Positions 1-44,398 of a DNA stretch of 44,398 nucleotides are shown piece after piece. The notes beneath the pieces are model-generated. The model ran no database searches and had not been told where the DNA came from. It saw only the letters and a program-made list of their open reading frames with translations. The stretch covers positions 1-44,398 of the forward strand of contig JAGCYV010000048.1 of NCBI GenBank assembly GCA_017960605.1. The letters run 5' to 3'. Made by a program: the position numbers and the translations under genes. This DNA comes from Bacteroidales bacterium (GTDB taxonomy: Bacteria > Bacteroidota > Bacteroidia > Bacteroidales > P3). Every line of letters starts with the position of its first letter. Position 1 is the stretch's first letter.

Positions 1-37
1 AATGTTGGGGTCCTGGGTTCGAGCCCCAGCTGGGTCA
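1..37 (+). tRNA. tRNA-Lys, 3' part only (cut by window start)
   Basis: Bases 1-39 are identical to 104-142 of the complete tRNA-Lys that follows. They cover the anticodon-stem 3' strand, variable loop, T-arm, acceptor 3' strand and discriminator A. The anticodon lies outside the window, so lysine identity is inferred from the identity with its neighbour. The two genes form a tandem pair with a spacer of about 30 bp. Confidence 0.85.
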
Positions 38-67
38 CAGACAACCATCAGCAAGTCAGCAATGACT

Positions 68-140
68 GACTCAGTAGCTCAGCAGGTAGAGCACAACACT
101 TTTAATGTTGGGGTCCTGGGTTCGAGCCCCAGCTGGGTCA
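68..140 (+). tRNA. tRNA-Lys (anticodon TTT)
   Basis: A full cloverleaf can be folded. Acceptor GACTCAG (68-74) pairs with CTGGGTC (133-139) with one G-T wobble. The D-stem is GCTC/GAGC. Anticodon stem CAACA/TGTTG encloses loop CTTTTAA with anticodon TTT at 101-103. T-stem CTGGG/CCCAG encloses TTCGAGC. Discriminator A is at 140. It is followed by CA, so a full CCA is not encoded. Confidence 0.95.
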
Positions 141-155
141 CAAAGAAACAAGAAG

Positions 156-184
156 AGCCGGATCGTCGCAATCCGGTTTTTTTG
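156..184 (+). terminator. Rho-independent terminator after the tRNA-Lys pair
   Basis: Stem CCGGAT (158-163) pairs with ATCCGG (171-176), with a 7-nt loop, followed by a run of seven T (177-183). The T run ends 2 nt before the ATG of the next gene, so the terminator occupies the position where that gene's leader would be. Confidence 0.8.
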
Positions 185-185
185 T

Positions 186-2006
186 ATGAAGAAGCTGCGT
201 ACCATACTGATTCCATGTTTGATGGCACTTATGTTCACCGCTTGGGACTCCTCAGCCCAGCAAAGCCGGGAACAGATGGCGGCCTATTATTACGACCATG
301 GCGACTTCGAGCAGGCGGCACAACTTTATGGTACCTTGTACCAACAGGGTAACAACAAATACTACTACCAACGCCTGCTGACCACTTATCTGGAGTTGAA
401 GCAATACCGCGAAGCCACAAAGTTAGTGCAACAGCGGCAGAAGAAACTTCCTAAAGAACTCTGCCTACTTGTCGATGAAGGGAACATCCTGTTGAAACAG
501 GGGCAGGAAAAGAAAGCCCGGAAGTGCTTTGAGAAAGCCATCGAGCAAATCACCAGCAATCTGCAGCCCATACCAGATCTGGCCATGGCCTTCCTGAGCA
601 TCGGGCAAAACGACTACGCGGCTCGCACTTATCTTACCGCCCGTTCCAAAACAAGGAACAAAAGCCTTTACTTCAACGAATTGATCAGTGTCTATCAGCG
701 CATGGGAGACTACAAGGCTATGACGGAGGAATACTTCGACCTGCTGGACCAGCAACCCGGCATGATGGGAAGCATCCAGATCTCGATGCAAAAAGCCTTG
801 CGTGAAGCCCCCGACCAACGTCTGTCGGACGGAGTGCGCCAAGCACTCGTAAGCCGCATACAAGAAAACCCCAATAACCATAAATACCTGGAGATGATGA
901 TTTGGTTCTCGCTTCAGGAAAACGACTTCCGCTTTGCCCTGAACCAAGCTGAGGCTATCGATGCACGATTCCCGGAAAAGAACGGGCAGCAAGTAATACA
1001 GGTGGCCCAGATAGCACAAAACAACGACGCACTCGACGTAGCCGCCGACGGCTACCGCTACCTGATTAACAAAGGGAGCGAGAATCCTTATTATTTTGAA
1101 AGCCGCGTAGGAGAATTAGAGGTGGCGTTTACCGAAATAAACAAGACACACCCAAATGACAACAAAAGTATTCTGCATCTAAAGAAACGCTATCAAGATG
1201 CCTTTGCGGAACTTGGCAAGAACGAACGCACCCTGCCACTGATGCGGCATTACGCCAGCCTGATGGCCTACCACGGGGGCCAGGTGCAGGAAGCTGTCGA
1301 TATGCTGGACGACGCACTGGGAATACCTCGCCTGAAACCTCAATTGCGCGATGAGGTGAAATTGGAGTTGGCCGATTTGCTTCTTTTCGGCGGGCAAACA
1401 TGGGACGCCTCGCTGCTATACATGCAGGTGGAGAAAGCTAATAAAGACGATGTATTAGGAGCCACCGCCAAACTGCGCAATGCCAAACTGTCGTACTATA
1501 ACCACGATTTTGAATGGGCAAAATCGCAGCTTGATGTGCTGCGTGCATCGACCAGCAAACTCGTTGCCAACGATGCCATGGAGCTTTCGCTCCTGATTTC
1601 CGACAACATGGAGGACGACAGCACCTACACCACCCTGGAACTTTTCGCCGATGCCGATCTCCTACTCTACCGCGGAATGCTCGACTCGGCATGGAACGGA
1701 TTCGATGCCGTCAGCCGCAGCGCACTGAGCCATCCTCTGTTCGACGAGGTATTGCTAAGGAAAGCACAAATCCGTATGAGACAAGGACGTTATTCCGAAG
1801 CCGACAGCCTGCTGCAACGACTCATTGAATTCTATCCTGACGAAATCACCGCCGACGACGCACTGATGCTTCGCGCCGAACTGAATGAGCAACAAATAAA
1901 AGACCTCGACAAAGCACGCGAGTGTTACGAAAAAATACTAATTAACTACCCGACAAGCCTCTATACCGACCAGGCACGGAAACGATACAACCAGTTGAAA
2001 AAATGA
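186..2006 (+). CDS. Periplasmic tetratricopeptide-repeat protein
   Basis: 606-aa protein starting MKKLRTILIPCLMALMF, a signal peptide with probable cleavage after SSA. The frame is open upstream through the tRNA, but those codons overlap the tRNA and terminator, so the ATG at 186 is chosen. The body is alpha-helical with TPR-like units, for example residues near YYYDHGDFEQAAQLYGTLY at the N-terminus and the C-terminal RYSEADSLLQRLIEFYPDE and DLDKARECYEKILINYP. TPR proteins act as protein-protein scaffolds, often in envelope assembly; the partner here is unknown. The stop overlaps the rsmA start (ATGA), so the two are probably translationally coupled. No promoter box is visible between the tRNA and the start. 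Confidence 0.85.
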   Translation: MKKLRTILIPCLMALMFTAWDSSAQQSREQMAAYYYDHGDFEQAAQLYGTLYQQGNNKYYYQRLLTTYLELKQYREATKLVQQRQKKLPKELCLLVDEGNILLKQGQEKKARKCFEKAIEQITSNLQPIPDLAMAFLSIGQNDYAARTYLTARSKTRNKSLYFNELISVYQRMGDYKAMTEEYFDLLDQQPGMMGSIQISMQKALREAPDQRLSDGVRQALVSRIQENPNNHKYLEMMIWFSLQENDFRFALNQAEAIDARFPEKNGQQVIQVAQIAQNNDALDVAADGYRYLINKGSENPYYFESRVGELEVAFTEINKTHPNDNKSILHLKKRYQDAFAELGKNERTLPLMRHYASLMAYHGGQVQEAVDMLDDALGIPRLKPQLRDEVKLELADLLLFGGQTWDASLLYMQVEKANKDDVLGATAKLRNAKLSYYNHDFEWAKSQLDVLRASTSKLVANDAMELSLLISDNMEDDSTYTTLELFADADLLLYRGMLDSAWNGFDAVSRSALSHPLFDEVLLRKAQIRMRQGRYSEADSLLQRLIEFYPDEITADDALMLRAELNEQQIKDLDKARECYEKILINYPTSLYTDQARKRYNQLKK

Positions 2007-2770
2007 ACGATGTAAGAGCTAAAAAGTTCCTCGGACAACATTTCCTTACAGACGAGAACATCGCCCGTCGCATCGTGGAAAGTTTGTCTTCAGAGAGCCG
2101 CCATGTGCTTGAGATAGGACCTGGCATGGGAGTATTGACTAAATATCTGATAACAAGGGAAGATACAGACTTTCATGTAGTCGAAATCGATCGCGAAAGC
2201 GTAGTCTGGCTCCATGAGCACTTCCCCACCCTAGACGTTATCGAGGGAGACTTCCTGAAATATGAGCTAACTTCTTTATTCCATGACTCTTTTGCAATCA
2301 TCGGGAACTTCCCTTACAATATTTCGTCACAGATACTTTTCAAGGTTTTCGACAACCGAGAACACGTGAACGAGGTGGTCGGCATGTTCCAGAAAGAGGT
2401 AGCCGAGCGTGTTTCCGCAGGTCCGGGTAGCAAGACCTACGGCATCCTTTCTGTCTTGCTTTCAGCATTCTATAACATTGAATACTTATTCACCGTGCCT
2501 GAATATGTGTTCAATCCACCCCCCAAAGTGAAATCGGCAGTCATACGGCTGATCAGAAACGACGTAAACACCTTGGAATGTAACGAAAAGCTATTCGTTC
2601 AAGTAGTCAAAGCTGGGTTCAACCAAAGGCGTAAAACCTTACGCAATGCACTGCGGCAACTGAATCTTTCTTTGGGGGCTGTCCCTGAAACCATCCTTGC
2701 CAAACGGGCAGAACAACTTTCGGTAGAAGAATTTATCAACCTGACAAAAACAATAGAATCATGTCAATAA
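2003..2770 (+). CDS. rsmA: 16S rRNA (adenine1518-N6/adenine1519-N6)-dimethyltransferase
   Basis: 255 aa, the usual length for RsmA/KsgA. It uses S-adenosylmethionine to dimethylate two adjacent adenines in the 3' hairpin of 16S rRNA during late 30S assembly. Visible motifs: N-terminal KKFLGQHFL, SAM-binding EIGPGMG (residues 37-43), acidic EID after strand 2 (about 61-63), and the N6-adenine methyltransferase motif NFPY (102-105). The C-terminal helical domain includes the family segment AGFNQRRKTLRNAL. The start overlaps the TPR gene by 4 nt, and the 3' end overlaps the next membrane-protein gene by 10 nt. Confidence 0.97.
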   Translation: MNDVRAKKFLGQHFLTDENIARRIVESLSSESRHVLEIGPGMGVLTKYLITREDTDFHVVEIDRESVVWLHEHFPTLDVIEGDFLKYELTSLFHDSFAIIGNFPYNISSQILFKVFDNREHVNEVVGMFQKEVAERVSAGPGSKTYGILSVLLSAFYNIEYLFTVPEYVFNPPPKVKSAVIRLIRNDVNTLECNEKLFVQVVKAGFNQRRKTLRNALRQLNLSLGAVPETILAKRAEQLSVEEFINLTKTIESCQ

Positions 2771-3336
2771 CGTCATACATCGTCATTGCATTAGCCTTGG
2801 GAATCACCAACATGCTCCTCTTCCGCCGATGCGGGGAAGTAACACCGGTGCGTCTTAGCGTCGGAATATGCCATGTGCTTTTGGTATCGGCCATCCATGT
2901 GGTGTTCTTTTTTTTAGGCAGCCTGATAGGACATCTTTTGTGTTTTCATTCGACTGACGACCCCCATATGTATGCCGACATCAACGCCTATATCTTCCTG
3001 GGAATAAGTATCGTGGTTATCATCAAACTACTTGTTCCCTATCTGCGCAAAGAGCCCCGTCTGCCATTATTTAACCTGAACGACAGCATGTCGGTTCTGG
3101 CTATGGCTGCCGCCACCGGTATCAACGTGCTTCTAATCGGTATTGGCTCCGGCTTCGTGGAACATGGGAATCCCATCCATAGTATCATTTGGCCATTGCT
3201 GATTGCCAACATCTTATTTGGCTCTCTGGGCCTGATGTTCGGCCGACGGAAAGTGGCCATGCGACCTCGCCGATGGATGATTGTAGCCTCTGTTTTGTTG
3301 CTGGGAGTGGCCATTGCTTCGGTAGTCAATGCATAA
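2761..3336 (+). CDS. MntP-like (DUF204) membrane protein lacking the usual aspartates
   Basis: 191 aa with about six hydrophobic helices, matching the length and two-half layout of the putative manganese efflux pump MntP. The second half (residues about 110-190: ATGINVLLIGIGSGF, then LIANILFGSLGLMFGRR) aligns by eye with MntP's ATSLDAMAVGVGLAF and TLGMMVGR. The aspartates expected in both halves (MDAFA and LDAMA in MntP) are replaced here (TNMLL and INVLL), so metal export by the usual mechanism is doubtful. It overlaps rsmA by 10 nt and is probably co-transcribed with it. A T-run directly after the stop (3337-3345) may mark the transcript end. Alternative: an unrelated small transporter-like protein. 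Confidence 0.6.
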   Translation: MSITSYIVIALALGITNMLLFRRCGEVTPVRLSVGICHVLLVSAIHVVFFFLGSLIGHLLCFHSTDDPHMYADINAYIFLGISIVVIIKLLVPYLRKEPRLPLFNLNDSMSVLAMAAATGINVLLIGIGSGFVEHGNPIHSIIWPLLIANILFGSLGLMFGRRKVAMRPRRWMIVASVLLLGVAIASVVNA

Positions 3337-3363
3337 TTTTTTTCTCAATCAAAATTTATTTTG

Positions 3364-3372
3364 TATCTTTGC
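3364..3372 (+). promoter_or_regulatory. Bacteroidota -7 box for the 3394-5434 operon
   Basis: TATCTTTGC matches the Bacteroidota consensus TAnnTTTG and lies 22 nt upstream of the ATG at 3394. Upstream is an AT/T-rich region where the weak -33 element is expected. Confidence 0.7.
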
Positions 3373-3393
3373 AGTCGGAAAAACATCTGACTT

Positions 3394-3807
3394 ATGGAAT
3401 TGACAATAAACATCAAACAAGGAATCGGCAGCCTGAAATTCCAGATGCCTGTGGAAGACGTGGTGGCTCTGCTGGGCACCTCCGACGAGGTGGAGAACAT
3501 CGACAATGCCGCCGACGAACCTACCACCGTACTGCATTATAACGAACTGGGCCTCACGCTTTTCTTTGAAGGAGAGAACCCCCAATTGGCCTGCATTGAC
3601 GTGGCCAACGAGGAATGCACTCTCTTTGGCGAAGATATTTTCGACCTAGACGAACGCCAGATTGTGCAACTGATGGTGAAAAACAACTATACTGAACAGG
3701 ATGCCGATGAAGAAGACTGGGGCGAACGCCGCATCAGCTTCCCCGAAGGCAATATCGACTTTTATTTTGACGAGGGAGACCTCGTGTCCATCATCCTGGG
3801 CGCATGA
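3394..3807 (+). CDS. Acidic protein of unknown function
   Basis: 137 aa, cytoplasmic by appearance (no signal peptide or membrane helix) and strongly acidic. I do not recognise the family. It begins with a short beta-rich segment (MELTINIKQGIGSLKFQMP) followed by VEDVVALLGTSDEVE, which resembles a small SMI1- or BamE-like folding pattern without a diagnostic motif. The ATG at 3394 lies 22 nt after a good -7 box. The stop overlaps the next start by ATGA, so it is the first gene of a three-gene coupled operon with a WbqC-like protein and a secreted esterase. Confidence 0.8.
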   Translation: MELTINIKQGIGSLKFQMPVEDVVALLGTSDEVENIDNAADEPTTVLHYNELGLTLFFEGENPQLACIDVANEECTLFGEDIFDLDERQIVQLMVKNNYTEQDADEEDWGERRISFPEGNIDFYFDEGDLVSIILGA

Positions 3808-4412
3808 CCCCGCTGTTCAGCACAGCCTTTTTCCCGCCAATAGCCTATGTGGCGGCACTTGCGCAGTATGCTGAAGCACAGATTGAAATCAAGGAGACCT
3901 TTCCCAAGCAGACCTACCGCAACCGGATGCATATCATGACGGCAGGCGGTGTCCGTGTGCTGACGGTGCCTGTTATCCGCAACAACCATTCGCGCACCGA
4001 GGAGGTGCTCATCGACTACAAAGACCGATGGACCGTCATTCATCTGCGCACCCTAACGGCAGCCTACAGCGCCTCACCTTATTTCCTTTACTATAAGGAC
4101 AACATCGAGGCCCTCCTGGCGGCACACTACGACCGTCTAATCGACCTCAACCAAGCCACTCTGGAATGGCTTCTGCGGCAGTTGAAGATCAAATGCACCC
4201 TCACCTTCACCACCGACTACCAGCCCGCCACAACGGAGAATTCCACCGACTTTCGTGCCATTTTCTCTCCCAAACGCCCCTACCCTACCGACCAATTCAA
4301 ACCATACTATCAAGTCTTTGGCGATCGTCAACCTTTTACCCCGAACCTCAGCTGTCTCGATTTACTGATGAACCTGGGACCTGAAGCCAAAGATTATCTG
4401 AAAGCGTTATGA
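3804..4412 (+). CDS. WbqC-like family protein
   Basis: 202 aa. It resembles the WbqC family (PF08889), often found in surface-polysaccharide regions and assigned by context to sugar modification; no reaction is established that I can rely on. Visible family features: the N-terminal FFPPIAYVAAL start, ETFPKQTYRNRMHI, and the conserved core KDRWTVIHLRTLTAAYSASP followed by YFLYYKDNIEALL. The start overlaps the upstream gene (ATGA at 3804) and the stop overlaps the downstream esterase gene (ATGA at 4409), so translation is probably coupled across all three. Confidence 0.85.
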   Translation: MTPLFSTAFFPPIAYVAALAQYAEAQIEIKETFPKQTYRNRMHIMTAGGVRVLTVPVIRNNHSRTEEVLIDYKDRWTVIHLRTLTAAYSASPYFLYYKDNIEALLAAHYDRLIDLNQATLEWLLRQLKIKCTLTFTTDYQPATTENSTDFRAIFSPKRPYPTDQFKPYYQVFGDRQPFTPNLSCLDLLMNLGPEAKDYLKAL

Positions 4413-5434
4413 AACAGAAGCATCTTATCCTATTATTTCTGCTTGCACCCTGTCTGCTGTATGCACAAAATATCCCAAATGTTTTGTTCCTCGGCAACAG
4501 CTACACCGAAGTCAACAACCTACCCCAAATGGTCTCCGACATCGCACAAAGCATGGGAGAGCGGATGACCTTCGAGAAAAACACTCCCGGAGGATGCACC
4601 TTCAGGCAACACTGCGGCAACAAATCTATGACCATGATACAAGAAGGTGGTTGGGATATTGTCGTCCTACAGGAACAAAGTCAGTTACCCTCGTTCCCTC
4701 AGTGGCAGGTAGAGCAGGAATGTTTCCCCTATGCCCAACGGCTGGTAGATTCCATTTATGCCCATAATCCCGAGGTCGAACCGATGTTTTTTATGACCTG
4801 GGGACACAAAAACGGCGATCCGGGTAACGCCTCCGAGTTCCCTGTGCTAGCTACCTATGAAGGCATGGACAGCATGCTTTGCGAACGCTACATTTATATG
4901 GCGGAAGCCTACAACGCCTCGCTTTGTCCCGTGGGGCGTGTGTGGCGGTACTTACACACTTACAACCCCGACATCGAATTATACCAGAATGACGGAAGCC
5001 ACCCATCCATTGCTGGTACCTATGCCGCCGCCTGCTCCTTCTATGTGATGTTCTTCCATCGCGACCCTGACAGCATCCTTTTCAACGCTTCCCTCGACGA
5101 ATCCACAGCCCAAACCATCCGTACCGCCGTCAAGCGTGTGGTCTTTGACAACCTCTCCCACTGGCAGCGTCCAACTCCCCAGAATCGCATTGACAACACC
5201 CCAGCAACAGTCTCTCTGAAAGTCTATCCCAACCCAACCACCTCACTCTTGACCATAGAAACCGCCGGCTTGCAACAACTCGAATTGCAAGATCTCGAAG
5301 GACGCACATTAAAAACTTACACCCCTACCCGAACACCTGTCAGCATTAATCTCGGCAACCTGCCGACTGGAGCCTACCTGCTACACAGCAAGACCTCCTC
5401 CGGATATGTTACCCGGACCATCTTCAAGCAATAA
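4409..5434 (+). CDS. Secreted SGNH-type hydrolase with T9SS C-terminal sorting domain
   Basis: 341 aa. The signal peptide ends LLYAQ (residue 20). The catalytic domain starts NVLFLGNSYTE, whose GNSYT is the block-I nucleophile region (Ser31) as in SGNH/DUF4886-like esterases. The Asp-x-x-His pair appears as NDGSHPS (Asp195, His198). The substrate cannot be read from sequence; such enzymes commonly deacetylate carbohydrates. Residues about 270-341 (VYPNPTTSLLTIE, then LPTGAYLL and a C-terminal IFKQ) form a type-A T9SS sorting domain, so the enzyme should cross the outer membrane and be surface-attached or released. It is the third gene of the coupled operon and is followed by a strong hairpin. 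Confidence 0.88.
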   Translation: MKQKHLILLFLLAPCLLYAQNIPNVLFLGNSYTEVNNLPQMVSDIAQSMGERMTFEKNTPGGCTFRQHCGNKSMTMIQEGGWDIVVLQEQSQLPSFPQWQVEQECFPYAQRLVDSIYAHNPEVEPMFFMTWGHKNGDPGNASEFPVLATYEGMDSMLCERYIYMAEAYNASLCPVGRVWRYLHTYNPDIELYQNDGSHPSIAGTYAAACSFYVMFFHRDPDSILFNASLDESTAQTIRTAVKRVVFDNLSHWQRPTPQNRIDNTPATVSLKVYPNPTTSLLTIETAGLQQLELQDLEGRTLKTYTPTRTPVSINLGNLPTGAYLLHSKTSSGYVTRTIFKQ

Positions 5435-5456
5435 TAACGACGAGAAACAACAATAA

Positions 5457-5490
5457 GCACCCCGTTGTTTCGTGTGGAACAACGGGGCTT
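5457..5490. terminator. Bidirectional terminator between esterase and mnmG
   Basis: Perfect 10-bp stem CCCCGTTGTT (5460-5469) / AACAACGGGG (5478-5487) with an 8-nt loop, between convergent genes. Short outer pairing (AAG/CTT) extends it. The T-tail is weak on both sides. Confidence 0.7.
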
Positions 5491-5499
5491 ACTCTCTTA

Positions 5500-7365
5500 T
5501 TATCTGGCAAATGCGATAAGCAGCACAGAAATATCAGCGGGAGAAACACCGCTAATTCGAGAAGCCTGACCGATAGAAACAGGACGGTATCGGTTGAGCT
5601 TCTCACGGCATTCATAGCTGAGTGCCGACAGCGTGAAATAGTCGAAATCGGGCGGCAACGCAATGTCCTCGAACTTCAGGATGCGGTTCGCCACCTCCTG
5701 TTCTTTCTCGATATAACGCTGGTATTTGATGGAAGTCTCCACCTCCTGCACCACCTCCTCTGGCAATTTAGCCATCCTTTCAGCCACCGCCGGAGATACT
5801 TCCCCAAGTTCCACGAGTGACAATTCGGGACGCAGCAACAAGGAAGAAAGACGCACCCTCTGACTCAACGGAGCCGACCCACGGGCTTCCAACCATTCGT
5901 TAGCCTCTGACGGCAATACCGAAGTCTCCTCAACCAGACTGGCCAGCTCTTTTGTCTGACGTTGCTTCTCCTCCACCCGTCGCATACGGTCGTCGTCCGC
6001 CAGCCCAAGGGCATGCGAAAGCGGTGTAAGCCGCTGGTCGGCATTGTCCTGACGAAGCAAAATACGGTATTCAGCCCGCGAGGTGAACATGCGGTACGGC
6101 TCATCGACACCCTTGGTCACCAAGTCGTCTATCAAAACTCCGATATACGCCTGCGACCTACTCAGGATGAACGGCCTCATTCCATGTATTTTAAGTACTG
6201 CGTTCACCCCTGCCATCAACCCCTGACATGCGGCCTCTTCATACCCTGTAGTACCATTGATCTGCCCTGCGAAGTACAAATTCTCAAAACTCTTGGTTTC
6301 AAGCGTATAGGTCAATTGAGTGGGTGGAAAATAGTCATATTCTATCGCATAGCCGGGTTTAAAGATGTTTGCATGCTCTAACCCCCTGATAGTATGTAGT
6401 GCTGCGAGCTGCACATCCAACGGAAGCGAGGAAGAAAAACCGTTGAGATACCAGCTCTGCGAATGCCATCCTTCGGGCTCGACAAAAAGCTGATGATAGT
6501 CCTTGTCGGCGAAGCGGTCAATCTTGTCTTCGATGGAAGGACAGTAGCGAGGGCCACGTCCCTGGATGCGACCAGTGAACATCGGTGACCGCGAGAAGCC
6601 CGTACGCAGGATGTCATGTGTGTGTAGATTGGTATTAGCCAGATAGCATGAGCGCTGCTCCGTGAGCGGACGGGTGTCGGAAAACGAGAACTTGGCAGGA
6701 TGCTCGTCGCCGGGCTGTTCATCCAGTTGGGAGAAGTCAATCGTGCGACCATCCACACGTACCGGCGTACCTGTCTTGAGGCGTTGAACCTCGAAACCAG
6801 CATCACGTAGTTGGTCCGAGAGACCCACTGCTGGAGCCTCCCCTACCCTGCCGCCACTCCACGAATCCTCACCGATATAGATGGTGCCGTTGAGGAATGT
6901 GCCGCTGGTGAGGATTACCGCCTGTGCTGGAATGGTGTGCCCCATGCGGGTTTTTACTCCGGAGACGGCCTTCCCATCAAAGGTCAGCGAGACCACCTCA
7001 TCCTGCCAAAGTGACAAATTGGATATCGACTCCAGCACCTGACGCCAGTTGAGCGAGAAGAGCATCCGGTCGCATTGCGCCCGCGGGCTCCACATAGCGG
7101 GACCTTTGGAACGGTTAAGCATACGAAATTGCAAAGCCGAACGGTCGGTGACAATACCCGACCAACCGCCGAGGGCGTCAATCTCGCGCACAATTTGCCC
7201 TTTGGCCACACCGCCTATAGCGGGGTTGCAAGACATCTGACAAATGGTGTCGAGCATCTGGGTCACCAGCAGCACCCGTGCTCCCAATTTGGCAGCGGCA
7301 GCAGCAGCTTCAGCACCGGCATGACCGGCACCCACAACCACTATATCATACGGCTCAAATTGCAT
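5500..7365 (-). CDS. mnmG: tRNA uridine-5-carboxymethylaminomethyl modification enzyme, FAD subunit
   Basis: 621 aa, full length for MnmG (GidA). With MnmE it forms the cmnm5/nm5 group on U34 of tRNAs reading split codon boxes, using FAD, NADH and methylene-tetrahydrofolate. Visible motifs: N-terminal dinucleotide-binding VVVGAGHAGAEAA, the family signature SCNPAIGGVAKGQIVREIDALGG, GTFLNG, and the second signature with paired Cys in GYEEAACQGLMAG. The C-terminal helical region ends YRPVSIGQASRISGVSPADISVLLI, typical of the family. It lies 12 nt downstream of ybeY, probably in one minus-strand operon. Confidence 0.97.
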   Translation of the reverse strand: MQFEPYDIVVVGAGHAGAEAAAAAAKLGARVLLVTQMLDTICQMSCNPAIGGVAKGQIVREIDALGGWSGIVTDRSALQFRMLNRSKGPAMWSPRAQCDRMLFSLNWRQVLESISNLSLWQDEVVSLTFDGKAVSGVKTRMGHTIPAQAVILTSGTFLNGTIYIGEDSWSGGRVGEAPAVGLSDQLRDAGFEVQRLKTGTPVRVDGRTIDFSQLDEQPGDEHPAKFSFSDTRPLTEQRSCYLANTNLHTHDILRTGFSRSPMFTGRIQGRGPRYCPSIEDKIDRFADKDYHQLFVEPEGWHSQSWYLNGFSSSLPLDVQLAALHTIRGLEHANIFKPGYAIEYDYFPPTQLTYTLETKSFENLYFAGQINGTTGYEEAACQGLMAGVNAVLKIHGMRPFILSRSQAYIGVLIDDLVTKGVDEPYRMFTSRAEYRILLRQDNADQRLTPLSHALGLADDDRMRRVEEKQRQTKELASLVEETSVLPSEANEWLEARGSAPLSQRVRLSSLLLRPELSLVELGEVSPAVAERMAKLPEEVVQEVETSIKYQRYIEKEQEVANRILKFEDIALPPDFDYFTLSALSYECREKLNRYRPVSIGQASRISGVSPADISVLLIAFAR

Positions 7366-7377
7366 AGAACATGGTAC

Positions 7378-7821
7378 TTATACGGTTCGTTCCTCGTGAA
7401 ACAGATCTTTCCATAATGCCAGTGCCGCCTCTTCCTGACGACGCATCTCGAGGGCCTCAGCCTCCGACTTGTCACCCTGCCCCAGGAGGTGCAGAACCCC
7501 GTGGACAATGACACGATGTAATTCTTGCTCGAACGGTACCTCAAACTTCACAGCGTTCTCCCCTACCCTCTCGGTGCTAATCATAATGTCGCCCGAAATC
7601 AATCCGCCCGCCACATAGTCAAACGTGATGATGTCGGTATAGGTGTCGTGATTCAGGTACTGACGATTCACCCCGAGGAGGTACTCGTCGTCACAAAAAA
7701 GATAATTGATGTTGCCAACCGACTTTCCGCGACGCAGAATCACTTCTGAGAGCCACTTCTTTACTTTCAGTGGTTCTTGAAGCTCGAAATCTCCAGATTG
7801 TACAGAAAACCGAATAGCCAT
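7378..7821 (-). CDS. ybeY: Endoribonuclease YbeY (rRNA maturation)
   Basis: 147 aa, normal length. YbeY is a zinc-dependent endoribonuclease involved in 16S rRNA 3'-end processing and ribosome quality control. The metal-site region reads VHGVLHLLGQGDKSEAE: the first two His of the HxxxHxxxxxH motif are present, and the third is replaced by the GDK arrangement that I recall as normal in Bacteroidota members. An upstream core motif YTDIITFDY matches the family's TDVLSFP-type region. It lies between an anti-sigma-like ATPase and mnmG. A 17-bp palindrome sits 16 bp upstream of its start. Confidence 0.93.
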   Translation of the reverse strand: MAIRFSVQSGDFELQEPLKVKKWLSEVILRRGKSVGNINYLFCDDEYLLGVNRQYLNHDTYTDIITFDYVAGGLISGDIMISTERVGENAVKFEVPFEQELHRVIVHGVLHLLGQGDKSEAEALEMRRQEEAALALWKDLFHEERTV

Positions 7822-7836
7822 TATTATCTACATATT

Positions 7837-7853
7837 ATACTGATTATCAGTAT
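7837..7853. promoter_or_regulatory. Perfect 8-bp-arm palindrome upstream of ybeY
   Basis: ATACTGAT-T-ATCAGTAT, two perfect 8-bp arms around one base, centred 24 bp upstream of the ybeY start. It could be an operator for a dimeric regulator or a hairpin in the leader. There is no direct evidence for either. Confidence 0.35.
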
Positions 7854-7957
7854 TATGATTTGGGGTTAAATGTCATTATTCCTCAAAATCTCGTTCCCGT
7901 TTTCCCTCAGACAGGTCCGCTGTACTCTCCACACGACGGAAATCGAGGAATCGCATC

Positions 7958-8416
7958 TCATGCCGCCACCAATGAAAAATGTTCTTCGAGGACAGCGATG
8001 CGTTCCAATGCGTCGGCGGGAGAGATGCCGGCCACCAGGAACTCCATCCTCACCCGACGACCACCCTCGGAGAAGGTCATGCGGTCGGAGAGCGACTTCA
8101 TGACGAAGATACCCTCCCCCTCCGACTGATCGTCGGCCGGGAAGTCACCGAACCGACCAAAATCGAATCCGTCTCCCTCATCGGCCACCTCGACAAAGAT
8201 ACCTCCGCGGCAGGTGCCGAGGGTCAGTGCCACCTGACGTTCAGGATTGGAACCGTTACCATGCACAATGGCGTTCTCCACCGCCTGCAACGCAGCCACC
8301 GATACAGCGGAATAGTAGTTGCCTACATTACACTCGCGACAGAAATGGAACAGGCGCTCCTCGACATAGGGCATATTGGCAATATCCGACTGTATTACAC
8401 ACGATTCGTTCATCAT
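7958..8416 (-). CDS. RsbW-like anti-sigma / HATPase_c ATP-binding protein
   Basis: 152 aa. GHKL-type ATPase of the serine-kinase anti-sigma family: N-box ALQAVENAIVHGN, G1 box VADEGDGFDF, G2-like GEGIFVMKSLSD. These proteins phosphorylate STAS-domain partners or bind sigma factors; neither a STAS gene nor a PP2C phosphatase is visible beside it. The open frame extends to 8485, but a clear -7 box at 8436-8444 lies inside that extension, so the start is set at ATG 8416 (ATG 8413 also fits). It is probably the first gene of an operon with ybeY and mnmG, an arrangement I recall from other Bacteroidales. Confidence 0.85.
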   Translation of the reverse strand: MMNESCVIQSDIANMPYVEERLFHFCRECNVGNYYSAVSVAALQAVENAIVHGNGSNPERQVALTLGTCRGGIFVEVADEGDGFDFGRFGDFPADDQSEGEGIFVMKSLSDRMTFSEGGRRVRMEFLVAGISPADALERIAVLEEHFSLVAA

Positions 8417-8435
8417 TGATGCTGTTTTTCCAAAT

Positions 8436-8444
8436 GCAAATATA
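8436..8444 (-). promoter_or_regulatory. -7 box for the ATPase-ybeY-mnmG operon
   Basis: The minus strand reads TATATTTGC, matching TAnnTTTG, about 20 nt upstream of the ATG at 8416. A second TTTG lies one spacer length further upstream. This excludes the longer reading frame starting at 8485. Confidence 0.75.
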
Positions 8445-8522
8445 CAACAAATATCGGTATTTTGCAAAGAATATATACAACTCATTGAATCACAATTTTA
8501 TATTAAATTACTTCCTCACGTG

Positions 8523-8621
8523 CACCGTTGCCGCACCGTCACACCACCGTAGCCCCTCCGTGCCTGCACGGAGCACCCACGGACCGGACACGGACCATCC
8601 ACGGAGGGGATACGGACAAGA
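8523..8621. repeat. Nine-unit array with exact 11-bp period (4 x CCGT, 5 x CGGA)
   Basis: The core CCGT occurs at 8525, 8536, 8547 and 8558, and the core CGGA at 8569, 8580, 8591, 8602 and 8613, all in one 11-bp register. The first four units are inverted relative to the last five. At the junction CTCCGTGC (8556-8563) faces GCACGGAG (8566-8573). A longer pairing is also possible: CCCCTCCGTG (8553-8562) with CACGGAGGGG (8600-8609). The remaining positions of each unit are degenerate. No gene is visible here. The array fills much of the 320-bp non-coding region between two divergent promoters. Confidence 0.85.
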
Positions 8622-8767
8622 TGCTGAACTACAAGCAATTACAGAACACGTGTCCGTGGCACTTTTCACATACGTGTCAAAACCATACAAACCACTGGTT
8701 TTGTGTGGATTAAATAAAATTGTAAGAAAAAGGCCAAAAAATATTTGCCATGTTGTTCTTTTTTTCA

Positions 8768-8776
8768 TAATTTTGC
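8768..8776 (+). promoter_or_regulatory. -7 box for the zinc-ribbon gene
   Basis: TAATTTTGC matches TAnnTTTG and lies 34 nt upstream of ATG 8811. It shows that the frame open from 8745 is not used from its 5' end. Confidence 0.7.
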
Positions 8777-8810
8777 AATCGTAATAAAAGCAACTAAAAA
8801 CAACAATATC

Positions 8811-9074
8811 ATGGGATTCTGGAACGCATTTTTCAGTGACAACAAATGCCCAAAATGTGGAAGTTACGACACCACCGAACTGGACTTCTCACCTGACAAC
8901 TACCGCTATTTCACCGAAAAGATGCGGGATCAGATCAGCGACTATATTGCCGATGGGCGTCTACCAAGTGACGTGGACCCAAAGGTGTTCTTCAAATGCA
9001 ACAAATGCGGAACTGAGACCATGAGGCTTCACTCCGACTCGAGAAGGGCGACATGGCCTGTTATGTGGTCCTAA
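8811..9074 (+). CDS. Small zinc-ribbon protein of unknown function
   Basis: 87 aa from ATG 8811, the first ATG after the -7 box. Two Cys pairs, CPKC near residue 13 and CNKC near residue 66, form a four-Cys zinc-ribbon-like pattern split by about 50 residues. The middle segment is acidic and helical (DNYRYFTEKMRDQISDYIADG). There is no signal peptide. It is followed after 12 nt by a small membrane protein and is likely co-transcribed with it. Function unknown. Confidence 0.75.
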   Translation: MGFWNAFFSDNKCPKCGSYDTTELDFSPDNYRYFTEKMRDQISDYIADGRLPSDVDPKVFFKCNKCGTETMRLHSDSRRATWPVMWS

Positions 9075-9086
9075 AAAGGAGACATC

Positions 9087-9335
9087 ATGATTACACTTAC
9101 GTCTTTTCTCGGCTGGGTGTTGATTGTTATTGGCATCCTTGTCGGAGGCTTTCTTGCTATCCTGCTGATTGGTGAAATTATCGGGCGAATGGCGCGCTTC
9201 TGGTGGTTTTACATCATCGTGGCTTTGGCTGCCGGAATAAGCAGTGGCGTGGCCATGCACAGTTGGACAGGCGGATTGATTGTCGCCGCTGTGGCATGTT
9301 TAGCGGTTTTTATTTTCCACAAACTCAGCGAATAA
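9087..9335 (+). CDS. Small integral membrane protein, unknown function
   Basis: 82 aa with three hydrophobic segments (residues about 6-28, 38-52 and 56-78). The charged residues are few (EIIGR between helices 1 and 2, HKLSE at the C-terminus). A purine-rich AAAGGAG lies a few nt upstream of the ATG, an unusually good Shine-Dalgarno for this phylum. No family recognised. Probably in an operon with the zinc-ribbon gene. It ends 38 bp before the convergent DUF4175 gene. Confidence 0.7.
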   Translation: MITLTSFLGWVLIVIGILVGGFLAILLIGEIIGRMARFWWFYIIVALAAGISSGVAMHSWTGGLIVAAVACLAVFIFHKLSE

Positions 9336-9373
9336 GATTAATTACATCTTACGCCATTAAAATATAGCATCGT

Positions 9374-12300
9374 CTACCGGTAGAAGTAGTCGTTGACCTT
9401 CTCGCGATAGTAGGGCGATAGGGTAGGGGGAACGGTGTGCAGCGGATCGGCAGTGGGCTTGAGTTGCTTGTTGTATTTCTCCAGTTCTGCAGGCGAAGGC
9501 TGAGTGTAGAGTTCGTTGCCCTCGTGGCTCTCACGGCGCTGCTCTTTCTCACGCTGCATCTCGGCCCGTTCATGCTCCAGCAGACGGGTCATAATCTGCT
9601 GCTGGCGTTGGAGGGTCTGCTGGGTGATGGTGCGGTTTACCAGGTCGGTCTCGGTCTGCTCCATCTGCCGCATCATCTGGTCTATCTCGCGGGCCAACTT
9701 GGGGTCGCCGCCACTGGCCGACTTCATCTCCTGTCCGTACTCCTGCATCATGCGGCGTATCATCTCCTGCTGTGCCGCCATTCTGGCAAATTCCTCGCTC
9801 ATCTGTTGACCTTGTCCGAGCTGGTGACGCCCACCCTGCTGCTTGCCCTGCTTGTCGAGTTGTTTCTTCAGGGCCTCCATCTGGCGGTTGAGTTCCTGCT
9901 GCATCTGCTTCATCGACTTGGGCGACGGCTTCCCTTTGCCCGGATTGCTGCACTGGCTGCTGCTCTTGCCGGGATTCTTGCACTGGCCGTTCTTTTTCTT
10001 TTGGCTGTTCTGCCGCATCTGGTTCTGCATCTGGTCGAGGCTCTCGGCCAGCACGAGGGCCAGGTTGTTGAGCGAGGTCATGCTGTACTGCATGGAGCGG
10101 GCAGCATTGGTGTTCTTGTAACTCCCGAAGAAACTCTGATTCATGTCCAACAGGCCGTTGAGGGAACGACTGATGTTGGAGTTCACCTCGCCCACCTCCT
10201 TGGTGATGGCCGAAGCCACCTGCAACTGCCTTTTAGCCATTGCCCGCAGCGAGTCCTCGACCATACGGAAGTCGTCCTTCACGCGGTTCTGACGGACAAT
10301 GACCGTCTGATACTTGGGGTCTTGAATATAGATGGCGTTGATGTCGGCGATGAGTTCCTCCTGATTGAACGAGAGCTGCACGAGGTTCTTCAGCATCTGC
10401 CTCACCTGGGCGGCATCTTCGGACAGGTCCTGCTGCTCGGCATCCAACTGGGCTTCAGCGACAGCTTCACTGAGCCGTTCGAGGTCGTCGGCAGCCTCTT
10501 CCTGCATCTTCGAAGCCTCCTTGTTCTTGCCTTTCTGGAGGTTTTGCTGTGCTCCCTGCTGATGCTGCTCCACCTGCTGCTCCAATTCGGTGGGTATCTT
10601 GAAGTCGGTCGAAGGGTCGAGGTCCTTGTAGTCCTGCTTGATTTGCTCAAGGTCCTGTTTCATCTGAGAAAAACGGTCGTTCAACTCCTGCTGCTTCTGC
10701 ATCAGTGCCTCTTTGTCCTTGCCTTTGGCCTGCTCGGTCTCCTTGGCCAATTGGCGTTGCTCTTCGGCCAATTTGTCCATCTTCTGGATGGTCTGCTCCA
10801 CCTTCTTCTCAATCTCCAACCGCTTCATCAACTCGATGTTCTGGTCCAGCTGACGCTCCAGTTCCGCATTGTCCAACTTCAACTGCTCCAATTGCTGCTG
10901 CACCTTCTTCTTGTCCAACTCCTGCATCATGCGCTCAATCTCGGCCATCGTCTCCTTCATCTTCTCGTCCATCACCTCGTTCATCAGACGGTCCAGTTCG
11001 CGCTGTTTTTCCATCAGTTGCTCGCTCTGCTCGCGGTACTTCTGCTCCAATCGGTTGTTCTCCTGTATCTGCTGCATCATCTGCTGCATCATCTGCCGCA
11101 CCTGCTTCTGCTTCTCGGCTATCTGCTCCAGGTCTTTGCGCTCCTGCCAGCCCAATTCCTTCTTATCCACGAGCTTTTTCATCATCTCGTTGATTTCCTG
11201 CTGCAGCTGCCTCAGTTCGCTCATCTGGGCATCGGCACTCTGGCGCACTTCGCCGCTGGTCTGTTCCAACATGCGGTCGAGCTCCTCCTCGGTGGGAATC
11301 TTGATTTCAAAGACCTGTGAACGGGCTGTTTTGGGGCCGTGGATGGCGTCGTTGTCCGACACCTCGAACCAATAGCTCAACTCGTCGCCCGGCGCAAGGA
11401 TGATCTCGGCGGTGTTGAACGAGAAGTAGAACTCCTGTGCGGCACCCTCACCAAGGGCCATTTCGGCCTCACTGACGGCATTTCGGGTCGTATCGGCAGG
11501 ATTGGCCGTCCGGTGGACGAAAACGAGCCGAGAGAAGCCGTAATCGTCTTTGATGCGTCCGCGGAACAGCCGACGGTCGGGATACAGCGAGTCGGTGACC
11601 TCCTCCACAGCAATCATCGGCAGGGCATCCTTGATGGCCGAAAGGGAATATTTCAGGGTGTCCGAGGTGTGTTTAGTGTTAAGCGTTAAGTGTTTCGTGT
11701 TGCTGACACAGAAGGCATAGTTCATATCGTCCATCACACGGCGACTCATCTCCACACGACCGTTGCCATCCACACCTAACACTGAACGCTGACCATTGTC
11801 CACTTCAAAATAGAGACTGTCCGCGTCCTGGGTCTGGAAAAGCCAGCGTACCATAGTTCCCTCGGGCACAGAGGCATCGCCGAGATCCACCACTGTCTCA
11901 GCCTCGCGGCCGGTATAGGCAGGGTAGGAGAGGAGCATGCGGAACGAGCGTACGGCGGGATTGGGCAGCACCTCGAGGCGATAGTCCTGCGACGATACCC
12001 CGCCACCCTCCAGATGGAAGGTCTGGCTTTGCTGCAACTTGTTGAGGGTGTAAGTGAACAGTTCTTTGTCGTTGTGCATCCGATAGCGACGGCCCTCCAC
12101 GCAAAGCGTCACCTCGGCGGGTTTGGCCTCTCCTTCGGTGGTGACCCTCAACTCGAAATCCTCCCCTTGGCGGCACACGAGACTTTCATTCAGCACACGG
12201 AAAGCGAAGGGTGCGGGCCGCTCATAGACGGTGTGGTAGTTCACGATGCGCTTCGAGGGAGCGGTGACCGTCTGCGGAGCAGCGATGAGCAACACAAGCA

Positions 12301-12808
12301 GCACCAGCAGCGGCGGAAGGGCGTATTTCAAGTACTTCTTATTGCCTTTGAGGTCGATGGCGTTGAGGAACGGCACCGGCTTCAGCTGGGCGGTCTTCTG
12401 CTCGATGGCGGCCAGAAGGAGGTCGTTAGTGTTTAGTTGAATGTCGTCGGTTTGCGAAGCTTCCATCAACTGTAGCAGGTTGAGCAGCTTGTCGCTGACC
12501 TCGGGGAAATACCTGCCAATGATGCGGGCGGCCTCTTCACGGCTGATACGCTTGCCCAAACCGTTCAACTTCAGCAGCGGACGAACGATAAACCACCCCG
12601 TCACAGCCACCACTGCAGCCAACCCGAGCCAGAATATCAACCCTCGGGCCAGCCTCGATAGCCATCCGAAATGCTCCAACAGCACTGCCGCCAAAAAGAG
12701 CGTCAGCACGATGCCCACAGCATACAACACACCCTTGATCAGGAGATTCTTGTAGTACTTCCTGATAAAAGCATCAAGTGCCTGCAGTATGTCCGTGGGC
12801 TGTGTCAA
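9374..12808 (-). CDS. DUF4175-like membrane protein with long Gln-rich coiled coil
   Basis: 1144 aa. Two N-terminal transmembrane helices (residues about 22-45 and 55-75) precede a beta-rich extracytoplasmic region (about 170-490) and then a very long Gln/Glu/Lys/Met-rich coiled coil (about 500-1000). This layout matches the DUF4175 proteins of Bacteroidota, whose function is not established. The start is TTG at 12808: no ATG or GTG in frame is available near the conserved N-terminus (FIRKYYKNLLIKG), and AAGGTG precedes it. It begins 9 nt after the stop of the upstream lipoprotein gene, so co-transcription is likely. Confidence 0.88.
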   Translation of the reverse strand: MTQPTDILQALDAFIRKYYKNLLIKGVLYAVGIVLTLFLAAVLLEHFGWLSRLARGLIFWLGLAAVVAVTGWFIVRPLLKLNGLGKRISREEAARIIGRYFPEVSDKLLNLLQLMEASQTDDIQLNTNDLLLAAIEQKTAQLKPVPFLNAIDLKGNKKYLKYALPPLLVLLVLLIAAPQTVTAPSKRIVNYHTVYERPAPFAFRVLNESLVCRQGEDFELRVTTEGEAKPAEVTLCVEGRRYRMHNDKELFTYTLNKLQQSQTFHLEGGGVSSQDYRLEVLPNPAVRSFRMLLSYPAYTGREAETVVDLGDASVPEGTMVRWLFQTQDADSLYFEVDNGQRSVLGVDGNGRVEMSRRVMDDMNYAFCVSNTKHLTLNTKHTSDTLKYSLSAIKDALPMIAVEEVTDSLYPDRRLFRGRIKDDYGFSRLVFVHRTANPADTTRNAVSEAEMALGEGAAQEFYFSFNTAEIILAPGDELSYWFEVSDNDAIHGPKTARSQVFEIKIPTEEELDRMLEQTSGEVRQSADAQMSELRQLQQEINEMMKKLVDKKELGWQERKDLEQIAEKQKQVRQMMQQMMQQIQENNRLEQKYREQSEQLMEKQRELDRLMNEVMDEKMKETMAEIERMMQELDKKKVQQQLEQLKLDNAELERQLDQNIELMKRLEIEKKVEQTIQKMDKLAEEQRQLAKETEQAKGKDKEALMQKQQELNDRFSQMKQDLEQIKQDYKDLDPSTDFKIPTELEQQVEQHQQGAQQNLQKGKNKEASKMQEEAADDLERLSEAVAEAQLDAEQQDLSEDAAQVRQMLKNLVQLSFNQEELIADINAIYIQDPKYQTVIVRQNRVKDDFRMVEDSLRAMAKRQLQVASAITKEVGEVNSNISRSLNGLLDMNQSFFGSYKNTNAARSMQYSMTSLNNLALVLAESLDQMQNQMRQNSQKKKNGQCKNPGKSSSQCSNPGKGKPSPKSMKQMQQELNRQMEALKKQLDKQGKQQGGRHQLGQGQQMSEEFARMAAQQEMIRRMMQEYGQEMKSASGGDPKLAREIDQMMRQMEQTETDLVNRTITQQTLQRQQQIMTRLLEHERAEMQREKEQRRESHEGNELYTQPSPAELEKYNKQLKPTADPLHTVPPTLSPYYREKVNDYFYR

Positions 12809-12817
12809 AAGATCACC

Positions 12818-13414
12818 TTATTGCTTCTGGCCGGCCTTGATGGTGGCGCCGGCGGTCTTGTTGTAGTAGGCCTCTACCCAGTTGGCGTTGAAAAACTCAT
12901 CCACTTTAGTCATGTTCACTTTGGCCCAACCGTAGTGGATACCGTCACTCAACTTCACGCGGAGCCCTACGTACCAAGTGCCCACCGCAGGCTCGAAGAA
13001 GTAGGCGTCACCGAGGCCATAGTATCCGTTGGGATCCATATTGGGGCCAATGACAGCATTCGCGGCGAGGTTCACGATGTGGTCGTGCAGATACTGTCCG
13101 CCGGCACCGGCTTCGGCCACAGTCACCACGTTGGTACCCTGTTCGGCATCCATCTCGTCGAAACGGAGGGTGCTGCCAGAAAATTCCTCATCCATGATGC
13201 GGTATTCCAGCACACCGTCGCCGTTGAAGTCCATTCCCGGCACATCATTGAAAGCGCCGAAAGAGCCGGTGCCGATAACCGCCTGGGCGATAGAACTTGA
13301 CGTACCACCGTTCGCATTGTTGGTGGTGGCATTGCCATTCGTTGTCTCATCTTTCTGGCAACCGGTTGCTGTCAGCAACACCAAGGCTGCTGCAAAATAA
13401 AAAGCTTTTTTCAT
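12818..13414 (-). CDS. Lipoprotein with EF-hand-like motif
   Basis: 198 aa. Lipoprotein signal MKKAFYFAAALVLLTATGC, with the lipobox Cys at residue 19, then an Asn/Thr/Gly-rich spacer. A calcium-loop-like motif DFNGDGVLEY lies near residue 64. The rest is beta-rich (YYGLGDAYFFEPAVGTWYVGLRVKLSDGIHYGWAKVNM), with no catalytic signature I can name. The start is set at ATG 13414 because the -7 box lies at 13446-13454, inside the upstream open extension. Probably surface or periplasmic, anchored to a membrane. It precedes the DUF4175 gene in the same transcript. Confidence 0.8.
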   Translation of the reverse strand: MKKAFYFAAALVLLTATGCQKDETTNGNATTNNANGGTSSSIAQAVIGTGSFGAFNDVPGMDFNGDGVLEYRIMDEEFSGSTLRFDEMDAEQGTNVVTVAEAGAGGQYLHDHIVNLAANAVIGPNMDPNGYYGLGDAYFFEPAVGTWYVGLRVKLSDGIHYGWAKVNMTKVDEFFNANWVEAYYNKTAGATIKAGQKQ

Positions 13415-13445
13415 TCTTTTGTTGTTTTTTGTGAATAATGAATCT

Positions 13446-13454
13446 GCAAAAATA
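13446..13454 (-). promoter_or_regulatory. -7 box for the lipoprotein-DUF4175 operon
   Basis: The minus strand reads TATTTTTGC, matching TAnnTTTG, 31 nt upstream of ATG 13414. A divergent promoter for the SDR gene lies 51 bp away. Confidence 0.7.
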
Positions 13455-13505
13455 CGACAATTCCGCCACATAGAAAAAAAATTTTGATAATCGTCTCAAC
13501 ATTTG

Positions 13506-13514
13506 TACCTTTGC
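13506..13514 (+). promoter_or_regulatory. -7 box for the SDR gene
   Basis: TACCTTTGC matches TAnnTTTG, 18 nt upstream of ATG 13533. A TTTTG at about 13482-13486 is in place for the -33 element. Confidence 0.75.
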
Positions 13515-13532
13515 AAAAAATTTAGAGAAAAA

Positions 13533-14336
13533 ATGCAACAGGTAATCATCATCACCGGCGCCTCGTCGGGCTTTGGGAAGGCCACCGCCGAAATACTTTC
13601 ACAGAAAGGATACACCGTCTATGGCCTCTGCCGTCGCCACGTGCTCGCGGAGAGCAATATCCATTACTGTCCATGCGATGTCCGTAATCGCGAACAGATA
13701 GCTGCTGTGGTGGCGCAGATCATTGCCGAGCAGGGTAGGGTGGATGTGCTCATCAACAACGCCGGCATGGGCATCGGCGGTGCCCTTGAGCTGGCCACCG
13801 AGGAGGAAATCGACCTCCAAATGAGCACCAACTTCATGGGGTGCGTCCATATGTGCCAGGCTGTGCTGCCCTATATGCGCAAAGCTCGCAAAGGCAAGAT
13901 TATCAACCTCAGCTCCATCGGCGGTCTGATGGGGTTGCCCTATCAAGGTTTCTATTCTGCCTCCAAGTTCGCCATCGAAGGCTTCACCGAGGCCCTCAGT
14001 GCCGAGGTGCGCGGCTTTGGCATCAAGGTCTGCATGGTCGAGCCGGGCGACTTCGCCACCGGCTTCACGGGCAGCCGCAAGAACAGCCAGCTCACCCTTG
14101 ACGACCCCGACTACGGCCCCATCTTCAAGAACAGCCTCGCCATCATCGAGAAGGAGGAGAACGGTGGCCTGCAACCCGAGGTGCTAGCCCGCCGTATCGT
14201 ACGTCTGGTGGAGAAGAAAGACCCACCGCTGCGTAATGTGGTGGCCAACCTCGAGCAATGGCTCTCAACCGTCATCAAACGCGTGCTCTCGGGCAACCAG
14301 ATGGTGGCCATACTGAGAGACTATTACAAGAGCTGA
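13533..14336 (+). CDS. SDR-family oxidoreductase
   Basis: 267 aa classical short-chain dehydrogenase/reductase. NAD(P)-binding TGASSGFG (residues 8-15), NNAGMG about residue 80, and catalytic Ser in LSSIGG with YSASK (Tyr-x-x-x-Lys) about residues 150-154. The VEPGDFATGF loop follows. The substrate is unknown: members act on ketones, sterols, sugars or fatty acyl chains. An Arg in the segment after strand 2 (GLCRR) favours NADP(H), but this is weak. Start at ATG 13533, 18 nt after a -7 box. The gene stands alone, convergent with the next one (2-bp gap). Confidence 0.93.
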   Translation: MQQVIIITGASSGFGKATAEILSQKGYTVYGLCRRHVLAESNIHYCPCDVRNREQIAAVVAQIIAEQGRVDVLINNAGMGIGGALELATEEEIDLQMSTNFMGCVHMCQAVLPYMRKARKGKIINLSSIGGLMGLPYQGFYSASKFAIEGFTEALSAEVRGFGIKVCMVEPGDFATGFTGSRKNSQLTLDDPDYGPIFKNSLAIIEKEENGGLQPEVLARRIVRLVEKKDPPLRNVVANLEQWLSTVIKRVLSGNQMVAILRDYYKS

Positions 14337-14338
14337 AA

Positions 14339-14944
14339 TTACTTGTCTTTCCGTGTTGTGTCGGCGGGGGCAGGCGGGCGCTTGGTGTCGAGGATGCGGC
14401 CGTAGATAAGCAGTTCGTTCTTGAAGGTACTGCCGAGCGGATGGGGTTTCAAACCTGGATGACAGAGCATAGTGCCTCTTGCACACCCGCTACCGTCATT
14501 TGATGCCTCATAGCGTGACAGGAATTCGTCATTGGGAGATGTAATTAACAGTTCTCCCAGCAGGTGCTTTTGGGCCTGCACATCGACCGTCTGCAAGTTG
14601 CGGAAGGTGAAGCTATCGGTGATGACAGCGATATAGAGGGCGGCGTTGTCGTTCAGCACCAGGTCGGCCCGATAGACCTGCTGCCCTTTGAGGGTGGCGC
14701 TGAGGGTGTAGGCCCCTGCCGGCAGACGGCCCGAGACGAAGTAACCCTCCTTGTCGCAGCGCACGGTGGCGGCGGTGTCGGTCGTACGGATGAAATGCAG
14801 GAGGCAGTAGGGCTGCGGCTCCTGGGTCAAGTGGTCCACCACCACACCCATCACTATCACGCTGTCGGTCGCTACAGGCTCCTGCGCACTGAGACGGCCA
14901 AAGCATATCATAAGCATCAGGCAGAGGAGGCTATTTCTTTTCAT
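14339..14944 (-). CDS. Secreted carboxypeptidase-regulatory-like protein
   Basis: 201 aa. The signal peptide ends RLSAQ. Residues about 30-115 form a single beta-sandwich of the carboxypeptidase-regulatory-like type (VMGVVVDHLTQEPQPYCLLHF, GYFVSGRLPAGAYTLSATLKGQ), usually found at the N-terminus of TonB-linked outer-membrane proteins but here without a barrel. The C-terminal 80 residues carry two Cys and end in a basic Pro-rich tail (RPPAPADTTRKDK). The start overlaps the 3' end of the upstream gene by 14 nt, so the two are coupled. Exact role unknown. Confidence 0.75.
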   Translation of the reverse strand: MKRNSLLCLMLMICFGRLSAQEPVATDSVIVMGVVVDHLTQEPQPYCLLHFIRTTDTAATVRCDKEGYFVSGRLPAGAYTLSATLKGQQVYRADLVLNDNAALYIAVITDSFTFRNLQTVDVQAQKHLLGELLITSPNDEFLSRYEASNDGSGCARGTMLCHPGLKPHPLGSTFKNELLIYGRILDTKRPPAPADTTRKDK

Positions 14945-16211
14945 GACTCATCATTTTTTCTTGCAGCAACCGTAACGGCAGGGTGTCGATGGGAGTGCTG
15001 TTGTAGTGTTTCCAGTAGTCGCCGCTGTAGTCGCTCTCGCCGAAGGCTCCCGCCAGTGACTGCCGGCGCACTGCGATGGTATCGGATGGAATGATGTTGT
15101 CGGAAAGGGAGAAGTCGGTCAGCGTCCATTCAATGCATTGCCGCCACCGTTGCTCGGGGATGTCGGAACGTCGCGAAGTGAGCCGGTGGAGGCGGTTGCT
15201 GTAGTAGTGCGAGAGCGTGTATTTTCCTTCGCGCACGTCGTAGGTCCAAGCAGCGCTGTCGGCATCGATATGGAGCTTGTTGTAGTGCACACCCACCCAT
15301 GGCTCCAGCGGAGCCTCCATACTGAGGGGAAGCATAACCGATGTGATGCGTACGATGGCCAGATCGCATTTGCGGATGACATATTCATAGCGCATCGTGG
15401 AGGCCCGGTATCGTCCGATACCGCTGGCGCGAACCAGATAGAAGATTTCCCCGTTGTCCAAGAATTCCTGCACCGGCTCGAAGTAATGAAGCCTGTAGGC
15501 TGTGGGAAAAGTGGCGTTGGGGGTCTCCAGCAGGTCAAAGAACGCCTCGTTGTCGTAGAAAGCCAGCAGCTCATCCACAGCCTCCCAGTTGTTCACCAAC
15601 CGCTCCACCAGTTTGCGGTCATATACTAGCAACCTGTGGCGCAAGATGGACTTGTAGTTGGTGGTCATCTCGCGGGCGTTGGGGTCGAAGCGATAGAAGC
15701 GCTTGCTGTCGTTGCGAGCATACCCACGTCGTATGATGTTCATCACCGCCTCGTCGAATACGTAGAGTTCGTCATCGACGGCCCTCCAGTCGCGGTAGAA
15801 GAAGGTGTTGCGGGCTGTCCTACGGTGATAGTTCTTCGGTATCTTGCCAATGGCAGTTTTCAGCAGGTGGTTTCCTTCGCGGAAACTCTCCACCTTCACC
15901 TCGCGCAACTCCACCTCCAACACCTTCAGCCTCACCTGGCTGTGTCGGCGCAACGTGGCCAACGGCAGACGCACACTCTCGAATCCCATCGAGCGCACGA
16001 GCACGGTGTCGTCCTCGTGGCCGACAGGTACCTTCAGCGTGTATTCTCCCCCGTCGTTGCACGACACGCCGATCGAGGTGCCCTCCAGCTGCAACGTGGC
16101 GTACGGCACTCCCTGTCCACCCGAGGTCACGCGCCCCTTGATAGCCACCACCTCCCCCTGTGCCCACAGCAGCATCGGGAAAAGCATCATTATGAACACT
16201 ATACGACGCAT
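14931..16211 (-). CDS. Carboxypeptidase-regulatory-like domain protein
   Basis: 426 aa. The signal peptide ends LLWAQ. Residues about 22-105 form a carboxypeptidase-regulatory-like beta-sandwich (IKGRVTSGGQGVPYATLQLEG). A family-like region follows, starting NHLLKTAIGKIPKNYHRR and LYVFDEAVMNI, common in uncharacterised Bacteroidota periplasmic or outer-membrane proteins. The alternative start at 16235 is a TTG lying inside the -7 box, so ATG 16211 is used. It probably works with the overlapping downstream protein. Confidence 0.8.
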   Translation of the reverse strand: MRRIVFIMMLFPMLLWAQGEVVAIKGRVTSGGQGVPYATLQLEGTSIGVSCNDGGEYTLKVPVGHEDDTVLVRSMGFESVRLPLATLRRHSQVRLKVLEVELREVKVESFREGNHLLKTAIGKIPKNYHRRTARNTFFYRDWRAVDDELYVFDEAVMNIIRRGYARNDSKRFYRFDPNAREMTTNYKSILRHRLLVYDRKLVERLVNNWEAVDELLAFYDNEAFFDLLETPNATFPTAYRLHYFEPVQEFLDNGEIFYLVRASGIGRYRASTMRYEYVIRKCDLAIVRITSVMLPLSMEAPLEPWVGVHYNKLHIDADSAAWTYDVREGKYTLSHYYSNRLHRLTSRRSDIPEQRWRQCIEWTLTDFSLSDNIIPSDTIAVRRQSLAGAFGESDYSGDYWKHYNSTPIDTLPLRLLQEKMMSHEKK

Positions 16212-16231
16212 TTCAGCATTCCGTCTTTCAT

Positions 16232-16240
16232 GCAAATATA
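16232..16240 (-). promoter_or_regulatory. -7 box for the 16211-14339 operon
   Basis: The minus strand reads TATATTTGC (TAnnTTTG), 20 nt upstream of ATG 16211. An 11-bp-period array starts about 35 bp further upstream. Confidence 0.75.
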
Positions 16241-16274
16241 CACATTTTTTTTTGAGTGGACGGTTTTCACCAAA

Positions 16275-16335
16275 CTTCCCTTAACCTTATAGAACCCTTA
16301 TAGAAGTCTTATAATGACTATATACACCCTGTATA
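16275..16335. repeat. 11-bp-period array (CTTATA core), five to six units
   Basis: CTTATA occurs at 16286, 16297 and 16308. In-register degenerate copies lie at 16275 (CTTCCC), 16319 (TATATA) and 16330 (TGTATA). The distal units overlap the last codons and the stop of the lipoprotein gene. A 9-bp perfect inverted repeat, ATGACTATA (16314-16322) / TATAGTCAT (16332-16340), spans that stop codon. Confidence 0.7.
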
Positions 16336-16830
16336 GTCATCGGGGTGTCCCTGCCTCCATTGAGCCTTGAAAGCAGGAAGGCGGCTGAAGGTGTAGAAGT
16401 ACCATGCACCGTCCGGTTCGAACTCTCCCTGATACCAGGAACGGGTCACCAGTGTGTCGCCATCCAGTCGCTCAATGCGAAGACCTTCGACCACGCCGTT
16501 GTCCTGCACAAAAGTGATGGAATCGCCCTCTATCGACCAGGTAGAGTGATTGACAATCGAGTCGTAATGCACCCCGTCGTTATAGACTAACGTCTGTATC
16601 CACTCATGCCCCTGCGTGAATTCCCAGACGGTACTGCGGTACCACGGTGTTGCCCTTTCGTCGGTCTTCTCCAAATTCCACCGGCCCACAATCATTTCGG
16701 CACAGGTGGGTTGCACCTGGGGTGATTCCCGCACCGTTGTGGCGGGTTCCACATTCTCTTTACCGCACGAAAGGGCGGCCACAAAAGCTGCCGACAAAAG
16801 CAGCAGCATCGCTAATCTGTTTGTTTTCAT
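16318..16830 (-). CDS. Lipocalin-like lipoprotein, partner of sigma-TM cassette A
   Basis: 170 aa. Lipoprotein signal peptide ends AALSC (Cys22). The body is beta-rich and begins IVGRWNLEKTDE, the GxW-type start of lipocalin-like domains; several strands and the terminal YFYTFSRLPAF follow. It is a clear paralog of the 20240-20719 product: shared GRW-L, PW, EF, the HSTWS/YHGTWS element with the following GDSITFV/DDSVSIV, and the C-terminal RLP. It starts 30 nt downstream of the sigma-TM gene, so the two form a cassette that also occurs at 20240-23185. Ligand and partner unknown. A sensor role for the tethered sigma protein is an inference from position only. Confidence 0.8.
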   Translation of the reverse strand: MKTNRLAMLLLLSAAFVAALSCGKENVEPATTVRESPQVQPTCAEMIVGRWNLEKTDERATPWYRSTVWEFTQGHEWIQTLVYNDGVHYDSIVNHSTWSIEGDSITFVQDNGVVEGLRIERLDGDTLVTRSWYQGEFEPDGAWYFYTFSRLPAFKAQWRQGHPDDYTGCI

Positions 16831-16860
16831 GCTTGTGTGTATTGATTGGTTGATGTTTCG

Positions 16861-17832
16861 CTACAGATGGATGTCGAACAGCAGCGTGTCGCCTATTTGC
16901 AGCACGTAGTCGTAACGGTCCATGAAGAAACCGTCGTTGGGGAAGAGCTGGAAGAAGCAGACTCCGTGGCACTTCTGCGATGCCAGAAGTATGCCGCTCC
17001 GGCTGCGGAGCGTCACCCGTTCTCCCCGCAGACCGCTGACCGTGACCGCGTTGCCCACCACGCTGACGTTGATGTGTTGCCGCAACGCAGGCAGGGGTGG
17101 GATGGAAAAGGTATCCACCTCCTGCATCGGAGCCATTTTCCGCGGTATAGGATAGCAAATCCGTACATGCTGTTCCTGCACCGTGTCAACCATTTCCGGC
17201 ATCTCCTCACACTCTTTCACCACAGGTTTTGTCACTTCCGTCGGCTCCTCCTGTACAGGCTCTTCCTGAAGTTTGGAGCCGATGACCGCCTTTCGCCACT
17301 GAGGAACCACGGCAATGGCGAGCCCCGAGGTCAGTACCAACAACAGCACAAACAGCAGCACACGGCGTGCTTTCTGCACGGCACGGTGCATGCGCTGATA
17401 CACCACGTCGCGTGTCAATCCCATCAGCTGTGCAATCTCATCAGCACGGTAGCCTTCCAGCTGCAACTGTACCATCCTCCGCTCATCGGGGTTGAGGGAG
17501 GCCAACAGCTCCTCCATTTCCTCACCGAAGGGATTGTCCGGTACCTCCGACATTGTATCAGCTATTTGTGCCGTCAGCGGAAGCATCGGCGGCCGTCTCC
17601 TACGGTTCAGCAAGTCCAGCGTGCTACGCGTCTGCCAGCGTACCCAGGCACGTTCTTCGCGCAGTGTGCTCCCTGGCCGCAGGTTGTCGTAGTGCAGCCA
17701 CAGCGACAGACACACCTCCTGCACCAAGTCACGACAGCGCTCATTGTCGCCCCGTGACCGCAGCCAGCACATCCGCCACACCATTGGGCGGTGGCGACTC
17801 AGCATCTCCGTATATGCATCTCGGCGATCCAT
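16861..17832 (-). CDS. ECF-type sigma factor fused to a transmembrane helix and extracytoplasmic domain
   Basis: 323 aa. Residues 1-80 carry sigma region 2 (RCRDLVQEVCLSLW, then REERAWVRWQTRSTLDLLNRRRR). Residues 108-157 carry region 4 with its helix-turn-helix (LNPDERRMVQLQLEGYRADEIAQ followed by VVYQRMHRAVQKAR). A hydrophobic helix (158-176) follows region 4 directly, then a Pro/Glu-rich linker (186-245) and a beta-rich C-terminal domain (254-323: NVSVVGNAVTVSG, then YVLQIGD). That last domain resembles the T9SS type-A sorting domain of the paralog at 20738-23185. Predicted topology: sigma domains inside, C-terminus in the periplasm. No FecR-type anti-sigma gene is adjacent. ATG 17832 lies 3 nt after a TATATTGG box; a consensus -7 box lies further up at 17880-17888. 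Confidence 0.85.
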   Translation of the reverse strand: MDRRDAYTEMLSRHRPMVWRMCWLRSRGDNERCRDLVQEVCLSLWLHYDNLRPGSTLREERAWVRWQTRSTLDLLNRRRRPPMLPLTAQIADTMSEVPDNPFGEEMEELLASLNPDERRMVQLQLEGYRADEIAQLMGLTRDVVYQRMHRAVQKARRVLLFVLLLVLTSGLAIAVVPQWRKAVIGSKLQEEPVQEEPTEVTKPVVKECEEMPEMVDTVQEQHVRICYPIPRKMAPMQEVDTFSIPPLPALRQHINVSVVGNAVTVSGLRGERVTLRSRSGILLASQKCHGVCFFQLFPNDGFFMDRYDYVLQIGDTLLFDIHL

Positions 17833-17835
17833 CTA

Positions 17836-17872
17836 CCAATATAATACACCTCCGATGCCCAAAATCTGACAT
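17836..17872 (-). promoter_or_regulatory. ATGTCA-N23-TATATT element upstream of sigma-TM gene A
   Basis: On the minus strand ATGTCA (17872-17867) is followed after exactly 23 bp by TATATT (17843-17838, within TATATTGG), and the ATG comes 3 nt after that box. The same two half-elements with the same spacing precede the LRR gene (20145) and the second sigma gene (23185). It may be a promoter that starts a nearly leaderless mRNA, or an operator within a longer leader made from the -7 box at 17880-17888. Confidence 0.6.
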
Positions 17873-17879
17873 CGGGGGT

Positions 17880-17888
17880 GCAAAAATA
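17880..17888 (-). promoter_or_regulatory. Consensus -7 box upstream of sigma-TM gene A
   Basis: The minus strand reads TATTTTTGC. A second identical box with the same flanks lies at 17955-17963, 75 bp upstream. If used, the transcript would have a leader of about 40 nt containing the conserved ATGTCA-N23-TATATT element. Confidence 0.5.
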
Positions 17889-18073
17889 CGCTTTTTTTTG
17901 ATTTGATTGGTTTCTCAGTATGCCGAAGGACTTTTTTTGATTTCGAAGTCTGTTGCAAAAATACGGTTTTTACATGACATACTGAAGACGAGTTGGTTAT
18001 ATAACTTTTAGGGTGCAGAGAAACAAGCGTGTGGTGAGTGAAACTTTTTGATGGAGGGGGTCGGAATCACGGT

Positions 18074-18128
18074 TTTCTTAGGGAGAACTTAAGGTGAACT
18101 TAAGGTAAACTTAAGGTAAGCTTGTGGA
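18074..18128. repeat. 11-bp-period array (CTTAAGG core), five units
   Basis: Two identical units GAACTTAAGGT (18085-18095, 18096-18106) are followed by AAACTTAAGGT (18107-18117). Degenerate units flank them on both sides: CTTAGGG in register at 18077, and AAGCTTGTGGA at 18118-18128. Each core contains the palindrome CTTAAG. Confidence 0.8.
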
Positions 18129-18159
18129 GAGAAGGCACAGGAGGGGTGGATGAGGGGAG

Positions 18160-18310
18160 CAGGTGAACAGGTGAATTCTATTTGCATAAGGAGATGGAGG
18201 AGATTGTTTTTTATAATAAAGAAAATTATGCACTTATTTTTTAATTAATATTAAGGGCACGCCCCCCACCCCAAGAGACATAGGAATTCACCTGTTAACT
18301 TGTTCACCTG
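18160..18310. repeat. Imperfect long inverted repeat around an AT-rich core
   Basis: Left arm CAGGTGAACAGGTGAATTC (18160-18178). The right arm, 18284-18310, is its reverse complement with about 8 extra bases between the two GGTGAA-type elements. The 105-bp core contains A/T tracts and a C-rich block. It could be a folded RNA, a small non-autonomous element, or a protein-binding repeat. No flanking target duplication was recognised. Confidence 0.5.
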
Positions 18311-18330
18311 AAAAATAAAATTAGTGGGAA

Positions 18331-20145
18331 TCAACGAATTACCATTACTTTGCGGGCAGGGTGGTCACCAGTTTTCACCAGATAGACACCGGCGGGGAGT
18401 GCTTGATTGCTTGATTGTTTGAATGACTGAGTAAGGCGTCCTATCATGTCATAGACGCGCACCTCGTCGGTAGCGCCCTCGACGATGATGCGGCCGTTCT
18501 CCACGCTAACCACCAGCCCCTGGCTACCGACCACTTCCATTCCCAGGTTGCAGTCCTCAACATAACGGTCAGCGAATTCTTGCCAATAGCTGTCGGCCAG
18601 CCAGGCGTCGAAATTGCCACAAATGGCGATGGTATCTATTTGACCTATCATATAGAGTGGGCCGTCACCCTTGATGGCAGGGGGCAAGCCACCGGTGAAG
18701 CGTATCTTTTGGAGGTTGGCGCTCTCGAAAACAGCGGTGCCCAGGGTGTCTATCTGTCCGTGGAAGGTAACCGAGCGCAGATTGTTGGTACATGCACCGA
18801 AAGCACAATCGCCGACCTTCCTCAGCGACGCCGGGAGGTCAAGATTCGTAATATGAGTTGAGCTTAATTGCGACAAAGCCCAGAAAGCATAGTCTCCAAT
18901 CTCTTCAACGTCGTTGTTCCAGGTGATGGAGCTGAGTCTAATACACGAATTGAAGGCCTCTTTGGGGATGATGTGCAGCGAGTCGGGGATGACGATAGAG
19001 GTCAACGCATAACAGTGCTCAAACGCACCCTGTCCCATCGAGAGCAGCGTCTGCGGCATGGTGACGCTGGTCAGCCGGTCGTTCTCCGAGAAAGCTTTTC
19101 GGCCTATCGACTTCATGTGTGCCGGCAAAGTGATGGTGGTAATTTGGCAGCCGTTGAAGCAGTTTTCGGTGATGTCGGTCACAGTCGATGGGATGTCGAT
19201 ATTCCGCAGCCAAGTATTGTTCTCGAAGCCGCCCAAGACCTTCACGTTTGGGTTCAGGATCACGGTGGTACCCGACTTGTGGCACGAAACCAGCGTGTCG
19301 TATCCTGCGCTATATACCATCAGACCATCCATAACATAATGGCTGTTGCCGTTGGCGATACTTAAGTTGTTCATCTGCGGACAGTAGGAGAAGGGGCAGA
19401 CACCTATATGTGTCACCGTCGAGGGGACGACAATACCATCGACCGTCGCGCAACAGTTGAATGCGAAGTCGCCGATGGAAACCACTCCTTCGGGCAGTGT
19501 GACCGAAGTGATGTAGCTGCAGAAGCCAAAAGCCATCTTGTCAAGATGCTGCACGAATTGTGGCACCGCGACGGCTCCCGTCTCCCCGCTAGGCACAATG
19601 CAGAGTGTCAGGCTGTCCTTGCTGTAGAGCCATCCGTCGATGGAACGGAAGTGTGGATTGGCCTCATCCACCGTGATACTCATCAGGTTCCTTGCCCAGA
19701 AAGTACACTCGCCATACCCCTCGAAGCAGGCTGGCAGGTGCAGAGACGAGATGCTGGAATAGAGGAAGGCGTGGTCGTCAATGCGGTGTAGCGAGTCAGG
19801 CAATTGCAGCGTCGTGAAAGTGCAGTTATAGAAACAATGCGACCCGATGCTGCGAATGGTTGGCGGAAGAGTCAGGCTAGTCATGGTGGTGCAACTCTCG
19901 AAAGCCGACTCGGCCAATGCCGTCACCGTGTAGGTGATGCCGCCATCTTCTACCGTCTGTGGAATGACGATAGAGCCGCTGTAGGGAGTGTTGTGTAAAT
20001 AATAGTTCGACAACACTTCGACGGTCTGCTCAGATGTGATGCCATAGACGATTCCGCCCGATTCGAAGTATTGGGCTGAAGCTATGAATGGTAGGCATGC
20101 TACCACCAGAAGTGTGATGAGGGATTTGATGATGTAATGTTTCAT
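18331..20145 (-). CDS. BspA-like leucine-rich-repeat surface protein with T9SS-like tail
   Basis: 604 aa. The signal peptide ends FIASAQ (residue 25). Residues about 45-530 are LRR_5/BspA-type repeats (Treponema-type), with units such as LTLPPTIRSIGSHCFYNC, VTLPEGVVSIGDFAFNCC and VTMPQTLLSMGQGAFEHC. Residues about 545-604 resemble a short type-A T9SS sorting domain (VENGRIIVEGATDEVRVYDMIGRL, then LPAGVYLVKTG and KVMVIR). Relatives mediate adhesion or surface binding; the ligand here is unknown. Its promoter carries the same ATGTCA-N23-TATATT element as the two sigma-TM genes that flank it, suggesting joint control. Confidence 0.88.
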   Translation of the reverse strand: MKHYIIKSLITLLVVACLPFIASAQYFESGGIVYGITSEQTVEVLSNYYLHNTPYSGSIVIPQTVEDGGITYTVTALAESAFESCTTMTSLTLPPTIRSIGSHCFYNCTFTTLQLPDSLHRIDDHAFLYSSISSLHLPACFEGYGECTFWARNLMSITVDEANPHFRSIDGWLYSKDSLTLCIVPSGETGAVAVPQFVQHLDKMAFGFCSYITSVTLPEGVVSIGDFAFNCCATVDGIVVPSTVTHIGVCPFSYCPQMNNLSIANGNSHYVMDGLMVYSAGYDTLVSCHKSGTTVILNPNVKVLGGFENNTWLRNIDIPSTVTDITENCFNGCQITTITLPAHMKSIGRKAFSENDRLTSVTMPQTLLSMGQGAFEHCYALTSIVIPDSLHIIPKEAFNSCIRLSSITWNNDVEEIGDYAFWALSQLSSTHITNLDLPASLRKVGDCAFGACTNNLRSVTFHGQIDTLGTAVFESANLQKIRFTGGLPPAIKGDGPLYMIGQIDTIAICGNFDAWLADSYWQEFADRYVEDCNLGMEVVGSQGLVVSVENGRIIVEGATDEVRVYDMIGRLTQSFKQSSNQALPAGVYLVKTGDHPARKVMVIR

Positions 20146-20187
20146 TGTTTGTATGTGATTTGGTTGTTAAACATTTCGGCTCTCCTA

Positions 20188-20224
20188 CAAATATAACACA
20201 TCCCTAATTCCCCCAAAATGACAT
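20188..20224 (-). promoter_or_regulatory. ATGTCA-N23-TATATTTG promoter element of the LRR gene
   Basis: On the minus strand ATGTCA (20224-20219) is followed after 23 bp by TATATTTG (20195-20188), here a full TAnnTTTG -7 box. The ATG at 20145 lies about 40 nt downstream. It shares spacing and sequence with the upstream regions of both sigma-TM genes. Confidence 0.65.
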
Positions 20225-20239
20225 TGGGAGTAAACCTTT

Positions 20240-20719
20240 CTATGGGAGACGCTGGTAGGTGTCATAATAATAGCCTGCAGTGATGTAAGGAGGAGCCTCA
20301 TCGAACCAATAACGGCGCTGAAGCGTGGTGCTGTCGAGACTCACGATGACAAAGCCATCAAGGGAACCGTCATCCAAAACGATACTCACCGAGTCGTCGC
20401 CCACAAAGGACCATGTCCCATGGTAGGCCGAAGTGTCCTCCAACTCGGTGCCATGATAAATCATAGAATCTATAAACCCATACGTGGCGGAGAATTCCAT
20501 CGTGCAGGGATAATAGTCGAACCATGGATGGTCTCCCACCATCGTCAACTTCCATCGCCCGATGAGCAATCCTTCGTAGGGCGACCCCGACGGTTCCACC
20601 ACCGGACTTTGAGGCGTGGGTGTTTCATTAGGCTTGATGACCTCCTTCTCCGTGCAGGCAAAGGCGCACAGGAGGAGCATGGTGCCCAACAGGGCACCTG
20701 TAATGTTGTTCTGTTTCAT
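20240..20719 (-). CDS. Lipocalin-like lipoprotein, partner of sigma-TM cassette B
   Basis: 159 aa. Lipoprotein signal peptide ends LLCAFAC (Cys22), followed by a Pro/Thr-rich spacer (KPNETPTPQSPVVEP). The beta-rich body begins LIGRWKLTMVGDHPWF and ends YYYDTYQRLP. It is paralogous to the 16318-16830 product over the whole mature domain, with shared element order and spacing. It lies 18 nt downstream of the 815-codon sigma-TM-LRR gene, as its paralog lies 30 nt downstream of the other sigma-TM gene. The conserved pairing suggests they act together; the role is not known. Confidence 0.8.
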   Translation of the reverse strand: MKQNNITGALLGTMLLLCAFACTEKEVIKPNETPTPQSPVVEPSGSPYEGLLIGRWKLTMVGDHPWFDYYPCTMEFSATYGFIDSMIYHGTELEDTSAYHGTWSFVGDDSVSIVLDDGSLDGFVIVSLDSTTLQRRYWFDEAPPYITAGYYYDTYQRLP

Positions 20720-20737
20720 GGTATTGTGTTTAAAAGG

Positions 20738-23185
20738 TCAGAATCTCCAGCGGTAGCCTTCAATGATTTCCCTTTGCAGGCTCTTGTACTCGGTTCCGCT
20801 CACCACTATCTTCTGTGCCTTGCGGTCGCCCACCTGAACCAGATAAACCCCAGTATTGGGCAGCGTAACGCGGAATGCACCCCGGCAAGGTCCCTCTACC
20901 ACCAGCCGACCGGCAGCGTCGATGACACGCACCGTCTCATCGTCGGCACCTTCCACCGTGAGGCGGTTGCCGGTGACCGTGATGCTCACTTCGGGCATTT
21001 CCACCTCGGGCACCGCGTTACAATCTTCATTGATATTGTAGAAGTAGTTCCAGTAAGGTGCACTGCGATAGGCTCCTTCTGTATGGCAGGGGACTGTAAG
21101 CAGCAAGTGCGAATTCATGCCATCGAACGAGTTGTTACAAGCTTGAGGAGGCACCGAAGCGAGGCTGACCAAATCACTGACATTCGTACAGGAACCGAAG
21201 GCCCACGGGCCGATATAGGTCAATCCGGCAGGTAAAGAGAGCTCCGTCACATGAAACAACTCGGCAAGTGCCATCTCTCCGATATAGACCACCGACTGCG
21301 GGATATTCACCTCTTCCAACTCGGTGCAGCCGTGCAGAAGTTCGTCGCGGATGGTGTCGAGATTGTCGGGTAGGTGTATCTTTTTTAGGCGGTTGAAGAA
21401 ATTATAGCAGAATGCACGAGGAGCAATGTAGGTACAGCTGTTGGGCACGATGATGGAGTCGAGATTGTCGCAATGGGAAAAGGCATCAGAACCGATGGTG
21501 GTAACGCAATCACCAAGATTGACATTCCCCATATAGCTGTAGGCAAAGACCCCGTTACCGAGACTGCACGAGGCATCGTCAATGGTCACCGAGGAGCTGC
21601 CATCCTCCTTGAAAGCACTGCTGAAAGCATACTTGCCGATATGTTTTACCGTCGAAGGAATGACCACCGAACCCAGTTGAGAGCACCTATCAAAAGCCGA
21701 ATTGCCGATGGTGTCCAGACCCTCGGGCAGGGTAACTGTGGTTAAATTCGCAGCATTCCAAAATGCGTAGCGCCCAATGACGCGAACAGAAGAGGGTAGG
21801 AGAGCCTGCGTCACGTCGGGGCGGCAGCCGGTGACATATGTGCGCGTATTATCACTATAGAAAAGGCCCTCCTCCTCATAAGCATTCGCTGTCAATGCTC
21901 CCCACGGAGCACCCAAGGCGGTGCCGTGGTAGATGACATTCTTCACAAGACCGAAAGCTTTCGTTCCGATGGTATCTACTCCATCGGGAACCACCAACTC
22001 AATAATGTTGGTTGAAGCCAATGCCAATTTGCCGATGGTGGTCACCGTGGGCGGTATCACGACGGATTCTATTTCATTGTGACTATAAAAAGCGCTGTCG
22101 GACAATGCCGTTACTGTCCAATTGGTACCGTCGTGTTCCACTGTGGAAGGAATCACCAGCGTGTCGCTGTAGCGGATATACGACGGTGTCAGCCAAACAT
22201 ACGCGTCGCCACACACGCTGACGTGATGTAACACCGAGTCGATGATGGTGCAGAAGAGGGTGTCGCCTTGTGGGGTGACAGACTGAAAATCGTGCGCTAC
22301 CTGTGCCTGTGTGGCAGTGGACAAGGTGGCGAGAACCGTTGCAAGTGCGGCTCGTCTCAAAGATATGTTCATACTGTCGGGTATTAATGTGTCGTTGAAC
22401 AGGATGCCGGGCACATTGTGCATCACCGCCCTCACTGAACCGCCACCATTGGCCCGTGTATAGACCACCGAGCTGTCGTTACGACAGAATGTGACAGAAT
22501 AGCCGTCCATACCGTAGCCCTCATAAATCCACTCCACTACCACCTCGGGCTTTGCCTGCGAAACTTCTGTCGGCAGAATGGGTGAGGGTCTGTCCGCTGG
22601 CAGGCTGTCGATAGCGGCTGGTGTCTCTTGAGGGAAAATCAACTGGCGCCACTGCGGCACGACGGCTATTGCAATACCGGTAGCCACAATCAGCAACAGC
22701 AGAACCAGCAGCACACGGCGTGCTTTCTGCACGGCACGGTGCATGCGCTGATACACCACGTCGCGTTTCAATCCCATCAGCTGTGCAATCTCATCAGCAC
22801 GGTAGCCTTCCAACTGCAAACGCACCATCCGCTGCTCCTCAGGGCTGAACGAAGCCATTACATGTTCCACCTCCTCCTGCTCTTTGAGTGGATCGGTGGC
22901 GACAAGCGTCTCGGCAATATCTACCGTTAATGGCCTCTCGGCAACACTTTTGCTTCTATGCAGGTGGTCAAGCGTTGTTCGTGCCACCCAGCGCACCCAA
23001 GCCCGCTCTTCGCGCGGAGTCGCACCAGCACGTAATCCCCCAAACCTCAGCCACAGGGCAATACATACCTCTTGCACCAAATCGCGGCAACGTTCGTGGT
23101 CGCCCCGTGACCGCAGCCAGCACATCCGCCACACCATTGGGCGATGGTGGCGCAATAGTTCGGTGTATGCCTTATGTGCATCCAT
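20738..23185 (-). CDS. ECF-type sigma factor - transmembrane - BspA-LRR fusion protein
   Basis: 815 aa in one uninterrupted frame. Residues 1-80 sigma region 2 (RCRDLVQEVCIALW), 108-157 region 4 (EEQRMVRLQLEGYRADEIAQ, VVYQRMHRAVQKAR), 158-176 transmembrane helix, 180-271 linker. Residues 272-295 read like a second start and signal peptide (MNISLRRAALATVLATLSTA, then TQAQ). BspA-type LRR units follow (about 330-730) and a T9SS-like tail (about 745-795: GVYLVQVGDRKAQKIVV), with 20 further residues. It may be a true fusion, or two genes joined by loss of a stop, with internal initiation at ATG 22372. The N-terminal 180 residues are closely related to those of the 16861-17832 product. Confidence 0.85.
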   Translation of the reverse strand: MDAHKAYTELLRHHRPMVWRMCWLRSRGDHERCRDLVQEVCIALWLRFGGLRAGATPREERAWVRWVARTTLDHLHRSKSVAERPLTVDIAETLVATDPLKEQEEVEHVMASFSPEEQRMVRLQLEGYRADEIAQLMGLKRDVVYQRMHRAVQKARRVLLVLLLLIVATGIAIAVVPQWRQLIFPQETPAAIDSLPADRPSPILPTEVSQAKPEVVVEWIYEGYGMDGYSVTFCRNDSSVVYTRANGGGSVRAVMHNVPGILFNDTLIPDSMNISLRRAALATVLATLSTATQAQVAHDFQSVTPQGDTLFCTIIDSVLHHVSVCGDAYVWLTPSYIRYSDTLVIPSTVEHDGTNWTVTALSDSAFYSHNEIESVVIPPTVTTIGKLALASTNIIELVVPDGVDTIGTKAFGLVKNVIYHGTALGAPWGALTANAYEEEGLFYSDNTRTYVTGCRPDVTQALLPSSVRVIGRYAFWNAANLTTVTLPEGLDTIGNSAFDRCSQLGSVVIPSTVKHIGKYAFSSAFKEDGSSSVTIDDASCSLGNGVFAYSYMGNVNLGDCVTTIGSDAFSHCDNLDSIIVPNSCTYIAPRAFCYNFFNRLKKIHLPDNLDTIRDELLHGCTELEEVNIPQSVVYIGEMALAELFHVTELSLPAGLTYIGPWAFGSCTNVSDLVSLASVPPQACNNSFDGMNSHLLLTVPCHTEGAYRSAPYWNYFYNINEDCNAVPEVEMPEVSITVTGNRLTVEGADDETVRVIDAAGRLVVEGPCRGAFRVTLPNTGVYLVQVGDRKAQKIVVSGTEYKSLQREIIEGYRWRF

Positions 23186-23188
23186 ACA

Positions 23189-23225
23189 CTAATATAATAC
23201 CCACTTTTTTGACAAAATCTGACAT
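23189..23225 (-). promoter_or_regulatory. ATGTCA-N23-TATATT element upstream of the sigma-TM-LRR gene
   Basis: On the minus strand ATGTCA (23225-23220) is followed after 23 bp by TATATT (23196-23191, within TATATTAG), and the ATG comes 3 nt after the box. It matches the elements at 17836-17872 and 20188-20224. Confidence 0.6.
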
Positions 23226-23266
23226 CAGAGGCACAAAAAAACAAATAACGACCAGAATTTCGCCCT

Positions 23267-24355
23267 TTACAGGCGCTGACGGAGCTTCATGGCGGGGCGT
23301 TCGATGAGGTGATAAAGCACCAAAGTCCCCAACAAGGTGACCAACCAGAACAGGAGATAGGCAGCGACACCGTGCCGGGAGGCAAAGGCGGAGAGGTGGG
23401 TGTCTAACAGCTGCACGGCCAGGAGGTTGGTGAGGAACATGGAATAGGAGAGGAGGCTGACGGTGGTGGTGACGCCCGAGAGAGCGGGCGGTGCCTGCCG
23501 CCAGTGGTCCAACGCCGGAAGCATGAGGCTGAACGCCAACGGCCCCAGAGAGGGATAGAGCAGATTGACATAGTGTGAGCCCATCTCATATGGGATGGTG
23601 CACGCCGCCAGCAGAAGCACCCCGCCGGCCGCCAAACACCACCAACGGCAACGGTGCCAGAGGTCGGGAGCATAGCGGCAAAGACAGGCGGCCAAAACGC
23701 CGTAATAGATGCTGTCGGAGCGGGCGGCCACCGTCTTCCTGACCCATACGTCCCACCAGAAGTAATCCACCGCCTGATCGGCGACATGAATGCGGTAAAG
23801 CAACGAGGAAGCAATCACCATAAGGGCTGACAGGAGGGCGGCTTTCAGGCCCCCCCAGCGGCGGAACAGCAGTACCAACAGCGGGAAACAGAGGTAGAAC
23901 CACCACTGTACGGGCAACGACCACGACTCCCAGAAGAAATCGTAGAAGGGGGTGAAGAGGTTCTGTGTCAGCGTGGCAAAGCGCCACAAAGGCTTGGAGT
24001 CGAAGTTGCCCTCGATGACTCCCGTCGCCACCAGGGCGTAGTTGGCGGCCAAGAGCACCATGTAATTGGGCAGGATGCGCAACGCCGTGCGGAGATAGAG
24101 ACGGAAGGTGGAGCGGAGATATGCGCTACCCGCATGCTCGTCGGCGGCCCGCAATACCGTGCGTCCTATCAGGAAACCGCTCAGGACGAAGAAGATATCG
24201 ACCCCGTGGGGCAAAGGTGCCCCCACAATGAAATCGAAGGTTGTACCCGAGAGAAAATGGCGTCCGTGACCATGAACCACAAAGAAAATGGCCAACGCCC
24301 TCAGGAAATCCAACCCAAAGACTCTTGGCTTGCCGTCGGTGACAACTCCCAACAT
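23267..24355 (-). CDS. Membrane acyltransferase (acyltransferase-3 family)
   Basis: 362 aa with about ten hydrophobic segments. The N-terminus reads VFGLDFLRALAIFFVVHGHG, with the catalytic-type His in HGHGRH, then GVDIFFVLSGFLIGRT, both hallmarks of OafA/acyltransferase-3 proteins that move acyl groups (often acetyl) onto carbohydrates or lipids at the inner membrane. It starts 6 nt after the stop of the GNAT-like gene and is in line with serine palmitoyltransferase, so it may modify a sphingolipid or an associated envelope glycan; this is inferred from position. Confidence 0.88.
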   Translation of the reverse strand: MLGVVTDGKPRVFGLDFLRALAIFFVVHGHGRHFLSGTTFDFIVGAPLPHGVDIFFVLSGFLIGRTVLRAADEHAGSAYLRSTFRLYLRTALRILPNYMVLLAANYALVATGVIEGNFDSKPLWRFATLTQNLFTPFYDFFWESWSLPVQWWFYLCFPLLVLLFRRWGGLKAALLSALMVIASSLLYRIHVADQAVDYFWWDVWVRKTVAARSDSIYYGVLAACLCRYAPDLWHRCRWWCLAAGGVLLLAACTIPYEMGSHYVNLLYPSLGPLAFSLMLPALDHWRQAPPALSGVTTTVSLLSYSMFLTNLLAVQLLDTHLSAFASRHGVAAYLLFWLVTLLGTLVLYHLIERPAMKLRQRL

Positions 24356-24361
24356 AAAGGA

Positions 24362-25483
24362 TTAGAGCGGCTTGGCGAAGACGGCGCGCTGCATCAGGGG
24401 TTTGGTGTTGTACTGCGTCTCCCAGATCTTGACGGCCTCGTTGCCGATAATCTGGGGGTTGGTGTAGGCGGTATGCACACCGTGCTTGATGGCGGCTTCG
24501 TTCATGTCGCAATAGTAGATGCTGTGCACCCCGCGCTTCTGCCATTCGGGCAGCACGCCGTTGAGCAGCAGGTCGATGGTGTCGAAATGATGGAGGGCGT
24601 GCAGGATGTGATACCAGCCGAAGGGGAAGAGCTTGCCGTTGGCCTTCTTGTAAGCCTTGGTGAGATCGGGAATGGAGAGGCCGAAGCCCACCAGCTTGTC
24701 GTTCTCATCGACCACGAACTGCACGAAGTCCATATTGACAAAGGGGAAATACTCGTCGATATAGACACCGATTTCCTTCTCGCTCATGGGGACAAAGTCG
24801 TAGAGGTCCTTGAAGGAGTCGTTGATGGCGTGGAAGAACTGCCAGGCATAGGGAATCAGCTCTTTGCGGCGTTTCACCTTGACCAGTTTGAGGTGGTACT
24901 TCTCCATGATGAGCTTGTTGAGTCGGGCCACTTTGTCGGGCACGGGCTGGTTGGCCTGCATGGAGTACTGCTGCCAGCGGCATTTGATTTCGTATCCGGC
25001 GCGTTCGATGAAACGCACGTAGTATTCAGGATTGTAGAGGGTGGAGGTGTTCTGGCGGGCGTCGAAGTTATCAATAGCCCAGCACTCCTTGTCCATATCG
25101 GTGAAGCCGAAGGGGCCTTCGATCTCCGTCATCCCGTTGGCGCGGCCGTATTCCGCCACCTTGTCGAGCAGGGCAGTGAAGACGTCGTAGTCTTCGATAA
25201 AGTCGAACCAGCCGAAGCGGACGGCCTTCTTATTCCAATGCTCATTGACGGTGCGGTTGATGATGGCGGCCACGCGGCCCACCACCTTGCCGTCGCGATA
25301 GGCCAGATAGAGCTCGCGGGAGCAATGCTCCAACGAGGGGTTCTTCTTGGTGAGCAGGTTGATTTCGTCGAAATCCAGCGCCGGGATGTAGCTCGGCACC
25401 TCTTTGAACAACTTGTTGGGGAACGCGATGAACTTGCGCAGTTCGCTGCGTTTCTTTACGGTTTTAATAACAATATCAGCCAT
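24362..25483 (-). CDS. GNAT-like acyltransferase next to serine palmitoyltransferase
   Basis: 373 aa, no signal peptide. I recognise it as a Bacteroidota GNAT-like family rather than a characterised enzyme. The N-terminal half carries a GNAT-type segment (RELYLAYRDGKVVGRVAAIIN) and IEGPFGFTDMDKECWAIDNF. The C-terminal half has a second GNAT-like region (VDENDKLVGFGLSIPDL, then NEAAIKHGVHTAYTNPQI). It lies 26 nt downstream of spt in the same transcript. A role in N-acylation of the long-chain base (ceramide formation) is plausible, because bacterial ceramide synthases have been assigned to acyltransferase families of this kind, but nothing in the sequence proves the substrate. Confidence 0.75.
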   Translation of the reverse strand: MADIVIKTVKKRSELRKFIAFPNKLFKEVPSYIPALDFDEINLLTKKNPSLEHCSRELYLAYRDGKVVGRVAAIINRTVNEHWNKKAVRFGWFDFIEDYDVFTALLDKVAEYGRANGMTEIEGPFGFTDMDKECWAIDNFDARQNTSTLYNPEYYVRFIERAGYEIKCRWQQYSMQANQPVPDKVARLNKLIMEKYHLKLVKVKRRKELIPYAWQFFHAINDSFKDLYDFVPMSEKEIGVYIDEYFPFVNMDFVQFVVDENDKLVGFGLSIPDLTKAYKKANGKLFPFGWYHILHALHHFDTIDLLLNGVLPEWQKRGVHSIYYCDMNEAAIKHGVHTAYTNPQIIGNEAVKIWETQYNTKPLMQRAVFAKPL

Positions 25484-25509
25484 AAACTATTGTCTTAACA
25501 CCTTTTCTC

Positions 25510-26700
25510 CTAAAGGACTTCCAATTTCTTGAAGGCCTTGTAAATCTTCTCCACTCCGATGTCGATCTGCTCGTGGGTGTGGGTGGCCATGAGGGCGAAG
25601 CGGATGAGGGTCTCGTCGCTGGGGACAGCGGGCGAGATGACGGGAGTCACAAAGACGCCGTTGGCCAGCAGGTCGTGGGTGATGGTGAAGGTTTTGACGT
25701 TGTCGCGGATGAAGAGGGGGATGATGGGGGTGGAGGTATTGCCAATCTCGAATCCCAGGTCTTTGAAGGCCTTGAAGGCATAGCGTTGGTTGTCCCAGAG
25801 GGCTGCGTTACGTTCAGGCTCGGAGCGCATGATGTGCAGGGCTTCGAGCACGGAGGCGGTGCTGGCGGGAGTTATGGAGGCAGTGAAGATATAGGGGCGC
25901 ACCGAGTGCTTCATCCAGTTGATGGTGTCCTTGTCGGCGGCGATGAATCCGCCCACCGAAGCGAGGCTCTTGCTGAAGGTGCCCATCACGAGTTCCACGT
26001 CTTTCAGTTTGCCGAAGTGGTCGCAGGTGCCGCGTCCTTCGCGTCCAAAGACACCGAGACCGTGGGCTTCATCGACCATCAGCGTGGCACCGTACTTGTT
26101 GCAGATATCGACCATCTTATCGACATGTGCCACATCGCCTTCCATCGAGAAGACGCCGTCAGTGACCACCAGTTTGGAGGCTTCGACGGGCACTTTGGCG
26201 AGCACTCGCTCGAGGTCGGCCATATCGTTGTGTTTGTACTTCTGGGTGGTGGCGAAGGTGATGAGCTTGCCTTCCATGATGGAGGCGTGGACGCGCTCGT
26301 CATAGAAGAGGTAGTCGCCACGGGAGACCACGTTGGGAATCACGCCGCTGTTGGCCAGGAAACCGGCCGAGAAGAGCATCACACCATCCTTGCCCATGAA
26401 CTCGGCCAGCTCGTCCTGGAGCTGGATGTGGATGTCGAGCGTGCCGTTGAGGAACGGGGAACCGGCGCAACCGGTGCCGTATTTCTCGATGGCGCGCTTG
26501 GCGGCTTCCTTCAGACGAGGGTCGTTGGTGAGACCCAGATAGCTGTTCGAACCGAACATCAGGACAGGATGGTCATAGCCTGTGACATAGACCTCTGTGT
26601 TCTGCGGCGAGCAGATGGGAGTGAAGTAAGGATAAATACCCAGGGCTCTCATCTCCTGGGGGTAGGTGTATTGTGCTAACTTTTGCTGTAGCGGTTTCAT
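25510..26700 (-). CDS. spt: Serine palmitoyltransferase (alpha-oxoamine synthase)
   Basis: 396 aa from ATG 26700, the usual length; the longer frame to 26757 begins upstream of the promoter. PLP enzyme that condenses L-serine with an acyl-CoA to 3-ketosphinganine, the first step of sphingolipid synthesis. Visible: GSNSYLGL (about 50-57), stacking His138 (ERVHAS), DEAHGLGVFG (Asp210, His213) and PLP-lysine Lys244 in GTFSKSLASVGGF. 2-amino-3-ketobutyrate CoA ligase and 8-amino-7-oxononanoate synthase belong to the same fold family. The N-terminus (KPLQQKLAQYTYPQEMRALGIYPYF) and Bacteroidales context favour SPT. Confidence 0.88.
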   Translation of the reverse strand: MKPLQQKLAQYTYPQEMRALGIYPYFTPICSPQNTEVYVTGYDHPVLMFGSNSYLGLTNDPRLKEAAKRAIEKYGTGCAGSPFLNGTLDIHIQLQDELAEFMGKDGVMLFSAGFLANSGVIPNVVSRGDYLFYDERVHASIMEGKLITFATTQKYKHNDMADLERVLAKVPVEASKLVVTDGVFSMEGDVAHVDKMVDICNKYGATLMVDEAHGLGVFGREGRGTCDHFGKLKDVELVMGTFSKSLASVGGFIAADKDTINWMKHSVRPYIFTASITPASTASVLEALHIMRSEPERNAALWDNQRYAFKAFKDLGFEIGNTSTPIIPLFIRDNVKTFTITHDLLANGVFVTPVISPAVPSDETLIRFALMATHTHEQIDIGVEKIYKAFKKLEVL

Positions 26701-26723
26701 ATAATTTTTATTAAAAACAAGGT

Positions 26724-26733
26724 GCAAAGTAAC
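26724..26733 (-). promoter_or_regulatory. -7 box for the spt operon
   Basis: The minus strand reads GTTACTTTGC, one base from the TAnnTTTG consensus, about 24 nt upstream of ATG 26700. TTTG at 26755-26758 can serve as the -33 element. A CCGAA-TT-TTCGG palindrome (26743-26754) lies in the spacer. Confidence 0.55.
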
Positions 26734-26758
26734 AAAAAATTTCCGAATTTTCGGCAAA

Positions 26759-27508
26759 TTAAAATGTTAAAAGTGAATATATGTTCTCTGTCAAACTGCT
26801 TGCACCAATTCTAAATGTCTGATTATTAATATATCCGTCGCCCATTATTTTTTTTGCCAACTCGGCATAGGCGAGTGCCTCCTCGGGCTTGCGGATGCCT
26901 CCGGCGGCTTTGAAGCCGATAGTCTTTTTACAAATTTTAACGTAATTTTCTATTGTTTTTAACATTACTTCGGCCGCCTCGAGGGTGGAACCGACACCTA
27001 TCTTTCCCGTCGAGGTCTTGATGAAGTCGGCTCCGCCTTCGATGGCCAGTTCGGAAGCCTTGCGGATGAGGGCAGGGGAGGGGAGTTCTCCGGTTTCCAG
27101 AATGACTTTCAGCGTCTTGCCTCCGCAGGCCTCTTTCATTTGTGCCACTTCGTCGCGCACAGCATCGTATTCTCCCGCCAGCAACAAGCCCCGATTGATG
27201 ACGATATCCACCTCGTCGGCTCCGTCGTTCACCGCCTGCTTCACCTCTTCGACCCTGAGTTTCAACGGCAGCTGTCCATGGGGGAAAGCGCCAGCCACCG
27301 ACGCCACCTTGACGCCGCTGCCTTTCAAGTCGCCGGCAGCCGTACGCACCAAACTCGGATAGACGCACACCGCAGCGACGGTGAGAGAGGAGAGGTTCAT
27401 CTCCAAAGTCCTCCTACAGAACGCCTTCACCGACGAAACGTTGTCGGTTGCGTTGAGCGTCGTGTTGTCGATGCAGGAGAACACGCGTTTGGCAAACTCC
27501 CTGTCCAT
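26759..27508 (-). CDS. deoC: Deoxyribose-phosphate aldolase
   Basis: 249 aa class I aldolase. Cleaves 2-deoxyribose 5-phosphate to glyceraldehyde 3-phosphate and acetaldehyde in nucleoside catabolism. Catalytic residues are visible: Asp101 in EVDIVIN, Schiff-base Lys164 in DFIKTSTGK, and Lys200 in GFKAAGGI. The start overlaps the rpiB stop by one base (TGATG), so the two are coupled; both act on pentose phosphates. Confidence 0.96.
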   Translation of the reverse strand: MDREFAKRVFSCIDNTTLNATDNVSSVKAFCRRTLEMNLSSLTVAAVCVYPSLVRTAAGDLKGSGVKVASVAGAFPHGQLPLKLRVEEVKQAVNDGADEVDIVINRGLLLAGEYDAVRDEVAQMKEACGGKTLKVILETGELPSPALIRKASELAIEGGADFIKTSTGKIGVGSTLEAAEVMLKTIENYVKICKKTIGFKAAGGIRKPEEALAYAELAKKIMGDGYINNQTFRIGASSLTENIYSLLTF

Positions 27509-27948
27509 CAGAGCAGCTGGCTTATCTTCTCCACCCGGCGCTGATGGCGGCCTCCTTCGAAGTCGGTGTCGAGATACTCATCGACAATCTGCAAAGCGGT
27601 TTGCTCGCTGATGAAACGGGCGGGTATGGAGATGCAGTTGCAGTCGTTGTGCTGGCGACCCAGATGGGCAATCTCGGGCGTCCAGCAGAGGGCGCAACGC
27701 ACATGGGGATACTTGTTTACCGTCATCTGCACACCGTTACCGCTGCCGCAAATCACGATGCCGCGCTTGTACTCGCCTTTCTCGAGGGCCGAACCTACCT
27801 GATGGGCAAAGTCGGGATAGTCGCAGCTGTCGGTCGAGTGGGTGCCGAAGTCCTTGACCTCGAAACCACGCTGGCGAAGATGCTCAATCACTTTCAGTTT
27901 CAATTCATAACCCGCATGATCGCAGGCGATGGGGATGATTTCTTTCAT
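27508..27948 (-). CDS. rpiB: Ribose-5-phosphate isomerase B
   Basis: 146 aa, normal RpiB length. Interconverts ribulose 5-phosphate and ribose 5-phosphate. Motifs: CDHAG (residues 9-13), GTHSTDSCDYPDFA, catalytic-region Cys67 in VICGSGNG, and His100 in GRQHND. The frame stays open to 27978, but that start is a TTG inside the -7 box at 27975-27983, so ATG 27948 is used. Operon with deoC. Confidence 0.96.
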   Translation of the reverse strand: MKEIIPIACDHAGYELKLKVIEHLRQRGFEVKDFGTHSTDSCDYPDFAHQVGSALEKGEYKRGIVICGSGNGVQMTVNKYPHVRCALCWTPEIAHLGRQHNDCNCISIPARFISEQTALQIVDEYLDTDFEGGRHQRRVEKISQLL

Positions 27949-27974
27949 AAATGAGGGGTTATTATTTTCCAACT

Positions 27975-27983
27975 GCAAAGATA
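27975..27983 (-). promoter_or_regulatory. -7 box for rpiB-deoC
   Basis: The minus strand reads TATCTTTGC, matching TAnnTTTG, 26 nt upstream of ATG 27948. Confidence 0.75.
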
Positions 27984-28375
27984 CAATAAAAATAAAAAAC
28001 GGTGGGCTTTTGTTATCAACAGATGGGGGTTAAAGGCGTTGTTAAATGTTGTCAATAGCCGTGTTGATAATATTCCATTGTTGAAAACACATCGTTTTCA
28101 GCATCGCTTTCAACAAAAACTTGAGTCCGTAACTTCACTTTTCAGCTATTCACTTTTGCCTGTTTGAACTGTTGCTGACATCTTGTTAAAAACCTTGGAA
28201 AATATTTCAGCATGAAGGGGTTCCGATGTTAAATCCCTTGTTAATTGCTGTTGATAGATTTTCTCCTCCGTCTTGCTATTACAGGGTTTTCAACCAAATT
28301 AACAGCCATAAATAAAACAAAAAGAATAAAGAAAATCAAGAAAAAGTAAATTTTTAGATGTTGATTTCATGGTTT

Positions 28376-28430
28376 ACTTGAATCATACTTGAGTCATACT
28401 TGTATCATACTTGAGTAAAACCTGAACCAA
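28376..28430. repeat. 11-bp-period array (ACTTGA core), five units
   Basis: ACTTGA, ACTTGA, ACTTGT, ACTTGA and ACCTGA occur at 28376, 28387, 28398, 28409 and 28420, an exact 11-bp step. The first three units continue with a TCAT-containing spacer. The array ends 33 bp before the -7 box of the downstream gene. Confidence 0.8.
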
Positions 28431-28463
28431 AAAATAAATTTGACGTTATAAAAATTTTTTTTG

Positions 28464-28472
28464 TATTTTTGC
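28464..28472 (+). promoter_or_regulatory. -7 box for the 28502-31049 genes
   Basis: TATTTTTGC matches TAnnTTTG, 29 nt upstream of ATG 28502. Confidence 0.75.
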
Positions 28473-28501
28473 ATTTTCAACTCATTATTAAAAACTGAAC
28501 G

Positions 28502-28945
28502 ATGAAAAAATTATTGTTGTTAAGTTCCCTGTTGCTGCTCGGCTTTTCGGCTCTGCAGGCGCAGGTGAGCGTGAAAATCAATGGAAGCCAGACTTTTGTG
28601 CTGAACGAAAGCAACGGCATCTATTTTCATAATGACAGCTTGACCATCGACGGCGAAACCTTTGCCCTCGATGATATTCAGGTGATTACGCTGCAGGCGA
28701 CCAACAGTATCGCCGACATCGAGGAGGAAAGTCTTGCGTTGATGCCCAACCCCGTGCAAGAGGTTCTCACCCTTCGCGGCATCGGCAACGAGCCCCAGAC
28801 GGTGACCCTTTACAGCACCGCCGGAGTGAAGTTGATGGAGCAGAAGGCATCCGACGGAACAGTTATCAACATCGGCCATTTGCCGGAAGGGGTGTATATC
28901 CTGCGTTGCGGCAACCGTGCGGCCAAAGTAGTCAAACAAATGTAA
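28502..28945 (+). CDS. Small secreted protein with T9SS type-A sorting domain
   Basis: 147 aa. The signal peptide ends ALQAQ (residue 21). A short 50-residue beta segment (VSVKINGSQTFVLNESNGIYFHNDSLTIDG) is followed by a type-A T9SS domain from about residue 78 (LMPNPVQEVLTLRG, then LPEGVYILRCG and AAKVVKQM). The passenger is so short that it may be a surface-delivered accessory of the carbohydrate-binding protein starting 13 nt downstream. The ATG is 29 nt after the -7 box. Confidence 0.8.
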   Translation: MKKLLLLSSLLLLGFSALQAQVSVKINGSQTFVLNESNGIYFHNDSLTIDGETFALDDIQVITLQATNSIADIEEESLALMPNPVQEVLTLRGIGNEPQTVTLYSTAGVKLMEQKASDGTVINIGHLPEGVYILRCGNRAAKVVKQM

Positions 28946-28958
28946 GGAGGAGAGAGAG

Positions 28959-31049
28959 ATGAAAAGAATCAAGCAGATAGGAATTTTGATAGCCCTCCTT
29001 GCGGTCAGCCTGATGGGAAAGGCTCAGGAGGAGACGCGTGTGATGCAGGCCCACTTTGCCGGAAATGTGGTTTTTCAGACGCCCACCAGCGGCATCGACA
29101 GCATCAAAGGCAACAGTCAAGGATATGTGACGGTTTATTACAGCGACGCCACCTGGAGCCGCTCGGCCAATCAGATTGACAGCCTCACCTTCGCGTGGGT
29201 GGCTGACGGCGACACCACCATCATCGTGGATTCGCTGGCCGTCGATACCACCTCGATGATCAGCATTGTGTGGAACGGGAGCAATGTGACGGTGACCAAC
29301 CCCTATGCCAGCAACGGCATCACGATTACCACCGACGGCGGCCATGTGACTGTGAAATCGACCACCACCACGCTGGAGAACGTAGTGTATAACCTCAGCG
29401 GCATCAGCAGCGACGGCTGGCTGCTGTTCAACAAGCTCAGCACTCCCGTCATCCTGCGTCTCGACGGTGTGCAGCTCACCTCCCACGGTGTAGCCGCCAT
29501 CAATATCGACAAGAACCAAAACGCGGTGCTGCACTTAGTGAGTGGCACGGAGAACGTCTTTGCCGATGCCGACAGCAATGCGGACAAGGCTGTCGTTTAT
29601 GGCAAGGGCAGTTTGGTTGTACAAGGATCGGGCAGTATGAGCATCACCTCGTCCTACGTCAACGGCCTGCAGGGCAAACGCGGTGTGGTCGTCAATAACG
29701 GTGCCACCGAAATCAGCGTCACTTCCGACACCAAGAAGGGTATCAAGAGCGATATGGACTTCGTGATGAACGGCGGCAGCTTGAATATCGTCGCATCGGG
29801 CAGCGTGGAGGTCAGCACCGATACCGCTTCTGACACCGGATACGACTTCTCCTACTGCACCGGCATCAAGACCGGCGATGCGGACGAAGGTACCGAAGGG
29901 AACATTATTATCAACGGCGGAGACCTCACCGTCACCTGTCCCGCTTCCAATGCCGGCGGCCGTTGCCTGTCGAGCGACTACGACGTGGTCTTTAACGGCG
30001 GCCACACCCTGCTCACCACCGCCGGCACCGGTATGGCTGTAGGCGGCACAGGCACCAGCGCGGTGGACGGCTACGCCAGCACCTGCATCAGCACCGACCG
30101 CGACATCATCATCAACGGCGGCCATATCGATGCACGCAGTACCGGCAAGGGCGGACGCGGATTGAAGGCCGACGGCCGACTCGTCGTGGGTACGGTGGGT
30201 GCCGATGACGAACTGATTTATCTCTATGTACAAACCAGCGGAGCCCCCATCAATGCTGTCAGCGGCGGTGGCGGCGGTCCTTGGGGCGGAGGAAGCTCAA
30301 CCGACTATTTCAAAGGTCTGCCCAAGTGCATCAAGATAGAGGGCAATATCTACTTCAACAGCGGCCATGTGGGTGCCTACTGCGCCCAAACCAGTGGCGA
30401 CCCCAACGGTGAGGCCATTGAGAGCAAGGACAGCCTGTTTGTGAACGGCGGAGTCATCGAGGCCAACGCCTATGACGACGCCCTCAACGCCGCCAGCTAC
30501 CTTGAAATCAACGGCGGCAAGTTGTGGTGCTATTCGCGTGGCAACGACGCTGTCGATTGCAACGGCAACACCAATATCCACGGCGGTCTCATCATCGTCA
30601 AAGGACAGGAGGTGGGTCTCGATGCCGCTACCGATGCCGGTGGCCACTTTTTCATCGACGGCGGTATCATCATCTCGCTGGCGGGCAATATGGGCGCTTG
30701 GGACAGGCCCAACGTCATGGGTTCGCAGAAATACCTGCAAATTAACAACAACGCCTCCAACGGCCTCACGGTGAAGAACAGCGCAGGCGACGTGATGCTG
30801 ATGTTCAAGAGCACCACGCCCAGCGGCAACGGTTTCATCGAGAACTATACCGACCCGGGTGCCAAACCTCCTCCGGGACCTGGCGGTGGCGGCAGCAACG
30901 GAATGGTGTTCTCCTGCCCGGAACTGACCAGCGGCACTTACCAGTACTGGACCTCCTCAACCTTCAACGGAGGCACCAGCTGGCACGGTTTCTATATCGG
31001 CGCCACTTCCACCACCTCGGGCAATTCGCAAAACGCCACCGCCCAATAA
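28959..31049 (+). CDS. Carbohydrate-binding beta-helix protein (Cthe_2159-like)
   Basis: 696 aa. Signal peptide MKRIKQIGILIALLAVSLMGKAQ. After an N-terminal segment (GIDSIKGNSQGYVTVYYSDATWSRSANQIDSLTF) comes a long right-handed beta-helix with recurring NGG turns (VMNGGSLNIVASGSVEVSTD, IINGGDLTVTC, IINGGHIDARSTGKGGRG, LEINGGKLWCYSRG, FIDGGIIISL). This fits the carbohydrate-binding Cthe_2159/DUF4353 type, relatives of which bind acidic plant polysaccharides with calcium. The end is Gly/Ser/Thr-rich and carries no T9SS tail, unlike the small protein encoded just upstream. AGGAGG lies 9 nt before the ATG. The glycan target is not known. Confidence 0.85.
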   Translation: MKRIKQIGILIALLAVSLMGKAQEETRVMQAHFAGNVVFQTPTSGIDSIKGNSQGYVTVYYSDATWSRSANQIDSLTFAWVADGDTTIIVDSLAVDTTSMISIVWNGSNVTVTNPYASNGITITTDGGHVTVKSTTTTLENVVYNLSGISSDGWLLFNKLSTPVILRLDGVQLTSHGVAAINIDKNQNAVLHLVSGTENVFADADSNADKAVVYGKGSLVVQGSGSMSITSSYVNGLQGKRGVVVNNGATEISVTSDTKKGIKSDMDFVMNGGSLNIVASGSVEVSTDTASDTGYDFSYCTGIKTGDADEGTEGNIIINGGDLTVTCPASNAGGRCLSSDYDVVFNGGHTLLTTAGTGMAVGGTGTSAVDGYASTCISTDRDIIINGGHIDARSTGKGGRGLKADGRLVVGTVGADDELIYLYVQTSGAPINAVSGGGGGPWGGGSSTDYFKGLPKCIKIEGNIYFNSGHVGAYCAQTSGDPNGEAIESKDSLFVNGGVIEANAYDDALNAASYLEINGGKLWCYSRGNDAVDCNGNTNIHGGLIIVKGQEVGLDAATDAGGHFFIDGGIIISLAGNMGAWDRPNVMGSQKYLQINNNASNGLTVKNSAGDVMLMFKSTTPSGNGFIENYTDPGAKPPPGPGGGGSNGMVFSCPELTSGTYQYWTSSTFNGGTSWHGFYIGATSTTSGNSQNATAQ

Positions 31050-31080
31050 CAAACCAAATCAAACCAACGTTGAAAAGACA

Positions 31081-32028
31081 ATGACCAACGAGCAATTGAA
31101 GCAGGAAATCCTGCGACTGAAGAAAGAGAAGAACGCCGTCATCCTGGGGCACTACTACCAGCGGCACGAGATACAGGAACTTTCCGACTATGTGGGCGAC
31201 AGCCTCGCATTGGCGCAGAAAGCCCAGGAGGCTACCGCAGACATCATCGTCTTCTGCGGTGTGCACTTCATGGCTGAGACGGCCAAAATCCTCAATCCAA
31301 AGCGGAAAGTGCTGCTGCCCGATATGGAAGCTTCCTGCTCGTTGGCCGAGAGCTGCAAAGCCGATGAATTCGCCGCCTTCAAGGCTCAGCATCCCGACCA
31401 CATGGTCATCAGTTATGTCAATTGCTCGGCCGAAATCAAGGCCCTCAGCGACCTGATCTGCACCAGCGGCAACGCCGAGAAACTGGTGCGCTCGCTGCCC
31501 GAGGAGCAGAAGATTATCTTCGCCCCCGACAAGAATTTGGGTGGCTACATCAATCAGGTGACCGGCCGGCAGATGGTGCTGTGGAACGGTGTCTGCACGG
31601 TGCACGACGCCATGCAGGCAGAGGCGGTGTTGCAGCTGAAAGCGGAGCATCCCAATGCCCCCGTCATCGCTCATCCCGAGTGCAACCCCGCGTTACTGAA
31701 GGTGGCCGACTTTGTGGGCAGCACGAAGGCGATGCTTAACTACATCAAGGCATCCGACGCCAAGAAGTTCATCGTGGCCACCGAGACGGGCATCCTCTAC
31801 GAGATGAAACGGGAGAACCCCGACAAGGAATTCGTCACATTGAGAGATAACAAGAGTTGTGCCTGTGACGACTGCGCCTACATGAAACTCAACACGCTGG
31901 AGAAGCTTTACAAATGCCTGCGTGACGAGCAGCCCGAGATACTGATGTCGGACGAGATGATAGAGGCCGCCAAACGTCCTATCGTGCGGATGCTCGACAT
32001 GTCGAAACAGCTGGGGATAATCAAATAA
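31081..32028 (+). CDS. nadA: Quinolinate synthase
   Basis: 315 aa. [4Fe-4S] enzyme that condenses iminoaspartate with dihydroxyacetone phosphate to quinolinate in de novo NAD synthesis. Visible: ILGHYYQRHEIQELSDYVGDSL near the N-terminus, cluster-ligand candidates Cys86 (EASCSLA), Cys172 (NGVCTVH) and Cys260/Cys262/Cys265 (SCACDDC), and the TETGILYEM segment. nadB and nadC are not in the window. It follows the carbohydrate-binding gene after 31 nt without a visible promoter box. A strong terminator lies 30-60 nt after its stop, inside the convergent gene. Confidence 0.96.
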   Translation: MTNEQLKQEILRLKKEKNAVILGHYYQRHEIQELSDYVGDSLALAQKAQEATADIIVFCGVHFMAETAKILNPKRKVLLPDMEASCSLAESCKADEFAAFKAQHPDHMVISYVNCSAEIKALSDLICTSGNAEKLVRSLPEEQKIIFAPDKNLGGYINQVTGRQMVLWNGVCTVHDAMQAEAVLQLKAEHPNAPVIAHPECNPALLKVADFVGSTKAMLNYIKASDAKKFIVATETGILYEMKRENPDKEFVTLRDNKSCACDDCAYMKLNTLEKLYKCLRDEQPEILMSDEMIEAAKRPIVRMLDMSKQLGIIK

Positions 32029-32035
32029 AAGAGGG

Positions 32036-32701
32036 TTATCCTATCAGTTTTTCTATCTGCTTCTCGGAGGTTCCGGGAAGCAGTTTTTTAAACTGTTTTT
32101 TCAGCCGGCGATAGCTTTCCTCGGGGCTGTGGTCGCAGCGGCAGGCTTCGTGTCCGAAGAGGCGTTCCGGTACGTTGAGCAGCGCCCATCCCCATCCGTA
32201 GCGGTTGCCGTGCTTGTCCTGAGGATAGACGAAGTCCTCGGTGACCACCCGGCAGGCCGTCTGCAGGCGCGTCACATAGCCGTCGAATCGGCTTCGCATC
32301 TTGGCTCCGTCGAATCCGCAGGCAGCACGCAGTTCACGGGTAATCATACTTCCGTTCACCTGTAATACCGACAGGATGGCCCCTTCCACCGAATCGTCGT
32401 CGGGCAGGGGATGACGGCTGCGGCGCCAGTTGCAGAAGTCGGGCCACCACTCCATGGTGACGAAGCCTGCTTTGCCGTCGAAGAACTTGCCGTAGGCGAA
32501 GTGTCCTTCGGTGACGATAGGCCCTTTCCAATCCCACAGCGGCCAATCCCAGCTGCCGTCGTCCAACAGTTTGTAACGGCATTCGGGGGCTATCATCTCG
32601 TCGGCCGAAAAGCCGGGCACGGTGCCGGCAAGCAGCGGCAGAAAGCCCATCTGTTCGATGGCCTCCATCAGTTCGGGACAGTCGTGTATCTTTTTCTTCA
32701 T
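32036..32701 (-). CDS. AlkZ-related winged-helix-like protein
   Basis: 221 aa from ATG 32701; the longer frame runs into the promoter. I recall this family as AlkZ-related: similar to the winged-helix DNA-glycosylase-like YcaQ/AlkZ group but much shorter. Visible: GFLPLLAGTVPGFSADEM, WDWKGPIV, GKFFDGKAGFVTMEWWPDF, then helical ALLNVPERLFG and a basic C-terminus (SYRRLKKQFKKLLPG). The QxQ/QxD catalytic motif of true AlkZ is not apparent, so glycosylase activity cannot be claimed. Convergent with nadA (7-bp gap), divergent from the prolyl-tRNA editing gene. Confidence 0.6.
   Translation of the reverse strand: MKKKIHDCPELMEAIEQMGFLPLLAGTVPGFSADEMIAPECRYKLLDDGSWDWPLWDWKGPIVTEGHFAYGKFFDGKAGFVTMEWWPDFCNWRRSRHPLPDDDSVEGAILSVLQVNGSMITRELRAACGFDGAKMRSRFDGYVTRLQTACRVVTEDFVYPQDKHGNRYGWGWALLNVPERLFGHEACRCDHSPEESYRRLKKQFKKLLPGTSEKQIEKLIG
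32057..32089 (+). terminator. Rho-independent terminator of nadA inside the convergent gene
   Basis: CTGCTTC (32057-32063) pairs with GAAGCAG (32077-32083). The stem continues inward with TCGGA/TCCGG to give 12 bp (one G-T wobble) and a 3-nt loop, followed by TTTTTT (32084-32089). It acts on plus-strand transcripts but lies within the last codons of the minus-strand gene. Confidence 0.75.
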
Positions 32702-32717
32702 GGTCGGTAATCGGATT

Positions 32718-32726
32718 GCAAAAATA
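32718..32726 (-). promoter_or_regulatory. -7 box for the AlkZ-related gene
   Basis: The minus strand reads TATTTTTGC, 16 nt upstream of ATG 32701. Confidence 0.7.
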
Positions 32727-32758
32727 CACAAAAACTCCGAAGTGTGAAAAAATAAATG

Positions 32759-32767
32759 TATCTTTGC
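32759..32767 (+). promoter_or_regulatory. -7 box for the prolyl-tRNA editing gene
   Basis: TATCTTTGC, 20 nt upstream of ATG 32788. It lies inside the longer open frame starting at 32716, which is therefore not used. Confidence 0.75.
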
Positions 32768-32787
32768 ATCCCGAAAACAAGACCGCC

Positions 32788-33291
32788 ATGATAGGACAAC
32801 CCCAAGTATATGAGACTTTGGAGCGGATGCAGATACCTTTCGACTACTATGAGCATCCCGAAGCTCCCACCATCGAGATTGCCGCCCAGTTCTACCGCGG
32901 CGAGGGCACCACGCTCTGCAAAAACCTTTTCTTCCGCAACCACAAGGGCAACCGGCATTATCTGGTCATCATGGACAGCCGCTTCCCCATGGACATCCAC
33001 GACATGGAACACCGCCTGCATCAGGGCAAGCTCTCCTTCGCTAGCCCTGAGCGGATGATGCGATACCTCGGTGTGAAGCCCGGCAGCGTGTCGCTGTTTA
33101 CACTTGTAAACGACGCCAACCACGAGGTGACGCTGTTCGTCGATAGAAACCTCCTGAACGCCGAAAAAGTGAGCTTCCACCCCAACGACAACCACGCCTC
33201 GTTGGTGATAACCCGCGACGATATGTTGAAGTTCATCGAGGAAACCGGCAACCCCTACGAAATTGTTGATTTATACAATCCCAATTGTTGA
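32788..33291 (+). CDS. YbaK/ProX-type prolyl-tRNA editing protein
   Basis: 167 aa, the length of stand-alone INS-like/ProXp proteins. These trans-editing enzymes hydrolyse mischarged tRNA (for example Ala-tRNA-Pro or Cys-tRNA-Pro). Visible: N-terminal YETLERMQIPFDYYEHPEAPTIE, GTTLCKNLFFRNHKGNRHYLVIMD with the conserved Lys (CKNLFF), LSFASPERMMRYLGVKPGSVSLFTLVND, and VTLFVDRNLL, all typical of the prolyl-tRNA editing fold. The exact tRNA is not deducible. The stop codon lies inside a TGTTGATAA 9-mer (33286-33294). parS and a terminator follow. Confidence 0.9.
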   Translation: MIGQPQVYETLERMQIPFDYYEHPEAPTIEIAAQFYRGEGTTLCKNLFFRNHKGNRHYLVIMDSRFPMDIHDMEHRLHQGKLSFASPERMMRYLGVKPGSVSLFTLVNDANHEVTLFVDRNLLNAEKVSFHPNDNHASLVITRDDMLKFIEETGNPYEIVDLYNPNC

Positions 33292-33308
33292 TAACGTGGT
33301 AAAATCAA

Positions 33309-33324
33309 TGTTTCACGTGAAACA
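33309..33324. other. parS centromere-like site
   Basis: TGTTTCACGTGAAACA, a perfect 16-bp palindrome identical to the bacterial parS consensus (TGTTNCACGTGAAACA) bound by chromosomal ParB. It lies in the short intergenic region between the editing gene and the giant surface-protein gene, 15 bp after a DnaA-box-like TGTTGATAA. ParB-parS sites usually cluster near the replication origin. Confidence 0.88.
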
Positions 33325-33333
33325 AAACAGAAG

Positions 33334-33365
33334 AGGGCTGGAACAATTCCAGCCCTTCTTTTTTT
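33334..33365 (+). terminator. Terminator after the prolyl-tRNA editing gene
   Basis: GGGCTGGAA (33335-33343) pairs with TTCCAGCCC (33347-33355) around a 3-nt loop, followed by TTCTT and a T-rich tail to 33365. It also faces the 3' end of the minus-strand giant gene. Confidence 0.88.
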
Positions 33366-33387
33366 ACATCGTCTGTGGGGAGAGAAA

Positions 33388-36300
33388 TCAGTCTTTGATG
33401 ATGACCGAGGTATTGCCGGTGACCTTGGCTGCATCGCCGCCACCATATACGTTACCATTCACGTGGGCCGTGCCGCTGAGGGTCACTTGCGGGTTGCCGG
33501 TGACAATGGCCGTGTTACCCTTTCCGCCACCGAAGATATTGGTCACCTCGCCGCCCGTCATATTCACTACGGGGAAGTTGGCATTGGGACTGTAGGCAGC
33601 GGCTTCGCCGCCGCCATAGACGTTGCCGTTCACCTTGCCGCCACTCACGGTGACGGTGATCTTGCCATTCACCTCGGCTCCTTCACCGAGGGCTCCGCCG
33701 AAGAGGTTGCCGTTGATGAGGGCTTTGTTCAGCGTGACGGTGGTGCTGTTGGTGTTGTTGGTGTTGACATCGCCGAGAGCCGAGCCTCCGTAGATGTTGC
33801 CGTAAATGGTAGCGCTGTCGGTGGCATCGGCTTTCCCAAGGGTGACGGTTACATCGGAGCCCACTGAGGTGCCAGCACCGTATCCGCCACCATGTACGTT
33901 GCCGGTGTGCTCGGCATCGACACCCACCTGGCCGCCGTTGATAGTGATATTGACCGTCTGGTGTATCTTGCCGGCGTTGCCGGTGCCTTCAAAGTGACCG
34001 CCATAGATGCCTTCCTTCACCGTGCCGCCGTATTGGCGTATGTCGGTGGTCTGGGTCATCCAGGTGTTGTTGGTGGAGGTGGGGGTGCTGGCACCGCCGA
34101 ACACCTTGCCCGTCGTGCCGCCGGTGATGTAGATGTGGCTGTTCTGTGCCACGCCGATATAGCCGCCGCCATAGACACCCTGCTCCACCTGCGACTGGTC
34201 GGCCACCACGGCATAGGTCTTGTACGACGAGCCGCAGTAGTTACGGTTCGGTTGGGCTTGTGTGGCGGGGGTGCCGCGTCCGGAGGCAAAGAGGTTGCCG
34301 CCTTCGACACCGCCCACCAGGCCCCATGCATTGTTGTAAACACCATCCTTACGGTGTGACCGCAGTTCGGCGGTGCCACCGAGGTAGATATAGGTGTTGC
34401 CTTCGTTTTCTCCTGCCGCGTTATCGACGTCGGTTCCGTTGCAGGCACCGGCTATCCAGCCGTTGATCTCGCCGCCGGTGATGACCTGCTTGGTGGTGGC
34501 GTTGGTCATAGACGACGAGGCGGTGCCATAGATGGCTCCTTTCACCCATCCGCCCTTCATGCGGAAATGATAGCATACGTCGAAGCCCGCACCGGTGTTG
34601 CGGTAGCCGCCGCCGTTGATGCTGTTCAGTTCGCCGCCCTCCACCAGCACGCGGTTCACGCCGCCATAGTTGCCGCCACGGGTACGTCCACAATAGAACG
34701 ACATCAGCCTCTGCCAGCGGTAGGTGGTGTTGTTCACGCCGGCATTCAAGTTGGTGTAGGTGCGGTTGGTGCCATTGATATCGGGGGCTGAGTAGGTGCC
34801 TGCGTTGTCGGTGTTGCCGCCTATGCCCAAGCCGAAGCCGTCGGCATCGTTGGCTGCCGTCGTGGAGTAGAGGCTGTAGTCGGCCGAATAGCCGTAGTAG
34901 CCGCTCTTGATGGTGATGTCCATCCACTCGTCGCGGTTGTCGTTGCTGCCCTTGGCGGCACCGCTGCCGTTGAAAGAGACGTAGTTGATGACGCGCAGCT
35001 TGCGGTGGGAAGAGTTGTCGGCATATTGGTCGTTGCTCGTCAGCCCGTCGTTGGTGGCGCGGTCATAGTCGTTTCCGAACACTATGAGGCCGTAGTTGGC
35101 GTTGTCGGCGCTGCCGCCGCTCATCGGGTTGATAAAGTTGTAGGTGCCGCTCTCGATGCGTATCTTCACCTGTCCGGTATTTCCTAAGACTCTACGAACA
35201 TTTCCTGTGCAGCCGCGACCCACAATCAGCCAGCCGGTGTTGGCTGTGAAGTCGCTGCCGCCGGTGCCGAGGTTGATATTCTCTATCTTGAGGTCGTTGG
35301 CGCTGCCGGTGACGGTGCTCAGTCGGGCTCCTGTGGCTCCAGTGCCATCGGGATAGCATCCCATGACTGTGGCATTACGGGTCATTCCGGTGACGGTACG
35401 GTCGTTGCCGCTCACCACGATGAAGTTTGTCTCGTAGGTGCCTGCATTGGGAAGTCCATTGTCGCCAGTGACATTAGCGTTGACGGCCACTACAGTTGCC
35501 GCTGTCCAGGTGGCCTCAAAAACCACAGCGCCATTGCCGCTATTCCCGGCGGGAAGATTCACAAAGTTGATTTTCTCCTCAAGTGTCAGCACGTCGTTGT
35601 TGTTGTGCCCATTGATATATTCTCCGCCGCTGACGATTTTCCAGCCAGCGAAACCCCAGAAACCGTTGGTTCCAGTGGTATTATTAGTTCTAGGACGTTT
35701 GAGGAAAGGATTGGGGATGACCTTGTAGGCATAGTTGCCCGTGAGCCAGCGCCCTTCGTCCTGGCCCCAAGCCAACTTCTCGATGGTCTTGTAATATACA
35801 AATTCGTTTTGTGCTTCGGTAGCTGATACCGCAACAGCCGAAGCGCCAGTTACGCTGCCTCCGCGGTAAGTGATTTTCACGTTGCGTGGGTCGGGCGAGC
35901 GCAGCTGGTCGGGATAGTCGCCGTCGGGCTTGTCGCTATAGTAGGTCCAGGTGTGGTCCTCGCGGTCATCGAGTACCACTATGTTGCCGCTGACGCCTGT
36001 TGCCACATATTCGGCGGAGGCCATAGCAGAGTTGTCGTAGTCGCTCTTGGTAGCTATAGCTTTGATGATCTGTCCCTGGGAGAGTGTCAGCGTGGTGAAT
36101 GCAGGCGACGAGCCTGTGGGGTCGGCAGGATTGTCGCCGTAGGTGTAGCGTATGGTGGCGCCCTCGGTGACGCAGGTGATGGACACCACGCCAGTCTTGC
36201 TCACAGTTATTACAGGTGTCTCGCAGGAGGGCTGGCTATAGATGGCATTTGCCTGCTCGGAGCTGTTGCCGTTGCGGATGGCTATTGCCTTGACTGTGAC

Positions 36301-37218
36301 AGGGAACGTGAGGCTGGCGATATTGATGGGTCCGCTGTAAACCGTGCTCGACGACGAGGGCGTAGTGCCGTCGGTAGTGTAGTAGATGGTGGCGCCGGTG
36401 GTGGCGGTCGCCAGCGTGACGCTGTTGCCGCTGCGGGTGATGGTGGGAGCAGCCACCGTGGTGCCTTGCAGGAGGATAGTTTTAGAGACTGTCTTGGTGG
36501 TAACACCGGAAGTAACAGTGCAATTCAGCGTCATCTCTAAGTCGTTGGTGGGCAGGTGGTCAACGGTGATTCGACCTGTCGAGGCGTTCACCGAAGCATA
36601 TTCACCTCCGCCGGTCAGGCTCCAAGTATATCCTGTTGTTGCCTCTGAACTAGGTTGGGTTGTAGAGGCTGAATTGGCAGCGTTGGTGGAGTAGTATGTT
36701 CGACTATTAAACTCGTACTTGGTACATGCGTTAAAAAAAGTAGCATTGGTGTGGGAGTAATTGGTAGATGTATTGATATTGTCGTCACCTGAAATGGTAA
36801 AGTCCGAAAAACTTGCAAGTACTCCCTGTGTGCTTACCACATAAGCGGTGGCACGGTTGCCGTTATTTGACAAGCGCCAGTTATTGCCATTCAAATTAAG
36901 AAACCTGTTTTGTCCAACCTGTTTCAATTCGTTGTTTGCGTTAATTTCAAAATTGGTAGATTGTGTTGTAGAGAATGCCAAACCAGCATTGTAACGTATA
37001 TAGTTGTTGTTAGCATTTCTGAAGGTACTCCCCGACGAACCGGTATAGATGCTGGCATTAGGCACGAAGTCGGTTGTGGAAGCTGTTGTTTGGCCAAGAA
37101 ATCTGTCACCGTTCATAAACACATAATTAGTCTGTGCTTTACCCGGCAGGGTGGCGAAGATCATCATTCCCAGGGTCACACCCCAAAGAAGAAAACTTTT
37201 CAAACGATAGGTTTTCAT
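33388..37218 (-). CDS. Giant surface protein with chitobiase-type repeats and Gly-rich beta-helix
   Basis: 1276 aa. The signal peptide ends GKAQ (about residue 29). Two chitobiase C-terminal-like beta modules follow (about 265-345: TITRSGNSVTLATATTGATIYYTTDGTTP; about 345-420: ITVSKTGVVSITC, GATIRYTYGD). Then comes a long repeat region of beta-helix type with VYGGG, IFGGG and NLFGG turns up to the C-terminus. The protein stops at GNTSVIIKD, directly after a VYGGG turn, without a T9SS tail or any capping domain, so it may be C-terminally truncated. ATG 37218 is used because the -7 box is at 37254-37262. The function is probably adhesive or glycan-binding at the surface; unproven. Confidence 0.8.
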   Translation of the reverse strand: MKTYRLKSFLLWGVTLGMMIFATLPGKAQTNYVFMNGDRFLGQTTASTTDFVPNASIYTGSSGSTFRNANNNYIRYNAGLAFSTTQSTNFEINANNELKQVGQNRFLNLNGNNWRLSNNGNRATAYVVSTQGVLASFSDFTISGDDNINTSTNYSHTNATFFNACTKYEFNSRTYYSTNAANSASTTQPSSEATTGYTWSLTGGGEYASVNASTGRITVDHLPTNDLEMTLNCTVTSGVTTKTVSKTILLQGTTVAAPTITRSGNSVTLATATTGATIYYTTDGTTPSSSSTVYSGPINIASLTFPVTVKAIAIRNGNSSEQANAIYSQPSCETPVITVSKTGVVSITCVTEGATIRYTYGDNPADPTGSSPAFTTLTLSQGQIIKAIATKSDYDNSAMASAEYVATGVSGNIVVLDDREDHTWTYYSDKPDGDYPDQLRSPDPRNVKITYRGGSVTGASAVAVSATEAQNEFVYYKTIEKLAWGQDEGRWLTGNYAYKVIPNPFLKRPRTNNTTGTNGFWGFAGWKIVSGGEYINGHNNNDVLTLEEKINFVNLPAGNSGNGAVVFEATWTAATVVAVNANVTGDNGLPNAGTYETNFIVVSGNDRTVTGMTRNATVMGCYPDGTGATGARLSTVTGSANDLKIENINLGTGGSDFTANTGWLIVGRGCTGNVRRVLGNTGQVKIRIESGTYNFINPMSGGSADNANYGLIVFGNDYDRATNDGLTSNDQYADNSSHRKLRVINYVSFNGSGAAKGSNDNRDEWMDITIKSGYYGYSADYSLYSTTAANDADGFGLGIGGNTDNAGTYSAPDINGTNRTYTNLNAGVNNTTYRWQRLMSFYCGRTRGGNYGGVNRVLVEGGELNSINGGGYRNTGAGFDVCYHFRMKGGWVKGAIYGTASSSMTNATTKQVITGGEINGWIAGACNGTDVDNAAGENEGNTYIYLGGTAELRSHRKDGVYNNAWGLVGGVEGGNLFASGRGTPATQAQPNRNYCGSSYKTYAVVADQSQVEQGVYGGGYIGVAQNSHIYITGGTTGKVFGGASTPTSTNNTWMTQTTDIRQYGGTVKEGIYGGHFEGTGNAGKIHQTVNITINGGQVGVDAEHTGNVHGGGYGAGTSVGSDVTVTLGKADATDSATIYGNIYGGSALGDVNTNNTNSTTVTLNKALINGNLFGGALGEGAEVNGKITVTVSGGKVNGNVYGGGEAAAYSPNANFPVVNMTGGEVTNIFGGGKGNTAIVTGNPQVTLSGTAHVNGNVYGGGDAAKVTGNTSVIIKD

Positions 37219-37253
37219 GTATATTTTATTATAAATCATCTCTTTTAAATTTT

Positions 37254-37262
37254 GCAAAAATA
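37254..37262 (-). promoter_or_regulatory. -7 box for the giant surface protein gene
   Basis: The minus strand reads TATTTTTGC, 35 nt upstream of ATG 37218. Confidence 0.7.
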
Positions 37263-37273
37263 CGATAATTCAT

Positions 37274-37289
37274 AAAAACATGTGTTTTT
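37274..37289. promoter_or_regulatory. Palindrome between giant gene and araC-type gene
   Basis: AAAAACA-TG-TGTTTTT, perfect 7-bp arms, 12 bp upstream of the minus-strand -7 box and about 67 bp before the divergent AraC-type gene. Candidate operator; the AraC-type protein itself would be an obvious one to test. Confidence 0.3.
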
Positions 37290-37355
37290 TACGTTAAAAA
37301 GTCACTTTTTTGCGTGTAAAAGTAATTTTTTGACCGCTTTTGCGTTATCCTCAGC

Positions 37356-38228
37356 ATGAAAACAAACACCCCTTCCGAAGGCAAACTCCCTTTCGTGAAA
37401 GACCTTTCGCCCGGTGCATTGTGGATTGGTGAGGATTTTACGCTGATCGACAATTTCAGCGTGCCTGACTTTATGTTTGAACCGTTCCGTACCCACTACA
37501 CCATCGCTGTTTTTGTTTTCGAGGGGGAGTACGACGTCTCCGTCAACATGCGTCGCTATCACGTCCAGGCCCCTTGCCTGCTGCAGTTGCTGAGCGACGA
37601 GACTGTGCAGTACCACTCCACGACTGTGCAGCCCAAGGCCGTGTGCCTCGTTTTGTCGCGTCGCGCCACCGAAGGTCTTATCCCCGACCGCAACGACATG
37701 ATTGTCTTCTACCAGTCGGTGCTCGAGCATCCCATGGTGCCGTTTGTCGCCGACTATATGCCCACGGTGGAACTTTATATCGCGTCGTTGCGCGAAGTGC
37801 TCCGCCACGGCGACAACCCCAACCGTCTCGGGGCCGTACAGAATCTGACGCGTGCCTTCTTCCTCAGCATGCCGCAGCTGAAGAAAGCAGGCCATGTGCC
37901 CCAAAGCCACCGTGATGAACTGATGTTCAACTTCCTGCAGGAGTTGCGGCAGCATTTCCGTGCCGAGCGCGCCATTGCCTTCTATGCCGACCGCCTTTGC
38001 CTTTCGCCCAAGCACCTGTCGAAGGTGGTGAAGCAGGCGAGCGGGCGCACGGTGCACGACTGGATCGACGAGTATGTGACTACCGAGGCCAAGGCGCTGC
38101 TGCGCAGCACCGACATGACCGTCAGCCAGGTGGCCGACGCGCTCGGCTTCGCCTCGCAGCCCTTGTTCACCAAGTTCTTCTGCCGCGCCACCGGGCTCAA
38201 CCCCTCGAAGGTGCGCCGTCGTGAGTAG
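37356..38228 (+). CDS. AraC-family transcriptional regulator
   Basis: 290 aa. The N-terminal part (about 20-120) is a beta-rich cupin-like sensing region (FVFEGEYDVSVNMRRYHVQAPCLLQLL). The C-terminal residues about 195-288 hold the double helix-turn-helix (ADRLCLSPKHLSKVVKQASGRTVHDWIDEYVTTEAKALL, then TVSQVADALGFASQPLFTKFFCRATGLNPSKVRR). No signal peptide. The effector is unknown. It is divergent from the giant surface-protein gene, a common arrangement for a regulator and its target. A 9-unit 11-bp array follows its stop. Confidence 0.93.
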   Translation: MKTNTPSEGKLPFVKDLSPGALWIGEDFTLIDNFSVPDFMFEPFRTHYTIAVFVFEGEYDVSVNMRRYHVQAPCLLQLLSDETVQYHSTTVQPKAVCLVLSRRATEGLIPDRNDMIVFYQSVLEHPMVPFVADYMPTVELYIASLREVLRHGDNPNRLGAVQNLTRAFFLSMPQLKKAGHVPQSHRDELMFNFLQELRQHFRAERAIAFYADRLCLSPKHLSKVVKQASGRTVHDWIDEYVTTEAKALLRSTDMTVSQVADALGFASQPLFTKFFCRATGLNPSKVRRRE

Positions 38229-38248
38229 GCAATGGTCGGTTATCCACA

Positions 38249-38347
38249 CCGTCCCGCCTCCGGTTCCGCACCGTTCCACCTCCGTCCGTCAACGGAGGTG
38301 AGACGGAGTTAAGACGGAGGTGAGACGGAGGTGAGACGGAGTTGATG
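38249..38347. repeat. Nine-unit array with exact 11-bp period (4 x CCGT, 5 x CGGA)
   Basis: Units start at 38249 (CCGT), 38260 (CCGG), 38271 (CCGT), 38282 (CCGT), then CGGAG at 38293, 38304, 38315, 38326 and 38337, all in one 11-bp register. The third and fourth CGGAG units are identical (CGGAGGTGAGA). At the inversion point CACCTCCGT (38277-38285) and ACGGAGGTG (38292-38300) form a 9-bp stem with a 6-nt loop. The arrangement of four inverted then five direct units is the same as at 8523-8621. It lies between the AraC-type gene and the rluA-type promoter. Confidence 0.85.
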
Positions 38348-38400
38348 CTGAAGCAAAGGGGGGTGAAAAAAGAAAAAAAAGCCGTGTGAAGATTTTTTCG

Positions 38401-38409
38401 TAATTTTGC
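38401..38409 (+). promoter_or_regulatory. -7 box for the pseudouridine synthase gene
   Basis: TAATTTTGC matches TAnnTTTG, 7 nt before ATG 38417, so the leader would be extremely short. Confidence 0.6.
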
Positions 38410-38416
38410 ACCTGCA

Positions 38417-39286
38417 ATGAAAAAACAGGAATATACCGTTACCGAGCCTAAAGAGTTGCTCGAGTTCTTGATAGAAAAGATGCCTGACAGCAGCCGCACG
38501 CGGGTGAAGGAGCTGCTGGCGCACAATGTCTATGTCGATGGGCGCCGCACGTCGCAGTTCAACTACCCGCTGCAACGGGGTATGAAGGTTTCCATCGAGA
38601 AGGCTTCGTTCCAGGACCGCCTGCGTCCGCGCGACCTCGACATCGTCTTCGAAGACCAGCACCTGCTGGTGGTGAACAAGCACGAGGGCTTGCTGAGCTA
38701 CAGCAAGTTCCCCAACGACAAGACTGTCATCACGGTGCTCAACCAGTATCTGGCCGCCACGCACCAGAAATGCCACGCCCACATCGTGCACCGTCTCGAC
38801 CGCGACACCAGCGGCCTAATGGTGGTCAGCAAGAGCAAGGAGGTGAGCCAGAAATTCGAGGAGGACTGGAAGGGCATGGTGTTCGACCGGCGCTATGTGG
38901 CGGTGGCCTGGGGCCATATCGAGCCGAAGAGAGGCGAGGTGAAGAGTTGGTTCACCGACGGCGAGTACTGTGTGCTGTCGTCGCCCACGGACAATGGAGG
39001 CAAGCTGGCGGTGACGCACTACGAGGTGAAGCAGACCTCGCGCCGCTACTCGCTGGTGGAGCTGAAACTGGACACCGGCCGGAGAAATCAGATTCGGGTG
39101 CATATGCGCGACTTGCAGCATCCGGTGGTGCACGACCCGATGTACGGCTACAAGGAAGATGTGTCGCCCATCAATCGGCTGGCGCTGCACGCTTTCAGGC
39201 TCTGCTTCCAGCACCCGGTGACGGGCAAGAGGCTGAAGTTCGAGACCCCTGTTCCGGTCTCGTTCCAGAAATTGATGGAGCTTTAA
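38417..39286 (+). CDS. RluA-family pseudouridine synthase
   Basis: 289 aa. An N-terminal S4-like RNA-binding region (about 20-65: SRTRVKELLAHNVYVDGRRT) precedes the RluA catalytic domain. The catalytic motif is HRLDRDTSGL with Asp128; GRRNQIRVHM and HDPMYGY follow, both family signatures. It converts uridine to pseudouridine in rRNA or tRNA; which position cannot be told here. The stop overlaps the convergent MerR-like gene stop by 4 bp. Confidence 0.93.
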   Translation: MKKQEYTVTEPKELLEFLIEKMPDSSRTRVKELLAHNVYVDGRRTSQFNYPLQRGMKVSIEKASFQDRLRPRDLDIVFEDQHLLVVNKHEGLLSYSKFPNDKTVITVLNQYLAATHQKCHAHIVHRLDRDTSGLMVVSKSKEVSQKFEEDWKGMVFDRRYVAVAWGHIEPKRGEVKSWFTDGEYCVLSSPTDNGGKLAVTHYEVKQTSRRYSLVELKLDTGRRNQIRVHMRDLQHPVVHDPMYGYKEDVSPINRLALHAFRLCFQHPVTGKRLKFETPVPVSFQKLMEL

Positions 39287-39600
39287 AGGGTTTCCTTCAG
39301 ATCGACAAGGAAACGGCGGACCTCGGTGAGGCGGTTGATGACTTCCTGACGCGGGTCTTCGAGGGGGCGTGTGCGCATCTGCTCACGGGCACCCTCGAGG
39401 GTGTAGCCGCATTGGCGTGTGAGGTACTGGATGCGGCGCAGGAGGTCGATGTCGTGTTCGGTGTAGGAGCGCACTCCACGACGGTTTTTGACAGGCCTGA
39501 GGCTGTCGAATTCGCTTTCCCAGAAGCGGAGCACGGAAGGGGCCTCGCCGAGCATGGTGGCGACTTCGCCGATGCTGTAGTACAGTTTCTTGTTTTCCAT
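39283..39600 (-). CDS. MerR-family transcriptional regulator
   Basis: 105 aa. Winged-helix MerR domain: KLYYSIGEVATMLGEAPSVLRFWESEF (helix-turn-helix), then VKNRRGVRSYTEHDIDLLRRIQYL (wing). The C-terminal helix is short (EVINRLTEVRRFLVDLKETL) with no effector domain, typical of the small MerR-like proteins of Bacteroidota. The annotated ATG is 39600; a TTG at 39609 overlaps the lptD stop but is less likely. It is the second gene after lptD, 5 nt downstream. Confidence 0.9.
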   Translation of the reverse strand: MENKKLYYSIGEVATMLGEAPSVLRFWESEFDSLRPVKNRRGVRSYTEHDIDLLRRIQYLTRQCGYTLEGAREQMRTRPLEDPRQEVINRLTEVRRFLVDLKETL

Positions 39601-39605
39601 GACGG

Positions 39606-42146
39606 TCAATAGGAATAATAACTCTTGTTTTCGAGGTAGCTCTGGCGTTTCTCATACTTGATGTCGCGCAGGGCGTCGGCCTTGATGTTGATTTGGAAGA
39701 ACCAGCTCTTGTAGTAGCCGAAGGGAACCCAGGAGAAACGCATCTCCCAGCAGTGGAGGTCGCGATAGACATCGACTGTGGTGTAGGACATGCCCTTGTT
39801 GCTGATGTCGTAGCCGGTGGACATGGCGAGACGCCAGTTTTTGGTGAGGCTGACGTTGGCCGAGAGGGTGATGCTCTGGATGGTCTGGTTCTTGAAGTTC
39901 ATCTCGCGGGCCACATAGCGATCCACAGAGCTGAAGGTGTAGCTGATGCTGACGTTCCAGGGGACGCTGAAATCGACGTAGCTGCCCATGAGGAGGGCGG
40001 CGTTGTAGTTGTGCGGCGTCTGGATGAGGGTGGCCACGGGATGCCCTTCGTTCTTGCTGTCCTTGTCGCCGCTGAAGGTCTTGTTGTTGATGCTGTAGGA
40101 GAGCTGGGTGCTCCAGGTGGCGTTGTCCATCCGGAAGAGACGGTGCTCCTCGTTGAAGAGGAGCTTGTCGTGGATAAGGCCGAGGCTGTCGATGACATAG
40201 GGGCTGAAAGAACCGGAGTAGTTGAGCGTGAGGGCGCGGAAAAGGGTGGTTCGTCCGGTGACAGAGAGGTTGGAGAACCGCAGCGAGTCTTTGGCGAGGT
40301 CGTAACTCATGGACAGGTTGAGGTTGTCGATGAGCGTCACTTTGTGCATCTCGGCTGCGGTGTCGAAGGGGTTCTGGACCTTGATCTCGAGGTTGTTTCC
40401 GATACTGGCCCGGATATTGCCGCTTTTGCCGTCGGGAGGACCGCCGTAGAGGCTCTGGGCGAAGATGGAGTAGCGGTGCACATAACCGGTGGTGTCGGTA
40501 TATTGGCGCCACCAGCCGTAACGTTCATTGCCGAAGTCGGGGTGGTAGGTGAAGCCGAGGGAGGGGTTGATGACGTGACGGAGAGCCTTGAGGGGACCGT
40601 ATTTGAACTGGAACATGCCGTAGATGCGGGTGGAGAGGGTGGAGGAGACGTTGAAGTCGCGGTTGGGGCGGAACCCGAAGAGGGTGTCGGTGGTGAGGAT
40701 GCCTGTCTGGTCGTCGTAGTTGTGCTCGATGGTGGTCCAATGCCAGCGCTCGTTGTAGTTGAAGGAGTTGGTCCAGTTGAAGAACTTGAGGACTTTGAGG
40801 GTGGAGGAGAGGGGGATGCTGTGCTTGATGCCGTATTGCATTAGGTTGAGGGTGGAGGGTTTGAAGAGGTCGGTGTCCTGGGTGGTGAGGTTGTTCTCGG
40901 CGTTCATCACGTAGGAGAGTGAGATGTTCTCGTACCAGCGGTAGGCGCCGGACGGGATGCGCCGGCGCAAGGGGTAGATGGTGATGGAGCTGAGGGATAT
41001 GGAGGGGAGTTTGATGTTCATCACGCCGGTTTGGGCGTTGAAGGACTCGCGAGCCGAAGCCGAGAGGTTGAGGTAGGTGCCTATCTTGGTGCTGTAGTTG
41101 ATGGAGGAGGTGGTGGTGGAGTTGAAGTAGTCGTTGCGGTTGGTGGTGTTCTTGTTGTAGTTTCGGCTTTGCAGATTGACGTTGGCCGAGAAGCGGCTGT
41201 AGGGGTTGGCTTTGGGGTCTTGGTCGTGTTGCCAGGTGATTTTAAAGTCGTTGAAGGAGTTGAAGGTGTTGGTGTCGCCGCGGATACCCTCGAAGGTCTG
41301 CCCCATGCGGGCTTCGGCCATGCCTTTGTATTTGTAACGCTTGTAGTAGTTGGTCTTGCCATCGATGGCCCAGCTGAGGTTGGTGTAGAGCTCGCCGGTG
41401 AGGGCCAGGTCGAGATTGTCGTTGATGGCGAAATAGTAGCCGCCGTCGCGGAGATAGTAGCCTCGGTAGTTCATCCAGCCGTAGGAGGGGATGAGGATAC
41501 CGCTCTGGCGGGTTTTATTGAGGGGGAAGAAGGCGAAGGGGAGTGCCACCGGCGTGGGCACGTTCTCGACGGTGAGCCAGGCGGGGCCGGTGACAATCTT
41601 GTCGTTGGTGATGAGCTTGGACTTGGTGAAGTTGATGGCGAAGTGGGGGTCGGAGTAGTTGCAGGTGGTGTAGCTGCCCCCGCTGAGGTACATGATGGAG
41701 TCGTTGATTTTCTTCACCTTGTTGCCGTGCAGGTAGCCGTCGCCCTCCTGGGTGATGACCCCCTGGATGATGCCTTTCTGGGTGTTGTAGTTGAAGGTGA
41801 TGGTGTCGGCGTGGTATTCGGCGTCATCCTGCTTGAAGTAGGGGCGTCCCTGCAGGTTGCCGGCGGTGTCGTAGGTGCCGTGGGCGAAAAGGGTCTGACG
41901 GTTGAAATCGACCTGCACCTGGTCGGCCTCGAGGAGCATCTTGCCGTAGTCGATGCTGCCTTCGGTGTAGAGGAAAGCGCGGCGGGAGTCGAGGTTCATG
42001 GCCACCGAGTCGAGGGCTTTGTACTTGATTACCTCTTGGATGGCGTTCTGGGAGAGGGGCGCCAGGGTGTCGATATCGGCCTGGGCGGAGGCCGAAGACA
42101 ATATCCCCGCCACCGTAATCAACAGCGGCAGAAACGCTTTCGCCAT
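39606..42146 (-). CDS. lptD: LptD-like outer-membrane LPS assembly protein
   Basis: 846 aa. Signal peptide from ATG 42146 (MAKAFLPLLITVAGILSSASAQ), preceded by AGGAGG. Residues about 50-190 form the OstA/LptA-type beta-jellyroll (ALDSVAMNLDSRRAFLYTEGSIDYGKMLLEADQVQVDF). The rest is a beta-barrel rich in aromatic-ended strands, opening with VPTPVALPFAFFPLNKTRQSGILIPSYG, a region conserved in Bacteroidota LptD. It inserts LPS or lipooligosaccharide into the outer leaflet with LptE. The upstream TTG at 42167 is not used. The promoter overlaps the divergent amidase promoter. Confidence 0.88.
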   Translation of the reverse strand: MAKAFLPLLITVAGILSSASAQADIDTLAPLSQNAIQEVIKYKALDSVAMNLDSRRAFLYTEGSIDYGKMLLEADQVQVDFNRQTLFAHGTYDTAGNLQGRPYFKQDDAEYHADTITFNYNTQKGIIQGVITQEGDGYLHGNKVKKINDSIMYLSGGSYTTCNYSDPHFAINFTKSKLITNDKIVTGPAWLTVENVPTPVALPFAFFPLNKTRQSGILIPSYGWMNYRGYYLRDGGYYFAINDNLDLALTGELYTNLSWAIDGKTNYYKRYKYKGMAEARMGQTFEGIRGDTNTFNSFNDFKITWQHDQDPKANPYSRFSANVNLQSRNYNKNTTNRNDYFNSTTTSSINYSTKIGTYLNLSASARESFNAQTGVMNIKLPSISLSSITIYPLRRRIPSGAYRWYENISLSYVMNAENNLTTQDTDLFKPSTLNLMQYGIKHSIPLSSTLKVLKFFNWTNSFNYNERWHWTTIEHNYDDQTGILTTDTLFGFRPNRDFNVSSTLSTRIYGMFQFKYGPLKALRHVINPSLGFTYHPDFGNERYGWWRQYTDTTGYVHRYSIFAQSLYGGPPDGKSGNIRASIGNNLEIKVQNPFDTAAEMHKVTLIDNLNLSMSYDLAKDSLRFSNLSVTGRTTLFRALTLNYSGSFSPYVIDSLGLIHDKLLFNEEHRLFRMDNATWSTQLSYSINNKTFSGDKDSKNEGHPVATLIQTPHNYNAALLMGSYVDFSVPWNVSISYTFSSVDRYVAREMNFKNQTIQSITLSANVSLTKNWRLAMSTGYDISNKGMSYTTVDVYRDLHCWEMRFSWVPFGYYKSWFFQINIKADALRDIKYEKRQSYLENKSYYSY

Positions 42147-42200
42147 GTACCTCCTCAAACCCTCCAAATTATTTAATTTTCAATATTCAAAAAATGTTTG

Positions 42201-42228
42201 TATCTTTGCAAATCAGTTTGCAAAGATA
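42201..42228. promoter_or_regulatory. Two opposed -7 boxes forming a 12-bp-arm inverted repeat
   Basis: TATCTTTGCAAA (42201-42212, plus, for the amidase) and its exact inverse TTTGCAAAGATA (42217-42228, minus, for lptD) are separated by only TCAG. Each polymerase would cover the other's start site, so initiation in the two directions should be mutually exclusive. Confidence 0.75.
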
Positions 42229-42273
42229 AAACTATTTGTGCAAACTGAAAAACAAATTTTTATTGTTTTGGAT

Positions 42274-43797
42274 ATGAAACGATTATTTGTCTTGTTTATT
42301 GTACTGGCGCTGCCGTGCGGAGCCGTTTTTTCGCAAAAAAAGGATACCTATCACGTGCGCACCGTAGTGATAGATCCCGGTCACGGTGGAGCGAAGCCCG
42401 GCGCCCAGGGTTCACGGTCGTGGGAAAAGGACATTACGCTGTCTGTGGCCAAGAAATTCGGCCAGCTCATCAAGGACAACTATCCCGACGTGAAGCTCAT
42501 CTACACCCGCACCACCGACGTGGATATCTCGCTGGCCGAGCGTGCCCGCATCGCCAACCGCAACAAGGCCGACCTCTTCATCTCCATCCACGCCAACTCG
42601 CATCCTACCAGCGCCCCCACCGGCGTGGAGACCTTCGTCATGGGTCTCTCGGAGAGCAAGGCCAACCTGGAAGTGGCCAAGAAGGAGAATGCCGATATCC
42701 TGCTCGAGGCCGACTACCAGAACAACGCCGACTACAGCGGCTTCGACCCCAATGCGCCGGAGACCTACGTGATGCTGGCCATGTTCCAGAACGCCTTCAT
42801 CGACAAGAGCCTCAACTTCGCACAAGCCATCCAGAACCAGTACAAGCAGAACCTCAAGACCATCAACCGCGGCGTGAAGCAGGCCGAGCTCTATGTGCTC
42901 TACAAGACCACCTGCCCGTCGGTGCTGACGGAGATCGGCTTCATCAGCAACCCCGCCGAGGAGGCCTTTATGCTCAGCGACGAAGGGCAGGCGAAAATCG
43001 CCGTGAGCCTTTTCCGCGCCTTCATGAACTACAAGTCGTCCGAGGAGGGCATCGCCAAGCTGACCAATCCCGTCATCAACCTGAAAGGCTACGGCGAGCA
43101 GCCGAAAGCCGTCGAAACCCCGAAGGAGGAACCCAAGGCGGAGCCTGTGAAGGAAGAACCCAAGGCGGAACCCGTGAAGGAGGAACCCAAGGTGGAGCCT
43201 GTGAAGGAAGAACCCAAGGCGGAGGCGCCGGCTCCCGAGCCTGTCCCCGAGAAAGCGCCCGACGCAGTGAAGGTGGCCGAAGTGACGACTCCCGTCGCGC
43301 CTGCCGAGAAGAAACCCACTCCGGCGGTCGAACTGCCCGCCGTCCAGCAGCCGGCACCCGCTCCGCAGCCCGAAACCAAGCCCGCAGCTAAACCTGAGGC
43401 CAAACCCGAAGTGAAACCGCAACCCAAACCGGAGGTCAAACCTGAACCCAAGCCGCAGGTCAAACCCCAAGCCAAGCCCGAGGTCAAACCGGCCACCCAG
43501 CCGAGAGCCATCGGGACAGGGGTGATCTACCGCGTCCAGTTCAGCTCCTCCACCCGCCAGTTCAAGGCCGGCGACCCCGAGTTGCAGGGCATCAAGGACA
43601 TCCACTCCATCCAGAACGGCAAGTACTACGTCTATTCCGCCGGCGACTACCGCACCTTGCAGGAAGCCCGCCAGCGTTGCAAGAAAATCAAGGAGAGCAC
43701 CACCTTCCGCGACGCCTTCGTCATCGCCATCTATCGCGGCGAACGCATCTCGCTCGAAAAGGCAGCCCAGATAGAAAGTCAAACGAAGAAGAATTAA
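42274..43797 (+). CDS. N-acetylmuramoyl-L-alanine amidase with SPOR domain
   Basis: 507 aa. The signal peptide ends AVFSQ (residue 21). Amidase_3 domain (about 28-255): zinc ligands His37 (DPGHGG), Glu51 (SWEKD) and His106 (SIHANSH), and catalytic Glu220 (LTEIGFISNP). It cleaves the bond between muramic acid and the stem peptide in the periplasm, usually for daughter-cell separation. A Pro/Lys/Glu-rich linker (about 277-410) includes four EEPKAEPVK-type units (DNA repeat 43126-43224) and KPEVKPQPKPEVKP runs. The SPOR domain (about 415-495) binds denuded septal glycan. The ATG at 42274 is chosen by signal peptide and promoter; the frame is open upstream. Confidence 0.95.
   Translation: MKRLFVLFIVLALPCGAVFSQKKDTYHVRTVVIDPGHGGAKPGAQGSRSWEKDITLSVAKKFGQLIKDNYPDVKLIYTRTTDVDISLAERARIANRNKADLFISIHANSHPTSAPTGVETFVMGLSESKANLEVAKKENADILLEADYQNNADYSGFDPNAPETYVMLAMFQNAFIDKSLNFAQAIQNQYKQNLKTINRGVKQAELYVLYKTTCPSVLTEIGFISNPAEEAFMLSDEGQAKIAVSLFRAFMNYKSSEEGIAKLTNPVINLKGYGEQPKAVETPKEEPKAEPVKEEPKAEPVKEEPKVEPVKEEPKAEAPAPEPVPEKAPDAVKVAEVTTPVAPAEKKPTPAVELPAVQQPAPAPQPETKPAAKPEAKPEVKPQPKPEVKPEPKPQVKPQAKPEVKPATQPRAIGTGVIYRVQFSSSTRQFKAGDPELQGIKDIHSIQNGKYYVYSAGDYRTLQEARQRCKKIKESTTFRDAFVIAIYRGERISLEKAAQIESQTKKN
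43126..43224 (+). repeat. 27-bp coding tandem repeat in the amidase linker
   Basis: About 3.6 copies of a unit encoding EEPK(A/V)EPVK. Copies differ by few silent changes. It is expected to vary in copy number by slippage and to change linker length without changing the frame. Confidence 0.8.
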
Positions 43798-43871
43798 AAG
43801 TCAAATTGATGCCGGAGGCATGTCCCACGCCGAAGGCGTAATAACACCGTATGAAATGCGGTGAAGAAGAA

Positions 43872-44398
43872 ATGATAGAAATCAAAGACATATCCAAACT
43901 CTACGGCGAGCAGCGAGCCGTCGATCACGTCAGTTTCACCGTGCAGCAGGGCGAGATTGTGGGCCTTCTGGGGCCCAACGGCGCCGGCAAATCCACCCTG
44001 ATGAAGATCCTCACCTGCTTCCTCCCGCCCACCGAGGGAGAAGCCACCGTCTGCGGACACAGCATCTATGACGACACCCTCGCCGTGCGCCGCTGCATCG
44101 GCTACCTCCCCGAGCACAACCCGCTCTATCTCGAGATGTATGTCCGCGAATACCTGCGCTTCGTTGCAGGACTCAGCGGCGTGAAGGACATCCGCCGGCG
44201 GGCCGACGAAATGATCGAACTCACCGGCCTGCAGCCCGAAGCCAACAAGCGCATCGGCCAGCTCTCCAAAGGCTACCGTCAGCGTGTCGGCCTCGCCCAG
44301 GCGCGTATCCACGACCCCCAGGTGCTCATCCTCGACGAGCCCCCCACCGGCCTCGACCCCAACCAGCTGGAGTTCATCCGCAACGTCATCCGCCGCAG
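43872..44398 (+). CDS. gldA: GldA-like ABC transporter ATP-binding protein (partial, runs off window)
   Basis: About 175 codons visible, no stop. Walker A GPNGAGKST, signature LSKGYRQR, Walker B VLILDEP followed by PTGLDPNQ, where the usual EPT is EPP. The N-terminus MIEIKDISKLYGEQRAVDHVSF and the phrases LTCFLPPTEGEATVCG and GLDPNQLEFIRNVI resemble GldA, the ATPase of the Bacteroidota gliding-associated ABC exporter; a generic multidrug-type ATPase is the alternative. gldF and gldG would be expected next, outside the window. ATG 43851 in the same frame would add seven residues, but it lies inside a small hairpin. Confidence 0.8.
   Translation, partial: MIEIKDISKLYGEQRAVDHVSFTVQQGEIVGLLGPNGAGKSTLMKILTCFLPPTEGEATVCGHSIYDDTLAVRRCIGYLPEHNPLYLEMYVREYLRFVAGLSGVKDIRRRADEMIELTGLQPEANKRIGQLSKGYRQRVGLAQARIHDPQVLILDEPPTGLDPNQLEFIRNVIRR

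Follow-up and report, generated by a model that had tools for sequence, protein, structure and literature searches.

A conserved fusion of an ECF sigma factor to a BspA-type ectodomain in Bacteroidales, with a candidate surface-protein regulon and a conserved internal start

How a sigma factor and a BspA-type surface protein come to share one reading frame, and what such a frame yields, is the question raised by a gene on the stretch of Bacteroidales DNA analysed here (the window, 44,398 nucleotides). An earlier note read the frame either as a genuine one-piece sensor, with leucine-rich repeats outside and sigma inside, or as two genes joined by loss of a stop codon, with translation still starting at an internal ATG. 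The gene encodes an ECF sigma factor with a membrane and predicted extracytoplasmic extension, and this arrangement is real and conserved. For the fuller reading, in which the ECF sigma factor, tethered to the membrane and equipped with an adhesin-like sensor, would drive its own gene and a surface-protein regulon while the internal ATG likely gives a secreted adhesin, we estimate a probability of about two in three. The promoter-like motif with its gene set, the tandem paralogue sigma2 and the exchange of sigma modules between ectodomains, all described below, go beyond what the earlier note had reported.

Table 1. Features of the fusion gene and its neighbours, in window coordinates.
Feature	Position	Strand	Remark
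Fusion gene, sigma-TM-X-(internal signal peptide)-BspA LRR-CTD-like	20738..23185	-	815 aa
ECF sigma module, regions 2 and 4, residues 1-158	22712..23185	-	
Membrane helix, residues ~158-180	22646..22714	-	conserved AxAVVPQWR motif at helix end
Linker domain X, residues 211-271	22373..22555	-	also part of stand-alone membrane proteins in relatives
Internal ATG (22372-22370) and signal-peptide-like segment, residues 272-294, then Gln295	22304..22372	-	
BspA N-terminal segment and LRR_5 repeats, residues 295-725	21011..22303	-	
CTD-like C-terminal domain, residues 726-795	20801..21010	-	TIGR04183 and DUF6383 below cut-off
C-terminal extension, 20 residues	20741..20800	-	not found in 11 closed relatives
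Motif TGTCAGATT-N15-GTATTATA of fusion gene	23193..23224	-	7 bases to start codon, nearly leaderless spacing
Lipocalin-like lipoprotein gene	20240..20719	-	directly 3' of fusion gene
Motif of BspA2, diverged -35-like box	20192..20223	-	upstream of BspA2
BspA2, free BspA protein with signal peptide and CTD-like end	18331..20145	-	604 aa
Motif of sigma2	17840..17871	-	7 bases to start codon
sigma2, fusion paralogue, sigma-TM-CTD-like without LRR	16861..17832	-	323 aa
Second lipocalin-like lipoprotein	16318..16830	-	
CarboxypepD_reg-like exported protein	14931..16211	-	family preceded by motif in relatives
Shorter CarboxypepD_reg-like exported protein	14339..14944	-	Pfam below cut-off; family preceded by motif in relatives

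The frame is free of stops across all its codons. Its N-terminal part is recognized by the TIGR02937 sigma70-ECF model (56.7 bits; cut-off 42.9) and by the Pfam models Sigma70_r2, over residues 10–78 (24.9 bits; cut-off 24), and Sigma70_r4_2, over residues 104–154 (28.2 bits; cut-off 25.7). Region 4 ends at residue 154 and leads straight into the single strongly hydrophobic helix of the protein, which begins near residue 158 (hydropathy 3.2 over 19 residues); no Pfam match to an anti-sigma or zinc-finger domain was found between sigma and helix. Many positive charges sit in the stretch leading up to the helix, and proline and acidic residues are frequent in the linker that follows it. The stretch after Met272 is less hydrophobic (1.3 over 15 residues) and is closer to a signal peptide than to a membrane anchor. 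Pfam LRR_5 exceeds its curated cut-off, with five stretches matched (E 2.7e-71). The sigma regions, helix, linker, signal-peptide-like segment and repeats that the earlier note had described are thus upheld, both by models above cut-off and by the same architecture in 11 other genomes. As to the T9SS-like tail of that note, the end of the protein resembles such a tail, but TIGR04183 (Por_Secre_tail) scores 16.5 bits against a cut-off of 23. A DUF6383 match to residues 727–795 also lies below its Pfam cut-off, and the free BspA2 protein reaches 20.9 bits with TIGR04183, again below 23.

A search of 120 genomes of the genus, the window's own included, was followed by reading of the matched loci. 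Closed one-frame fusions are present in 11 other genomes, with 46–61% identity to the window's protein; in all 11 the internal start and signal peptide are kept and domain X runs into the LRR part. One of these genomes has an additional, second fusion gene that runs off its contig, and in two further genomes the contig ends inside the signal peptide. In the GTDB contig scan the relatives span RUG, RGIG, UBA and metaWRAP assemblies; they are metagenome-assembled genomes (MAGs) of uncultured Bacteroidales or Bacteroidetes, several of them labelled as rumen, reticulum or other ruminant-gut samples. The one-piece option of the earlier note gains from this conservation across several assembly projects, and also from the existence of sigma-TM-short-LRR-tail proteins that lack an internal signal peptide. 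The 20 residues beyond the usual end of the sorting domain, to which the note had drawn attention, are indeed there, following 'KIVV', and the 11 closed relatives end within 1–2 residues of that point. This extension is the only part peculiar to the window's fusion. Longer-ended short relatives had suggested that it belongs to the sigma side, an idea set aside because the 11 closed fusions end near residue 795.

Relatives do not always encode two genes with a stop between them, and the halves occur both joined and apart. Besides the 11 fused cases, one relative (G100, loci L103/L140) carries the sigma-X and BspA parts in two frames that meet in an ATGA stop/start overlap, in a single MAG where an error is possible, and another (G125) has a separate sigma gene with TM-X-signal-peptide-LRR as a protein of its own. 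Separate membrane proteins with the same X and LRR parts adjoin separate sigma genes in relatives; of two that were scanned, one passes the LRR_5 cut-off and the other falls short of it. Other relatives carry sigma-TM-tail proteins of about 320–390 aa, or the sigma-TM-short-LRR-tail proteins of 492 aa, both without an internal signal peptide. The 492-aa proteins and the X-LRR membrane proteins beside sigma genes support the idea that the LRR part serves as a sensor. Residues 272–795 of the fusion match free BspA proteins. At E 1e-20 the BspA N-terminal segment of the fusion is found in this genus only, in 24 genomes (190 genomes of the family, up to 24 candidates scored per genome). The sigma-TM profile, run on a sample of 393 genomes of the order, attains E<=1e-50 in the window's own genome only (up to 8 candidates scored per genome).

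Does the internal start have a function of its own? Met272 is kept in 14 of 15 genes, and the fifteenth has its methionine one codon away; Ala294 and Gln295 are invariant in all 13 genes that reach that far. By eye and hydropathy, residues 272–295 fit a signal peptidase I substrate, with a positive n-region, a hydrophobic h-region and a small residue followed by glutamine, and glutamine after the signal-peptidase site is given as the rule in Bacteroidetes (PMC5837995). In two genomes, free BspA paralogues that lie 3' of the fusion start exactly at the codon equivalent to Met272, and the split relative G100 retains the signal peptide. The 18 nucleotides before the internal ATG lie at the 92nd–100th percentile of A+T within their own gene in 13 of 13 cases, and in 7 of the 13 the excess goes beyond amino-acid needs (p<0.05). 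In 12 of 13 genes the RNA around the internal ATG surpasses at least 95% of positions in openness, and 158 of 160 other in-frame methionine codons of the 13 genes (those within three residues excluded) are less open.

The most serious competing account, which we nonetheless consider rather unlikely, is that the full-length tethered sensor is the sole product and that the signal-peptide-like segment is an inert BspA leftover, retained by accident or for use as a hydrophobic linker. A frame without a stop makes the full-length protein inevitable whenever sigma is made, and sigma-LRR fusions without a signal peptide do occur. The RNA openness at the internal ATG is not significant beyond amino-acid needs in the 13 genes (median p 0.33), so that amino acids alone explain most of it, and fourfold sites near the ATG display no clear dip in synonymous change. 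Against this account, Met272, Ala294 and Gln295 are kept despite only 41–56% identity to the window's protein over the N-terminal 330 residues; within clades linker X has diverged more than the segment (0.13–0.21 versus 0.08–0.11 amino-acid differences); and both the paralogues that start at the Met272 codon and the split variant with its signal peptide speak for a working segment. Given its conserved internal start, the frame may also make a secreted adhesin, for which we put the chances at close to even. The one-piece sensor and the internal start need not exclude each other.

The lipocalin-like lipoprotein gene next to the fusion is probably co-transcribed with it. No anti-sigma gene is recognizable among the seven neighbours scanned. 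Several relatives have a comparable locus, lying between deoC-kbl-GNAT-like genes and an SDR-like gene, names that we assign presumptively from how the sequences appear. In the closest sister found (G050), whose DNA is 91% and 83% identical on the two flanks, a block of about 6.2 kb (window ~18120–24368) that holds the fusion, the lipoprotein, BspA2 and an acyltransferase is missing; the fusion gene is thus dispensable there.

Most sigma genes of the family are immediately preceded by TGTCAGATT-N15-GTATTATA, a promoter-like motif, or by a near match to it, several short forms being without it. Since the motif was derived from sigma genes, its presence there is partly by construction; its presence before three other gene families and its rarity genome-wide are not. 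The window holds 3 matches against a chance mean of 0.03. A relaxed form finds 3 matches in the whole 1.91-Mb genome, all at this locus (fusion, BspA2 and sigma2), with 0 in a reversed control; two positions were loosened to admit the BspA2 site, which is therefore not independent, and both sigma sites fit the strict motif. In the window no motif of its own was found for the CarboxypepD_reg-like gene at 14931..16211. Across the genus the strict motif occurs 79 times, in 39 of 120 genomes, with 0 in the reversed control, and the spacer is 15 nt in 78 of the 79 matches when 13–17 is allowed. Among 393 genomes sampled from the order, 3 matches fall outside the window's own genome, with spacers of 14 or 16 nt and none of 15. 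The motif-defined gene set is confined to one genus in the genomes sampled.

The genes that follow these sites are few in kind. Of 76 unique sites at the loci examined, 75 precede sigma, BspA, lipoprotein or CarboxypepD-type genes, and the remaining one stands at a contig end. Sigma genes account for 37 (34 of them 5–9 bases from the ATG), a pooled class, as the 'fused' label also caught sigma genes with a tail match alone. BspA genes follow 16 sites (15 at 26–91 bases from the start), CarboxypepD genes 11 (10 at 5–8 bases) and lipoprotein genes another 11, at 21–51 bases, with 4 assigned by homology and 7 by lipobox. A TAnnTTTG box, which we take to be the Bacteroidetes housekeeping -7 element, occurs within 45 nt upstream of 16 of the 37 sigma sites but of 1 of 39 others (p 1.5e-5; background 1%). 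Such a skew is expected if the regulator has a basal as well as a self-driven promoter and its targets have the self-driven one alone.

Co-occurrence is the ground for supposing that the sigma module itself reads the motif. With sigma genes taken as the 84 among the matches listed (E about 9e-50 or better), the motif is present in 37 of 58 genomes that have such a gene and in 2 of 62 that lack one; one of these two has its site in front of a sigma gene truncated at a contig end. By the same listed matches, 39 of the 79 sites lie directly 5' of a sigma gene, 17 lie within 12 kb of one and 23 lie elsewhere. It could be that another sigma factor or regulator reads the motif and that the tethered sigma is merely one of its targets, as the absence of the strict motif from 21 of the 58 sigma-bearing genomes might suggest. 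Such a regulator seems quite unlikely: 37 of the 39 motif genomes carry this sigma family among the listed matches, and in the order sample neither the sigma profile (E<=1e-50, up to 8 candidates scored per genome) nor the 15-nt-spacer motif was found outside the window's own genome. The fusion sigma factor probably controls a small set of surface-protein genes, its own included.

A working model can be drawn from these features. The sigma module would lie in the cytoplasm, joined directly to one membrane helix, and with the charge pattern on either side of the helix this should place the LRR part in the periplasm, together with the linker domain and the T9SS-tail-like domain. The outside part may sense a cue, either binding or the state of surface-protein export; the resemblance of the ectodomain to the predicted target products, BspA with a tail, suggests feedback on surface-protein export or adhesin binding. 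Upon the cue, proteolysis would probably release the sigma module, by analogy with IutY and ECF52. An M50 (site-2 type) intramembrane protease is encoded in the window's own genome and in 14 of 14 control genomes, so its presence merely permits this step; GldM/PorM of the T9SS is encoded in the own genome and in 0 of the 14 controls. The freed module would then read its promoters, driving the fusion itself, the paralogue, the free BspA adhesin and the linked lipoprotein and CarboxypepD-type genes. From the same frame, the internal ATG with its signal peptide would most likely give a separate secreted adhesin.

A separate adhesin might also arise after translation, if signal peptidase cut the full-length protein between Ala294 and Gln295 and left sigma-TM-X in the membrane. 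The invariance of the A-Q site in 13 of 13 genes agrees with such a cut, and the split variant would yield the same two parts. With sigma inside and a single helix, however, the positive end of the segment should face outward, the wrong orientation for signal peptidase I, and X, judged from the sequences, is not hydrophobic; we regard this route as improbable. Returning to translation from the internal ATG, the frame may be nested, encoding a tethered transcription factor together with a secreted adhesin that duplicates the outer part of the sensor, with one self-read promoter serving both. We hold this more specific proposal tentatively, at somewhat less than even odds. If it is true, the sensor and the surface product have one sequence in common, which allows the cell to compare the tethered copies with the exported ones.

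The history of the fusion appears to be modular. A quick tree was built from 70 sigma domains, with 18 rows (about 16 genes, two entered twice) scored as fused; two of 72 rows, truncated at locus ends and wrongly labelled, had been removed, and the split relative was grouped with its kin. The fused type does not form one clade but requires 5 changes, at least 3 of them forced by well-supported branches. A single clade of fused sigma domains, and with it a single origin of the fusion on this tree, is rejected (p-AU 2.4e-8), with the warning that the tree is quick and that two long branches meet in it, one being the fused gene of G044. The genes of G127 and G084 are 96% identical in the sigma module, 24% in X and 59% in the signal-peptide-LRR part, whereas for G127 and G076 the corresponding values are 38%, 75% and 85%. 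These contrasts indicate that sigma modules have been exchanged between related ectodomains, the junction lying close to the membrane helix. An origin of the frame through a lost ATGA overlap and one indel was also considered and is unneeded, the sigma-X/BspA overlap being found in the split relative only. Finally, the view that a chimeric assembly or a recent stop-codon loss left a broken sigma gene and an adhesin made from ATG 22372 might appeal to a MAG of 78 contigs and 78% completeness, to the halves split in one relative and to the sister without the block, but it is refuted by the 11 closed one-frame homologues from other species and several assembly projects, with X continuous with the LRR part, and by sigma and LRR models that pass their cut-offs in the window, so that a recent stop-codon loss, as in the second option of the earlier note, falls away.

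Sigma factors with membrane-bound extensions are already known, and the closest parallels differ from the fusion in several ways. In ECF52 (SCO4117 of Streptomyces coelicolor), as in the fusion, sigma, helix and extracytoplasmic domain form one protein; positive autoregulation has been suggested and proteolytic release proposed, as we propose here, and in one species a stop, perhaps a sequence error, separates the outer module (PMC5826349, PMC8999054). ECF52 is reported from Actinobacteria only; a zinc-finger separates its sigma part from the helix, and its outer part is a carbohydrate-binding module (PMC5826349, PMC8999054). The fusion, in contrast, belongs to Bacteroidales, has no zinc-finger that we could find, would place LRR and a CTD-like domain outside, and contains an internal start with a signal peptide. 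IutY of Pseudomonas putida (ECF243) likewise joins sigma to a membrane-bound part and is activated by Prc and RseP proteolysis, the model borrowed here (PMC8999054). Its membrane-bound part is an anti-sigma part in iron-starvation cell-surface signalling (PMC8999054), whereas no anti-sigma domain was found in the fusion.

Other systems share single elements with the fusion. In Porphyromonas gingivalis the T9SS-tail protein PorA is proposed to relay a surface signal, through PorXY-SigP, to an ECF sigma factor that controls T9SS genes (PMC7712824), and thus offers a precedent for tail proteins acting as signals. There the components are separate proteins and include a two-component system (PMC7712824), whereas in the fusion the tail-like domain lies within the sigma protein and the predicted targets are surface proteins. 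The ectodomain matches BspA-type LRR_5 surface proteins, from which the fusion differs in being anchored through an N-terminal sigma-TM module. Two-polypeptide endolysins offer two proteins from one frame with a shared stop codon, but these are phage enzymes (PMC9430671), while the putative pair here would be a transcription factor and a secreted protein. In the open-access literature, as judged by titles and the beginnings of abstracts, no description of a sigma-BspA fusion was found. As far as could be seen in the literature searched, what is new is the adhesin-type ectodomain, the lack of an anti-sigma domain, the conserved internal start with signal peptide and the compact motif-defined gene set.

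Among Bacteroidetes ECF sigma factors, 6% have a recognizable class I anti-sigma neighbour, compared with 32% over all phyla (PMC7406223). How those without such a neighbour are controlled is largely open, and in the fusion family the sensor appears to be built into the sigma protein. Through the compact motif the targets of this sigma factor can be put to a direct test. A single gene would supply both a regulator and its secreted twin, if the internal start is used. The exchange of sigma modules between related ectodomains provides natural material on the rewiring of surface sensing, and the predicted targets may affect the presentation of adhesins by these uncultured bacteria, several of which are labelled as coming from ruminant guts.

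The region around the fusion, the 815-residue protein that joins an ECF sigma factor to a BspA-type LRR protein, is not constant. The nearest sister species found lacks a block of ~6.2 kb, corresponding to window positions 18120-24368, which contains BspA2 (a free BspA gene), one lipoprotein gene, the fusion and an acyltransferase gene; the presence of these genes thus differs among close relatives (locus L214 of G050). In the 11 other genomes that encode the fusion in one frame, the protein terminates at the CTD-like domain, without the 20-residue extension. A Cys-x-x-x-Cys pair is frequent in this domain of sigma-TM proteins (CRGMC and CKGHC, for example; L034, L035, L037, L039), and the window's fusion retains only its first Cys.

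Features of the fused gene and of free BspA copies
Feature	Location	Remark
Free BspA copy 3' of fused gene	L120:7706-9364	Start codon is the counterpart of the internal Met
Free BspA copy 3' of fused gene	L115:2966-4427	Start codon is the counterpart of the internal Met
C-terminal extension, 20 residues	window 20741-20800	Window's protein only

The free copy of L115 is preceded by a TAnnTTTG-type box (TATCTTTG). Among sites of the promoter-like two-box motif in the loci examined, the gap to the ATG is 5-9 bases, a leaderless-like arrangement, for the majority of sigma genes and of CarboxypepD genes; in front of BspA genes and lipoprotein genes, leaders of 20-90 nt predominate.

At five loci of relatives (L042, L043, L102, L105 and L106) a stand-alone sigma gene immediately adjoins the gene for a membrane protein with the same X domain and LRR, which at L102 also has the internal signal peptide. 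These X-LRR proteins may be cryptic anti-sigma factors whose cytoplasmic N-terminus would be short.
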